Of a DNA stretch of 64,000 bases, positions 1 to 64,000 are shown piece by piece. The DNA is from Burkholderiaceae bacterium (lineage in GTDB: Bacteria; Pseudomonadota; Gammaproteobacteria; Burkholderiales; Burkholderiaceae_C): contig JANJVG010000207.1 of the NCBI GenBank assembly GCA_024710165.1, positions 1 to 64,000 on the forward strand. Direction: 5' to 3'. Position 1 is the first letter of the stretch; each line of letters opens with the position of its first letter. The position numbers were made by a program, and so were the translations under genes. Below the pieces are notes generated by a model, which ran no database searches, was not told the origin of the DNA, and saw only the letters and a list, made by a program, of their open reading frames with translations.

Positions 1-25
1 TCACCATTTGGTAATATCAATTACC

Positions 26-691
26 ATGTCGGAAAGCCATCGTCCCGAAGCCAGCCCAGGCACCACAGAGTTCTCCCCCAAGGCACCCCTGACTGCCATG
101 CGCAGCGACACGCTCGCCCGCGTGGAAAAAGCGGTGCTGGATCTGTTCTCCAGCCGCGACTTCCACGAAGTGAGCCTGCACGACGTGGCCCGCAGCGCCA
201 ACGTATCGCTGCAGACCATCTACAAATACTTCGGGAGCAAGGAAGCGCTGGTGTACAGCATGCTCGACATCATGCTGGGACGCCTGGCCGAGCGCATGAT
301 CGACCACCTGCAGGGCATCGACGACGCGCGCGAGCGCCTGCGCAAGACCTGCTGGGTCACGCTGGACTACATGGACAAACACCCCGCCGTCATGCTGCTG
401 ATGTTCACCGCCGTGCCCGTGTCACGGCACAAGAACATCGGCATTTACGAGAGCCCGGAGCTGATGAGCGCCTTTCTGGGCGTGTTCAAGGACGGCCAGG
501 CACGCGGCGTGCTGAACGACCGGGTGTCCAGCAAGGTGTTGCTGGACGTGTTCATGGGCATCGTCGGTCGCGTGGTGCTGATGCACATCGTGCGTGGCGA
601 AAAGCAACCGCTGACCGGACAATTCAATGAACTGTTCCACATCCTGTGGCGTGCCATGTCGGCTGATGACACGCGGAACAGCCAGCGATGA
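26..691 (+). CDS. TetR/AcrR family transcriptional regulator
   Basis: N-terminal HTH pattern VEKAVLDLFSSRDFHEVSLHDVARSANVSLQTIYKYFGSKEALVYSML; start chosen at MSESHRPE inside ORF 8..691. Confidence 0.85.
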   Translation: MSESHRPEASPGTTEFSPKAPLTAMRSDTLARVEKAVLDLFSSRDFHEVSLHDVARSANVSLQTIYKYFGSKEALVYSMLDIMLGRLAERMIDHLQGIDDARERLRKTCWVTLDYMDKHPAVMLLMFTAVPVSRHKNIGIYESPELMSAFLGVFKDGQARGVLNDRVSSKVLLDVFMGIVGRVVLMHIVRGEKQPLTGQFNELFHILWRAMSADDTRNSQR

Positions 692-702
692 GAAAGAGTG
701 AA

Positions 703-778
703 TGGTGGGTCCTGACGGTCTCGAACCGCCGACCTACTCCGTGTAAAGGAGCCGCTCTACCAACTGAGCTAAGGACCC
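703..778 (-). tRNA. tRNA-Val (anticodon TAC)
   Basis: Reverse complement folds as GGGTCCT-TA-GCTC..GAGC-G-GCTCC-TTTACAC-GGAGT..TTCGAGA..AGGACCC-A-CCA with encoded CCA. Confidence 0.93.
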
Positions 779-781
779 AAC

Positions 782-803
782 AAAAAACCCAGCAACGCTG
801 GGT
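782..803 (-). terminator. Rho-independent terminator-like hairpin between two tRNA genes
   Basis: Minus strand reads ACCCAGC-GTT-GCTGGGT followed by TTTTTT. Confidence 0.6.
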
Positions 804-812
804 ATTTGAAAA

Positions 813-887
813 TGGTGGGTGATACATGGATCGAACATGTGACCCCTGCCGTGTGAAGGCAGTGCTCTACCGCTGAGCTAATCACCC
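813..887 (-). tRNA. tRNA-Val (anticodon CAC), copy 1
   Basis: Reverse complement GGGTGATTAGCTCAGCGGTAGAGCACTGCCTTCACACGGCAGGGGTCACATGTTCGATCCATGTATCACCCACCA forms a full cloverleaf. Confidence 0.92.
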
Positions 888-927
888 GTCGCCACCCCAT
901 AAGGGCTTGCGATGCTGTCGGCCAACG

Positions 928-1002
928 TGGTGGGTGATACATGGATCGAACATGTGACCCCTGCCGTGTGAAGGCAGTGCTCTACCGCTGAGCTAATCAC
1001 CC
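928..1002 (-). tRNA. tRNA-Val (anticodon CAC), copy 2, identical to copy 1
   Basis: Identical 75-nt sequence to 813..887. Confidence 0.92.
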
Positions 1003-1039
1003 GATGCCGTTGCGACAGCCCTCAATTATGACACAGCTT

Positions 1040-1750
1040 TCAACCCGCCTGAACGGCTCGCCAAATTGTTTTGCCTCCACTGGCCTTGTCGATCTGTTTC
1101 AGGATCTCCTCGTGCGCGCTCAGTTCCTGATCGTTGGCCTGCAAAACCTGCAAAACAATACTGCGCAAATCCACACTGGCGACGACCGGGCCGGATGAAC
1201 TATCGGACGCCTCATCCAGGCTCAGCAGTGGATCCTGTCCGCGGGTCAGGTTGATGTAAACATCCGCAAGCAGCTCGGCGTCAAGCAAGGCACCGTGCAG
1301 CGTGCGGCTGGAGTTGTCCACACCCAGACGATCGCACAGGGCATCAAGCGAATTGCGCTTGCCCGGATACAGTTCCTTGGCCATCGCCAGGGTGTCGGTG
1401 ATCGTGGCCACAAAGGTCCGAAATGCCGGACGACCGGTCAGCTCGAGCTCTTTGTTGAGAAAACTGACGTCGAAGGCCGCATTGTGGATGATGATCTCAG
1501 CACCCTGCAGGTAGTCCAGCAGTTCATCTGCCACCGCCTCAAACCGGGGCTTGTCACGCAGGAACTCATTGCTGATGCCGTGCACCTTCAAAGCATCTTC
1601 ATGGCTGTCGCGCCCGGGGTTCAGGTAGTAATGACGGTTGTTCCCCGTAAGTTTGCGCGCAACCAACTCCACGCAGCCAATCTCGATGATCCGGTCACCG
1701 CTGTCCGCGGAAAGACCGGTGGTTTCTGTGTCCAGAACAATCTGGCGCAT
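1040..1750 (-). CDS. dnaQ: DNA polymerase III subunit epsilon
   Basis: MRQIVLDTETTGLSADSGDRIIEIGCVEL (DEDD exonuclease motif), GNNRHYYLNPGRDSHEDALKVHGI. Confidence 0.95.
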   Translation of the reverse strand: MRQIVLDTETTGLSADSGDRIIEIGCVELVARKLTGNNRHYYLNPGRDSHEDALKVHGISNEFLRDKPRFEAVADELLDYLQGAEIIIHNAAFDVSFLNKELELTGRPAFRTFVATITDTLAMAKELYPGKRNSLDALCDRLGVDNSSRTLHGALLDAELLADVYINLTRGQDPLLSLDEASDSSSGPVVASVDLRSIVLQVLQANDQELSAHEEILKQIDKASGGKTIWRAVQAG

Positions 1751-2088
1751 CAGTGGTTTTCCTTGGCGTGGTTGATCGTGTACTTGGGTATTTCAATGGT
1801 CACATCCTTGGCTGCCAGGATGGCTTGACAACTCAGACGCGACTGTGGCTCCAGGCCCCAGGCGCGGTCCAGCAGATCCTCCTCCTCGTCTTCGGCCTCG
1901 TTGAGGGAAGCGAAGCCTTCGCGCACGATCACGTGGCAAGTGGTGCAGGCGCAACTCATGTCGCAGGCATGCTCGATATTGATGTGGTGTTCCAGAAGGG
2001 CTTCGCAGATCGAGGTGCCGGCAGGCGCATTGATTTCGGCGCCCTGCGGGCAGTACTCGGCGTGGGGCAGTATCTTGATGACTGGCAT
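1750..2088 (-). CDS. fdx: ISC system 2Fe-2S ferredoxin
   Basis: ICEALLEHHINIEHACDMSCACTTCHVIVREG cysteine motif; position after hscA. Confidence 0.95.
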   Translation of the reverse strand: MPVIKILPHAEYCPQGAEINAPAGTSICEALLEHHINIEHACDMSCACTTCHVIVREGFASLNEAEDEEEDLLDRAWGLEPQSRLSCQAILAAKDVTIEIPKYTINHAKENH

Positions 2089-2109
2089 AACTCGGTCGGG
2101 TGTGTGGGG

Positions 2110-3978
2110 TCAAAGGGTCTGCACGGCTTTACCTGCCAGTGCCTGGCGGATACCCCGGTTCATGCGCTGTGCAGCAAAAAACTCCGTGGCCTGCGCAAGC
2201 GTCTGTGTGGCGGCCTCCAGGTCTGCGGCCTCGCAAGTGGTAGACATCAGGATCCGCAGGGACTCCATGCGCGCATCAATCGCAGCCCGGTCGTCCTCGG
2301 TCAGAAGGTCGGCATCGGCGTCAAGCGCGCTTTGGGTGGCGATCAGCATACGGTCAGCATCCACACGCGCTTCGACCAATGCGCGCGCCTGCATGTCCTG
2401 AGCCGCAGTGGCAAAACCCTCCTGCAACATGCGCGCAATCTGCTCGTCGCTGAGGCCGTAGCTGGGCTTGACGGCGATCTGCGCCTCCACACCGCTGATC
2501 TGTTCACGCGCATTTACGCTCAGCAGCCCGTCGGCATCCACGGTGAAAGTGACTCGGATGCGGGCTGCACCCGCCGCCATGGGCGGAATGCCGCGCAGCT
2601 CGAAACGCGCAAGGCTGCGGCAGTCCTGCACCAGATCACGCTCCCCCTGCACCACATGCAGCGCCAACGCAGTCTGGCCGTCTTTGTAGGTCGTGAAGTC
2701 CTGCGCCTTGGCAGTGGGTAGGGTTTCATTGCGGGCCACGATGCGCTCGACCAGGCCACCCATGGTCTCGATGCCCAGTGAAAGCGGAATCACGTCCAGC
2801 AACAGCAGGTCACCCGCCATGTTGTTGCCAGCCAGCTGATTGGCCTGAATGGCGGCTCCCAGCGCCACCACTTCGTCCGGGTTCAAATTGGTGAGCGGTT
2901 CGCGGCCAAAAAAGTCGGCTACTGCCCGCCGCACCTGCGGCATGCGCGTGGAACCGCCCACCATGACAACGCCCTGCACGTCATCGCGCGCAAGCTGAGC
3001 GTCACGCAGTGTGCGGCGTACCACCGCCAGGGAGCGGGCCGTCAGATCGGCCGTGACCGCATCAAAGTCACTGCGTTTCACGTCAAATCGCACTTCAACG
3101 CCCGCCAGTCGGGCGCTAAAAGCTACTTTTTCTGTAGCAGTCAAGGCCTCTTTGCAGGCCCGTGCGGCCAGGCGCGCAGCGGTCTTGTCGGTGGCCGTCT
3201 CTGCCTCGAGCCCCAGTTGGCCCAGCACCCAGTCGGAGAGCAGCGCGTCGTAGTCATCACCGCCCAGGGCCGAATCGCCCCCCGTGGCCAGCACCTCGAA
3301 GACGCCCTGTGTCAGCCGCAGGATGGAAATATCAAACGTTCCACCGCCCAGGTCGTACACGGCGTAAATGCCCTCGCTGGCGTTGTCCAGGCCATAGGCG
3401 ATGGCAGCGGCTGTCGGCTCGTTGATGAGGCGCAAAAGATGAATGCCCGCCAGTTGTGCTGCATCCTTGGTGGCCTGACGCTGGGCATCGTCGAAATACG
3501 CCGGTACGGTGATCACGGCACCGTACAAGTCGTCGTTGAAAGTGTCTTCGGCTCGGTAGCGCAGCGTTACCAGTATCTCGGCGCTCACTTCGACCGGCGA
3601 TTTGAGGCCACCCAGGGTGTCGATACTGACCATGCCACCACCCGCGTCACTGCCTACCAGGTCATAGGGCAGCTTGCCGGGCAGGGCAATGTCGGCGAGC
3701 CCGCGGCCCATGAAACGCTTGACCGAAGCGATGGTGTTGCGCGCATCGGTGTGCTGCATGGCAGCAGCGTCATGGCCGATCTGGCGACCACCGCCAGCCA
3801 GGTAGCGCACCACGGATGGAAGCAGCACCCGGCCCTCACCGTCGGGAAGACACTCGGCAACGCCATTGCGCACCGCAGCCACCAGTGAATGCGTGGTCCC
3901 CAGATCGATGCCCACGGCAATACGCCGCTGGTGGGGGTTGGGGGACTGGCCGGGTTCGGAAATCTGCAGCAGCGCCAT
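2110..3978 (-). CDS. hscA: Fe-S protein assembly chaperone HscA (Hsp70 family)
   Basis: [45 protein letters not shown]; next to hscB; start chosen at [10 protein letters not shown]. Confidence 0.95.
3081..3140 (-). repeat. Dispersed ~60 bp semi-palindromic element, copy A, inside hscA
   Basis: Minus strand GCTACAGAAAAAGTAGCTTTTAGCGCCCGACTGGCGGGCGTTGAAGTGCGATTTGAC aligns to the element consensus (GCTAT..GTAGCTTCTAGCGCTTGA..). Confidence 0.5.
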
Positions 3979-4044
3979 GGGTTCCTGTCGTGTCGGGATC
4001 TGTGCCTGCACAAGCAAGGCACGCAAATGCGGTGATTCGGGACT

Positions 4045-4563
4045 CTATTGTCCCAGTTGCTCCAGCCGTCGCTCAATATCGATTGCAAAACGCGCAATGA
4101 ACATGAGGGCTCTGACCTGACGGGCTGCGCCTGCAAAGTCCTGCTGTTGATCGATGAGTTCAGCACAACGCTCCAAGGCCGCACGCCGTGCCTGGTGAAC
4201 CTCGTTCTCCAGGGCCTGCACCTGTGCCAGCTGATCGGCCTCTTCCAGCGCCTCGCGCCACTCCATCTGCTGCATCAGGAACTCGCCTGGCATCGCGGTG
4301 TTGTCTTCGGCGCGGACAGGCGCGCCATGCAGCTCGCACAGGTACGCCGCACGGCGCAGCGGGTCCTTGATGCGCTGGTAGCCCTCGTTGATGCGAACGG
4401 ACCACTGCATGGCCTGGCGTTGTACTGCGGCGCTACCGGAGGTATGGCGATCGGGATGGGCTTCGCGCTGGAGTTCCTTCCAGCGGGCATCCAGTTCACT
4501 GCGGTCCTGAACAAAACGCCGGGGCACACCAAACAGTTCGAAATCGTCAGATTGAAGGTTCAT
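4045..4563 (-). CDS. hscB: Fe-S protein assembly co-chaperone HscB
   Basis: J-domain with EAHPDRHTS; YELFGVPRRF-like start; between hscA and iscA. Confidence 0.93.
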   Translation of the reverse strand: MNLQSDDFELFGVPRRFVQDRSELDARWKELQREAHPDRHTSGSAAVQRQAMQWSVRINEGYQRIKDPLRRAAYLCELHGAPVRAEDNTAMPGEFLMQQMEWREALEEADQLAQVQALENEVHQARRAALERCAELIDQQQDFAGAARQVRALMFIARFAIDIERRLEQLGQ

Positions 4564-4626
4564 TTCAGCAAAAAACCGCCAACACAGTGCGCGATGGCGG
4601 TTTCGAAAAGTGGAGAACAGAAGGCA

Positions 4627-4950
4627 TCAGACCCGGAAGCTCTCTCCGCAGCCGCAACGGTCGCGCTCGTTCGGATTACTGAAACGAAAGCCTTCGTTCA
4701 GGCCCTCGCGCACAAAATCGAGCTCGGTACCGTCGATATAGGCCAAACTTTTTGGATCAATGAGCACCTTGACGCCGTAATTTTCAAACACGATGTCTTC
4801 TGGCTCGGCCTCGTCCACGTATTCCAGTTTGTAGGCCAGGCCCGAGCAACCACTGGTCTTGACGCCCAGACGCACTCCCAGGCCCTTGCCGCGCCGCGAC
4901 AGGTAACGGCTGACATGCCGGGCTGCCGCTTCGGTCAGGGTAATTGCCAT
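4627..4950 (-). CDS. iscA: Fe-S cluster assembly protein IscA
   Basis: [17 protein letters not shown]...[19 protein letters not shown]...CGCGESF. Confidence 0.95.
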
Positions 4951-4954
4951 GATT

Positions 4955-5353
4955 TCAGACGGTCGCTGCACTACCGTGTTTGGTCTTGTAGTCGTTGACA
5001 GCCGCCTTGATGGCGTCCTCGGCGAGGATGGAGCAGTGGATCTTGACCGGCGGCAACGCAAGCTCTTCAGCAATCTCGCTGTTTTTAAGCGCAGCCGCTT
5101 CATCCAGCGTCTTGCCCTTCACCCATTCGGTCACGAGCGAAGAAGAAGCGATGGCCGAGCCGCAGCCGTAGGTCTTGAAGCGTGCGTCCTCGATCACCCC
5201 GGTGGTGGGGTTGACCTTGATCTGCAGCTTCATCACATCGCCACAGGCCGGCGCGCCCACCATGCCGGTGCCCACCGTATCGTCACCCTTTTCGAAGGAA
5301 CCGACATTGCGGGGGTTTTCGTAGTGGTCAATGACTTTGTCGGAATAGGCCAT
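4955..5353 (-). CDS. iscU: Fe-S cluster scaffold protein IscU
   Basis: [64 protein letters not shown]. Confidence 0.97.
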
Positions 5354-5361
5354 GATTTACT

Positions 5362-5421
5362 CCTTTTTTAGTAGCTGCCTCCCCTTGTAAAACAAGGGCT
5401 AGAAGCCAATTTGATTCATTT
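5362..5421 (+). repeat. Dispersed ~60 bp semi-palindromic element, copy B, between iscS and iscU
   Basis: TTTTTTAGTAGCTGCCTCCCCTTGTAAAACAAGGGCTAGAAGCCAATTTGATTC; CCCTTGT/ACAAGGG stem. Confidence 0.75.
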
Positions 5422-5422
5422 C

Positions 5423-6643
5423 TTAGTGGGCCGCCCACTGAATGGTGCTCAGATCGACGCCGTCTTTGTACATCTCCCACAAGGGGCTGAGTTCGCGTAG
5501 CTTGGCCACCTTTTCGCGGATCGTGGCAATGGCGTAGTCGATCTCTTCCTCGGTAGTGAACCGACCGATGGTCATGCGCAGGCTGCTGTGCGCCAATTCG
5601 TCGCTGCGGCCGAGCGCACGTAACACATAGCTGGGCTCAAGGCTGGCCGAGGTGCAGGCCGAGCCCGAGGAGACGGCCAAGCCCTTGATGCCCATGATCA
5701 GCGACTCGCCCTCGACGTAGTTGAAACTGATGTTCAGGTTGTGCGGAACGCGCTGCTGCATGTCGCCATTGATGAAGACCTGCTCCATGTCGGTCAGGCC
5801 GTCGAGCAGGCGCTTTTGAAGGTGCCGGGCCTTTTCCTGTTCCTGGGCCATTTCTTCGCGGGCGATGCGAAAGGCCTCGCCCATACCCACGATCTGGTGC
5901 GTGGGCAGCGTGCCCGAACGCATGCCGCGCTCATGACCACCGCCGTGCATCTGCGCCTCCAACCGCACGCGCGGCTTGCGGCGCACATACAGCGCGCCAA
6001 TGCCCTTGGGCCCATAGCTCTTGTGCGATGCCAGGCTCATCAGATCGACGGGTAGGCTCGCCAAATCGATCTCGATCTTGCCGGTAGCCTGAGCGGCATC
6101 CACATGGAAAATAATGCCCTTCTCCCGGCACAAGGCGCCAATGGCCGGGATATCCTGAATCACGCCGATTTCGTTGTTCACGAACATCACGCTGATCAGG
6201 ATGGTGTCGGGGCGGATGGCGGCCTTGAGCACTTCGAAATCGAGCAGACCATCGGGTTTGACATCCAGATAGCTGACCTCGAAACCCTGGCGCTCCATTT
6301 CGCGCATGGTGTCCAGCACCGCCTTGTGCTCGGTCTTCACCGTGATCAGGTGCTTGCCCTTGCCCTTGTAGAAATGGCCTGCGCCCTTGATGGCCAGATT
6401 GTTGGATTCGGTGGCGCCGCTGGTCCAGACGATTTCGCGCGGGTCGGCGCCAATCAGTTCTGCCACCTGGGTGCGGGCTTTCTCGACTGCTTCTTCGGCC
6501 TCCCAGCCCCAGGCATGGCTGCGCGAGGCAGGGTTGCCGAAATGCTCGCGCAACCACGGGATCATTGCGTCCACAACGCGCGGATCGACCGGCGTGGTGG
6601 CACCGTAATCAAGATAAATGGGGAAATGCGGGGTCATGTCCAT
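5423..6643 (-). CDS. iscS: Cysteine desulfurase IscS
   Basis: [41 protein letters not shown]; start chosen at MDMTPHFP. Confidence 0.97.
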
Positions 6644-6757
6644 GGCTGGCTCGGTGGGTATTCGGGCTGGCAATTGCAGTACGTAAGTCGATAGCTTGCC
6701 GCAAACAGGCGCCGCACGCCGTTCGGTGCGCAGCCGCCCTCGTCCCGATCAGGGTCT

Positions 6758-7294
6758 TCAGGACTTGGCGAATACGTTGCCCAAGGCGAAGACCGAATTG
6801 GGTGCATTCACGCGGATGGGTTTAACCACCGGCGTCGTCGAAATGGCGCGACGGACCATGGGTTTCTCCTCGATCTGCAGGCCCTTGGCCAACTGTTCGT
6901 CCACCAGCTTTTGCAGCGTGACGGAATCAAGGAACTCCACCACGCGCTGGTTCAGTGTGGCCCACAGATCGTGCGTCATGCAACGGCCGGAGTCTCCAAG
7001 GCAGTTTTCCTTGCCTCCGCACTGCGTCGCGTCAATCGGCTCATCGACCGACACGATGATGTCGGCGATGGTGATGTCGGCGGCCTTGCGCGCCAGCGTG
7101 TAGCCGCCTCCCGGGCCGCGGGTGGATTCCACCAGCTCGTGCCGGCGCAGTTTGCCAAACAATTGCTCCAAGTACGACAGCGAAATCCGCTGACGCTGGC
7201 TGATGGCGGCCAGCGTGACCGGCCCGTTGTTCTGGCGCAGGGCCAGGTCGATCATGGCAGTGACCGCAAAACGGCCTTTGGTTGTGAGACGCAT
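6758..7294 (-). CDS. iscR: Fe-S cluster assembly transcriptional regulator IscR (Rrf2 family)
   Basis: MRLTTKGRFAVTAMIDLAL..., cysteines in CGGKENCLGDSGRCMTHDLW. Confidence 0.96.
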   Translation of the reverse strand: MRLTTKGRFAVTAMIDLALRQNNGPVTLAAISQRQRISLSYLEQLFGKLRRHELVESTRGPGGGYTLARKAADITIADIIVSVDEPIDATQCGGKENCLGDSGRCMTHDLWATLNQRVVEFLDSVTLQKLVDEQLAKGLQIEEKPMVRRAISTTPVVKPIRVNAPNSVFALGNVFAKS

Positions 7295-7510
7295 CGCAAG
7301 CTCCTTAGTCTGGCTTGTTGGTTCATGAAACGCCTGAATGGTTCAGATCCACCAGGTCACCGTCTCCACCCGTACCTGCCGCAGCAGGCCCTTCATCGAG
7401 AGGTCTTGTAGTTTTGTGGCATTAGTGTAGCACAAACCATATTAATTTTGTCGGGTAAACAAACTCTGTGGTCACGATTACATCTGACAAGTTCCAAAAA
7501 CCCCTCATCC

Positions 7511-9610
7511 CTAGCGTGACGTAGGGATATTATCAGCTCCGTGCGCGCCAAACGCCATGTCCTTGAGGCGTGCCAGCTGGTCGCGCACCCGCGCTGCCTG
7601 CTCGAACTCCAGGTTGCGCGCGTGCTCCAACATCTGTTTTTCCAGGCGCTTGATCTCCCGGGCCATGTCTTTTTCCGACATGTCCTCGGCCTTGGCCCGC
7701 TGCATTGCCTCTTGCTCCAGACGCTCGGCGTCCTTGCCCGCCTTCTCGCTGTACACCCCGTCGATCAGGTCGCGCACCTGCTTGACGATGCTGCGCGGCG
7801 TGATGCCATGCTCGGTGTTGAAGGCGATCTGCCGCGCGCGGCGTCGCTCGGTTTCGCCGATGGCCCGCGCCATGGAGTCGGTCACCCGGTCGGCATACAG
7901 AATCGCCTTGCCCGACAGGTTGCGCGCCGCGCGCCCGATGGTCTGGATCAGGCTGCGTTCGGAGCGCAAAAAACCCTCCTTGTCCGCATCCAGAATGGCG
8001 ACCAGTGACACCTCGGGTATGTCCAGACCCTCGCGCAGCAGGTTGATGCCCACCAGCACGTCAAAAGCGCCCAGGCGCAAGTCACGAATGATCTCCACGC
8101 GCTCCACGGTGTCCACGTCGGAGTGCAGATAGCGCACCTTCACGCCGTTGTCGGTGAGGTAGTCGGTCAGCTGCTCGGCCATGCGCTTGGTCAGCGTGGT
8201 CACGAGCACGCGCTCGTGCAGGTCGGAGCGGAGGCGGATTTCCTGCAGCACATCGTCCACCTGGTGGGTGGCGGGGCGCACCTCTACCAGCGGATCGACC
8301 AGGCCTGTGGGACGCACCACCTGCTCGACCACCTGGCCAGCGTGCTGCTTCTCGTAGTCGGCCGGTGTGGCCGATACAAATACCACCTGGCGCATGCGCT
8401 GCTCGAACTCCTCGAACTTGAGCGGGCGGTTATCCAGCGCACTGGGCAGCCGGAAGCCGTATTCCACCAGCGTGGTCTTGCGCTGGCGGTCGCCGTTGTA
8501 CATGGCGTTGAGCTGGCCGATCATCTGGTGGCTCTCGTCCAGGAACATGATTGCGTCGCGCGGCAAATAGTCGGTCAGGGTGCTCGGTGGCTCGCCCTCG
8601 GCTGTGCCCGCCAGGTGGCGCGAGTAGTTCTCGATGCCCTTGCAATGCCCCACCTCGCTGAGCATTTCCAGGTCGAAGCGCGTGCGCTGCTCCAGCCGTT
8701 GCGCCTCCACCAACTTGCCCTCGGCCACGAAGAACTTGAGCCGCTCGTCCAGTTCCTGCTTGATGGTCTCCACGGCCGCGAGCACCTTGTCGCGCGGCGT
8801 CACGTAATGGCTGCTGGGGTACACCGTGAAGCGCGGGATTTTTTGCTGGATACGCCCCGTGAGCGGGTCGAACAGCTGCAGGCTTTCCACCTCGTCGTCG
8901 AACAGTTCGATGCGCACCGCCAGCTCGGAATGCTCGGCAGGGAACACATCGATGGTGTCGCCACGCACGCGGAACTTGCCCCGGCTGAAGTCCTGCTCGT
9001 TGCGCTGGTACTGCATGCGGATCAGCTGCGCGATCGCGTCACGCTGGCTCAGCTGGTCACCCACGCGCAGCGTCATGATCATGCGGTGGTAGCTCTCGGG
9101 CTCGCCAATGCCGTAGATGGCCGACACCGTAGCCACGATGACCACATCGCGCCGCTCCAGCAAGCTCTTGGTGCACGACAGGCGCATCTGCTCGATGTGC
9201 TCGTTGATGGCGCTGTCCTTCTCGATGAACAGGTCGCGCTGAGGCACATAGGCCTCGGGCTGGTAGTAGTCGTAGTAGCTCACGAAGTACTCCACGGCGT
9301 TCTTGGGAAAGAACTCGCGGAACTCGCTGTACAGCTGTGCGGCCAGCGTCTTGTTGGGCGCGAAGATGATGGCCGGCAGTCCCAGGCGGGCGATCACGTT
9401 CGCCATGGTGACGGTCTTGCCCGAGCCCGTCACCCCCAGCAGGGTCTGGAACACCTCGCCGTCCTGCACGCCCTCCACCAGCTTGGCGATGGCCTCGGGC
9501 TGATCACCGGCGGGCGGGTATGGCTGGTACAACGAAAAGGGCGAACCTGGAAACTGGACGAACTGCCCGTCCGCCGCGCCAGCGGCCGGCTCAGAGGTGA
9601 CTTCATGCAT
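7511..9610 (-). CDS. uvrB: Excinuclease ABC subunit UvrB
   Basis: [36 protein letters not shown]-terminal UVR motif; start set at MHEVTSEP, so the upstream part of the 1147-aa ORF is read-out. Confidence 0.96.
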
Positions 9611-9718
9611 GGCGGAGGTAAACGGCGCGCGGAGGCGGCCGTTAAAATCAAGAGTGGACCGAAAGCCTACCGTAGGTGAGGTCCCGTCGTCAGATTTCCA
9701 TCCCCTCAAGGACTTTTC

Positions 9719-10915
9719 ATGTCTCTGTTCACCGCCGTCGAAATGGCTCCCCGCGACCCGATCCTGGGTCTCAACGAACAATACGCCGCCGACCCCAATC
9801 CAGCCAAGGTCAACCTGGGCGTGGGCGTGTACTTCGACGACAACGGCAAGCTGCCCCTGCTGCAGTGCGTGCAGGCGGCCGAAAAGGCCATGATGGACAA
9901 GCCCGCTGCGCGCGGCTATCTGCCCATCGACGGCATCGCCGCCTATGACAGCGCGGTCAAGGCCCTGGTGTTCGGCGCGGAGTCCGACGTCGTCAAGGCC
10001 GGCCGCGTGGCCACGGTGCAGGCCATTGGCGGCACGGGCGGCCTGAAGATCGGCGCAGATTTCCTCAAGAAGATCAGCCCGAACGCGAAGGTGCTGATCT
10101 CCGACCCGAGCTGGGAAAACCACCGCGCCATCTTCACCAACGCCGGCTTCGAGGTGGGCAGCTACCGCTACTACGACGCCGCCAACCGCAAGGTGGACTT
10201 CGACGGCATGCTGGCGGACCTGAACGCCGCCGCGCCCGGCACCATCGTGGTGCTGCATGCCTGCTGCCACAACCCCACGGGCTACGACATCACCGCCGCG
10301 CAGTGGGAGCAGGTGATCGCCGCCGTGAAGGCCAAGGGCCTGGTGGCCTTCCTCGACATGGCCTACCAGGGCTTCGGCCACGGTATTGCCGAGGACGGCG
10401 CCGTGATCGGCAAGTTCGTCGCGGCCGGCCTGAACATTTTTGTGTCCACCTCGTTCTCCAAGAGCTTCAGCCTGTACGGCGAGCGCGTGGGCGCGCTGTC
10501 CGTGGTGGCCAACGACAAGGACGAGGCCGCGCGCGTGCTCTCGCAGCTCAAGATCGTGATCCGCACCAACTACAGCAACCCTCCCACGCACGGTGGCGCC
10601 GTGGTGGCCGCAGTGCTGAATAACCCCGAGCTGCGCGCCCTGTGGGAAAAGGAACTGGGCGAGATGCGCGTGCGCATCAAGGCCATGCGCCAGAAGCTGG
10701 TCGACGGCCTGAAAGCCGCCGGAGTGCAGCAGGACATGTCCTTCATGACCCAGCAGATCGGCATGTTCAGCTACTCGGGCCTGAGCAAAGACCAGATGGT
10801 GCGCCTGCGCAGCGAGTTTGGCGTGTACGGCACCGACACCGGCCGCATTTGCGTGGCCGCACTCAACAGCAAGAACATCGACTACGTCTGCCAGGCCATC
10901 GCCAAGGTGATGTAA
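9719..10915 (+). CDS. Aromatic amino acid / aspartate aminotransferase (class I)
   Basis: [50 protein letters not shown]. Confidence 0.93.
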
Positions 10916-10997
10916 GCCTTCCCGGCCCCGGCCCCATGAAGACCCGGGGTGCACTGCACGGCGAGCCCACGACTAGGACAGCCTTGCACTGAAAGCC

Positions 10998-11023
10998 CGC
11001 CGCCCTTCAGGGCGGTTTTTTTT
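10998..11023 (+). terminator. Rho-independent terminator downstream of aminotransferase
   Basis: CCGCCC-TTCA-GGGCGG followed by TTTTTTTT. Confidence 0.85.
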
Positions 11024-11130
11024 GGGCGCACAGGCGCAGCGGCGCCCGTCATGCTCTGGTTACAAATCCTTGCATAATCCCGACACGTTTTTGTCCACTC
11101 CCACCCTAACTCTTCCCGCAACAGCGCACC

Positions 11131-12906
11131 ATGAACCATCTCAAAATCTCGACCCGCCTGATGCTGCTGATCGGACTGATGTCCGTTTTGCTGCTGATCG
11201 TCGGAGGTATTGGCCTGTATGGCACTGACCAGACCAAGGATGGCTTGCGCACCGTGTACGAAGATCGCGCCGTTCCGCTGGGTCAACTGGCGCAGATTCA
11301 GGCCAATCTGCTGGAAAATCGCCTCTCGCTGACCAATGCCATTGCCAGCTTCACACCCGAAGAAGTGAAACGCGTCAGCACCGATATCGAAAAAACCCTT
11401 GCCGACACCGGAAAGCTCTGGAGCGAGTTCATGGCCACCAACCTGACCGTCAAGGAGAAGCAGCTGGCCAGCACCTTCGAGGCCGACCGCGCCCGGTTCA
11501 TGAAAGAGGCGCTCCAACCCACCCTGGCGGCCTTGCAGGCAGGTGATTACGACAAGGCAAAAGCCCTGAACGACACCGTTGTGCGCCCGGGGTACAACCC
11601 CCTTCGGGAGGGCATCAGTGCCCTGGTCACACTGCAGCTGGACGAAGCCAAGGCCGAGTTCCAGGCCGCCAACAGCCGTTACAACTCGATGCGTGCACTG
11701 TCCATCGGGTCCATCGTTTTCGGCATTGCGTTTGGTGTCCTGTTTGGCCTGACCGTGATGCGCAATATCAGCCGCTCGCTGAAAGATGCCGTGGAAGCTG
11801 CCGACGCCGTGGCCCAGGGCGACCTCAGCCGCAGCATTCCGGTCCATGGCAAGGATGAACTCTCCCTGTTGCTGCGCTCGCTCGCGGCCATGCAGCAATC
11901 GCTGGCCCAGGTGGTGCAGCGCGTTCGGCATGGTTCTGAATCCGTGTCCCTGGCCAGCGCCGAAATTGCTCAGGGCAACCAGGATCTCTCGGGTCGCACC
12001 GAAAGCCAGGCCAGCGCACTCGAAGAAACCGCTGCCAGCATGGAGCAGCTGGGCTCAACCGTGCGTCAGAACGCCGACAACGCCCGCGCAGCCAACCAGC
12101 TGGCCCAAAGTGCCAGCACCGTGGCCGTTCAGGGCGGGCAGGTGGTGGCCCAGGTGGTGGACACCATGAAGGGCATCAACGACAGCAGCAAGAAGATTGC
12201 AGACATCATCAGCGTCATTGATGGCATTGCCTTCCAGACCAACATCCTGGCCCTGAATGCGGCCGTGGAAGCCGCCCGCGCGGGCGAACAGGGCCGCGGC
12301 TTTGCCGTGGTGGCCAGCGAAGTGCGCAGTCTGGCCGGGCGCAGCGCCGAAGCCGCCAAGGAAATCAAGGGCCTCATCACCGACAGCGTCAACCGCGTGG
12401 AGGCCGGTAGCGCTCTGGTGGATCAGGCCGGCATCACCATGCAGGAGGTGGTGGGCTCCATTCGCCGTGTAACCGACATTGTTGGTGAAATCAGTGCCGC
12501 CAGCTCCGAGCAGAGTGCGGGCGTATCGCAAGTGGGCGAAGCCGTCACGCAAATGGACCAGGCCACGCAACAGAACGCAGCGCTGGTCGAGGAAATGGCG
12601 GCGGCTGCCAACAGCCTCAGCAGCCAAGCGGCAGAGCTGGTGAGCACGGTGGCCGTGTTCAAGCTCGGATCACAGGAGGCAAACGTGGCCCGAGTGCACC
12701 GCACGCCCACGCCGGCCCCAGCCGCACGCCCGGCCACACCCGTGCCTGCCCCCGCGGCCCGCCCTGCACTGCACAACGCCGGCGCACGGCCTGCACCCCG
12801 CCCCTCTGCACCGGTCAAGACCGCCAAGGTGGCTGCACTCCCCTCCAGCCCGAACAAACCCGCCCCAGCCAATACCGGCAAGGACGACGACTGGGAGTCC
12901 TTCTGA
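11131..12906 (+). CDS. Methyl-accepting chemotaxis protein
   Basis: Two TM segments, HAMP, signalling core [52 protein letters not shown]-terminal DDWESF. Confidence 0.95.
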
Positions 12907-12908
12907 TC

Positions 12909-13787
12909 ATGACCATGCCACTGGCCGACACCCGCATCCTGAGCCTCGCCCTCAACCTGCCAGGCCCCGCCGCGCTGCTGCGCTGCGCCCAACTGGGTGC
13001 GCAGTGCACCAAACTGGAGCCGCCGCCTGCGCCAGGCCACCCGAGTGCTGACCCTATGGGCCTCTATAGCCCGGCTGCCTATGGCGAACTGCACCAGGGC
13101 GTGCGCGTGCTGCACGCCCACCTCAAGACCGACGAAGGCCAGGCCGCGCTGCATGTCGAGCTGGCCCACACCGACGTGCTGATCACCTCGTTTCGCCCCT
13201 CGGCGCTGGCCAAACTCGGTCTGGCCTGGGACGCCCTGCACGCACGCTATCCGCGTCTTTCCCTCGTGCGTATTGTGGGCGCCCTGGGCGAACGCGCCGA
13301 AGAGCCCGGCCATGACCTCACCTACCAGGCCGACGCAGGTCTGGTGGCAGGCGTGCAAATGCCCCCGACCCTGTTTGCCGACATGGCTGGCGCGCTGATG
13401 GCCAGCGAGGCCGTGCTGCAAGCCCTGTTGACCCGGGCCCGGACAGGCACCGGTGTGTGCCTCGACATCGGCCTGGCCGAGGCAGCGCAGTGGCTGGCCC
13501 TGCCGCACATCTGGGGCCTGACCACGCCCGACGGCGACGTGGGCGGTGCGCATGCCGGCTATCGCATCTACCCCTGCGCCGACGGGCGCGTCGCCGTGGC
13601 CGCTCTCGAGCCACATTTCGCAACGCGCCTGTGTGAAGCCGCAGGCCTGGAGGCTCGCGGCGACGCAGAGTATCTGCGCGCACCAGCCACCCACGAGGCC
13701 ATTGCCAGCTTCCTTCAGGCCCAGACCCGTGCACAACTCCAAGCGCTGGCCGAGGCGCGCGATATTCCGCTGCACGCACTGCATTGA
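12909..13787 (+). CDS. CaiB/BaiF (family III) CoA-transferase, short form
   Basis: LALNLPGPAALLRCAQLGAQCTKLEPP, DLTYQADAGLV; 292 aa; 2 bp after the MCP gene. Confidence 0.8.
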   Translation: MTMPLADTRILSLALNLPGPAALLRCAQLGAQCTKLEPPPAPGHPSADPMGLYSPAAYGELHQGVRVLHAHLKTDEGQAALHVELAHTDVLITSFRPSALAKLGLAWDALHARYPRLSLVRIVGALGERAEEPGHDLTYQADAGLVAGVQMPPTLFADMAGALMASEAVLQALLTRARTGTGVCLDIGLAEAAQWLALPHIWGLTTPDGDVGGAHAGYRIYPCADGRVAVAALEPHFATRLCEAAGLEARGDAEYLRAPATHEAIASFLQAQTRAQLQALAEARDIPLHALH

Positions 13788-14014
13788 TCGACCGCTGCAA
13801 GCCAGCACCGATTTGCACCCCGCACAACCCCATTCAGCGCTGAAACACGGCCCCGGATGCTGGCTTTGTTCTGGCAGGCACCGGCTGGGCTGCTGCACTG
13901 GCGTCGGGCTGTCCTGCCCGCCTGCGTTGCTGCGCCTAACCCCGTTCACGCGGCTTACCTTGTCGCTGCACTGAACCACCACGCTGTGCAGTTCATGCTG
14001 CAGATGGTGCTTTT

Positions 14015-14083
14015 AGTGCTATTTTTTGTATAGCTACAAGTGCTTTATCCGCTTGGGCATGAACTCTAAAAGCCTCATATTTC
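14015..14083 (+). repeat. Dispersed ~60 bp semi-palindromic element, copy C, intergenic
   Basis: AGTGCTATTTTTTGTATAGCTACAAGTGCTTTATCCGCTTGGGCATGAACTCTAAAAGCC. Confidence 0.7.
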
Positions 14084-14183
14084 CACGGGATGCAATTTCT
14101 CTTGCGCGCTACCGTGGCGCGCGATGGCTCGTGTCATGGCATCCCTTTTGCTGAGGGTTTTCCCTGTATTTCTTTGGACTCAT

Positions 14184-14195
14184 ATTGTTAACAAT
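14184..14195. promoter_or_regulatory. Perfect 12-bp palindrome ATTGTTAACAAT, candidate GntR-family operator
   Basis: TTGT-TA-ACAA fits the TNGT-N-ACNA pattern of FadR/GntR operators; lies 24 bp upstream of the first ATG of the cluster that encodes a GntR regulator. Confidence 0.55.
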
Positions 14196-14218
14196 CTGAA
14201 TATCAACAGAGGAAAACC

Positions 14219-14431
14219 ATGCACAAAGTTCTTTCAGATGTCACGGGGACCGTATGGAAAGTCGAGGTCCAGCCGCAGCAGCAAGTTGCTGCAGGCGAGA
14301 CCTTGCTGATCGTTGAGTCCATGAAGATGGAGATCCCGATCAGTGCGCCCCGTGCGGGCGTCGTACGGGAAATCTTTTTCGCCGAAGGTGAAATCATCGA
14401 AGACGGCCAGGTAGTGGCCCTGCTGGGTTGA
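14219..14431 (+). CDS. Free-standing biotinyl/lipoyl attachment domain protein (biotin carboxyl carrier-like)
   Basis: 70 aa with VESMKMEIPI biotinylation motif. Confidence 0.9.
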   Translation: MHKVLSDVTGTVWKVEVQPQQQVAAGETLLIVESMKMEIPISAPRAGVVREIFFAEGEIIEDGQVVALLG

Positions 14432-14436
14432 TCGGC

Positions 14437-15183
14437 ATGCGACCATCCGATACCCCCATCGATACCTTCACTGCCCTTGAAGGTGCCGTGGCCTTCCGGC
14501 TATTCGCCGACAAGACCGACCCCACCCTCACGGTGCCGGAGCAGATTGCAGCCCGCATCGGGGAGCGCATCCTCGACGACCGGATGCCCAGCGGATCGCG
14601 CATCGGCGAGCAGGAGCTGGCCGATGAATTCAGCGTCAGCCGAGGTCCAATCCGGGAGGCGCTGCGCATCCTGGAGCGCGAAGGCCTGGTCACCATCCTG
14701 GCCCGCCGCGGGGCCATTGTCAGCGAACTAAGCGCCGCCGAACTGCGTGAACTGCAGGAAATCCGCGCCGGTCTCTTTGAAATCGTTGTACGCAAGCTGG
14801 TGGCACGATCACACCCCGACCTGATGGGACTGCTCAGGGCCGGTACACGGCGTCTCATGGAGCAGGCGGGCATGCCCAACGGCGGTGACGCCTATGCGGA
14901 AACGACCTACCGCCTGCTGATCCTGTGCGCCGGGCTCACGGGCAACCAGCGCCTGCAGCGAATGCTCACCGCCTTGTCTCTGCAAACACTGCGCTACAGC
15001 AAGCTGGGGCTGGCATCCGCCGAGCGGCGGCAACGTTCAGCGCAGCTATGGGTCCAGGCTACCGAGGCCCTGGAACAGGGCGATGTGGAGCGCATGGTGT
15101 CCCTCACACGCCAGCGCATCGAGGAATCCGGCGAAGAAGCCATCCGCCAGCTCCAGCCACGTACCCCGGGAACTGCCGCATGA
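14437..15183 (+). CDS. GntR family transcriptional regulator (FadR/VanR-like)
   Basis: Winged HTH: EQIAARIGERILDDRMPSGSRIGEQELADEFSVSRGPIREALRILEREGLVTILARRGAIV; an upstream TTG start at 14428 is possible. Confidence 0.9.
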   Translation: MRPSDTPIDTFTALEGAVAFRLFADKTDPTLTVPEQIAARIGERILDDRMPSGSRIGEQELADEFSVSRGPIREALRILEREGLVTILARRGAIVSELSAAELRELQEIRAGLFEIVVRKLVARSHPDLMGLLRAGTRRLMEQAGMPNGGDAYAETTYRLLILCAGLTGNQRLQRMLTALSLQTLRYSKLGLASAERRQRSAQLWVQATEALEQGDVERMVSLTRQRIEESGEEAIRQLQPRTPGTAA

Positions 15184-16430
15184 CATCCACCACCCCCCAG
15201 GCCGCTGGCCCCCTCGCCGGCATCAAAGTCATCGAGATCTGTTCGACCATTGCCGGTCCGGCCTGCACGCGTCTGCTGGCGGACTTTGGCGCCGATGTCA
15301 TCAAGATCGAGCCACCCGATGGTGACCCGGTGCGCCAGATGGGCCAGCATGTCGGCGATATCTCGCTCTACGCAGCCTCCATCCTGCGCAACAAACGCTC
15401 CATTGCTCTGGACCTTAAGACCGATCAGGGCCGCGCGATCGCTGCCGCCCTGATCGACCACGCCGATATCCTCGTGGAGAACAACCGTCCCGGCGTGATG
15501 GAGCGCCTGGGTCTGGATTACGAGGCTATCTCGGCGCGCAATCCCGGCATTGTCATGGTGCGCATCAGCGGATACGGCCAGACCGGCCCTTATTCCGAAC
15601 GTCCCGGTTACGGCGCCATCTGCGAGGCCGTGGGCGGGGTGCGCCACATGACGGGCGACCCTGACCGCCCGCCGGCGCGCGTGGCACTGGCCACCACCGA
15701 CTACCTCTCCTCGGTCTATGCCGCCTTCGGCGCCCTGGCCGCTATCCATGCACGAGCTTCCACGGGCCGAGGACAGGTGGTGGATGTGGCTCTCTACGAG
15801 ACTGCATTCACCCAGATGGAGCCTGTCGTCCCTGCGTTCGAGAAAATGGGCACCATTCCCAAGCGGGAGGGGCCCAACCTGCCGTCCATGGCGCCCAACA
15901 GCCTGTACCCCACCCGCGATGGCAGCTGGGTGCTGATTGCCGCCAACAGCAACCCGACCTGGAAGCGCCTCGTCGGCCTGATGGAACAGCCCGAACTCCT
16001 GACCGACCCGCGCTTTGCCACTATCCAGCAGCGCGGCCGCCCCGAGAACATGGTGGCCATCGACGCCATCGTGGCACAGTGGACTCGAAAGTTCGACGCC
16101 GAACCGCTGGAAGCCCTGCTGCGCCGGGGCGAAGTGCCTGCATCGCGCGTCTACACCATTGCGGACATCTACGCGGACCCGCACTTCAAGGCACGGGAGA
16201 TGCTGCAGACCGTACCCCATCCGGTGCTGGGGCACACCACACAGGCCGGTGTCGTCCCCCGTCTGTCCTCCACCCCCGGACGCATCCACCGCACCGGGCC
16301 GGACCTGGGCGCAGACGGTCAGGACGTGCTGGAGCACGTGCTCGGCCTGGATGCGTCGCAAATCGACACCCTGGTCAGCGCAGGAGCCGTGCGGCTCCCG
16401 GGCACCCCTCAACCAGCAACGCAAGGATGA
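15180..16430 (+). CDS. CaiB/BaiF (family III) CoA-transferase
   Basis: PLAGIKVIEICSTIAGPACTRLLADFGADVIKIEPPDGDPVR, SIALDLKTDQGRAI; ATG overlaps the GntR stop. Confidence 0.93.
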   Translation: MTSTTPQAAGPLAGIKVIEICSTIAGPACTRLLADFGADVIKIEPPDGDPVRQMGQHVGDISLYAASILRNKRSIALDLKTDQGRAIAAALIDHADILVENNRPGVMERLGLDYEAISARNPGIVMVRISGYGQTGPYSERPGYGAICEAVGGVRHMTGDPDRPPARVALATTDYLSSVYAAFGALAAIHARASTGRGQVVDVALYETAFTQMEPVVPAFEKMGTIPKREGPNLPSMAPNSLYPTRDGSWVLIAANSNPTWKRLVGLMEQPELLTDPRFATIQQRGRPENMVAIDAIVAQWTRKFDAEPLEALLRRGEVPASRVYTIADIYADPHFKAREMLQTVPHPVLGHTTQAGVVPRLSSTPGRIHRTGPDLGADGQDVLEHVLGLDASQIDTLVSAGAVRLPGTPQPATQG

Positions 16431-16434
16431 CGCC

Positions 16435-17439
16435 ATGAACCACCCTTCAATGGACCGCCGCCAGGCGCTCGGCCTGATCGCGGGCTCTGCCCTGTTTCCC
16501 GCACTGGCCCATGCGCAGGCCGAAGCCTGGAAGCCAAGCCAGTCACTGACCTACAACATCGGCGTCGCCGCAGGGGGATCGGTCGACCTGTATGCGCGCG
16601 GCATCAAGACCGGTCTGGAATCGCTCGGCCTGCTCAACGGCCAGGCCATGCTGACGGACAACAAGCCCGGCGCGGCCGGTCTGTTGTCGCTGCAGCAACT
16701 GCAACGCAACACCGGCAATGCCCACCACCTGGGCACCTTCCACACCGGCAGCATCGCAGGGCAGGCCACCGGCATTCTGAAGGCCGATATGCGCCTGTTC
16801 ACACCCGTGGCCATGCTGGTGGAAGAGACCACGCTGGTGGCGGTGCGCGAGGATTCTCCGCTGCGCAGCGCCAAGGACCTGATCGAGGCGCTGCGCAGCG
16901 ACCCTACTTCGCTGAAGATCGCCGTGGCACCGCTGCGGGGTCTGAACATCCACCTGGCCATCGTCAAACCGCTCAAGGCGGCCGGCGTGGACGTGGCGCG
17001 GCTGACCATCGCCCCTTTCCGCTCCTCGGGCGAGTCAATGACCGCGCTGCTCGGCGGCCATGTCGATGTGGTCTCGGCCACAGGCCCCACCGTCGTGCCC
17101 ATGGTGCAGGGCGGCAAGGTGCGCATGATCGCCAGCGCGGCCCCCGTGCGCGGCACTGGTCCGCTGGCGGGCGTGGCCACCTGGCGCGAGCAGGGCGTGC
17201 CGGCCGACTACGTGAGCTACAACGGTGTGCTGCTGCCGCCCGGCGTAAACGCCGACCAGATCCGTTACTGGGAAAACGCGCTGCGCAAGGTGTCCGAAAC
17301 GCCCGACTGGATCGCACTGGTCGAAAAGTCGGGCAACAAGCCCATGTTCAAGGGCTACGTGGACTCGCACCGCTACCTGCAATCTGAATTCACAGCCACC
17401 CAGGCCCTCGTGGCCCAACTGGGACAGGATGCCAAATGA
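16435..17439 (+). CDS. Bug/TctC family periplasmic solute-binding protein
   Basis: Signal peptide MDRRQALGLIAGSALFPALAHAQ, then YNIGVAAGGSVDLYARGI...DNKPGAAGLLS. Confidence 0.88.
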   Translation: MNHPSMDRRQALGLIAGSALFPALAHAQAEAWKPSQSLTYNIGVAAGGSVDLYARGIKTGLESLGLLNGQAMLTDNKPGAAGLLSLQQLQRNTGNAHHLGTFHTGSIAGQATGILKADMRLFTPVAMLVEETTLVAVREDSPLRSAKDLIEALRSDPTSLKIAVAPLRGLNIHLAIVKPLKAAGVDVARLTIAPFRSSGESMTALLGGHVDVVSATGPTVVPMVQGGKVRMIASAAPVRGTGPLAGVATWREQGVPADYVSYNGVLLPPGVNADQIRYWENALRKVSETPDWIALVEKSGNKPMFKGYVDSHRYLQSEFTATQALVAQLGQDAK

Positions 17440-19034
17440 ACGCAAACCACCCTACCCCGCGCAACCTTCCCGGCACCTTCGAACCTGCAGGCGAATGGCA
17501 GGCCGAACTCACCGAACTGCAGCAGCGCCGGGCCCATGCCCTGGCCATGGGAGGCCCCGAGGCGCTGGCCAAGTTCAAGGCCGGCGGTCGCATGAACGCA
17601 CGCGAGCGCATCGACCAGCTGCTCGATGCAGACACGTTCCGTGAGGTAGGTCGCATCGCCGGCAAGGGCCACTACAGCCAGGACGGCCACTTCACGCGGC
17701 TGGACCCGACCAACGCCATCACCGGCACCGGCCGCATCGAGGGCCGCAAGGTGGCCCTGCATGTGGACGACTTCAGCATCCGGGCAGGCTCGTCCGAGGC
17801 CACCATCGCCGACAAGTGGATCTACATCGAGCGCATGGCGCACCAGCTGCGTATGCCGCTGATCCGGCTGGTCGATTCGGCCGGCGGCAGCGTCAAGCTG
17901 CTCATGCAGATCGGCGGCACCAAGATCCCGGAATATCCCAGCTGGCCCGCCAACGAACTGCTCAAGACCGTACCCGTGGTGGGCGTGGCGCTGGGGGCCT
18001 GCGCAGGCCAGGGCGCGATCAAAGTGCTTTCGTCCCATTTCTCCGTGATGGTGCGCGAACAGGCCCAGGTCATGGCGGCCGGCCCCCATGTGGTGCGTCA
18101 GGCCTACGGCACCGATGTGGACAAGAACGACCTGGGCGGCCACTCCGTGCACCGCAAGAGCGCACTGGTGCACAACGAGGCCGAGGACGAGGCAGACGCC
18201 CTGACGCAGGTACGCCGCTTCCTGTCGTACCTGCCGCGCAGCATCTACCACCTGCCCCCGGTCACCCCGGCCACCGACGAACCGCACCGCGCCGACGATT
18301 GGCTCAAGGACGCCATTCCCCACGACCGCCGCAAAATCTACGACCCACGCCGCATCATCGCTGCGGTCCTGGACCAGGACTCGGTGTTCGAGATTGGCCG
18401 CTGGCAAGGCGGCTCGGTGATCACGGCACTCGCGCGTCTGCGGGGCATCCCGGTGGGCGTGATTGCCAACGACCCCAAGGTCCAGGGCGGCGCCATGACC
18501 ACCCAGGCCGCCTACAAGATGGAGCGACACATCCAGCTGTGCAGCCAGTTCGGCCTGCCGGTGGTCAACTTCGTCGACCAGCCAGGCAACCAGACCGGTA
18601 TCGAGGCGGAACTCGGCGGCACCCTGCTGGGTGCCACGCGGGTCTCGCATGCCTTACACGAATGCCAATCGCCCTGGATGTCCATCCTGATCCGGCGCTG
18701 CTTCGGCATGGCGGGCGCGCTGCACGCCCCCAAATACGGCGAAGCACTCAACCTGCGCTACGCCTGGCCATCGGCTCGCTGGGGATCCATCCCGATCGAG
18801 GGCGGCGTCATGGCGGCACACAAGGCCGAGATCGAAGCCGCACCCGACCCCGCAGCCAAGCGCGCCGAGCTGGAGGCGTTCTATCTGAACATGACCTCGC
18901 CGTTCCGCACAGCGGAGAAGTTCGGGATCCTCGACATCATCGATCCGCGCGAGACCCGCTCCATTCTGTGCGACTGGATCGAGGACGCCTGGGAACGCGT
19001 GCGCACCGACCGTCTGGAACCCACAGGCGCTTGA
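17436..19034 (+). CDS. Acyl-CoA carboxylase/decarboxylase carboxyltransferase subunit
   Basis: MNARERIDQLLDADTFREVG, PQAAYKME, FVDQPGNQTGIEAELGG, GGVMAAHKAEIE; 532 aa. Confidence 0.92.
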   Translation: MNANHPTPRNLPGTFEPAGEWQAELTELQQRRAHALAMGGPEALAKFKAGGRMNARERIDQLLDADTFREVGRIAGKGHYSQDGHFTRLDPTNAITGTGRIEGRKVALHVDDFSIRAGSSEATIADKWIYIERMAHQLRMPLIRLVDSAGGSVKLLMQIGGTKIPEYPSWPANELLKTVPVVGVALGACAGQGAIKVLSSHFSVMVREQAQVMAAGPHVVRQAYGTDVDKNDLGGHSVHRKSALVHNEAEDEADALTQVRRFLSYLPRSIYHLPPVTPATDEPHRADDWLKDAIPHDRRKIYDPRRIIAAVLDQDSVFEIGRWQGGSVITALARLRGIPVGVIANDPKVQGGAMTTQAAYKMERHIQLCSQFGLPVVNFVDQPGNQTGIEAELGGTLLGATRVSHALHECQSPWMSILIRRCFGMAGALHAPKYGEALNLRYAWPSARWGSIPIEGGVMAAHKAEIEAAPDPAAKRAELEAFYLNMTSPFRTAEKFGILDIIDPRETRSILCDWIEDAWERVRTDRLEPTGA

Positions 19035-19040
19035 TCTTCC

Positions 19041-20054
19041 ATGCTGAACGCTGCCACCCGCTGGACACGGAGCCAGGCACGGGGCGTCATGCTGTGCGCC
19101 ATGCTGGCAGTCACAGCCATGTTCGTTTCCCAAAACCATGGGGGGCCTCAGCTGCTGTACGCGCTGTTGCTGGGGCTGGCCTTCCATTTTCTGTCGCAGG
19201 ACGATAGGCTGCGCCCGGGCATCGACTTTTGTTCGCGCACCCTGCTGCGTGCAGGCGTGGCGCTGCTGGGGCTGCGCATCACCCTGGCACAGGTGGCAGA
19301 TCTGGGCTGGCATGCCGGGGGTACGGCTGTTCTCTGTGTGGTGCTGACCATCACGCTGGGCGTGCTGCTGGCACGCTGGCTGCGGCGACCCGTGACCGAG
19401 GGACTGGTGTCCGGCGCATCGGTCGGGATTTGCGGCGCATCGGCGGCACTGGCGGTGTCCTCTGTGCTGCCGCAAACACCCGGGAACGAGCGATTCACGC
19501 TGCTCACGGTCGTTGGCGTGACGCTGATGTCCACCGCTGCCATGGTGCTGTACCCGCTGATGCTCAAGGCAGGCGGAGTCCCGCTGCAGCAGGCAGGTGT
19601 TTTTCTCGGCGCCACGGTGCACGACGTGGCCCAGGTGGTGGCGGCCGGCATGCTGCTGTCCACCCCGGGGGAAACGGCTGCAGTGGACAGCGCTACGGTG
19701 GTCAAGCTGCTGCGCGTGGCCATGCTCATGCCCGTGGTTCTGATCATCGCTGCCCTGTACGGGCGTTCTGGCACCCGCCGCAACGGCGCGGCCGCAGGAT
19801 CGAGCCTGGTCCCGGGCTTTCTGATTGCCTTCATTGCTTTCATGCTGCTGTCCAGTTCGGGCTGGATCAGCCCGGCGCTGGTACAGACCGCCGGCGATGC
19901 CTCGCGCATCCTGCTGGTCATGGCCATTGCCGCCGCCGGCGTCAAAACATCTTTTGCGGATCTGCTTCAACTCGGCTGGGCACCGGTGATGATGCTGGCC
20001 GCCGAGACGGCATTCATCGCACTCGTCGCAGCCACCAGCCTGGCGCTGGCCTGA
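19041..20054 (+). CDS. YeiH/UPF0324-type inner membrane protein (putative sulfate/anion exporter family)
   Basis: Multi-TM; LRPGIDFCSRTLLRAGVALLGLRITLAQV, GASVGICGASAALAVSSVLP, GVFLGATVHDVAQVVAAG. Confidence 0.85.
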   Translation: MLNAATRWTRSQARGVMLCAMLAVTAMFVSQNHGGPQLLYALLLGLAFHFLSQDDRLRPGIDFCSRTLLRAGVALLGLRITLAQVADLGWHAGGTAVLCVVLTITLGVLLARWLRRPVTEGLVSGASVGICGASAALAVSSVLPQTPGNERFTLLTVVGVTLMSTAAMVLYPLMLKAGGVPLQQAGVFLGATVHDVAQVVAAGMLLSTPGETAAVDSATVVKLLRVAMLMPVVLIIAALYGRSGTRRNGAAAGSSLVPGFLIAFIAFMLLSSSGWISPALVQTAGDASRILLVMAIAAAGVKTSFADLLQLGWAPVMMLAAETAFIALVAATSLALA

Positions 20055-20083
20055 ACCTTGCCCGAACCCGGGGTAGACCGGTT

Positions 20084-21793
20084 TCACGCTTGCGGTGTTG
20101 CAGGCCTGAAACGATCGATCACATACCTGCTCATGCCCTTGGCCAGCTCTTGCTCGCCATGGAACACTGTGCCCAGGCCTTCCATGCGCAGCATCTGCGA
20201 TTCGGTCTCGCTGTGGGTTCGCAGCACGATTTCGATGTCGGGGTTCAGTGCACGGGCGGTCTCCACCATCTGGCGCACGTTCAACGGGTCGGGCGTGGCC
20301 ACCACCAGCATGGCAGCGTCGGCGATATGGGCCTGGATGAGCACGGCAGGGTCGGCCGCATTGCCTGACACCGCCGCCATACCCCGCTTGCGCAGGTCTT
20401 CGACCAGTTCGCGGTTCTGCTCCGCCACCACATAGGGAATGCCGCCTTCATCGAGCGAGCGGGCGATGCGGCGGCCCACCCGCCCATAGCCCACCAGAAC
20501 CACCTGGCCCTGCAGGTATTTGCGTTCGGTGCTCATGGGCAGCTCGGCGTAAGGGTCGTCCCGCTGCTCCAGGCGGCGGGCCAGGTCGGAGCGCACCAGA
20601 ACCCAGCGGCGCACCGGCTCCACCGCGGCAAACAGGAAAGGATTGAGCGCAATCGATATCAGCGCGCCCGCCAGCACCAGGCTCATGCCCTCACGGGGCA
20701 GCAGACCCAGCGACAACCCCAGACCTGCCAGAATGAACGAGAACTCCCCAATCTGCGCGAGGCTTGCCGCCACCGTGAGGGCGGTATTGAGCGGGTAGCG
20801 CAAGGCCAGCACCAGGCACAGCGCGGCAATCGACTTGCCGACGATGATGATGCCCACCACGCCAAGCACACGGGTGGGTTCATCCAGCACAATCTGCGGC
20901 TCAAAGAGCATGCCCACCGACACAAAAAACAGCACCGAAAACGCATCGCGCAGCGGCAACGACTCCTGCGCCGCCCGGTGGCTGAACTGGGATTCGCGCA
21001 TCACCATGCCTGCAAAAAAGGCACCCAGGGCAAACGACACGCTGAACAGGCCGGCTGCGCCATAGGCAATACCGATAGCGCAGGCCACCACAGACAGCGT
21101 GAACAACTCGCGCGAGCCGGTTTTGGCCACTTGCCACAGCAGCCAGGGCAAGGCGCGCCGACCAAAAACAAGCATCAGCGCAATGAAGGCCGAGACCTGC
21201 AGCAGGGTCTGGCCGATGGTTTGCCACAACGGCTGATCAGGCATGGCGCCTGCGGGCACCGGTCCGCCCAGCATTCCGGCCAGCGGGGGCAGCAGCACCA
21301 GCACCAGCACGGTGGCCAGGTCCTCAACCACCAGCCAGCCCACGGCAATGCGCCCGTTCATGCTGTCAAGCACGCCCCGCGACTCCAGCGCCTTCAGCAA
21401 TACCACCGTGCTGGCACACGACAGCGACACCCCGAACACCAGCCCCTGCCCCCAGGTCCAGCCCCACAACGAAGCCAAGCCCATGCCCAACAGCGTGGCC
21501 AGGCCCATCTGCACCACAGCCCCCGGGATGGCAATGCGCTTGACCGCCATCAAATCGCTGAGCGAGAAGTGCAGGCCCACGCCAAACATCAGCAGCATCA
21601 CGCCGATCTCGGAGAGCTGCGCAGCGATGTGCACATCGGCCACAAAACCCGGCGTGGCCGGGCCGATGATGATGCCCGCGATCAGGTAGCCCACCAGCGC
21701 CGGCAGCTTGACCCGCTCGGCAACAAAGCCCAGCACCAGTGCGATGCCAAAGCCTGCCGCAAGCGTCGTGATCAGGGGAAAGTTGTGTTCCAT
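20084..21793 (-). CDS. ybaL: CPA2 monovalent cation:proton antiporter with RCK/TrkA-N domain (YbaL/KefB-like)
   Basis: MEHNFPLITTLAAGFGIALVLGFVAERVKLPALVGYLIAGI; VVLVGYGRVGRRIARSLDEGGIPYVVAEQNRE. Confidence 0.9.
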   Translation of the reverse strand: MEHNFPLITTLAAGFGIALVLGFVAERVKLPALVGYLIAGIIIGPATPGFVADVHIAAQLSEIGVMLLMFGVGLHFSLSDLMAVKRIAIPGAVVQMGLATLLGMGLASLWGWTWGQGLVFGVSLSCASTVVLLKALESRGVLDSMNGRIAVGWLVVEDLATVLVLVLLPPLAGMLGGPVPAGAMPDQPLWQTIGQTLLQVSAFIALMLVFGRRALPWLLWQVAKTGSRELFTLSVVACAIGIAYGAAGLFSVSFALGAFFAGMVMRESQFSHRAAQESLPLRDAFSVLFFVSVGMLFEPQIVLDEPTRVLGVVGIIIVGKSIAALCLVLALRYPLNTALTVAASLAQIGEFSFILAGLGLSLGLLPREGMSLVLAGALISIALNPFLFAAVEPVRRWVLVRSDLARRLEQRDDPYAELPMSTERKYLQGQVVLVGYGRVGRRIARSLDEGGIPYVVAEQNRELVEDLRKRGMAAVSGNAADPAVLIQAHIADAAMLVVATPDPLNVRQMVETARALNPDIEIVLRTHSETESQMLRMEGLGTVFHGEQELAKGMSRYVIDRFRPATPQA

Positions 21794-21993
21794 GGCGTCC
21801 AGGGACGAGACGGGGCGGACCCATGACGCGGCCGATGCACGCATACACCAAGCCCATCGTCATCAGGATGGGCTCATTCTGTGGGACTTGGCGTTCTTCT
21901 TCAACCCAGGTTTCCCCATGAACCGCACCGAAAAAAGCGCCCCATGAACTGGGGGAGTGCGCCCATGCGCCAAAGCGCACGCCGGGCGCACGC

Positions 21994-24375
<2,382 letters not shown>

Positions 24376-24576
24376 GGGGGGGTGGGCGGCCTGGGTGAAA
24401 GGGCGGCGGCCGGTTGGGGGAGGCCGTGATTTTACGATGCCCCCCCGGAATTTCGCACCCAGCAGGGCTTGCCCCCACGCGGTGCGGGTCTTGGCCCGGG
24501 ACGTAGGCAGCCCGCCAGGGCCATGATCGACTGCTATGCTGGAATCACCCCCCGCTGTTGTCACGCCCGAACCGCC

Positions 24577-25173
24577 ATGAAACGCATCTCCCAGTACTTC
24601 TTCCGTGGCCTCATCGCCTTTCTGCCCGTAGCCCTCACGGTGTATGTGCTGATCCTCTTCGTCACCTGGACCGAGCGCTCCGCCATGGCGCTGATCCGCC
24701 CCATCACCGGTGATTTTTACCTGCCCGGCCTGGGCATTGCGCTCGGTGCACTGCTGATCGTGGCGCTGGGCGTGCTGATCTCGCTGCCGATTGCCTCACG
24801 ACTGCTGTCGTGGGTGGAACTGCCCTTCACCAACCTGCCGGTGGTGAAAAGCATTTACTCGTCGCTGAAGAACTTTGCCGACTATTTCGCGCCGCACGAG
24901 CAGGATGCGCAACAGGTAGTGCTGCTCAAGATGCCGGGCAACGATCTGGGCATCATCGGCCTGGTCACCCGCCAGAGCATGAAAGGCCTGCCCCGGGGCA
25001 TCGGCGATCTGGAAGACCAGGTAGCCGTCTACCTGCCCATGGGGTACATGATCGGCGGCTACACCGTGTTTGTGCCGCGCAACTGGACAGTGCCGGTGGA
25101 CATGACGGTCGAAGAAGCCATGCGCATGGCCTTGATTGCCTTCATGGCATCGGGCAAAGGCAAAGTGGAGTGA
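24577..25173 (+). CDS. DUF502 family membrane protein
   Basis: [66 protein letters not shown]. Confidence 0.88.
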
Positions 25174-25213
25174 GCCAGTCGCGCGCCCCTGCGTCCATGC
25201 CACCCTGACAAGG

Positions 25214-26248
25214 TCAGGAGCCTCGCCACCCCCGGTACTGCCCCGGCCCCACCCCCTGCCACTGCTTGAACGCATGGTGAAAAGCCGATGGCTCCTGGTA
25301 GCCCAGCAGGTAGCCCACCTCGGTGATGGGCATGTCCGAATGGGCCAGGTAGTGGCAGGCCAGTTCGTGGCGTGTGGCGTCCAGCAGGGTCTGGAAGGCT
25401 ACACCCGCATCCATCAGGCGGCGCTGCAGGGTGCGGGTGGACAGGTGCAGGTCGTCGGCCACGTCGGCCAGCTTGACGGCGCCCAGCCCCAGCCGGGCCG
25501 AGATACGCTGGCGCACCTGGGCCACGATGCCGGTGTCGCGCGGGTGGCGCGCCTGCAGCAGTTCGTCGGCATGGCGCTGCAGCAGCGGCAGCAGGGCCTT
25601 GTTGGCCTGGGGAATGGGCAGGTCCAGCAGCGCCGCCGGAAAGATGGCGCGGTGCGCCGCACCACCCCAGCGCAACTGCGCGCCGCTGGCCTGGGCGATG
25701 GCCTGGGCCGTGGCCTCGTCGCGCGTGTGGGCGAACTCCAGCACAAAACCGCTGATGGGCTGGCCCACCAGCCACTGCGCGCAGGTCTGGATGCCTGCGA
25801 ACACCGACTCGGCCAGCGCATCGGCCGCCGGGTGGGTGGCCCAGTCGTTGCGCCAGGCGTACTCCACCGTGTCGCCCTGCCGCGCAAAGGACGAGCGCCC
25901 CAAATCGTGCACCAGCGACTCGAAGCGCAGCACCTGCGCCAGCGCCTCACCCAGCGTGGGGCAGGCCAGCAACAGGATGCCATTGACGCCGTAGGTGGTG
26001 GGCTTGACACTGCTGCCGAGGCGCCAGCCAAAGCCCGGCCCCGCGTGCGCCAACGCCTGCTGCAGCAGGGCGAGGTAGGCGGTGACGGGCATGTCGTCCT
26101 CGCCCGGCGCGTCGTGGCCCAGGGCTTGCGCCAGGGCGGCAGCGGGCACACCCTCGGCGCGCGCGGCGTCCCACAGCGTGCGCGCGTAGGGGGCCACAAC
26201 CCGGGGCGCGGGCGTGTTTGGCGTGATGGAACAATCGGTTGGCGGCAT
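25214..26248 (-). CDS. AraC family transcriptional regulator
   Basis: C-terminal VADDLHLSTRTLQRRLMDAGVAFQTLLDATRHELACHYLAHSDMPITEVGYLLGYQEPSAFHHAFKQWQGVGPGQYR. Confidence 0.93.
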   Translation of the reverse strand: MPPTDCSITPNTPAPRVVAPYARTLWDAARAEGVPAAALAQALGHDAPGEDDMPVTAYLALLQQALAHAGPGFGWRLGSSVKPTTYGVNGILLLACPTLGEALAQVLRFESLVHDLGRSSFARQGDTVEYAWRNDWATHPAADALAESVFAGIQTCAQWLVGQPISGFVLEFAHTRDEATAQAIAQASGAQLRWGGAAHRAIFPAALLDLPIPQANKALLPLLQRHADELLQARHPRDTGIVAQVRQRISARLGLGAVKLADVADDLHLSTRTLQRRLMDAGVAFQTLLDATRHELACHYLAHSDMPITEVGYLLGYQEPSAFHHAFKQWQGVGPGQYRGWRGS

Positions 26249-26307
26249 TGCGAAATGGCAAACGGGCGCCCCATCCCTACAGTAGCGCCCATTGTTGGGA
26301 GTATGTC

Positions 26308-27924
26308 ATGCGACGCTGGAACGGCTGGGGCGACGACGCCACCGCGATGAACCTGGGCGAAGGCGCCCGTGCCATGCTGGCCGAGCGGCTCGGCCCGGGC
26401 CACCCTGCGCAGGACGCGCGGCGCGAGGACCTGCTGGCGCACATCCCGCCCTCGCGCCTGCCCGAGCACCCCTTGATCGACCGCAGCCCCGAGGCGCGCC
26501 TCCCCGTGGCCTGGGGCGAGAGCTATGCCGACTGGATCCGCAAGCGCCTGGGCCACCTGCCGCCGGTGCCCGATGGCGTGGCCTTTGTGGAATCGGGCGA
26601 GCAGGTGCGCGCACTGCTTCATCTCGCGCACGCGCAGCGCTGGGTAGTGATTCCGTTCGCGGGCGGCACCAGCGTGTCGGGCCACCTGGACTGCCCCGCG
26701 GGCGAGCGGCCCGTGCTCTCCCTGCACCTGGGGCGCCTGAACCGCCTGCTGCACCTGGACAAGACCAGCCAGCTCGCCACCTTCGGTGCGGGCACGCCCG
26801 GGCCGCTGGTCGAATCGCAGTTGCGCGCCCAGGGCTACACGCTGGGGCATTTTCCGCAGTCGTTCGAATACTCCACCGTGGGCGGCTGGGTGGTCACGCG
26901 CTCCAGCGGGCAGCAGTCGCTGCGTTACGGGCGCATCGAGCAGCTTTTTGCCGGGGGCCGCATGGAGACGCCCGTGGGCACGCTCACCCTGCCCACCCTG
27001 CCCGCCGCCAGTGCCGGGCCGGACCTGCGCGAGATCGTGCTCGGCTCCGAAGGGCGCTTGGGCGTGCTGACCGAGGCCACCGTGCGCGTCTCGCCCCTGC
27101 CGGGGCACGAGAGCTTTCACGCCCTCTTCCTGCCCGGCTGGGACGCCGCCGAGGCCGCCGTGCGCGCGCTGGTGCAAGAGCGCCTGCCGCTGTCCATGCT
27201 GCGGCTGTCCAACGGCATCGAAACCGAGACCAACCTGCGCCTGGCAGGCCATGAGCGCCAGATCGCGCTGCTGGAGCGCTACCTGGGCTGGCGCGGCTGC
27301 GGCCAGGGCAAATGCCTGCTGACCCTGGGCGTGACCGCCGCCCCCGCCACCGCGCGCCACGCCCTGCGCGCCGCGCGCAAGCTGCTGGCGCGGCATGGCG
27401 CGGTGTACATCGGCCCGGCCCTGGGCAGCAAATGGGCGGCCAACCGCTTCAAGGGCCCCTACCTGCGCAACACCCTGTGGGAGCTGGGCTACAGCGTGGA
27501 CACCATCGAGACCGCCGTGGACTGGCCCCAGGTCAAGCCGCTGATGTTGGCCATGGAACAGGCCGCGCGCGATGCCTTCGCGCCCTTCGGCACGCCCGTG
27601 CACGCCTTCACCCACCTCTCGCACCTGTACCCGCAGGGCAGCAGCATCTATGCGCAATACGTCTGGCCCACGGCACCGGGCGGCTTTGCGCCCAACTTTG
27701 CGCGCTGGCAGGCGCTCAAAAAAGCCGTGGCCGCACAGATTGCCGCGCACGGCGGCACCGTGAGCCACCAGCACGGCGTGGGGCGCGACCATGCCGCGCA
27801 CCTGGCACAGGAGAAAGGCCCGCTGGGCATGGCAACGCTGGCCGGGCTGTGCCGCCAGTTCGACCCGCACGGCATCATGAACCCCGGCAAGCTTTTGCAG
27901 GATGGCGGACCATGGAGGGACTGA
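26308..27924 (+). CDS. FAD-binding oxidase, alkyldihydroxyacetonephosphate synthase/glycolate oxidase-like
   Basis: VIPFAGGTSVSGHLDCP FAD-binding region, QSFEYSTVGGWVVTRSSGQQSLRYGRIEQL, C-terminal HGTVSHQHGVGRDH-like segment. Confidence 0.88.
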   Translation: MRRWNGWGDDATAMNLGEGARAMLAERLGPGHPAQDARREDLLAHIPPSRLPEHPLIDRSPEARLPVAWGESYADWIRKRLGHLPPVPDGVAFVESGEQVRALLHLAHAQRWVVIPFAGGTSVSGHLDCPAGERPVLSLHLGRLNRLLHLDKTSQLATFGAGTPGPLVESQLRAQGYTLGHFPQSFEYSTVGGWVVTRSSGQQSLRYGRIEQLFAGGRMETPVGTLTLPTLPAASAGPDLREIVLGSEGRLGVLTEATVRVSPLPGHESFHALFLPGWDAAEAAVRALVQERLPLSMLRLSNGIETETNLRLAGHERQIALLERYLGWRGCGQGKCLLTLGVTAAPATARHALRAARKLLARHGAVYIGPALGSKWAANRFKGPYLRNTLWELGYSVDTIETAVDWPQVKPLMLAMEQAARDAFAPFGTPVHAFTHLSHLYPQGSSIYAQYVWPTAPGGFAPNFARWQALKKAVAAQIAAHGGTVSHQHGVGRDHAAHLAQEKGPLGMATLAGLCRQFDPHGIMNPGKLLQDGGPWRD

Positions 27925-29534
27925 ACGGCGCACTCCCCCCCGGCGCATTCCCGCCGCGCGCCCAGGCGCTGGCACGGCTCACCGCGCAGGAATGGGACCT
28001 GGCCGTCATCGGCGGCGGCATCACCGGCGCGGGCGTGGCGCAGCAGGCCGCGGCCCAGGGCTGGCGCGTGCTGCTGGTGGAGCAGCGCGACTTTGCCTGG
28101 GGCACGTCGAGCCGTTCATCCAAACTGGTGCACGGCGGGCTGCGCTACCTGAAGCAAGGCGACCTGAAGACCACCCTGCATTCGGTGCGCGAGCGCAAGC
28201 GCCTGCTGCGGGAAGCCCCGGGCCTGGTGGAGCCGCAGAGCTTTCTGTTCGCCGACTGCGCGGGCCGCAAGCCGGGGCGCTGGCTCATGCAGACCGGCCT
28301 GGCGGTGTACGACCTGATGGCGGGAAACCATCGGGCACGTGGCAGCCACTACCACGCAGACCTGGCAGCCACGCAGATGCTCGCGCCCGGCCTGGCACCG
28401 CCCGGCCTGCGCGGCGCGCTGGTCTTCCAGGATGCCAAGACCGACGACGCCCGCCTGGTGCTGCGCGTGTTGCAGGAGGCGCGGCGGCTGGGCGCCACCA
28501 CGCTCAATTACCTGGCGGCCCAGGGCCTGCAGACCGAACAAGGCCGCGTGGCGGGCCTGGAGCTGCAGGATGCCCTGGAGGGGCAGCGCTACACCGTGCG
28601 CGCGCGCTGCGTGGTCAACGCCACCGGTGCCTGGGCCGACCGGCTGCGCACCGGCACGGGCGCCCGGCCCCTGCTGCGCCCATTGCGCGGCAGCCATCTT
28701 GTCGTGCCCTTCTGGCGCCTGCCGGTGGCGCAGAGCATCAGCTTTATGCACCCGCAGGACGGGCGCCCGGTCTTCCTCTACCCGTGGGAAGGCGCCACGC
28801 TCATCGGCACCACCGACCTGGACCACCACGCACCGCTCGACGCCGAGGCGAGCATCACGGCCGCCGAGGTGGACTATCTGCTGGACGCCGTGAACGACCA
28901 GTTCCCCGCCACGCACCTGCGAGCAGCCGACGTGATCGCCTGCTACGCCGGCGTGCGCCCGGTGCTCGACGACGGCCAGAAGGACGCCTCGAAAGCCACG
29001 CGCGACCATGTGGTGCGCGACGAAGCGGGCCTCATCACGCTGACGGGCGGCAAACTGACCACCTTCCGCCTCATGGCGCAGGACGCGCTGGCCCTGGCCG
29101 CGCCGCATGTGGGCCAGCCGTTTGCGCGCAGCGATGCGCCCTTGTTCACCCCCGCCAGCCCGCTGGACCCACGCTGGAGCCCCGCCGTGCGCCAGCGCCT
29201 GCAGGCGCGCTACGGCAGCCTGGCCTCCGCGCTGTGCGCCAGTGCGAACCGCGACGACCTGGAGTGCATTCCCGGCACGCAGACGCTGTGGATCGAGCTG
29301 CCCCTGGCCGCCCGCCACGAGGCCGTGGAGCACCTGGACGACCTGCTGCTGCGCCGCACTCGGCTGGGCATTCTGCTGCCGCAAGGCGCACTGGAACACC
29401 TGCCGCGCATCCGCGCGCTGTGCGCACCGCACCTGGGCTGGAGCGATGCGCGCTGGGAGGCGGAAATCGCCCGCTACCGCGCACTGGTGCACACCCACTA
29501 TCAGCTGCCGAATTTAGAAAAAATTGGCATCTAA
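27912..29534 (+). CDS. FAD-dependent glycerol-3-phosphate dehydrogenase/oxidase
   Basis: DLAVIGGGITGAGVAQQAAAQGWRVLLVEQRDFAWGTSSRSSKLVHGGLRYL; overlaps the preceding gene. Confidence 0.93.
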   Translation: MEGLNGALPPGAFPPRAQALARLTAQEWDLAVIGGGITGAGVAQQAAAQGWRVLLVEQRDFAWGTSSRSSKLVHGGLRYLKQGDLKTTLHSVRERKRLLREAPGLVEPQSFLFADCAGRKPGRWLMQTGLAVYDLMAGNHRARGSHYHADLAATQMLAPGLAPPGLRGALVFQDAKTDDARLVLRVLQEARRLGATTLNYLAAQGLQTEQGRVAGLELQDALEGQRYTVRARCVVNATGAWADRLRTGTGARPLLRPLRGSHLVVPFWRLPVAQSISFMHPQDGRPVFLYPWEGATLIGTTDLDHHAPLDAEASITAAEVDYLLDAVNDQFPATHLRAADVIACYAGVRPVLDDGQKDASKATRDHVVRDEAGLITLTGGKLTTFRLMAQDALALAAPHVGQPFARSDAPLFTPASPLDPRWSPAVRQRLQARYGSLASALCASANRDDLECIPGTQTLWIELPLAARHEAVEHLDDLLLRRTRLGILLPQGALEHLPRIRALCAPHLGWSDARWEAEIARYRALVHTHYQLPNLEKIGI

Positions 29535-29579
29535 CGCTTATCCATATTGCGTAAGCAGCTATCAAAACAATAGCATTTG
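29513..29579 (-). repeat. Dispersed ~60 bp semi-palindromic element, copy E; contains the 3' end and stop codon of the GlpD-like gene
   Basis: Minus strand AATGCTATTGTTTTGATAGCTGCTTACGCAATATGGATAAGCGTTAGATGCCAATTTTTTCTAAA; GCTAT/ATAGC stem. Confidence 0.8.
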
Positions 29580-29594
29580 ACTCCAGGAGACCCC

Positions 29595-31157
29595 ATGACC
29601 CAGCCCTACCTGCTGGCCATAGACAACGGCACCCAGAGCGTGCGGGCCCTGCTGTTCGATCTGCACGGCAACCTGGTGGACAAGGCACAGGTGCCCATCA
29701 CCACCTACCAGTCGCCCCAGCCCGGCTGGATGGAGAACGACCCCGAGGCCTTCTGGCAAACGCTGTGCCAGGCCTGTCAGCGCCTGTGGGCCAGCACGGC
29801 GGTGCCCAAGGAGGCGATTGCCGGCGTGGTCGTCACCACGCAGCGCGGCACCACGGTGTCGCTGGGGGCCGACGGGCAGCCGCTGCGCCCCTCCATGATC
29901 TGGCTGGACCAGCGCCGCGCCGAGCTGGCCCCGCGCCTGCCCTGGTGGTGGGAGGCGGCCTTTGCCGCCATCGGCATGCAGGGCACCGTGCGCCACTTCC
30001 AGCGCGAGGCCGAGGCCAACTGGATCGCCCAGCACCAGCCCGACCTCTGGGCGCGCACCGACAAGTTTTTGCTGCTCTCGGGCTACCTGCACTGGCGCCT
30101 GGCGGGGCGCATGGTCGATTCGGTGGCCTCGCAGGTCGGCTATGTGCCCTTTGATTACAAAAAAGGCCGCTGGGCGCCGCCGCACGACTGGAAGTGGCAC
30201 GCCCTGCCCGTGCGCCCGTCCATGCTGCCCGAGCTGGTGCAGCCGGGCACGGTGATCGGCACCGTCACCCCCCAGGCCGCGCAGGACACCGGCATCCCCG
30301 CCGGCCTGCCCGTCGTGGCGGGCGCGGCCGACAAAGCCTGCGAGGTCATCGGCGCGGGCTGCCTCACACCCGAGATCGCCTGCCTGTCCTACGGCACGGC
30401 CGCCACCATCAATACCACCACGCCGCGCTACCTGGAGGCCACGCCCTTCATCCCGCCCTACCAGGCCGCCGTGCCGGGGCACTACAACACCGAGGTGCAG
30501 ATCACGCGCGGCTTCTGGATGGTGAGCTGGTTCAGGGAACAGTTCGGCCAGCACGAGGAGCGGCTGGCGCGAGAGCGCGGCGTGCCGCCCGAAAGCCTGT
30601 TCGATGAACTGGTCAACGCCGTGCCCCCCGGCGCGCAGGGCCTGATGCTGCAGCCCTTCTGGAACCCCGGCATCAAGGTGCCCGGCCCCGAGGCCAAGGG
30701 CGCCGTGATCGGCTTTGGCGACGTTCACACCCGCGCCCACCTGTACCGCGCCATCCTCGAAGGGCTGGCCTACGCGCTGCGCGAGGCCAAGGAGCGCATC
30801 GAAAAGCGCGGCGGCGCGCCCATCGAGCGCGTGCGCGTCTCGGGCGGCGGCTCGCAGAGCGACGCGGCCATGCAGATCACCGCCAACATCTTCAACCTTC
30901 CCTGCGAGCGCCCGCACCTCTACGAAACCAGCGGCCTGGGCGCGGCCATCATTGCCAGCGTGGGCCTGGGGCTGCACCCCGACTTCGCCACCGCCGTGCG
31001 CGCCATGACGCGCATCGGCCAGATGTTCCAGCCCGAGCCAGAGCACGCGCGCACCTACGAGCAGCTCTACCGCCGCGTCTATTGCCGCATGTACGAAAGG
31101 TTGCAGCCCCTGTACCGCGACATCCGCGCCATCACCGGCTACCCTTCGCAAGACTGA
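29595..31157 (+). CDS. FGGY family carbohydrate kinase (glycerol/xylulose kinase-like)
   Basis: YLLAIDNGTQSVRALLFDLHGNLV; LEGLAYALREAKERIE...VRVSGGGSQSDAAMQITANIF. Confidence 0.93.
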   Translation: MTQPYLLAIDNGTQSVRALLFDLHGNLVDKAQVPITTYQSPQPGWMENDPEAFWQTLCQACQRLWASTAVPKEAIAGVVVTTQRGTTVSLGADGQPLRPSMIWLDQRRAELAPRLPWWWEAAFAAIGMQGTVRHFQREAEANWIAQHQPDLWARTDKFLLLSGYLHWRLAGRMVDSVASQVGYVPFDYKKGRWAPPHDWKWHALPVRPSMLPELVQPGTVIGTVTPQAAQDTGIPAGLPVVAGAADKACEVIGAGCLTPEIACLSYGTAATINTTTPRYLEATPFIPPYQAAVPGHYNTEVQITRGFWMVSWFREQFGQHEERLARERGVPPESLFDELVNAVPPGAQGLMLQPFWNPGIKVPGPEAKGAVIGFGDVHTRAHLYRAILEGLAYALREAKERIEKRGGAPIERVRVSGGGSQSDAAMQITANIFNLPCERPHLYETSGLGAAIIASVGLGLHPDFATAVRAMTRIGQMFQPEPEHARTYEQLYRRVYCRMYERLQPLYRDIRAITGYPSQD

Positions 31158-31176
31158 AACCGCACAAGGCACCCCC

Positions 31177-32532
31177 GTGAAACGCCTCCTCATCACCACC
31201 CTGCTGGCCGTCAGCGCCACCAGCCCCGCGTGGGCCTGGAGCAACCACGCCCTGGCCAACTACCGCGCCTTCGAGGTCCTGCCCGAAGTCGCCCAGGCCG
31301 CCGCCGTGCCCGCCGAGCCTCTCGAAAGCTTTCTGGCTGCGCAGGCCCAGCCCATCGCCGCCCTGCTGGACAGCCAGGACGCCTGGGCCCGGGCCCACAT
31401 CGCGCACTACCCGCCCCTGCCCGCCGCACTGCGCTTTGATGCCCAGGTGGCGCAGCAAGGCCCGCAGGCGCTGCGCAAGGCCTTTTTGACGGCACTGCGC
31501 GTCTCGCCCGAAAGCCGCCTGGCGCTCTATGTGCAACCCGATCCCTGGGCACCGGCCCCCGACCCCGCCACGCGGCTGGAGCACGATGTCGTCAGCGCCC
31601 TGCCCGCACGCGACAAGGACGGCGGCGGCCACACCTTCGTGCGCCTGCGCGCGGGTGACAGCGTGGCGCCCCTGGCCGTGCTCGCCTCGGCCAGCGACGA
31701 ACCCGACTACGGCATGGACCTGAACCTGTGGGAAGATAGCCCCTCCGACTGGGGCCCGCGCTACGGCTTCGGCAAGATTCCCTTCGGCAACCCGAACCTC
31801 AGCTTCTCCACCCAGGCGCCCTTCCACATGGGCTACCACCATGAATCCAGTGTCATCTACATGGCGGCGGGGTTCTTGAAGCGCACCTACCCGCTGCTGC
31901 GCATCCACCAGTACGCAGGGCTGTCGGAACTGGCGTTTCGCACCGGGCACCCCTACTGGGGCTGGCGCTTTGCCGGGCTGGCGCTGCACTACCTGCAGGA
32001 CCTGACCCAGCCCTACCATGCCAGCCTGGCGCCGGGTTTCTCGTCCACGCGGCTCATCGGCATCAACCTGATGGCCATGCTGGGCATGCCCGGCGCCAAG
32101 AACGACATGGTCATCCTGCTGTCCAACCGCCACTTCGTGCTGGAACGCTATGAAAGCCAGATGATCCAGGCCAGCGCCCTGGCCCGCCAGAGCGGCAGCG
32201 TGGACCAGGCCCTGCGCGACACCAGCACCGACGCCAGCCACCCCACCTGGAGCGAAACCTACGCCCGCCACACCGTCGCCCGGCAGGCCCACGCCCTGGG
32301 CCCCGCCGTGACCGAGCAAATGCTGGCCAGCGTGCAGCCCGGCTACGTCAACGACCCCAGCTTCGACTTCGGCGTGCACGCCAAGGACATCGACCTGGTG
32401 GCCGAAGTCGCCAGCCAGGGCGAAGCGCAGCGCCAGGTGCTGGAATCCACCATCGCCACCCTGATGCGCAACTTTGGCGCGCACAGCCGCAACATGCTGC
32501 GCGGCATCCTGGGAGAGACCACCCCGCCCTGA
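31177..32532 (+). CDS. Predicted exported zinc-dependent phospholipase C/P1-nuclease-fold protein
   Basis: Signal peptide ending SPAWA before WSNHALANY; GLALHYLQDLTQPYHASL (HxxxD...PxH) motif. Confidence 0.7.
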   Translation: MKRLLITTLLAVSATSPAWAWSNHALANYRAFEVLPEVAQAAAVPAEPLESFLAAQAQPIAALLDSQDAWARAHIAHYPPLPAALRFDAQVAQQGPQALRKAFLTALRVSPESRLALYVQPDPWAPAPDPATRLEHDVVSALPARDKDGGGHTFVRLRAGDSVAPLAVLASASDEPDYGMDLNLWEDSPSDWGPRYGFGKIPFGNPNLSFSTQAPFHMGYHHESSVIYMAAGFLKRTYPLLRIHQYAGLSELAFRTGHPYWGWRFAGLALHYLQDLTQPYHASLAPGFSSTRLIGINLMAMLGMPGAKNDMVILLSNRHFVLERYESQMIQASALARQSGSVDQALRDTSTDASHPTWSETYARHTVARQAHALGPAVTEQMLASVQPGYVNDPSFDFGVHAKDIDLVAEVASQGEAQRQVLESTIATLMRNFGAHSRNMLRGILGETTPP

Positions 32533-32564
32533 CCCGGTGCACGCCCGGGTAAGCTATTGCCCCC

Positions 32565-33158
32565 ATGCCCCAGACCCTCGCCGCCCCCGCGCACAGCGAA
32601 CTCATCATCAAAAAGAGCCGCTTCATCGGCTGCGTGCAACCCATGCCCGACCGCGCCAGCGCCCAGGCGCATGTCGATGCGCTGTGGAAAGAACACCCCG
32701 GCGCCGCCCACATCTGCTGGGCGCTGCTGGCGGGGGGCCAGTCTGCCGCCGTGGACGATGGCGAACCCGGCGGCACGGCCGGCCGCCCCATGCTCGACGT
32801 GCTGCGCCACCAGGACCTCGAAGGCGTGCTGGCCACCGTGGTGCGCTACTTTGGCGGCGTCAAGCTGGGCGCAGGCGGCCTGGTGCGCGCCTACACCGAC
32901 ACCGTGGCCCAGGCCCTGCTGACGGCGCCCAAGGTGCAGCTACAGCGCATGAAAACCCTGCAATGCCTGGTGCCCTACGCGCAAGAAGGCCTGCTGCGCC
33001 GCGAGATCGACGCCGCCGGGGCCGAGCTGGTGGACGTGCAGCACGGCACCTTGGTCACCCTGCGCCTGCGCCTGCCCGAAGCCCAAGCCGCCGCTTTTGT
33101 GCAGCGCATCAACGACATCGGCCAGGGCCGCGTGGGCTGGGAAGACGCCACCGGCTGA
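32565..33158 (+). CDS. yigZ: YigZ/IMPACT family protein
   Basis: SELIIKKSRFIGCVQPM...DDGEPGGTAGRPMLDVLRHQDLEGVLATVVRYFGGVKLGAGGLVRAYTDTV. Confidence 0.93.
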   Translation: MPQTLAAPAHSELIIKKSRFIGCVQPMPDRASAQAHVDALWKEHPGAAHICWALLAGGQSAAVDDGEPGGTAGRPMLDVLRHQDLEGVLATVVRYFGGVKLGAGGLVRAYTDTVAQALLTAPKVQLQRMKTLQCLVPYAQEGLLRREIDAAGAELVDVQHGTLVTLRLRLPEAQAAAFVQRINDIGQGRVGWEDATG

Positions 33159-33226
33159 ACCGCTGCCGATTACAGAAACCGCTGCGCGAGCCGATAACCA
33201 GGGAATCCCCTGCCCGGAGTTCCACC

Positions 33227-33442
33227 ATGGACGTTTCCCTCGCCAACAGCATCGTCAACACCGCCACCACGCTGGCCAGCGCCAAAACGTCCGACGCCGT
33301 CAACATCACCATGCTGAAAAAAGCGCTGGACATGCAGGAAGCCACCGCCACGATCATGATCGACGCCATGGCGCAATCCGTGCCCCAGCCCCAGTTGGCC
33401 ACCTCGGGCACGCTGGGGACGCAGGTCAATACCTACGCCTGA
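33227..33442 (+). CDS. YjfB family small protein (putative motility protein)
   Basis: MDVSLANSIVNTATTLASAKTSDAVNITMLKKALDMQEATATIMIDAM. Confidence 0.75.
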   Translation: MDVSLANSIVNTATTLASAKTSDAVNITMLKKALDMQEATATIMIDAMAQSVPQPQLATSGTLGTQVNTYA

Positions 33443-33537
33443 AGCCCCATCGCTGGCTGCGCCAACACACGCAGCCAAAGGCCTGAACTGCGCGCGCCGG
33501 TTATAGAACATAGTCAATGAATGTTGTGTAGCTCCCC

Positions 33538-33717
33538 ATGCGCCCCGCATCCACCGCCCGCCTTGCCTCCGCCCTGATGCAACTGGGCACTGCTATGTGC
33601 CTGCTGCCCGTTGTGGCCGTGGTGCTGCTGCGCACCGGTGCGCTGCTGCCGCTCCTTCCCTGGGGTGCGGGCGTCGCGGTACTGGGCATGGCGATCGGGC
33701 TGAGCGCTCGCGACTGA
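33538..33717 (+). CDS. Possible 59-aa small membrane protein
   Basis: Own translation MRPASTARLASALMQLGTAMCLLPVVAVVLLRTGALLPLLPWGAGVAVLGMAIGLSARD*; two hydrophobic stretches; below the 60-aa cutoff of the ORF track. Confidence 0.4.
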   Translation: MRPASTARLASALMQLGTAMCLLPVVAVVLLRTGALLPLLPWGAGVAVLGMAIGLSARD

Positions 33718-33740
33718 CACCCCCCGCTATCATCTCCCGC

Positions 33741-36700
33741 ATGGGAGACAACCACACCGCCACAGGCACCCAAGCGCCCGCCGACCACGCCGCCGCCACC
33801 GCCACCGCCGCCCACGCCTTCATCCAGCGCTGGAGCGGCACCACCGCCAGCGAGCTGGCCACTGCGCAAAGCTTTGTGATGGACCTGTGCCAGCTGCTCG
33901 GTGTGGACAAACCCCACCCCACGCCCGAGCAAAGCTACATGTTCGAGCGCCCCGTCACCTTCACGCATGGCGACGGCAGCGCCAGCAGCGGGCGCATTGA
34001 CTGCTACCGGCGCGGCCACTTTGTGCTGGAGGCCAAAAAGCTCAAGGCCGGCAGCCACACCAAGGGTTTTGACGACGGCCTGCTGCGCGCCCGCAGCCAG
34101 GGCGAGGCCTACGCCCGCGCCCTGCCCGCGCAAGAGGGCCGCCCGCCCTTCGTGCTGGTGGTGGACGTGGGCACGGTGATTGAGGTGTATGCCGAGTTCA
34201 GCCGCAGCGGCGGCACCTACACCCCCTACCCCGACCCGCGCAGCCACCGCCTGCAGCTCGCCGACCTGGCCCGGCCCGAGGTGCAAGACCGCCTGCGCCG
34301 CATCTGGACCGACCCCGAAAGCCTCAACCCCGCACGCATCAGCGCCCAGGTCACGCGCGACGTGGCCGCGCTGCTGGCGCGGCTGTCGCAGTCGCTGGAG
34401 GGCGGAGGCAACGCAAATACCAAGCAAAATCAGCTTCAAGCCCTTGTCAATCAAGCGCCAGTAGCTCCTGACATCGTAGCAGCCTACCTCACCCGCTGCC
34501 TGTTTTCAATGTTTGCCGAAGACGTGGAGCTGCTGCCCAAAGGCGCCTTTCTGGGCCTGCTGCAAACCCACCGCGACGACCCCGCCACGCTGCAGCACAT
34601 GCTGCGCATTTTGTGGACCGACATGGACCGGGGCGGCTTTTCTGCCGCGCTGGCAAGAGAAGTGCTGCACTTCAACGGCAAGCTGTTCAAAGGCGCGGGG
34701 AAAGACGGCTACAGCCTGCGGCTCACGCCCGAGCAGGTGGACCTGCTCATAGCAGCCGCCCGCGCCAACTGGCGCGAGGTCGAGCCCGCCATCTTCGGCA
34801 CCCTGCTGGAGCGCGCGCTCGACCCCGCCGAGCGCCACGCCCTGGGCGCGCACTACACGCCCCGCGCCTATGTAGAGCGGCTGGTGCTGCCCACCGTCAT
34901 CGAACCCCTGCGCGCCGACTGGGCCAACGCCCAGGCCGCCGCCCTGGTGCTGGCCCACGAAGCCGCCGCGCTGCAAGGCAAGGCGGCAGACGCCAAACTG
35001 GCCGAAGCCCGCGCCGAGGTCAAAAAATTCCACCATCAGCTGTGCACCACCCGCGTGCTCGACCCAGCCTGCGGCAGCGCCAACTTTTTGTACGTGACGC
35101 TGGAGCACCTGAAGCGCCTGGAGGGCGAAGTCGTCAACCAGTTGGAGGAACTCGGCCACACGCAAGACCAGCTCGGCTTTGAAGGCGAAACCGTCACCCT
35201 GCAGCAACTGCGCGGCATCGAGCTGAACGAACGCGCCGCCGCCCTGGCCGAACTCGTGCTGTGGATTGGCTACCTGCAATGGCACATCCGCACCCGGGGC
35301 GCCGCCAGCGTGGCCGAACCCGTGGTGCACAACTACGGCAACATCGAATGCCGCGACGCCGTGCTGGCCTGGGACGCGCAGGAAGTGGCGTACGACGCCC
35401 ACGGCCAGTTGCTCAGCCGCTGGGACGGCACCACGTTCAAAACGCACCCTGTCACCGGCGAACAGGTGCCCGACGAAGCCGCCCAGGTGCCCCAATGGCG
35501 CTACGCGGGTGCCCGCCAGGCGCAGTGGCCGCAGGCGGATTTCATTGTGGGGAACCCGCCGTTCATTGGCGCCGCCAGCATGCGCGCTGCCCTGGGCGAC
35601 GGCTACGTGCAAGCACTGCGCGGCGCCTGGCCCGAGGTTCCGGAAAGCGCCGACTTTGTGATGTTCTGGTGGCACCACGCCGCCGCCCAAGTGGCCGCAG
35701 GTCACACGCGCCGCATGGGCTTGATCACCACCAACAGCCTGCGCCAGACGTTCAACCGGCGCGTGGTGCAGGCCGCGCTGGACAAGGGCTGCCACCTGCT
35801 CATGGCGATTCCCGACCATCCGTGGGTGGATAGCGCCAACGGTGCTGCCGTGCGCATTGCCATGACGGTAGCCGCGCCCGGTGCGGGCGAAGGGCAGTTG
35901 TTCACGGTAAGGGACGAGCAGCCCGGCGAGCATGGAGAGATGGCCGTCACACTGTCAGAGAGCACGGGCGTAGTTCACGCCGACCTCAGCAGCGGTGCCA
36001 ATGTGGCCAGCGCACTTGGATTGCGCGCCAATGAAAACCTCAGCAATCGGGGCGTACAGCTTTTTGGCGCGGGCTTTATCGTCACACCGGAAGAGGCCAA
36101 CGCACTGCATAGCCCACAACTCATACGCGACTATCGCAACGGGCGCGATCTCACCGCAGAGTCGCGCAATGTGATGGTGATTGATGCCTTTGGCGTGTCC
36201 GCCGAACAACTGCGTGCGCAACATCCCGCCGTCTATCAATGGCTGCTGGAAAAAGTCAAACCCGAGCGCGACCAAAACAACCGTGAGAGCCGCCGCAAAA
36301 ACTGGTGGCTTTTTGGCGAAACCAACCCAAAGCTGCGCAAACAGCTAGCAGGACTGCCCCGCTACATCGCTACCGTCGAAACCGCTAAACACCGCACCTT
36401 TCAATTCCTCGACGCCAGCATCCTGCCGGACAACATGCTGGTCGCCATTGCGGTGAATGACGCTTACACATTGGGCGTGCTCTCCAGCCAATTGCACATC
36501 GAATGGGCGCTCGCAACCGGTGGCACGCTGGAAGACCGCCCCCGCTACAACAAATCCCGCTGCTTCGAAACTTTCCCCTTCCCCGACGAAGACACCGGCC
36601 TGACCCCGCCACTGCGCGAGCGCATCGCCCACCTGGCCGAGCAGATCGACCAGCACCGCAAGCGCGTGCTCGCCCCCGAATCCGGCAACACCGGCCTCAC

Positions 36701-37292
36701 CCTCACCGGCCTCTACAACGTGCTGGCAGCCCTGCGCGAAGGCCGGGCGCTCACGGCCAAAGAGAAAACCCAGCACACCCAGGGCCTGGTGGGCGTGCTG
36801 CGCGAGCTGCACGACGAGCTGGACGCGGCTGTGCTGGCCGCCTACGGCTTGAGCGCCACGGCGGGCACCGACGACATCCTGGCCCACCTGGTGCAGCTCA
36901 ACACCCAGCGCGCGGCAGAAGAGGCCCAGGGCCGCGTGCGCTGGCTGCGGCCCGACTTTCAAAATCCGCAAAATTCACTGCAAAAACAGGAGCTGCTGGC
37001 GCACGAGGATCAAGCGCTGGATGCCTATTCGGATGGTGAAAAACCACTATCAAAACCAGAGCAAACCAAGCCCCAGCAACTCCCCTGGCCTGCCACCTTG
37101 CCCGAGCAGGTGCGCGCCGTGGCCGCCGTGCTAGCCGCCAGCCCCGCGCCGCTCACATTGAGCGCCATCGAAGCGCGCTTCAAAGGCCGTGGCCCCTGGA
37201 AAAAGGGCCTGCCCACGCTGCTGCAAACGCTGGAGGCGCTGGGCCGGGCGCAGGCGGTGCCCACCGGGGGCGAAGTGGCCTGGCGCGGCTGA
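33741..37292 (+). CDS. MmeI-like (type IIL/IIG) fused restriction endonuclease-DNA methyltransferase
   Basis: PD-(D/E)xK-like [18 protein letters not shown]; methyltransferase motif [13 protein letters not shown]; motif [11 protein letters not shown]-terminal [16 protein letters not shown]. Confidence 0.9.
34421..34484 (-). repeat. Dispersed ~60 bp semi-palindromic element, copy F, in frame inside MmeI-like gene
   Basis: Minus strand GCTGCTACGATGTCAGGAGCTACTGGCGCTTGATTGACAAGGGCTTGAAGCTGATTTTGC. Confidence 0.7.
36971..37035 (+). repeat. Dispersed ~60 bp semi-palindromic element, copy G, in frame inside MmeI-like gene
   Basis: CACTGCAAAAACAGGAGCTGCTGGCGCACGAGGATCAAGCGCTGGATGCCTATTCGG. Confidence 0.55.
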
Positions 37293-37371
37293 CGCCCCCG
37301 GGCCGGGGTGCCGGCGGTGCCGGGCAAGGCCCCACCCCGGCGTTTTCTGCGTGAACTTGCTACCATGGCCC

Positions 37372-38463
37372 ATGACTTCCATGCCCCCGAAGCCTGCCGA
37401 TGAAGCCCAGATTCAGGCCGCGCTCAGCGACCCCCGGCGTCTGGCCGCAGTGCGCGACACCGGCTTGCTGGACACCCCCGCCGAAGAAAGCTTTGACCGG
37501 CTGACCCGTCTGGCGGCCAAGCTCACCGGGGCGCCCGTCACTTTCGTGTCGCTGGTGGACGCAGACCGCGATTTCTACAAGAGCGCCTATGGCATGGGCG
37601 AGCCTTTGCGCAGCACGCGCGAGCTGACGGGGCGCACGTTCTGCCACTATGCCCTGGCGTCCGGAGAGGCGCTGATCCTGGAGGACGTGACGCAACTGCC
37701 GGTGTTCAGTGACGTTCCTACGGTCGGGTCGCTGGGGGTGCGGGCCTATGCAGGCGTTCCGCTGCGCACCGAAGACGGAGAAGTGCTGGGGAGTTTCTGC
37801 GCGGTGGATTTCAAGCCCAAACAGTGGACCGAGCAGGACATCGAGGTGCTCGTCGAGCTGGCGCACTCGGCCCTGCGCGAAATCCGGCTGCGCCAGGCGC
37901 TGCAGAACGCCGATGCGCTCAACCAGCAGTTGCTGACGCAGCTGCAAAAGGTCGATGAACTCAACCGGGCATTGAGCGAGCTGGCAACCACCGACGCCCT
38001 GACCGGGCTGCGCAACCGGCGGGCGTTCGACCACAGCCTGCAACTCGAACTGGCCATTGTGGACCGCCGGGATGCCCCGCTGAGCCTGCTCATGCTGGAC
38101 GTGGACCATTTCAAGCGCATCAACGACACCCTGGGCCACGAGGCGGGCGACAAGGTGCTGCTGGCGATCGCCCGGTTGCTCAGCGGCTGTGCCCGGGTCA
38201 TCGACGTCGTTGCCCGCGTGGGCGGCGAAGAGTTTGCCGTGATTCTGCCGAACACCGATGCCCAGGGCGCCCTGGAAGTGGCCGAGCGCATGCGCATCGC
38301 GGTGGCACAGGCCCACTGGCTGGGGCACCCGACAACCATCAGCCTGGGTGTGGCAACGCTGCAGGAGAAGGAAGACGCTGGCGGCCTTTACGCCCGGGCC
38401 GATGCCGCGCTGTACGCTGCCAAAACAGCCGGTCGAAACCGGGTGGTGAGCGCCGAGGGGTGA
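37372..38463 (+). CDS. GAF-GGDEF diguanylate cyclase
   Basis: GAF-like N-terminus (VTFVSLVDADRDFYKSAYGM...TFCHYALAS); RVGGEEFAVILP. Confidence 0.93.
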   Translation: MTSMPPKPADEAQIQAALSDPRRLAAVRDTGLLDTPAEESFDRLTRLAAKLTGAPVTFVSLVDADRDFYKSAYGMGEPLRSTRELTGRTFCHYALASGEALILEDVTQLPVFSDVPTVGSLGVRAYAGVPLRTEDGEVLGSFCAVDFKPKQWTEQDIEVLVELAHSALREIRLRQALQNADALNQQLLTQLQKVDELNRALSELATTDALTGLRNRRAFDHSLQLELAIVDRRDAPLSLLMLDVDHFKRINDTLGHEAGDKVLLAIARLLSGCARVIDVVARVGGEEFAVILPNTDAQGALEVAERMRIAVAQAHWLGHPTTISLGVATLQEKEDAGGLYARADAALYAAKTAGRNRVVSAEG

Positions 38464-38568
38464 AGCGGCCCCCGGATGCCTTTTGGGTGGCCGACAGTGC
38501 TTGTCAGCAAAGCGCGAAAGCTTTTGCGGGCTGAAGCACCCGAAGCGGGTGTGCGCCGCAGGGGCGCC

Positions 38569-39414
38569 TCACCCGCCCACGCAGGTCTGCACCTGCTCAC
38601 CCAGCCCGGTGGCGCCCAGGCGCAGCACGTCGCCCGGTTGCAGGAACCAGGGCGCAGGCTTCTGGCCCAGGCCCACGCCGGCGGGGGTGCCGGTGAGCAC
38701 GATGTCGCCGGGCTCCAGCGTCATGAACTGGCTGATATAGGCCAGCACCGTGGGCACGCCGAAGATGAAGTTGCGCGTGCTGCCGCTTTGCACACGTTGG
38801 CCGTTCACCTCCAGCCACAGATCAATGGCGTGCGGGTCGGGCACCTCATCGGCCGTGAGCAGCCACGGGCCGATGGGAGCGAAGCTGTCGTAGCTCTTGC
38901 CCTTGTCCCATTGGCCGCCACGCTCGATCTGGTAGGAGCGCTCGGACACGTCGTTGGCCAGCACATAGCCCGCCACATGGCGCAGCGCCTGGGCCTGTGG
39001 CACATGGCGAGCGCGCGTGCCAATGACAATGCCCAGCTCCACCTCCCAGTCGGTCTTGAGCGCGCCGGGCGGGATCTGCAGGGGGTCATTCGGGCCGCTC
39101 AGCGCGGTCACGGCCTTCATGAACAGCACCGGCTCGGCGGGCGGCTGCATGCCGGCTTCGAGCGCGTGGTCGCGGTAGTTCAGGCCCACGCAGACGATCT
39201 TGCCCACGCCGCCCACCGGGCAGCCCAGGCGCGGCAGGCCCTCGATGGCGGGCAGGCGCGCGGCATCAAGGGCGGCCAGAGCCGCCAGGGTGCGGGGGTT
39301 GAGCTGCGCCGGACCGATGTCGGCGAGCAGCATGGAGAGGTCGCGCAGCACGCCCTGGGAATCAACAATGCCCGGGCGCTCGGCACCAGGCTGGCCATAG
39401 CGGATGAGTTTCAT
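38569..39414 (-). CDS. Fumarylacetoacetate hydrolase family protein
   Basis: KIVCVGLNYRDHALEAGM, PVLFMKAVTALSGPNDPLQIP, WEVELGIVIG, GDIVLTGTPAGVG. Confidence 0.94.
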   Translation of the reverse strand: MKLIRYGQPGAERPGIVDSQGVLRDLSMLLADIGPAQLNPRTLAALAALDAARLPAIEGLPRLGCPVGGVGKIVCVGLNYRDHALEAGMQPPAEPVLFMKAVTALSGPNDPLQIPPGALKTDWEVELGIVIGTRARHVPQAQALRHVAGYVLANDVSERSYQIERGGQWDKGKSYDSFAPIGPWLLTADEVPDPHAIDLWLEVNGQRVQSGSTRNFIFGVPTVLAYISQFMTLEPGDIVLTGTPAGVGLGQKPAPWFLQPGDVLRLGATGLGEQVQTCVGG

Positions 39415-39565
39415 GGAGATATTCCTGCAAGCCAAAGGGCGTCAGCACAGCTGGCGGATGTGTGCAAGCGTACCATCGGGGCACTTGGAACTTGCCCGCA
39501 AATAAGCGGGGCGGCCGACGGCCTGCCTCAACCCGCCTATTGACGGACCAGTTCGTGGCATTCAA

Positions 39566-39635
39566 TTAAATGCTCTTACATTTGTAGCTATTTGCGCTTG
39601 ATCCATGGGCGCAAAGGCCATTTTTGTGTTGAAAA
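39566..39635 (+). repeat. Dispersed ~60 bp semi-palindromic element, copy H, at the 5' end of chrA
   Basis: AATGCTCTTACATTTGTAGCTATTTGCGCTTGATCCATGGGCGCAAAGGCCATTTTTGTGTTGAA. Confidence 0.7.
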
Positions 39636-40225
39636 CCATGGCACACCACCCCTTGCCTCCCGAACTCCGCCCCCGACCCCGACCCCGCAACCCTGCCGAC
39701 CTGTTCTGGTCCTTTACCTGGCTGGCCCTGCAGGGCTTTGGCGGCGTGGTGGCCGTGGTGCAGCGCGAGCTGGTGGAAAAAAAGCGCTGGATGACGAACG
39801 AGGAGTTTCTGGAAGACTGGGCCGTGGCCCAGGTGATGCCCGGGCCCAACGTGGTGAACCTCTCCATCATGATTGGCGACCGGCATTTTGGCCTGCGTGG
39901 CGCGCTGGCCGCGCTGGCGGGCATGCTGTCGTTCCCGCTGGCGATTGCACTGGCGGTGGCGCTGGTCTATGCCCAGTGGGCCAGCCACCCGGCCATGGCA
40001 GGCGCGCTGCGCGGCATGGGCGCCGTGGCGGCGGGGCTGATTGGCGGCATGGGCCTCAAGCTGGCGATGGCCTTGCGAACGCACCCGCTGGGCCCTGCGC
40101 TGTGCGCGGCAATTGCGGCCCTGTCGTTTGCGGCCATCGTCTGGCTGCGCGTGCCGCTGTATGCGCTGCTGCTGGTGGTGGGCGGCGGCGCCTGCGTTCT
40201 GACCTGGCGAAAGCTGGCCCCATGA
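39605..40225 (+). CDS. chrA: Chromate transporter, ChrA half protein 1
   Basis: LFWSFTWLALQGFGGVVAVVQRELVEKKRWMTNEEFLEDWAVAQVMPGPNVVNLSIMIGDR; an alternative start MAHHPLP at 39638 avoids the repeat. Confidence 0.9.
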   Translation: MGAKAIFVLKTMAHHPLPPELRPRPRPRNPADLFWSFTWLALQGFGGVVAVVQRELVEKKRWMTNEEFLEDWAVAQVMPGPNVVNLSIMIGDRHFGLRGALAALAGMLSFPLAIALAVALVYAQWASHPAMAGALRGMGAVAAGLIGGMGLKLAMALRTHPLGPALCAAIAALSFAAIVWLRVPLYALLLVVGGGACVLTWRKLAP

Positions 40226-40815
40226 CGCACGCCATCACGCTGCAGCCGCTCGACTGGCTGAACCTGTTTCTGTATTACCTGTCGATCTCGCTGCTGGCAG
40301 TGGGTGGCGCCATTGCCACGGCGCCCGACATGCACCGGTTTCTGGTGGATCGCACGGCCTGGCTGACCGACATGCAGTTCAATGCCAGCATCGCCATTGC
40401 CCAGGCCGCACCGGGCCCCAATGTGCTGTTCATCGCCCTGCTGGGCTGGCATGTGGGCCTGAACGCGGGTGGCCCGGGCGCCACAGGCTGGGCCTACGGG
40501 CTGCTGGGCGCAGCGTTGAGCATGCTCGGGATCATGCTGCCCAGCGCCACGCTGACCTGGGTGGCCACACGCTGGGCACATCGCAACCGCGAGCGGCGCG
40601 CGGTGCGGGCGTTCCGCCAGGGCATGGCGCCGCTGGTCATCGGCCTCTTGATGGCGGCCACCTGGGTGCTGGGCCGCGCCCAGGGCCAGCCCGCCACCGA
40701 CGGGCCCCTGTGGCTGCTGACAGCCGCCACCGCGCTGCTGGTGTGGCGCACCCGGCTCCACCTGCTCTGGATGCTGGGCGCGGGCGCCTTGCTGGGAGTA
40801 CTGGGCTGGGTGTGA
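40222..40815 (+). CDS. chrA: Chromate transporter, ChrA half protein 2
   Basis: YYLSISLLAVGGAIATAPDMHRFLVDRTAWLTDMQFNASIAIAQAAPGPNVLFIALLGWHVG; ATGA overlap with half 1. Confidence 0.9.
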   Translation: MTHAITLQPLDWLNLFLYYLSISLLAVGGAIATAPDMHRFLVDRTAWLTDMQFNASIAIAQAAPGPNVLFIALLGWHVGLNAGGPGATGWAYGLLGAALSMLGIMLPSATLTWVATRWAHRNRERRAVRAFRQGMAPLVIGLLMAATWVLGRAQGQPATDGPLWLLTAATALLVWRTRLHLLWMLGAGALLGVLGWV

Positions 40816-41027
40816 CATCGGGTTCACCGCCCGTTGCCTGGACATTCCCCGGTCAAGGGTTGCGTAAGTCTTTTTCCCTTCAAAACAGGCCGGACGAGGC
40901 GCCGCCTTGATCCAGCGCAGTGGCCGGGCGCTTTCTGGAACGTCGCCCGGTCAAACCGCGTATGCTTTTTCCGCAGAAACGCGGCGGTGGCATTGTTGCC
41001 CGACCGCCTGCGCCACGGAGACATGCA

Positions 41028-41936
41028 ATGGAACCCCAGGCGACCATTTTGGTGGTGGACGACTCCCCCGAGAACCTGCAGGTGATCTCGGCCGTGCTGA
41101 AGGAGCACTACAAGGTCAAGATCGCCATCAACGGCGAACGGGCGCTGGCCCTGGCGACATCGGCCGATCCCCCCGACCTGATTTTGCTGGACGTGATGAT
41201 GCCCGGCATGGATGGTTACGAGGTGTGCAGCCGCCTCAAGGCCCACCCGGCCACGGCACGCATTCCGGTGCTGTTCGTATCCTCACGCGACGAAGAAGAA
41301 GACGAGGCGCGCGGCCTGTCCCTGGGCGCCATCGACTACCTCGTCAAGCCCATTCGCCCGTCCATCGTGCAGGCCCGGGTGCGCAACCACATCGAACTCA
41401 AGCGCAGCCGCGATCTGCTTGAGCGCCTGACCACGCAAGACCACCTGACCGACATCAGCAACCGGCGCCGTTTTGACGAGTTTCTGGCCATGGAATGGGG
41501 CCGCGCAACGCGCGAGCAGTCGCCACTGTCCCTGATCGCCATCGACATCGACCACTTCAAGGCTTTCAACGACCACTACGGCCACCCCCAGGGCGACCAG
41601 TGCCTGATCCAGGTAGCCCGGGCGCTGGCGGCCAGCGTCACACGGCCCACCGATCTGGTGGCACGCTGCGGCGGTGAAGAATTTGCAGCCGTACTGCCCG
41701 GCACCGACAGCGCAGGCGCCACCCGCCTGGCCGAGCAGATGCGCACAGGCGTGCTGGCGCAGGGCCTGGCACACGCACATTCGGCCACACACAGCCACGT
41801 CACCATCAGCCTGGGCGTGGCCACCCTGGTGCCCCGGGCCGACGAGAGCGTGCAAGCGCTGGCCGACATGGCGGACGCCGCCCTGTACGAGGCCAAGAGC
41901 GCCGGGCGCAACCGCTTCGTGGCCCGGCAGCGCTGA
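41028..41936 (+). CDS. PleD-like response regulator diguanylate cyclase (REC-GGDEF)
   Basis: ILVVDDSPENLQVISAVL...LILLDVMMPGMDGYEV...YLVKPI; RCGGEEFAAVLP. Confidence 0.95.
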   Translation: MEPQATILVVDDSPENLQVISAVLKEHYKVKIAINGERALALATSADPPDLILLDVMMPGMDGYEVCSRLKAHPATARIPVLFVSSRDEEEDEARGLSLGAIDYLVKPIRPSIVQARVRNHIELKRSRDLLERLTTQDHLTDISNRRRFDEFLAMEWGRATREQSPLSLIAIDIDHFKAFNDHYGHPQGDQCLIQVARALAASVTRPTDLVARCGGEEFAAVLPGTDSAGATRLAEQMRTGVLAQGLAHAHSATHSHVTISLGVATLVPRADESVQALADMADAALYEAKSAGRNRFVARQR

Positions 41937-41947
41937 ACGCTGCGGCG

Positions 41948-44900
41948 CTACACAGCGCTGGCACGCATCAGCCCGAGTGCGGCTTCAAAGTCAAAGCCCT
42001 CGATCGCCCGCTCGATCGCCGCGTGTTGCGCCGGGCAGGCTGCGGCCAACAGCACCCCCCGGTCTTCGCTGATCAGGTCCAGGCACTCTGAATCGCCCAC
42101 GGCCAGCAGGTCAAGCAGTTGCTCCCGAAACGCTGCCACCCGCGCCGGGTCGGGTGCAGGCCCGGGCGCGGCCTGGGTATCGGGCGCGGGCTCGCCAGTC
42201 GCCAAGAGCCAGGCCAGACCAGCGAGCACCGGGGCCAGCTCGGCCACCACCTGGTCTGCCAGGGCGTCGATGCGCTGCGCGGGCTCGGCGGCGCGGCAGG
42301 CGCGCTCCAGTTCGGCTGCGGCCGCCTGCACGCCGCGCGCACCCACACTGCCGGCCACCGATTTGAGGGTGTGCGCCACCCGCTCGGGCGCGGTGGCATC
42401 ACCTTGTGCGCGCGCGGTGCGAAAAGTCTCCGCAAACGACACCTGCCCTGCATGGAACTTGGCCAGCAAGGAGCGATAGAGCGCCTCGTTGTGCATGGTG
42501 GTGGTGAGCCCGGCGCGGGTGTCAATGCCCGGCAGCGGTGGCAGGGGCAGTGCGGCTGATGCCGGCGGCTGCACGGGCGCCGCGGTGCAGGCATCCTGCA
42601 ATCCGGTGGCCTGCGGGGCTGCATCGGCCTGCCCCACCCAGCGTGCAATCGTGCAAAACATGCTGCCCACATCGAGCGGCTTGGCGATGTAGTCGTTCAT
42701 GCCGATGGCCAGCGCACGCTCGCGGTCGCCCGCCATGGCGTTCGCAGTCATGGCAATGATGGGCAGCGCCCGGAGTGCGGGTTGGGCACGGATGTGCTGC
42801 GTGGCCTCGTAGCCGTCCATGACGGGCATCTGGCAGTCCATCAGCACACAGTCGAAGCGGGCATCGTGCTCCAGCCGATCGAGCGCCTCACGGCCATTGG
42901 TGGCCAGCACAGCCTCGACCCTGGCGTTGCGCAGCAGTTCCAGCGCCAGTTCCTGGTTGATTTCGTTGTCTTCCACCAGCAGCATGCGCTTGCCGGCGAG
43001 ATGGCGCATGGCGTTCTGGCTGTCCTGGGCCATGGCGGTGCTGCGGTGCCCGGTGAGCCCCTTGCGATCGATGGCGCAGCCGATGGCTTCGAGCAGCTGG
43101 CTGGCCATGACCGGCTTGGTGAGCACTGATTTGAGCGCAACGCCCTGGCGTTCGGCCGCTCCCAGGGCCTCTTCGCGGCCGTAGGCGGTGACCATGATGG
43201 TGGCTGGCACCTGGAGCTGCTGCACATCGTGCATGTGCCGCAGGGTTTGAATGCCGTCCATCAGCGGCATCTTCCAGTCGATCAGCACCAGGTCGTAGGG
43301 CTTTTGGCACTGCTGGGCGGCGGCCACGGCGGTCAGGGCCTGCGGGCCGTCGGCGGCGGTATCCACCTGCAGGCCCAGGCTTTGGGCCATGCGGGCCGTG
43401 ATTTCGCGGGCACAGGCGTTGTCGTCCACCACCAGCACCCGCATCGCCTGCAGCGCCTCACGCCCCGGCGTGCGGCCGGTGGCCACCGGGCTCTGCAGGC
43501 CCAGTCGCACCGTGAAGTGAAACACCGAGCCCTTGCCGGGCGTGCTCTCCACCCAGATGCGGCCGTGCATCTGTTCTACCAGCGCCTTGGAAATGGCCAG
43601 GCCCAGACCGGTGCCCCCGTAGCGGCGCGTGGTCGAGCTGTCGGCCTGGCTGAAGGGCTGAAAGAGCTTGTCGCACTGCTCGGGCGTCATGCCGATGCCG
43701 GTGTCGCGCACCCAGAAGTGCAATTCAATGCCCTGGTCATCTTCGGGCCCTTTTTCAATGCCGATGACCACCTCGCCCTGCTCGGTGAACTTGACGGCGT
43801 TGTTGCCCAGGTTGACCAGGATCTGCCCCAGGCGCAGCGGGTCGCCCACCAGGCGGGCGGGAATGTCGGGGGGCACATTGAACAGCAGCTCCAGGCCCTT
43901 GTCTTCGGTCTTGAGGCCGATGAGATTGGAGAGATGGTCCATGACCTCATCGAGCTGGAAGCCCGTCTGCTCCAGCACCATCTTGCCAGCCTCGACCTTC
44001 GAGAAATCAAGGATGTCGTTGATGATGCCCAGCAGGCTGACGGCCGAGCGGTGCGCCTTCTCCACGTAGTTGCGCTGGCGGGCGTCCAGTTCGGTCTGCA
44101 GCGCCAGGTGCGCCATACCGATGATGGCGTTCATGGGTGTACGGATTTCGTGGCTCATGTTGGCCAGAAATTCGCTTTTCGCCTGGGCCGCCTCTTCAGC
44201 CACGCGGCGCGCCTCGGCCATGGCACGCTCGGTGGCCTTGCGCTCGGCGATGTCTTCAAACACCCAGATGGTCACCTTGCGGTGCTCGGCCGCGTGGATG
44301 GCGCGCCCGGACACCTGGGCCACGAAGTTGCCCCGGTCCTTGCGTGCAAAGTCCCACTCCACGTTCACGTCCTTGCCCGTGCCCAGCAGCGGGCCCACCA
44401 GGGCGCCAAACCGGGCGTAGTGCTCGTGCGAGTGGTAAATCACGCTTCCAGGCTGCCCGATCAATTCTTCCGGCTGGTAGCCCAGAAATTCGCCCATGCG
44501 GCGGTTGACCCGCAGGATCACGCCGTCGGCGGTGTAGATGATGCCGTTGGGGGCATTGTCAAAAATCATCTGCTGTTCGGCCAGCAGGTTGCGGTTGTAG
44601 GCCTCGCTGGCGCGCAGGCTGGCCTCGGCGGCCTTCTGCTCGGTGATGTCCTGGTTGATGCCCACCAGCCGGCGCGGGCAGCCATCGGGCCCGCGCAGGG
44701 CGGCGTGCCCGATGTCGAGAATCCAGCGCCAGTCGCCAATGGCCGTACGCATGCGGAAGGTTTCGGTGTGGTCCGGCATTTCGTTGACCAGAAAGCTGCG
44801 CAGGCGCGCCTTGACCCGTGCCACGTCGTCGGGATGAATCAGGTCCTCCCAGCAGGCCATGTGGTTGGGATACCGGGCCAGCAGCGCTTGTTTGTCATAG

Positions 44901-46312
44901 CCCAGCATTTCTGCCCAGATGTCGTTGACGGCCACGTCCACGATCTCGTGGTGCTCGTCGATGGCGCAGTCGTACATGCCCAGGTTGGCGCCGCGCAACG
45001 CGAGGTTCAGGCGTTCTTCGCTGCGGGCAATGCGCTGCTCGACGATCTGCCGCTCGGTGATGTCGTACAACCACGAGACCAGGTGCCGACCATCGGAGAA
45101 ATCGAGCAAGATGGACGACAGCAGCACCGTGATGGGGGTGCCGTCGGTACGCACAAATTCGGCCTGGTAGCCCTTGACTGCGCCGTCGCGGCGCAGCAAG
45201 GCCAGGAAATGCGCACGATCGGCCGGGTTGCGCCAGGAGCGGCTGGCATGGTGCGATGCCAGGTCCTCGGTTTTTACACCCAGCATTTCGGCATGCTGGC
45301 GGTTGGCAAAGAGCAGGTGCCCTTCCTCGGTGCCAATGGCCACACCCACGGGGCTGTTCTCCAGAATGCGGCGCAGGCGCTCCTCGTTTTGCTGGCGGTC
45401 GCGTTCGAGCTGTTTGCGCTCCGTGATGTCTTCGTAGACCCACACGGCAGAGCGCTCAAAACCGGGAATGCTGATGCCCTGGCCCGACACCATGGCCACA
45501 AAAAGGGAGCCGTCGTCGCGCTGGTATTCCCACTCGGTGCGCACCTCCTTGCCGGCACTCAGGAGCGGCGCGGCAACTTCGGCAAACGCGCGGTAGCTGT
45601 CTTCGGTGCGGAACATGCGACGGGATGCGGGTTGGCCGATCACCTCGTCGTGCCGCAACCCGAGGTTTTCGCACAGGCGCTTGTTGGCGCGCAGGATGAT
45701 GCCGTCGGCGGTGTAACAGATGCCGTTGGGCGCGTTCTCGAAGATCACCTGCTGCTCTTCCAGCAGTTTGCGGATTTCGGCCTGCTGGCGGTCGATTTCA
45801 TCGCGGGCGCGGCGCTTTTCCGACACATCATCGACCGTGAAGCGCAGCAGAATGCGCCCGCCGCAGTCAAAGGCCATGAGGTTGACCTCGGCATCGAAAA
45901 TTTCCCCGGTGGCACGGCGTGCACGCCACAGAAAATTGGCAATGCCGTGCTCGAAAATGGCCCGTGTGATCTCCTCGCCGGCCGTTTGCGTGTCGGTGCC
46001 GTCGTACTGGACCGGTGCAGAAAAGTCCAGCGGCATCTTGCCCAGCACCTCCTCGCGCGAGGAAAACCCGTAAATGCGCACCGCTGCCTGGTTGCAGTCG
46101 ATGATGCCGATGGCCGGGTCGATGATGACGATGGGCACCGGAGCATCCTGGTACACCCGCTGGTTGTAGGCCGCACTGCGGGCCAGCGTGGCACGGGCGT
46201 GCTCCAGCGCCTGCTGGCTATCGGCCAGTTCGGCCTGCAGGGTCTGGTGGGCCTGCTGCAGGCGTGCCAGCTCCTGCTGCAGGGCGGCTGCGGTTTCGGG
46301 GGGGTGCGGCAT
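41948..46312 (-). CDS. Multi-PAS hybrid sensor histidine kinase with two REC domains and C-terminal HPt
   Basis: Repeated PAS/PAC segments; [97 protein letters not shown]. Confidence 0.95.
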
Positions 46313-46458
46313 CACGTCTCCTGGGTCCTGGTGCCGCAGCACCGGCACGGAGCATTCCGCTTGCCTGGTCCACGGTCTGGCGCAGTATCCACAGCCCGAT
46401 CGGGGGGCGTCAACGCGGCAAACCAGCATCCGGGACGCCGAAACCGGCGGTGTTTGAG

Positions 46459-47208
46459 CTATCGCAAGCTGTCTGCCCCGAACAGCGCCGGCAGGACCTG
46501 CGCAGCGCGACCGCGCAGCACGGCATGGGCCACGTAGTCGAGCTCACTCGGAGCGGTGTTCACCACCACCACCCGGGCACCTGCGGCGCGTGCGCTGTGT
46601 GCCAGGCCGGCCGCCGGGTAGACGGCGCCGGCGGTGCCAACCACCAGCATCAGGTCACAGCCACGGGCGGCCTGCTGGGCTGCTTCGAGCACAGCCCAAG
46701 GCAGCGGCTCGCCAAACCACACCACCCCCGGCCGCAGCAGGTTGCCGCAGCGCGGACAGTGCGGCGGGCTGCCCGCCTTCACGGTATCGGGGTGGCAGCA
46801 CGGACGCGGCAGGTCAAGAAAGCGGTCTTCCATCAGGTCGCCGTGCAGACACAGCACCTCCGCACTGCCCGCACGCTGGTGCAGGCCATCGACGTTCTGG
46901 GTGATCAGGGTGATGCGCCCCGGATGCTTCTGCGCACAGTCGGCCAGCGCGCGGTGCCCGGCGTTGGGCTGCACGTCCGCCAGCATCTGGCGGCGGTGCT
47001 GGTACCAGCCCCATACCCGCGCCGGGTGGGCCCGAAAGCCCTCCTCGGTGGCCATGTCTTCGGCACGGAACTGCGCCCAGTAGCCGGTTTGCGCATCGCG
47101 AAAGGTGGGCACACCCGATTCGGCACTGATGCCGGCCCCGGTGAGCACGGCGATATGGCGGGCCTCACGCAACCAGCCTTGCACGGTTTCCAGCGCGGCG
47201 CCTTCCAT
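46459..47208 (-). CDS. NAD-dependent protein deacylase, sirtuin family
   Basis: [53 protein letters not shown]. Confidence 0.95.
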
Positions 47209-47223
47209 GCCGGTTCCAGCCTC

Positions 47224-47976
47224 TCAGACGGGGGTGCGCTGGCGCAGGGCCTCGTACAGGCACACGCCGCTGGCCACGGAGACATTCAGGCTCTCGACCG
47301 CGCCCTTCATGGGAATGCTGACCAGCGCATCGCAGGTTTTCCGCGTGAGCTGGCGCATGCCGTCGCCCTCGGCGCCCAGGACCAGGGCCACGGGGCCTTT
47401 CAGGTCGGTCTGGTAGATGGTTTTGGGTGCATCGTCGCTGGTGCCGATGATCCAGATGTTGCGCTCCTTCAGCTCGTTCAGCGTGCGTGCCAGGTTGGTC
47501 ACCATGAAGTACGGCATGGTCTCGGCGGCGCCGCTGGCCACCTTGGCCACGGTGGCATTGATGCCCGAGGCATGGTCCTTGGGGGCGATGACGGCATGCG
47601 CGCCCGCGCCGTCGGCCACGCGCAGGCAGGCGCCCAGGTTGTGCGGGTCGGTCACCCCGTCGAGCACCAGCAGCAGGGGCTGCTCCACGCCATTGGCTTC
47701 CAGGTTTTCCAGCAGTTCGTCGAGCGAGGTGATCTGGGCCACGGGCTCCACGCGTGCGGCCACGCCCTGGTGGCCGTGGCTGCCGGCCAGCTTGGCAATG
47801 CGCAGGCTGTCGGCCTCGATCAGCCGGGCACCCGCCTCCTTGGCACGGTCGAGAAACTGGCGCATGCGCGCATCGCGCCGTGTGGCCTCGTAATAGATTT
47901 CGATGATGGATTGCGGCGCGGTTTTCAGGCGCACGCCCACGGCATGGAAGCCGAAGAGGACTTTGGGGCTGGACAT
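47224..47976 (-). CDS. rlmB: 23S rRNA (guanosine-2'-O)-methyltransferase RlmB
   Basis: VLFGFHAVGVRLK; LLVLDGVTDPHNLGACLRVADGAGAHAVI; LVLGAEGDGMRQLTRKTCDALVSIPMKGAVESLNVSVASGVCLYE. Confidence 0.95.
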   Translation of the reverse strand: MSSPKVLFGFHAVGVRLKTAPQSIIEIYYEATRRDARMRQFLDRAKEAGARLIEADSLRIAKLAGSHGHQGVAARVEPVAQITSLDELLENLEANGVEQPLLLVLDGVTDPHNLGACLRVADGAGAHAVIAPKDHASGINATVAKVASGAAETMPYFMVTNLARTLNELKERNIWIIGTSDDAPKTIYQTDLKGPVALVLGAEGDGMRQLTRKTCDALVSIPMKGAVESLNVSVASGVCLYEALRQRTPV

Positions 47977-47999
47977 GGAGCGATTATCCGCTGCGCCTC

Positions 48000-48062
48000 A
48001 TTGCTATTTTATTGATAGCTACTAGCTTTTATAAATAAAGGGCTAGAGGCCAAAAACATCCA
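48000..48062 (+). repeat. Dispersed ~60 bp semi-palindromic element, copy I, between rlmB and the ABC ATPase gene
   Basis: ATTGCTATTTTATTGATAGCTACTAGCTTTTATAAATAAAGGGCTAGAGGCCAAAAACAT; GCTAT/ATAGC and CTAGC../..GGCTAG dyads. Confidence 0.8.
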
Positions 48063-48068
48063 AAATCA

Positions 48069-48764
48069 TCACAGACCTGCCACACGCCCGGCCTCGATGG
48101 TGATGCAGCGCTCGCAGCGCTGGGCAATGCCCCGGTCGTGGGTGACCAGCACCAGCGTGGTGCCCTGCTCGCGGTTGAGGTCGAACATGAGCTGCATGAT
48201 GGTCTCGCCCGTGGCGAAGTCCAGGCTCCCTGTGGGCTCGTCGGCCAGCAGCACCGCAGGCTGCACCACGAAGGCCCGCGCCAGCGCCACGCGCTGCTGC
48301 TCCCCGCCCGACAGCACCTTGGGGTAGTGCCCCAGGCGCTGGCCCAGGCCCACATGCTCCAGCATCTGGGTGGCGCGCTGGCGTGCGTCGCGCTGCTGGG
48401 CCAACTCCAGCGGCAGCATGACGTTCTCCAGCGCCGTGAGGTTGCCCATGAGCTGGAAGCTCTGGAACACGAAACCCACCTTCTGCGCACGCAGCGCGGC
48501 GCGGTCGTCCTCGTTCAGGGCGAACAGGTCTTGCCCGCCCAGGCGTACCGTGCCGCGCGTGGGGGTGTCGAGCCCGGCGATGATGGACAGCAGCGTGCTT
48601 TTGCCCGAGCCGGAAGCACCCACAATGGCCACGGTTTCCCTTGGCGCCAGCTGGAAATCAATGTCGCGCAGAATGTCAAGCGTGCCGGTCGAATCGGTCA
48701 CCGACTTGAACACATGCTCCACGGCAATGATCGGCGGCACAGGCGAAGAAGGAGTTTCGGACAT
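48069..48764 (-). CDS. ABC transporter ATP-binding protein (YbbA/LolD-like)
   Basis: VAIVGASGSGKSTLLSIIAGLDTPTRGTV; LSGGEQQRVALARAFVVQPAVLLADEPTGSLD. Confidence 0.94.
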   Translation of the reverse strand: MSETPSSPVPPIIAVEHVFKSVTDSTGTLDILRDIDFQLAPRETVAIVGASGSGKSTLLSIIAGLDTPTRGTVRLGGQDLFALNEDDRAALRAQKVGFVFQSFQLMGNLTALENVMLPLELAQQRDARQRATQMLEHVGLGQRLGHYPKVLSGGEQQRVALARAFVVQPAVLLADEPTGSLDFATGETIMQLMFDLNREQGTTLVLVTHDRGIAQRCERCITIEAGRVAGL

Positions 48765-48782
48765 GAAAGGCTTTTGTTTGTG

Positions 48783-49436
48783 ATGACAGATCGGCTTCGG
48801 CGCCACTTTATCCTGACCGCAACGGTCGGAGCACTCGCGGGGCTTTGTGGCCTACCGGCCTTGGCAACATCCAAGGCACCCCGCTCCATTCTGGTACTCG
48901 GCGATTCGCTCAGTGCCGAATACGGCCTGGCACGTGGCACGGGCTGGGTCGCCTTGCTGGAAAAGCGCCTTGCCGCCGAGAAACTGAGCGCCACCGTGGT
49001 CAACGCCAGCGTGAGCGGCGACACCACATCGGGGGGGCGTGCCCGCCTGCCTGCGCTGCTGGCGCAGCACCGGCCGGGGGTGGTGGTGATCGAACTGGGG
49101 GGCAACGACGCGCTGCGGGGCTTGCCCATCAAGAACACCGAGGACAACCTGGCTGCCATGGTGCAGGCGGCGCAAAAAGCCGGAGCCCAGGTGCTGCTGG
49201 TGGGCATGCAGGTGCCGCCCAACTACGGTGGCGAGTACACCCGGCGCTTTGCCGCGGTTTTTGAAACGGTGGCACGCAAGCACAAGACGGCGCTGGTGCC
49301 ATTTTTGCTGGAAGGCGTGGCCAACGGCGCCGACGCAACCCGACTGTTTCAGCCCGACCGCATCCACCCGAATGCGCAGGCCCACCCGATCATGCTGGAC
49401 AACGTCTGGCCGGTGATGCGCACGTTGTTGCGTTAA
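48783..49436 (+). CDS. tesA: SGNH-type arylesterase/thioesterase I
   Basis: RSILVLGDSLSAEYGLARGTGWVALLEKRL; VVIELGGNDALRGLP; DRIHPNAQAHPIMLDNVWP. Confidence 0.93.
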   Translation: MTDRLRRHFILTATVGALAGLCGLPALATSKAPRSILVLGDSLSAEYGLARGTGWVALLEKRLAAEKLSATVVNASVSGDTTSGGRARLPALLAQHRPGVVVIELGGNDALRGLPIKNTEDNLAAMVQAAQKAGAQVLLVGMQVPPNYGGEYTRRFAAVFETVARKHKTALVPFLLEGVANGADATRLFQPDRIHPNAQAHPIMLDNVWPVMRTLLR

Positions 49437-49496
49437 AACATCAGCCGCTGCGCTGCGGCGAGGGCGTGTTCCGCAGGCCTGGAGGTGTCAGGTTTG

Positions 49497-49679
49497 CTAT
49501 GCAGCCGCATCGGTAGCCGGGCTGGCTTCACCGGCCTGGGTGTCAGGCACCCCCTCAGGAGCATCCGCAGAAGAATCGTGGCGTGCGCCGGAGGCTTTGG
49601 CGCGCAATTTTTCTTCTTTTTTCTTTTTCTTGGCGAGCTCGCGCTGGCGCTTTTCGTATCCGTAGTTGGGGGTTGCCAA
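49497..49679 (-). CDS. Conserved small lysine-rich hypothetical protein
   Basis: MATPNYGYEKRQRELAKKKKKEEKLRAKASG, a pattern recalled as common in betaproteobacteria. Confidence 0.75.
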   Translation of the reverse strand: MATPNYGYEKRQRELAKKKKKEEKLRAKASGARHDSSADAPEGVPDTQAGEASPATDAAA

Positions 49680-49734
49680 GGTGTGTGCTTTCTAAAGTTG
49701 AGACCCACTGTAACAGCTTGGCCAAGCCCCCGCG

Positions 49735-50520
49735 TCAAACCCCGGTCGGCTCGGGTGGCCTGACCGCTGCCCGGTAGGCATGCCAGCTGGCATGCCCCAG
49801 CAGGGGGCCCACCAGCAACAACCCGGCCCCGAAGGCCCACAGCGACAAGACCACCAGCACGGTGATCATTGCGCCCCACAGGACCATCACGGCCGTGTTG
49901 TCCAGCACCACCCGGATGCTGGTGATGCCGGCGGTCAGGGCATCGGTGTCACGGTCCAGGATCATCGGGATCGACACCACGCTGGTGGAGAACACCAGCG
50001 CAGCAAACACCCCGCCCACCAAGGTGTAGACCGCAACAAAACTCCAGTTCTGCGGGTTGAAGATCGCCTCCATCACCCCCGTGGTGGAGGGCATGCCGGT
50101 GTTGAAGAACACGGCAAACACCACCAGCGACGCCCGGCCCCAGAGCAGTTCGAGGACCACCAGCACCAACACCAGCATGCCCATGCTGCCCAGGTGCCGG
50201 TCCCAGCAGGTGACGGACTGCCCCAAATCCGGAGCCAGGCCGGCCTCGCGGCGGCGGCTGGTGTCGTACAGGCCCATCGCCAGAAACGGACCCACCAGCA
50301 GGCAGCCGCTGGCCAGCGACATGACGTACTCCGGCTGCGACCGGAACACCCAGCCCAGCACCAGCGCCATGGCCCAGAAACAGGCACCGTAAAACAGGGT
50401 GATCCCGGGGGCGGCCCGCATGTCGGCCCAGCCCATGCGCAGCCAGCGCCAGGGGTCAGACCAGCGCAGAGGCTGCAGGGCAATCGACTGCGGGGAGGAG
50501 TTGGCGGTGGTTGTGTTCAT
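49735..50520 (-). CDS. DUF2189 family membrane protein
   Basis: WLRMGWADMRAAPGITLFYGACFWAMALVL; multiple hydrophobic helices. Confidence 0.85.
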   Translation of the reverse strand: MNTTTANSSPQSIALQPLRWSDPWRWLRMGWADMRAAPGITLFYGACFWAMALVLGWVFRSQPEYVMSLASGCLLVGPFLAMGLYDTSRRREAGLAPDLGQSVTCWDRHLGSMGMLVLVLVVLELLWGRASLVVFAVFFNTGMPSTTGVMEAIFNPQNWSFVAVYTLVGGVFAALVFSTSVVSIPMILDRDTDALTAGITSIRVVLDNTAVMVLWGAMITVLVVLSLWAFGAGLLLVGPLLGHASWHAYRAAVRPPEPTGV

Positions 50521-50602
50521 AGGGCGTCGGGTTTGAACCCACTGTATGTCGCCCTGTCACTGATTGATCCAGCTCAAGCCAATATCCAACTCTTATCGTC
50601 GG

Positions 50603-51856
50603 TTATCGGTGCCCTCCGGTGGCACTTGCGCCAAACGCCTGCTGCAGAGACTGGTGCAGGTCGGCCTGCAGGTCCTCGACGGCCTCCAGCCCGATGGAGA
50701 AGCGCACCACGGTGCCCGGCCGCAGGTGGGGCGCCGGACGGCTGCGCATGCTGCCCAGGTCGTAGGGCACCACCAGGCTCATCGGCCCGCCCCAGCTGTA
50801 ACCGAGCTTGAACAGGCGCAAGCCATCGCAGAAGGCATCGACCTGGGCCTGACTGTAGCGCGGATCCAGCACCACACTGAACAGCCCGGCTGCGATGCCC
50901 GGCCCGCCGTCGGCCGCACCGCACAGTGCATGCCAGTGCGCATGGCCGGGCGACTCGGGCAGCGCCGGATGCAGCACCTGCACCACCGGCGCCTGTTGCT
51001 GCAACCATTGCGCCAAGGTGCGCGCGGCTTGGTCGTGGGTGCGGTAGCGCAGGCCGATGCTGGGCAGGGCCCTCAACACGGCTTCGGCATCGTTGGCCCC
51101 CACGCCCAGACCCAGGTGCATGTGCAGCAGCTTGATCTTCATGTGCAGGACCGGGTCGCGCGTGATGACGCTGCCCATGAGCACATCGCCGCCGCCGCTG
51201 GGATATTTGGTCAGTGCGTGAATGGACACATCCACGCCCAGGGTTCCATCACCGACCAGGTCGAACGGAGCAAACGCCAGGCCCGCACCCCAGGTGTTGT
51301 CCAGCGCCGTGGTCACGCCGCGCGCTCGGCAGATGCGCACAAGTTCGCACAGATCGGGAAACTCCATCGTGACAGAGCCCGGGGCTTCGAGCCACACTAA
51401 ACGCGTGGCGGGCGTGATGCGCGCGGCCAGGTCGGCCGGGTCGAGCGCGTCATAAAGCCCGGTGCGGATGCCGAACTGCGCCAGCGTGGATGCGCTCATC
51501 GCCTTGTTGGGGCCATAGGCGTTGTCGGGCACCAACACCTCGTCGCCGGTCTTCAGCAGCGCCAGGGAGGCCGTGCCGATGGCGGCCAGGCCGCTGGGCA
51601 CCAGCACGCATTGCAGGCCGCCTTCCAGCGCGCACAGGCGCTCTTCAAGGATGAAGGTGGTGGGAGTGCCGTGCAGCCCGTAGGTGTAGCCGCTTTTGTC
51701 CTTCCACTCGCGTGAGCGCATGGCCGCCACGTTCGGGAAGATGACGGTGGAGGCCTTGAACACGCCCGGCTGCGGGGCCAGAAAGCCCTGGGGGGGCTGG
51801 TAGTCGTGGTGAATGAGACGGGTGGACGGATCCATGGCAGGGTCAAGATCTTTCAT
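50603..51856 (-). CDS. metC: Cystathionine beta-lyase
   Basis: TRLIHHDYQPPQGFLAPQPGVFKASTVIF; VLVPDNAYGP; DVSIHALTKYPSGGGDVLMGSVI. Confidence 0.93.
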   Translation of the reverse strand: MKDLDPAMDPSTRLIHHDYQPPQGFLAPQPGVFKASTVIFPNVAAMRSREWKDKSGYTYGLHGTPTTFILEERLCALEGGLQCVLVPSGLAAIGTASLALLKTGDEVLVPDNAYGPNKAMSASTLAQFGIRTGLYDALDPADLAARITPATRLVWLEAPGSVTMEFPDLCELVRICRARGVTTALDNTWGAGLAFAPFDLVGDGTLGVDVSIHALTKYPSGGGDVLMGSVITRDPVLHMKIKLLHMHLGLGVGANDAEAVLRALPSIGLRYRTHDQAARTLAQWLQQQAPVVQVLHPALPESPGHAHWHALCGAADGGPGIAAGLFSVVLDPRYSQAQVDAFCDGLRLFKLGYSWGGPMSLVVPYDLGSMRSRPAPHLRPGTVVRFSIGLEAVEDLQADLHQSLQQAFGASATGGHR

Positions 51857-51904
51857 AGGCGGCATGGTACAGCGCGCCCCGGCGCACACGCGACAATGGC
51901 GCCC

Positions 51905-53590
51905 ATGTCTGCTTCTGTCATTTCCCGCTGGTTCCCCTTTCTTGCCTGGCCGCGGCCCGATGCCTCCTTGTTGCGGGGCGAATTCTGGGCTGGCCTGACG
52001 GTGGGCCTGATGCTGGTGCCCCAGGGCATGGCCTACGCCGCACTGGCGGGCATGCCGGTGGTGACCGGCATTTACGCCTCACTGCTGCCCGCAGTGGTGG
52101 CCGCACTGTGGGGGTCCTCATCGCGGCTGAGCGTGGGCCCCACCGCGCTGACCAGCCTGCTCATCGGCGCCTCGCTCAACGGCCTGGCCGAGCCGGGCAG
52201 CACGCAATGGGTGGCGCTGGCTGCCTGGCTGGCGCTACTCACCGGTGCGCTGCAGCTGCTGCTGGGGCTGATGCGCTTTGGCTGGCTGCTCAACCTGGTC
52301 ACCTCACCCGTGCTCAGCGGCTTCACGCAGGCCGCAGCGCTGCTGATTCTGCTATCCCAGCTGCCGGCGCTCACGGGCCTGCAGGTGCCGTTGGCCACGC
52401 TGGCAGCCCATCCGGGGCTGGAGGCCTTCGACCTGCCGGGGGCCGCCATGGGGCTGGGCAGCATTGCTGCGCTGGTGCTTGCCAAACGCTGGTGGCCGGG
52501 TTTTCCGGCCGTCATCGTGGTGATGGGCGTAGCCGCTCTGGTCAGCCACGCGCTGGGCTACGCCGAGTCGGGCGGCGCCGTGGTGGGCACGGTGCCCAAC
52601 GGCCTGCCACAGCTGTACTGGCCCGGCGCCCTGCCCTGGAGCACGCTCAGTGCCCTCATCATGCCGGTGCTGGTGATCACCCTGGTGAGTTTTCTGGAGA
52701 CCGCTTCAAGTGCCCAGATCGAGCACCGGGACAGTGGCACGCGATGGAACGAGAACCAGGACCTGCTGGCCCAGGGACTGGCCAAAATCAGCTCGGGGCT
52801 GTGCGGCAGCTTTGCCACCAGTTCGTCTTTTTCACGCTCGGCCGTCAACCTGTATGCGGGCGCGCGCAGCGGCTGGGCCACGCTTTTTGCCTGCGCCCTG
52901 GTGCTGGTGGCCCTGCTGTGGCTCACGCCCGCGCTGCACCATGTGCCCCAGTCGGTTCTGGCAGCAGTGGTGGTGACGGCAATCACCGGCCTGATCAAGC
53001 CAGCCTTGCTGCCCCAGCTATGGCGCATCTCGCGTGCAGAGGCCCTGATGGGCGCCCTGACATTCATCGTGACGCTGGCGGCCGCACCCAACCTGTATTG
53101 GGGCGTCCTGGCGGGCTTGGTGGTGAACCTGAGCCAATTCCTGTACCAGCGCTTGCACCCGCGGATCATCGAGGTGGGACTGCACCCCGACGGCAGCCTG
53201 CGTGACCGACACCTGTGGAACCTGCCCCCGCTGGCACCGCGTCTGCTGGCCCTGCGCATGGATGCCGAGCTGGACTTTGCCTCGGCCAGTGCACTGGAGC
53301 GCACCCTCACCGAGCGCATGGCCGACTGTCCCGACCTGGCCCATGTCTGCCTCTTCGCCCAGCCGATCAATCGCATCGACGTCACGGGCGTGGAAACCTT
53401 CGCACGGATCATGGCCCTGGTGCAGCGGCGCGGCTGCACCCTGCACCTCAGCGGCATCAAACTGCCGGTGGAGCAAGTTCTGGAGCGGGCAGGTGTGCTC
53501 GTCCCCGGGCCGCGGCTATGCACCTACCGCACCGACACCGAGGCAATGAACGCGCTGCAAGGCATACGCAGCCGCCCTGAAACGGCCTGA
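51905..53590 (+). CDS. SulP family inorganic anion transporter with C-terminal STAS domain
   Basis: EFWAGLTVGLMLVPQGMAYAALAGMPVVTGIYASLLPAVVAALWGSSSRLSVGPTALTSLL; C-terminal INRIDVTGVETFARI. Confidence 0.94.
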   Translation: MSASVISRWFPFLAWPRPDASLLRGEFWAGLTVGLMLVPQGMAYAALAGMPVVTGIYASLLPAVVAALWGSSSRLSVGPTALTSLLIGASLNGLAEPGSTQWVALAAWLALLTGALQLLLGLMRFGWLLNLVTSPVLSGFTQAAALLILLSQLPALTGLQVPLATLAAHPGLEAFDLPGAAMGLGSIAALVLAKRWWPGFPAVIVVMGVAALVSHALGYAESGGAVVGTVPNGLPQLYWPGALPWSTLSALIMPVLVITLVSFLETASSAQIEHRDSGTRWNENQDLLAQGLAKISSGLCGSFATSSSFSRSAVNLYAGARSGWATLFACALVLVALLWLTPALHHVPQSVLAAVVVTAITGLIKPALLPQLWRISRAEALMGALTFIVTLAAAPNLYWGVLAGLVVNLSQFLYQRLHPRIIEVGLHPDGSLRDRHLWNLPPLAPRLLALRMDAELDFASASALERTLTERMADCPDLAHVCLFAQPINRIDVTGVETFARIMALVQRRGCTLHLSGIKLPVEQVLERAGVLVPGPRLCTYRTDTEAMNALQGIRSRPETA

Positions 53591-53599
53591 TGGCGACCG

Positions 53600-54427
53600 A
53601 TGCGCCACGCGCGCGAGTTACACTTCTGCCCAGCCCTCAATCCCCTCAATCCCCTCAATCCCCTTCGCTCTGTGTCCTCATCACTCGTCGATCTGCGCGA
53701 CCTGCGCCTGGAAACAGCCCTCTCGCTGGTCGGCACTGCGGTCACGGCACCGACCCCGGGGACCACGAACACGCCAGCCCACTACCTGCAGCGGCTGATC
53801 GACGGCCTCTGCGAGCTCTCGCTGCGGGACCCGCTGACCGGCCTGGCCAACCGCCGGCATTTCCAGTCTGTCCTCGAAAGCGAGATCGACCGCGTGACGC
53901 GCTCGGGCGAAGCCGCCCTGCTGCTGATGCTGGACATCGACCGCTTCAAGCAGGTCAATGACACCTACGGACACCTGGTCGGCGACCAGGTTCTGCAGGC
54001 CGTCGCCCAAACCCTGACCCAATGCGTGCGCCCCATGGATACGCTGGCCCGCTACGGCGGTGAAGAGTTCGCCGTGGTGCTGCCGGCCTGCCAGGCAGCC
54101 TTTGGCAAGGCTGTGGCCGAGCGCATCCGGCGCACGGTGGCCTCTACGCCCATCCGCATCGACAGCAGCACGGTGCTGGATGTGACCATCAGCATCGGTG
54201 GCGCCTTTGCCCTGCAATGGATCCGATCGACCACCCTGCTGTGGACCGACCGGGCCGACCACCAGCTCTACCGTGCCAAAGCAGAGGGCCGCAACCGTGT
54301 CTGCATTGAAGAGCAGCCCGACAGCACCGTCACGGCCGAAGAAAAGGGCATGCTGTTCGGCCCCCTCTACACCCCGTCGGGCTGGGGCGATCTGACTTCC
54401 ATGAATTTCAACGACAGCGCCCACTGA
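53600..54427 (+). CDS. GGDEF diguanylate cyclase
   Basis: DPLTGLANRRHFQSVLESEIDRV, DIDRFKQVNDTYGHLVGDQVL, RYGGEEFAVVLP. Confidence 0.92.
   Translation: MRHARELHFCPALNPLNPLNPLRSVSSSLVDLRDLRLETALSLVGTAVTAPTPGTTNTPAHYLQRLIDGLCELSLRDPLTGLANRRHFQSVLESEIDRVTRSGEAALLLMLDIDRFKQVNDTYGHLVGDQVLQAVAQTLTQCVRPMDTLARYGGEEFAVVLPACQAAFGKAVAERIRRTVASTPIRIDSSTVLDVTISIGGAFALQWIRSTTLLWTDRADHQLYRAKAEGRNRVCIEEQPDSTVTAEEKGMLFGPLYTPSGWGDLTSMNFNDSAH
53634..53663 (+). repeat. Tandem 9-bp repeat (CCCTCAATC x3, plus CCC)
   Basis: CCCTCAATCCCCTCAATCCCCTCAATCCCC, encoding LNPLNPLNP. Confidence 0.9.
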
Positions 54428-54437
54428 AAGCAAAGAG

Positions 54438-55274
54438 ATGAGCGACGCGCCGTCCCCCTCCCCCAGCCTGACCACAGCCCCCCCTGCAACGAACCTGCAG
54501 GGGGCGCGCATCATTGCCATCACCAGCGGCAAAGGCGGTGTCGGCAAGACCTTTGTCTCCGCGAACCTGGCGGCCGCCCTGACCCGCCGGGGCCAGCGCG
54601 TGCTGGTGCTCGATGCCGACCTGGGCCTCGCCAACCTCGATGTGGTGCTCAACCTGCATCCCAAAATCACGCTGCACGACGTCTTTACCGGAAAGGCTGG
54701 TCTGGAGCAGGCCGTGATCGCCGCTCCGGGCGGTTTCTCGGTCGTGCTGGCAGGTTCGGGCATGGTCGAATACTCGCGCCTGACGCCCGAGGTGCGCAAC
54801 CAGTTCCTGAACGTCATCCAGACCCTGGCGCCACGCTACGACGTGATCTTGCTGGACACCGGTGCAGGCATTTCCGACGTGGTGCTGTTTTCGGTGTCGC
54901 TGGCCTCCGAGGTGCTGATCGTGGCCACACCCGAGCCGACCTCTCTCACCGACGCTTACGCCGCCATCAAGGTGCTGGCCATGCAACAAAAGCGCCAGCA
55001 TGTGCGCATGGTGGTCAACCAGGCGGCACGCCCGGGCGACGGCCGGGCCATCACCAGCCAGTTGCAACAGGTATTGGAGCGCTTCGTCACCACCGACTCC
55101 GGTCGCCCGCTGCGCCTCATTCACATGGGCGATATTCCGGCCGACCTGGCCGTGCGCGACGCCGTGATGCGACGCCAGCTGCTGCTGCTCAACACGCCCG
55201 GCTGCCCGGCCGCACTGGCCATTTCGCAGCTGGCCGGCAAAATCGAAGAAACGCTGCTGACCCGCGCGGGCTGA
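54438..55274 (+). CDS. MinD/FlhG-like ParA family ATPase
   Basis: IIAITSGKGGVGKTFVSANLAAALTRRGQRVLVLDADLGLANLDVVLNL; DVILLDTGAGISDVVLF. Confidence 0.93.
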   Translation: MSDAPSPSPSLTTAPPATNLQGARIIAITSGKGGVGKTFVSANLAAALTRRGQRVLVLDADLGLANLDVVLNLHPKITLHDVFTGKAGLEQAVIAAPGGFSVVLAGSGMVEYSRLTPEVRNQFLNVIQTLAPRYDVILLDTGAGISDVVLFSVSLASEVLIVATPEPTSLTDAYAAIKVLAMQQKRQHVRMVVNQAARPGDGRAITSQLQQVLERFVTTDSGRPLRLIHMGDIPADLAVRDAVMRRQLLLLNTPGCPAALAISQLAGKIEETLLTRAG

Positions 55275-55291
55275 GCCTCGGGGCCTGGCTT

Positions 55292-55993
55292 TCAGGGCTG
55301 CAGGTCGAACACCAGCACCTCGGCAGCATCACCCTGGTCCAGCACCAGGTGCGACTCCTGCACCAGCAGGGCTGCATCGCCTGCCGCCAGGGGTTGGCCG
55401 TTGGCCTGCACGGAACCACGGACCAGGTGCACGTAGTACCGGCGTTCTGGCTGCAGTGCCAGGTCGGCACGCTCGTCGGCATCGAACAGCCCGGCATACA
55501 GGCGGGCATCGGCATGGATGGTGACCGACCCCTGCGCACCATCGGGCGAAGCGACCAGCCGTAAGCGCCCGCGTTTTTCCGCCTCGGCAAACGCCCTTTG
55601 CTCGTAGCCCGGGGCCACGCCTCGGCGGTCGGGCACGATCCAGATCTGCAGGAAGTGGGTGGTCTGCCCCTGGGCGTGGTTGAACTCGCTGTGCATCACA
55701 CCGGTGCCTGCGCTCATGCGTTGCACCTCGCCGGGCGGGATGGTGACCACATTGCCTATGCTGTCCTTGTGGGCCAGTTCGCCCGACAGCACGTAGCTGA
55801 TGATCTCCATGTCGCGATGGCCGTGCGTGCCAAAACCTGTGCCCGGCGCAATGCGGTCCTCATTGATGACACGCAGGTTGCCAAAGCCCATGTGGCGCGG
55901 ATCGTGGTAACCCGCAAACGAAAAACTGTGAAACGACTGCAGCCAGCCATGGTCGGCATAGCCACGGTCCTGTGATTTTCGAACGGTCAGCAT
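55292..55993 (-). CDS. Pirin family protein (cupin)
   Basis: LQSFHSFSFAGYHDPRHMGFGNLRVINEDRIAPGTGFGTHGHRDMEIISYVLSGELAHKDSIGN. Confidence 0.94.
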   Translation of the reverse strand: MLTVRKSQDRGYADHGWLQSFHSFSFAGYHDPRHMGFGNLRVINEDRIAPGTGFGTHGHRDMEIISYVLSGELAHKDSIGNVVTIPPGEVQRMSAGTGVMHSEFNHAQGQTTHFLQIWIVPDRRGVAPGYEQRAFAEAEKRGRLRLVASPDGAQGSVTIHADARLYAGLFDADERADLALQPERRYYVHLVRGSVQANGQPLAAGDAALLVQESHLVLDQGDAAEVLVFDLQP

Positions 55994-56096
55994 GGTGGTT
56001 TCCTCTCGTGCCTTCACTGTAAAACCCCGCTCCCGCGGGATGGGGCAAGCGTATTGATGGAACAATTCAAAATATCTGAACCCACAGGGGCCCGTC

Positions 56097-57035
56097 ATGC
56101 AAGACCTCCGCAATGCCCTCACCCCCGAGAACCTCGCCATGCTCCAGGTCATCGCCGAGGCCGGCAGCTTTGCAGCGGCCGCCAGGCACCTGGGGCTGGT
56201 GCCCAGTGCCCTCACTTACCGCGTACGCCAGATCGAAGATGCGCTCGATGTGCTGCTGTTTGACCGCAGCGCACGCCAGGCCCGCCCCACCGAGGCCGGG
56301 GCGGAACTGCTGCGCGAAGGCGCACGGCTGCTGCGCGACGTGGACGCAGTGGCCCACCGTGTGCGGCGCGTTGCCACCGGCTGGGAGCCACAGCTGACCA
56401 TTTCTGTCGATGGCGTCATCTCGCCCCACACCATGCTGGAGCTGGTGGAGGCCTTTTACGCGCTCGCACCCCCCACACAACTGAAGCTGTCCGACGGCAT
56501 CATGAGCGGCACGCTCGAAGCGCTCACTTCGGGCCGGGCCGATCTGGCCATTGGCGTCTCGGCCGCCAGCACCAGCGTGCCCGGCCTGCAGCAGGCTCCG
56601 CTGGGCGACCTGCTGTTCATCTACGTGGTGGCGCCCCACCACCCGCTGGCCAGAGCCCCCGAGCCGATCACCGATGCCACCTTGCTGGAACACCGCGCCG
56701 TGGCCGTAGCCGACTCCGCCCAGCGCGACGGCATGACCATGGGGCTGCTGGGCGGTCAGGATGTGCTGACCGTCGACACCATGCAGGCCAAGGTGCAGGT
56801 GCAACTGCGCGGCCTGGGTGGTGGCTTTCTGCCCGAGCCGATGGTGCGCCCCTATGTCGAGGCCGGCCACCTGGTGCAGCGCAAGGTGGCACGGCCCGAG
56901 CGCAGCATCCGCACGCATTACGCCTGGGGTGGCCCCGGTTTCACCGTGCCCGGACAGGCCTTGCAATGGTGGCTGAACCAGTTACAGAGCACCGCCACGC
57001 GCCGGGCACTGCTGGAAAACCACCACCACTTTTGA
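56097..57035 (+). CDS. LysR family transcriptional regulator
   Basis: LAMLQVIAEAGSFAAAARHLGLVPSALTYRVRQIEDALDVLLFDRSARQARPTEAGAELL; divergent from pirin. Confidence 0.94.
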   Translation: MQDLRNALTPENLAMLQVIAEAGSFAAAARHLGLVPSALTYRVRQIEDALDVLLFDRSARQARPTEAGAELLREGARLLRDVDAVAHRVRRVATGWEPQLTISVDGVISPHTMLELVEAFYALAPPTQLKLSDGIMSGTLEALTSGRADLAIGVSAASTSVPGLQQAPLGDLLFIYVVAPHHPLARAPEPITDATLLEHRAVAVADSAQRDGMTMGLLGGQDVLTVDTMQAKVQVQLRGLGGGFLPEPMVRPYVEAGHLVQRKVARPERSIRTHYAWGGPGFTVPGQALQWWLNQLQSTATRRALLENHHHF

Positions 57036-57113
57036 TGTGCGGGCCGCCGCCGGGCGTGTAGAGTGCATGCATCGTCCCCCTACTCCAATGGCTCCTGCCC
57101 GAAAGACCTGCAC

Positions 57114-58208
57114 ATGCCCCCCAGCAACACCACCCGCGCCCCCCGATCCCGCAGCCCACGCGCCGCCAAGGCGCCCCGCAGCATCGCCGTGCTGGGTGCC
57201 GGCATGGCCGGCGTGGCCTGCGCACGCACCCTGATGCAGGCCGGCCACCAGGTGAGCGTTTTCGAAAAGGCCGATCATCCAGGCGGACGCACCACCACGC
57301 TACAAACCCCCTTTGGCGGCTTTGATGCCGGCGCCCAGTATTTCACGGTGCGGGACGACCGCTTCACCCAGGCCTTGGCCACAGTGCCCGACATGTGCCG
57401 CCCCTGGAGCGCCAACACCGTGCGCGTGCTCGATGCCACCGGCAAGGTCGTCGCCGCCAGCCCGCTGCCCAAAGACGCGCACTGGGTTGCCCGCCCCGGC
57501 ATGGGCAGCCTGGTAGACGCCTGGGCCCAGCCGCTGCAGCAGGCCGGCTGCCTGCACACTGGCACCCATGTGCTGCGCATCGAACCCGACCGCCTTGCCC
57601 CGCAGCGCTGGCAGGTGTGTACCGAGTCTGCCGCAGGAGAACAGCATGTGTTTGCCGGTTTTGATGCCGTGCTGCTGGCCCTGCCCGCCCCGCCCGCCCG
57701 GGCGCTGCTTGACAACAGCGGCGTAGGCGCAAACCTGGCCCAGGCCATGGCACACGTGACGATGGCCCCTTGCTGGACCCTGATGCTTGCGTTTCCCCAG
57801 GCGGTACGCCCGGACCTGACCACGCTGGGGCCGCAATGGAACGCTGCCCGCAGCACACACCACCGCATCGCCTGGCTGGCCCGCGAATCGTCCAAGCCTG
57901 CACGCAGCATCATCGAACGCTGGACCGTGCAGGCCAGCGCCGACTGGTCCGCCGAGCACCTGGAGGACGACGCCGAACGTGTGCAGGCCAAGCTGAGCAA
58001 GGCGTTCTCCGAAGTCACGGGCATCCGCGCCGAACCGGCACACGCGCAAGTGCACCGCTGGCGCCATGCACAAACCCTTGAGCCTCTGGGGCGCAGCCAC
58101 CTGTGGGACGCACAGGCGGGCATCGGTGTCTGCGGCGACTGGTGCCTGGGCCACCGCGTTGAAGACGCCTTTATTTCCGGTCTGGAACTGGCACTCACCG
58201 TGGCATGA
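57114..58208 (+). CDS. FAD/NAD(P)-dependent amine oxidoreductase (renalase-like)
   Basis: [62 protein letters not shown]. Confidence 0.9.
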
Positions 58209-59179
58209 CGGCACAGGGCTACATCGGCCGGTTCGCGCCCTCGCCCACCGGGCCGCTGCATGCCGGATCGCTGGTGGCGGCCCTGGCCAGCTGGCTCGAT
58301 GCGCGGGCCTGGAACGGGGGGCGCGGCGGCCGCTGGCTGGTGCGCATCGAAGACATTGACACCCCGCGCTGCAGCACCGGGGCGGCCGAGCGCATCCTGG
58401 CCCAGCTGGCCATCTGCGGCATGCTCCCGGACGAGCCTCCCGTCTGGCAGTCGCAGCGCAGCCCGCTGTACCAACGGGCGCTGGACGCTCTGGTGGCCCG
58501 CCAGCTGGCCTACCCCTGCGCCTGCTCGCGCAAAGACATCGAGGCGGCCCATGCGGCCGCAGGCGAGGCGCGCCAGCGCCACACGGAGCTGCCCTACCCC
58601 GGCACCTGCCGCAACGGGCTGCAGGGCCGGCCAGCCCGTGCCTGGCGCTTCGCCACCACCCACTACATACAAAAAGCGCATCAAGCCCTTGCCAGTCAAG
58701 CGCAAGCAGCTATGTTTTTTATAGTTGATAACACGCTGTGCTGGCACGATCGCCGCCTGGGCGCACAACAGCAGGATGTGGTGCACCGCGTGGGCGATTT
58801 TGTGTTGCGACGCGCCGACGGGCTGTGGGCCTACCAGCTCGCGGTGGTGGTGGACGACGGCGCACAAGGCATCACGCACATCGTTCGCGGGGAAGATCTG
58901 GCCGACAATACCCATCGCCAGCTGCTGTTGCAGCAGGCCCTGGGTCTGAGCCCGCCCCGCTACCTGCACACCCCGCTGGTGCGGGGTGCGGATGGTGAAA
59001 AGCTCTCCAAGCAGCATGGTGCCGCACCGCTGGAGCTTGCCCGGCCTGTGCAAGCCCTGCAGGCAGCGGCCGCCGTGCTGGGCCTGCCCGAACTGCAGCA
59101 TCCCTGCAACACCCGCCCCAGCGAGGCACTGGCCCAATGGGTCAAGGCCTGGATGCATCTCTACAATCAGATACCGTGA
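58205..59179 (+). CDS. gluQ: Glutamyl-Q tRNA(Asp) synthetase
   Basis: [75 protein letters not shown]. Confidence 0.94.
58664..58730 (-). repeat. Dispersed ~60 bp semi-palindromic element, copy J, in frame inside gluQ
   Basis: Minus strand AACTATAAAAAACATAGCTGCTTGCGCTTGACTGGCAAGGGCTTGATGCGCTTTTTGTATG. Confidence 0.75.
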
Positions 59180-59952
59180 CAGAACAGCCCTTTACCGCGC
59201 GCGCCCCCGGCGACGCCTCCCCTCCCCGACCACCCGAAGACGCACCCCGCCCACCTGCGGGACGGGCGCCCGAGGGCGTGGCCCATCCCAAAACCATCAA
59301 GAGCTTTGTGCGCCGTGCCGGCCGCACCACCATCGGGCAGGCCAAGGCCTTTGAAGACCTCGGGCCTCGTTTCATCGTGCCCTATGCAGCCCGCCCCCTG
59401 GACGCCAGTGCCACCTTCGGACGCAGCGCGCCGCTGGTGCTCGAAATCGGCTTCGGCATGGGCGAGGCTACCGCCCACATCGCTCGCGTGCGCCCACAAG
59501 ACAATTTTCTGTGCTGTGAGGTGCATGAACCCGGCGTGGGCGCTCTGCTCAAGCGCATTGGCGAACAGGGCCAGACCAACATCCGCATCCTGCAGCACGA
59601 CGCTGTCGAGGTGATCGACCACATGCTGGCTCCGGGCTGCCTGGACGGCGTGCACATCTTCTTTCCCGATCCCTGGCACAAGAAGAAGCACAACAAGCGC
59701 CGCCTGATCCAGCCACCGCTGGTGGCCAAGCTGGCGGCGCGGCTCAAGCCCGGTGGCTACATCCACTGCGCCACCGACTGGGAGCCCTATGCCGTGCAGA
59801 TGCTGCAGGTGCTCAGCGCAGAACCCCTGCTGGCCAACACCGCCGAGGCCTATGCGCCGCAGCCCGACTACCGGCCACTCACCAAGTTTGAAAACCGGGG
59901 GCTCAAGCTCGGACATGGTGTGTGGGACCTGGTCTTCCGGCGCCGCCCCTGA
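59176..59952 (+). CDS. trmB: tRNA (guanine-N7-)-methyltransferase
   Basis: [46 protein letters not shown] start overlapping the gluQ stop. Confidence 0.94.
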
Positions 59953-59972
59953 TTTCCCAACACGGCAAGCTG

Positions 59973-60992
59973 ATGAAACCCATTCTGCAAAACCTGGTAG
60001 AGATGACCGGTCACCGCGATCATTTGCGGCTGGAGGTGTCGGTGCTTTCCACGCTGCAGGCGCTCAGCAGCATCGTGCAGGTGCGTGCCCTGGAAGTATT
60101 TTCCAAGGACGATGTGGAGCACATCCGGCCGCGCACCTGGATGGACAAAGGCGAGTGGCACAGCGCAGAAACCGAGGCGGCCCTCGACTCCGCAAGCCAG
60201 CCCGTTGCACAGATTGCCGCACTACACGACTGCATTCAAGAGCGCAGCCCGCATGCGATTGCCACTTTGGGTAAGGGCCGCTACTGCATGTGGCTGCCGC
60301 TGTGGGTGCATGAAAAAGTCACGTCCTGCCTCGAAATTGTCCAGTCGCGGCCTTTTTCGGCGCAAAAAATCGACGTCATCACCCACGTCTTTCACGTCTA
60401 CAAAAATTACCAGAGCCTGCTCGACTACAGCGAGCGAGATGCCCTGACCGGCCTGTTCAACCGCAAGACCTTCGATGAGCAGTTCTCACGCTTCACCGCA
60501 CCCGAGCGCACGCCATCCACCGAAACGGCAGACACGGGCGACGCAGCTCATCAGTGGCTGGCCGTCGTCGACATCGACCATTTCAAACAGGTCAACGACC
60601 GCTTTGGACACCTGTACGGCGACGAGGTGCTGATTCTGGTAGCCAACATCCTGCGCTCCTCGTTTCGCAGCCACGACAAAATCTTCCGCTTTGGCGGGGA
60701 GGAATTCGTGGTGCTTCTGCGCTCGACCAGCCTGCCCACGGCGCACAAGGTGTTCAACCGCTTTCGCAAGAACGTGGAAGACTATTATTTCCCCCAGGTC
60801 GGGCAGGTCACGGTCAGCGTGGGTTTTGTATCCACCGCGCACGGCTCGCCGGTCGAAATTCTGGGCCAGGCCGACCAGGCCCTCTATTTCGCCAAGGAAA
60901 ACGGCCGCAACCAGGTGCGCTACTACAACGACCTCGTCGCCGAAGGCCACCTCCAGACCAAGATCAGCAACGACGACGTCGAGCTGTTCTGA
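59973..60992 (+). CDS. GGDEF diguanylate cyclase
   Basis: DALTGLFNRKTFDEQFSRF, DIDHFKQVNDRFGHLYGDEVL, RFGGEEFVVLLR. Confidence 0.93.
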   Translation: MKPILQNLVEMTGHRDHLRLEVSVLSTLQALSSIVQVRALEVFSKDDVEHIRPRTWMDKGEWHSAETEAALDSASQPVAQIAALHDCIQERSPHAIATLGKGRYCMWLPLWVHEKVTSCLEIVQSRPFSAQKIDVITHVFHVYKNYQSLLDYSERDALTGLFNRKTFDEQFSRFTAPERTPSTETADTGDAAHQWLAVVDIDHFKQVNDRFGHLYGDEVLILVANILRSSFRSHDKIFRFGGEEFVVLLRSTSLPTAHKVFNRFRKNVEDYYFPQVGQVTVSVGFVSTAHGSPVEILGQADQALYFAKENGRNQVRYYNDLVAEGHLQTKISNDDVELF

Positions 60993-63935
60993 TCAATCCA
61001 GCGCCTGCTCCAGCGCCTGCACGTCCACGGCATCGCGCTGCAGCGGGCCCAGGTAGCGCTGCGCGTAGTCGTGCCACACACCGCTGTGCAGGAAGAAACG
61101 GAACACCTCGGCGTCGATATGCTGCTCTTTCACCATGCCCACCATGATGGACAGGGCCTGCGACAGGGTTTTGGGTGGCTTGTAAGGGCGATCCGAAGCG
61201 GTGAGTGCCTCAAAAATGTCCGACAGCGTCATCACCCGATCCGCCAGCGAGAGCTGATCACCCCGCAGCCGTCGCGGGTAGCCGGTGCCATCGAGTTTCT
61301 CGTGGTGCGAACCCGCAATGGCCGGCACCCGAGCCAGGTGCGGCGGAAACGGCAGGCCACTGAGCATGATGATGGTCTGCACGATGTGGTCGTTGATCTT
61401 GAAACGGTCCTCGTCCGTCAGCGTGCCCCGGCGCACCGACAGGTTGTGCAACTCTCCCAGGTGCAGGGCCTGGGGCGGCAACGCCATGTCAAAACCCCAG
61501 TGGTTGGCCGGATTGCCAGCCTCCACCGGCGGGCGGCGGGCGCCCCAGGGCACGATGTGCTCGGGCCGGTCGGCCAGCAATCGCTCCTGCACCGGCAAGG
61601 CTGGGCGCGGCACACCCAAGAGCCGCTCGTGCTCGGCGTGCGACAGGCCCAATCGATCGTCAAAATGGCGCATCCAGCCCGTGGCAGCAATGGCGTGCAG
61701 GCGCTGCACATCGACATCGGCCATGGATTCGCACCCCACGTTGCATTGCGCCACAAAGGCAAAATCAGCCTGCAATTGCTCTTGTTTTTGTAGCAATTCG
61801 CACTTGATCTGCAATGGCTCCATGCCCAAAGCACGCTTATTCCAGTAGTCCAGTTCGGCATCACGCCAGAGCACCTCGAAACGCAGGCGCACTTCGTGGA
61901 TGCGGTTGTAGAGCGTCTCGAGTTTGGTGGCCTTGTCGATGATGTGCTCGGGGCTGGTGACCTTGCCGCAGTCGTGCAGCCAGGCACCGAGGCGAAACTC
62001 GTACATCTCGGCCTCGGTCATGGCGACGCTGGCAAACGGCCCTTCACGGGCATCGCACAGGCGCTGCATCAGGGCCTCGGCCAGTTGCGGAACCCGCTCG
62101 CAGTGGCCACCGGTATAGGGGCTCTTGGCATCAATGGTGTCGGCCAGCACGCGGATGACGGCATCAAACAGCTTGCGCTGCCCCTCGATGAGGTTGCGCG
62201 TTTCAATGGCTACCGACAGGGTGCCCGAGAGGTTTTCGACAAAGGTCCGGAAATGCCCTTCACTCTGGCGCTGATCCTGCACGTAGCGCAGCACCAGCAG
62301 CCCCAGGGGCTGGCCTCCGCGCGTGCGCAGTGGTACACGCAGCACGGGCTGCAGGGGGGCATCGGGTGCGCCCGGCATGTCGTCCAGGGGGTGCGCCTCG
62401 TAGTTGATGAAATGCGCCATGCCCAGTTGCTCGGGGTACAGCGCCTGGTCTTGCGGATCGTCGCAGTAGCGGGCGGTACGCTGCAGGTGCTGGCTGTCGC
62501 CGTCCACCAGGTACACCGCGCCGCTGGTGCCAATGCTGGCCTGCACCAGTTCGTACAGCACGCTGGACAGCATCACGTCCAGGCGTGATTCGGCACTGAT
62601 GTGGCGGCTGATGCGCAGAAAATCCTGGATGGTGTCGGACATGCGGTCCATGACCAGCCCCAGCTCGCGCACCTCGCGCACGGGTGACGCACGGCGCGCC
62701 GGCCTGCTGAAGTCGAACTGTGCCAGCGCATGGGCCTGGCTGGTGAGGCTGGCAAGACTGCGCCCCACGCGCCGCCCGGCGATCCAGCCCAGGGGCAGCA
62801 GCAGTCCGATGAGCCCCAGCGACAGCCACATCTGGCGACGCAGGTCACGGTTCAGACCCGAGAGCAGCTCCGCACTCGGAATGGCCAGCAGCAGACGCAG
62901 ATCGCGCCAGCGCATCGATTCGAGCAGATACACCTGTCCCAGCCATTCTTCACCCTGGGCCTGGTAATTGCGCGACTGGCCCGGCTCGAGCTCCAGCGCG
63001 TGCAGCGCGTTCAGGCTGGGCACCCCCAGCTCGTGCAGGGGGCGCATGCGGGTCTGGTCGCCCTCGCGCTGGAGCACACGCGACATGTCAGGGTACGCCA
63101 GCACCTGCTGGTCTTTGTCGAGCACGGCAATTTCGGTGCGGTGTACCAGGCGCAGGCTGTCGATCTCGCGGCCCAGGTCGGTCAGCGCCACGTCCAGGCC
63201 CAGAACGGCGCCGCCCTCTTCGCTGGGCTGGCTCAGCGTCACGCCCACCTCCTGGGTGGTGAAGAACACGTAGGGAGCAGTAAGGATCTGGGTGCGGTTC
63301 TGCTGCGCCTCGGCATACCAGGGCCGGGTGCGCGGATCAAACCGGTAGTCGGGCCGCACGGCGCTGCCGAGCCGATTCAACTGCGCGTCGTAAAAGCTGA
63401 AGCGCCCCACCAGCGGCTTACGGCGCCCGTTCTCCCGGGCCAGGGACTGCAGCAAAAAAGCCGCCGTGGGTGGCGCACCCACGCGCTCGCGCACCTGCGC
63501 ACTGCGCAGGGGGCGCACCAACAGAAACTGACCGTCGGGATAACCCACATACACCGCCGACAATAGCTGGTTTTGCTCCAGCAGACGCACCAGCACGGGC
63601 AGGCGGCGCAAGCGCTGAGCCAAGCTGCTGGCGGTGGTCACGGGGTCGAACGCCAGCAGCCGCAAGGTGGCATCGGCCGGGTCAACGATGCGGTGCACGC
63701 GCTCGCTGATCTGCAGGCTGATGCGCCGCGCGCTGTCACCGGAGGCCACCAGCACCGCCTCACGGGTGCGGGTGCCGATCTGGTAGGTGACCAGGGCGGT
63801 CAGCAGCAGCATGGTCAGCACCACGACCGATGCGGTCAGTACCTCGAAGCGCACGGTGACGCTTTGCCACCAGCGCGAAGGCGACGCCACCCGCGCCGAA
63901 GGCGGTGCCAGGTCTGGGGTGCTTCGTTGTTCCAT
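60993..63935 (-). CDS. Membrane-anchored HD-GYP phosphohydrolase with sensor and GAF-like regions
   Basis: HCERVPQLAEALM, WLHDCGKVTSPEHIID, AGSHHEKLDGTGYPRRLRGDQLSLADRVMTLSDIFEALTASDRPYK; N-terminal TM and extracytoplasmic domain. Confidence 0.92.
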   Translation of the reverse strand: MEQRSTPDLAPPSARVASPSRWWQSVTVRFEVLTASVVVLTMLLLTALVTYQIGTRTREAVLVASGDSARRISLQISERVHRIVDPADATLRLLAFDPVTTASSLAQRLRRLPVLVRLLEQNQLLSAVYVGYPDGQFLLVRPLRSAQVRERVGAPPTAAFLLQSLARENGRRKPLVGRFSFYDAQLNRLGSAVRPDYRFDPRTRPWYAEAQQNRTQILTAPYVFFTTQEVGVTLSQPSEEGGAVLGLDVALTDLGREIDSLRLVHRTEIAVLDKDQQVLAYPDMSRVLQREGDQTRMRPLHELGVPSLNALHALELEPGQSRNYQAQGEEWLGQVYLLESMRWRDLRLLLAIPSAELLSGLNRDLRRQMWLSLGLIGLLLPLGWIAGRRVGRSLASLTSQAHALAQFDFSRPARRASPVREVRELGLVMDRMSDTIQDFLRISRHISAESRLDVMLSSVLYELVQASIGTSGAVYLVDGDSQHLQRTARYCDDPQDQALYPEQLGMAHFINYEAHPLDDMPGAPDAPLQPVLRVPLRTRGGQPLGLLVLRYVQDQRQSEGHFRTFVENLSGTLSVAIETRNLIEGQRKLFDAVIRVLADTIDAKSPYTGGHCERVPQLAEALMQRLCDAREGPFASVAMTEAEMYEFRLGAWLHDCGKVTSPEHIIDKATKLETLYNRIHEVRLRFEVLWRDAELDYWNKRALGMEPLQIKCELLQKQEQLQADFAFVAQCNVGCESMADVDVQRLHAIAATGWMRHFDDRLGLSHAEHERLLGVPRPALPVQERLLADRPEHIVPWGARRPPVEAGNPANHWGFDMALPPQALHLGELHNLSVRRGTLTDEDRFKINDHIVQTIIMLSGLPFPPHLARVPAIAGSHHEKLDGTGYPRRLRGDQLSLADRVMTLSDIFEALTASDRPYKPPKTLSQALSIMVGMVKEQHIDAEVFRFFLHSGVWHDYAQRYLGPLQRDAVDVQALEQALD
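61771..61832 (+). repeat. Dispersed ~60 bp semi-palindromic element, copy K, in frame inside HD-GYP gene
   Basis: ATTGCTCTTGTTTTTGTAGCAATTCGCACTTGATCTGCAATGGCTCCATGCCCAAAGCAC. Confidence 0.6.
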
Positions 63936-64000
63936 GGGCCCTATGGTAGGGCCAGCTTGCCGCCAGGAGTCTTTCGGCTTCAGACTTTCTGGGTGACCCA

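Follow-up and report, generated by a model that had tools for sequence, protein, structure and literature searches.

The 64,000-nt stretch of Burkholderiaceae DNA analysed here (the window) carries, at positions 14219-20054, six tightly packed genes that together with an upstream palindrome look like a single operon. We consider, with a probability of about one half, that these genes serve to utilise a carboxylate and that their central enzyme is an acyl-CoA carboxylase which has no biotin carboxylase (BC) of its own and borrows AccC, the BC of fatty-acid synthesis. In the proposed pathway, the Bug receptor would capture a carboxylic acid (a diacid or hydroxy-acid is one possibility), which would presumably be taken up via a TctA-type permease encoded elsewhere in the genome, and CaiB would turn the acid into its CoA thioester with succinyl-CoA or a similar compound as the CoA donor. 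Once biotinylated, the 70-aa carrier would be charged in trans with ATP and bicarbonate, most likely by the housekeeping AccC, and the carboxyltransferase (CT) would pass the carboxyl group on to the acyl-CoA; the resulting product would feed into central metabolism. The GntR regulator probably binds ATTGTTAACAAT and would keep the operon repressed as long as the acid or its CoA ester is lacking, and YeiH would act as an accessory anion transporter. The direction of the reaction, AccC as the partner and the identity of the acid are what we infer from the evidence below.

All six genes, as well as their tight packing, were confirmed as given in a preliminary description of this DNA. The first gene (14219-14431; plus strand, like the other five) encodes a free biotin carboxyl carrier protein (BCCP) of 70 aa (PF00364, 59.8 bits) with the MKM-type biotinylation motif ESMKME, in which Lys36 (codon 14324-14326) is expected to be the biotinylated residue; among solved structures it is closest to 1z6h, the small Biotin/Lipoyl Attachment Protein. 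It is followed by genes for a GntR-family regulator of the FCD subgroup (14437-15183, best start ATG 14437; PF00392 and PF07729), a CaiB/BaiF family III CoA-transferase (15180-16430; PF02515, 419.6 bits), a Bug/TctC periplasmic solute receptor whose N terminus carries a signal-like sequence (16435-17439, best start 16435; PF03401, 95.6 bits), among whose structural matches Bug and TctC structures appear, a biotin-dependent CT of 532 aa (17436-19034; PF01039 over its full length, 267.4 bits) and an accessory YeiH-type membrane protein (19041-20054; PF03601, 206.3 bits). The successive junctions are a 5-nt gap, a 4-nt overlap, a 4-nt gap, a 4-nt overlap and a 6-nt gap, and the 3′ boundary is set by a convergent Na+/H+-exchanger-TrkA gene on the minus strand (20084-21844). 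About 400 nt upstream of the operon lies a second, short family III CoA-transferase gene (12909-13787, 292 aa, PF02515), which begins 3 nt past a TarH-type chemoreceptor gene (11131-12906). The assembly to which the window belongs comprises 3.8 Mb in 225 contigs and is 94% complete.

Searching for the CT across 84,980 species genomes led to 56 related loci, many of them metagenome-assembled and many from incomplete genomes, mostly in Comamonadaceae and other Burkholderiales, and also in Bordetella and Luteimonas. The order BCCP-GntR-CaiB-Bug-CT was kept in most of them, and since it is common to many public genomes it cannot be put down to chance; the neighbourhood search suggested earlier thus revealed conserved co-occurrence in Comamonadaceae and their relatives. 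Among 26 sampled genomes of the same genus, the CT had a match at E <= 1e-100 in only one other, a 47% paralogue, which implied that the operon is an accessory element in the genus. YeiH is an occasional add-on and not a core gene: of the 56 loci fetched, some of them incomplete, only 11 have it after the CT, and several clusters near the window's have unrelated genes at that place, with the rest of the cluster kept. The gene itself stands as a member of the cluster here; its product matches PF03601 but, with 127.7 bits against TIGR00698 (putative sulfate exporter), scores far below the cut-off of 232.6 bits, and its predicted structure (mean pLDDT 52) was too poor for fold comparison. The sulfonated substrate that had been thought conceivable found no support beyond this non-core gene.

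The step that activates the acid has been exchanged repeatedly. At L053, L055, L056, L057 and L066, an AMP-forming acyl-CoA ligase confirmed by Pfam takes the place of CaiB, and L047, L050, L051, L060 and L073 were assigned to the same ligase group from ORFs at the same position that cluster with the confirmed ones; at L060 the gene immediately preceding the CT encodes, in addition, a SucCD-like ADP-forming ligase. On the CT tree, with labels assigned by hand, the CoA activator switches at least four times. The exchange of CaiB for CoA ligases is good evidence that the substrate of the CT is a CoA ester formed in place from a free acid, and activation of an imported acid to its CoA ester is well supported by these gene comparisons. 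Uptake genes also differ among the relatives, which carry Bug, TRAP DctP/DctM (L078) or an SBP5 ABC system (L070), and a TctA permease is encoded in the window's own genome. These two kinds of replacement back the previously proposed scheme of acid uptake, CoA activation and biotin-dependent carboxyl transfer. The best solved relatives of CaiB are formyl-CoA-transferase-like proteins and SUGCT, and in the region of the catalytic Asp a TTD segment aligns with the TD of SUGCT, as in family III CoA-transferases. Homology comparison found no close characterised relative of Bug or CaiB that would point to the substrate. The best lead to it is a fuller cluster in two marine or estuarine Burkholderiaceae MAGs (L074, 734-11524, and L075) with the order TctB-TctA-LeuC-LeuD-BCCP-Bug-IclR-BC-CaiB-CT, after which come a gene resembling threonate dehydrogenase and one of the TauE family; in this single lineage, TctAB and the LeuCD-type dehydratase hint at a hydroxy- or unsaturated dicarboxylate.

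The CT shares with the PccB/AccD-type acyl-CoA carboxylases the fold family (PF01039), alignment over the full length, a CoA-ester substrate and a biotinylated carrier. It differs from them in being only 28% identical to the PccB of its own genome and in having altered motifs around both active-site loops, and its operon encodes a free 70-aa carrier and no BC. The motifs AGGSVKLL, CAGxGAxKVL, FGMAG and WPSARWGSIPIEGG are invariant in all family members and unlike those of propionyl-CoA carboxylase, and the position equivalent to Asp422 of Streptomyces PccB, which we take to be the substrate-selecting residue, is Ala or Gly. In the CT tree, computed in quick mode with long outgroup branches, for which reason deep placements were not relied on, the family forms its own clade apart from PccB. 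A standard propionyl-CoA carboxylase, an identification that would have overturned the preliminary description, is ruled out by the distinct motifs and the separate clade. Another CT with no BC nearby, a frame of ~615 aa that is 61-65% identical over about 350 aa to a fused BC-CT protein of the window's own genome, was seen in two Limnohabitans genomes and one Hydrogenophaga (L125, 6169-7236; L126, 6811-7824; L127, 6896-7909). In Bordetella petrii (L128, 6012-8755), a cousin CT, 48.5% identical, lies between Bug-like and carrier-like genes, likewise with no BC nearby.

Possession of a BC has been described as what distinguishes carboxylases from both decarboxylases and transcarboxylases (PMC3199775). 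As the preliminary description held, no BC gene was found within the operon, and none was found in any assessable member of the window's clade (23 rows). Across the wider family, 40 loci could be assessed and 10 of them have a standalone BC next to the CT, absence being scored only at loci judged to have enough flank; an adjacent BC, which as a routine feature would have spoken against the earlier account, is seen in about a quarter of the family and never in the window's clade. Eight of these ten BCs were compared and fell into three lineages that are 41-47% identical to one another, and an eleventh locus, L063, has an MccA-like BC. The presence of a BC changes at least seven times on the CT tree (labels again assigned by hand), and in the ligase-bearing clade L051 and L050 have the same layout, one with a BC and one without. 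Whole-genome searches found the lineage-A BC in no genomes other than those that have it in the cluster. When BCs and CTs were paired by position in 20 cluster-bearing genomes (distance 6.5 kb, a proximity that cannot prove a working partnership), most of the other CTs had a BC nearby, and the BC that usually remained unpaired was an AccC-like protein of ~454 aa. A dedicated BC elsewhere in the BC-less genomes was rejected, as only AccC-like and fused subunits were found; the search for a distant partner proposed earlier thus pointed, in most cases, to an AccC-like protein. AccC is encoded in the window's own genome, where it is available to charge the carrier and probably does so.

A partial precedent for such sharing is found in mycobacteria, where one BC subunit interacts with several CTs (PMC4347857). 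In that system the BC and carrier domains of AccA3 are fused and shared together, whereas the window operon keeps its carrier and would borrow the BC only. The Bacillus-type three-part carboxylase (BLAP/YngHB, PDB 1z6h) has a minimal biotin-domain carrier of the same size, and L057 resembles it in combining ligase, CT, BC and carrier in one operon; the window operon differs in lacking a BC and in having a CoA-transferase in place of the ligase.

The partner could instead be a fused BC-BCCP subunit of the same genome. The remaining separate CTs found there have BC-BCCP subunits of their own alongside, and the assembly contains four BC-BCCP subunits versus three matching separate CTs besides the window CT. 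On the 7.5-kb contig C127 (1-7541, L122), a 674-aa BC-BCCP at the contig edge is followed by a FadD11-like ligase, and no CT match was found on this contig. This subunit could therefore serve the window CT in place of AccC, which counts against the borrowing of AccC, but we regard such a partnership as very unlikely: only about 39 bases of the contig precede the BC match, and the subunit's own CT may sit just upstream in a gap; the fused subunit already has its own carrier domain; and all fused BC subunits detected in two Limnohabitans genomes, G068 and G069, have a CT close by.

The lack of a BC, together with a CoA-transferase, a CT and a carrier that resemble glutaconyl-CoA decarboxylase and its CoA-transferase, could also be taken to mean that the operon encodes a decarboxylase. 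CaiB would then activate a malonate-like or glutaconate-like diacid and the CT would move its carboxyl group to biotin, with the carboxybiotin discharged by AccC working in reverse, making ATP, or by slow release; the net conversion of the diacid to acyl-CoA and CO2 would need no extra genes, as the acyl-CoA feeds central metabolism directly. Known biotin decarboxylases discharge carboxybiotin via an OadB-type membrane subunit. The Na+-translocating glutaconyl-CoA and methylmalonyl-CoA decarboxylases and malonate decarboxylases share with the window operon a CT, a free carrier, the lack of a BC and a CoA (or ACP) transferase, but the PF03977 membrane (beta) subunit had no match in the window's own assembly or in the 20 cluster-bearing genomes, in which positive controls were found, and the classical Na+-pumping biotin decarboxylase was rejected on this ground. 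As PF03977 is absent, the lack of a BC does not by itself give a working decarboxylase, since the carrier still needs to be discharged. The CT is moreover only distantly related to the solved glutaconyl-CoA decarboxylase alpha subunits, and BCs of unrelated lineages became neighbours of the CT in relatives, so we judge a decarboxylase unlikely. YeiH is a multi-spanning membrane protein whose gene closes the operon, 6 nt downstream of the CT, and it could be imagined to stand in for OadB and discharge carboxybiotin. This is highly improbable, given that many close clusters lack YeiH but have all the other genes and that Salmonella YeiH is required for sulfite resistance (PMC12880088).

A transcarboxylase, in which the carrier would shuttle the carboxyl group between two CoA esters, with the window CT serving both or working with another CT, would be suited by the second CT found in or beside the cluster at five loci (L056, 15874-17409; L058, 5629-7074; L059, 7707-9173; L066, 5679-6218; L078, 760-2325 and 10787-11239). 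The Propionibacterium transcarboxylase (12S/5S/1.3S) likewise has a related CT (1on3), a free carrier and no BC; the window operon, however, lacks the second, oxaloacetate-type CT partner. Most related clusters have a single CT, as does the window operon, and the other separate CTs of its genome adjoin their own BC-BCCP subunits, which makes this explanation distinctly doubtful.

The unrelated BCs beside the CTs of relatives, the left-over AccC-like BC and the absence of PF03977 together make an acyl-CoA carboxylase borrowing AccC the best reading. The preliminary description had taken the missing BC to permit a decarboxylation or transcarboxylation route; this idea is weakened by the BCs beside relatives' CTs, the absence of PF03977 and the availability of AccC. 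Two points count against the carboxylase: the BC is missing from the whole of the window's clade, as would also be expected if no BC were needed, and the operon has no downstream enzyme for a carboxylated product. A tentative and unlikely alternative is a BC-independent enzyme in which a soluble CT and a free carrier would decarboxylate or transcarboxylate a CoA-activated acid without ATP or an OadB-type pump. Certain relatives would then have recruited a BC secondarily, one conceivable purpose being to regain ATP from carboxybiotin.

Regulation of the operon was approached through the perfect palindrome ATTGTTAACAAT (14184-14195), which ends 23 nt before the first gene and is likely the operator of the GntR regulator. 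The preliminary description had reported the regulator gene correctly and did not mention this conserved palindrome just upstream. At 34 related loci with differing gene orders, exact ATTGTYRACAAT precedes BCCP or GntR; it occurs only once in the window's own assembly, where the reversed-pattern control gave zero. The occurrence in 34 loci and the single genomic copy tie the regulator to the operon and indicate a single-operon regulon in this genome. The operon is probably repressor-controlled, and the repressor action itself is what we infer. Further members of the regulon were sought and rejected, as the own genome has one operator copy only and the extra sites examined in four other genomes adjoin unrelated GntR genes. 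At L117, L118, L119 and L120, ATTGTYRACAAT lies beside other GntR genes whose products are 31-38% identical to the window GntR; several GntR subfamilies may thus share this operator.

No account of the BCCP-GntR-CaiB-Bug-CT cluster was found in the open-access literature, and it apparently represents an uncharacterised, conserved catabolic module of Burkholderiales. In this module the CoA-activation step is swapped between unrelated enzymes, and a neighbouring BC, drawn from unrelated lineages, is present in some branches of the CT tree and missing from others. The module makes it possible to ask whether the housekeeping AccC can serve a proteobacterial acyl-CoA carboxylase and, failing that, what becomes of carboxybiotin. 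With its sharp operator and single target operon, the regulator would provide an easy reporter for finding the acid.
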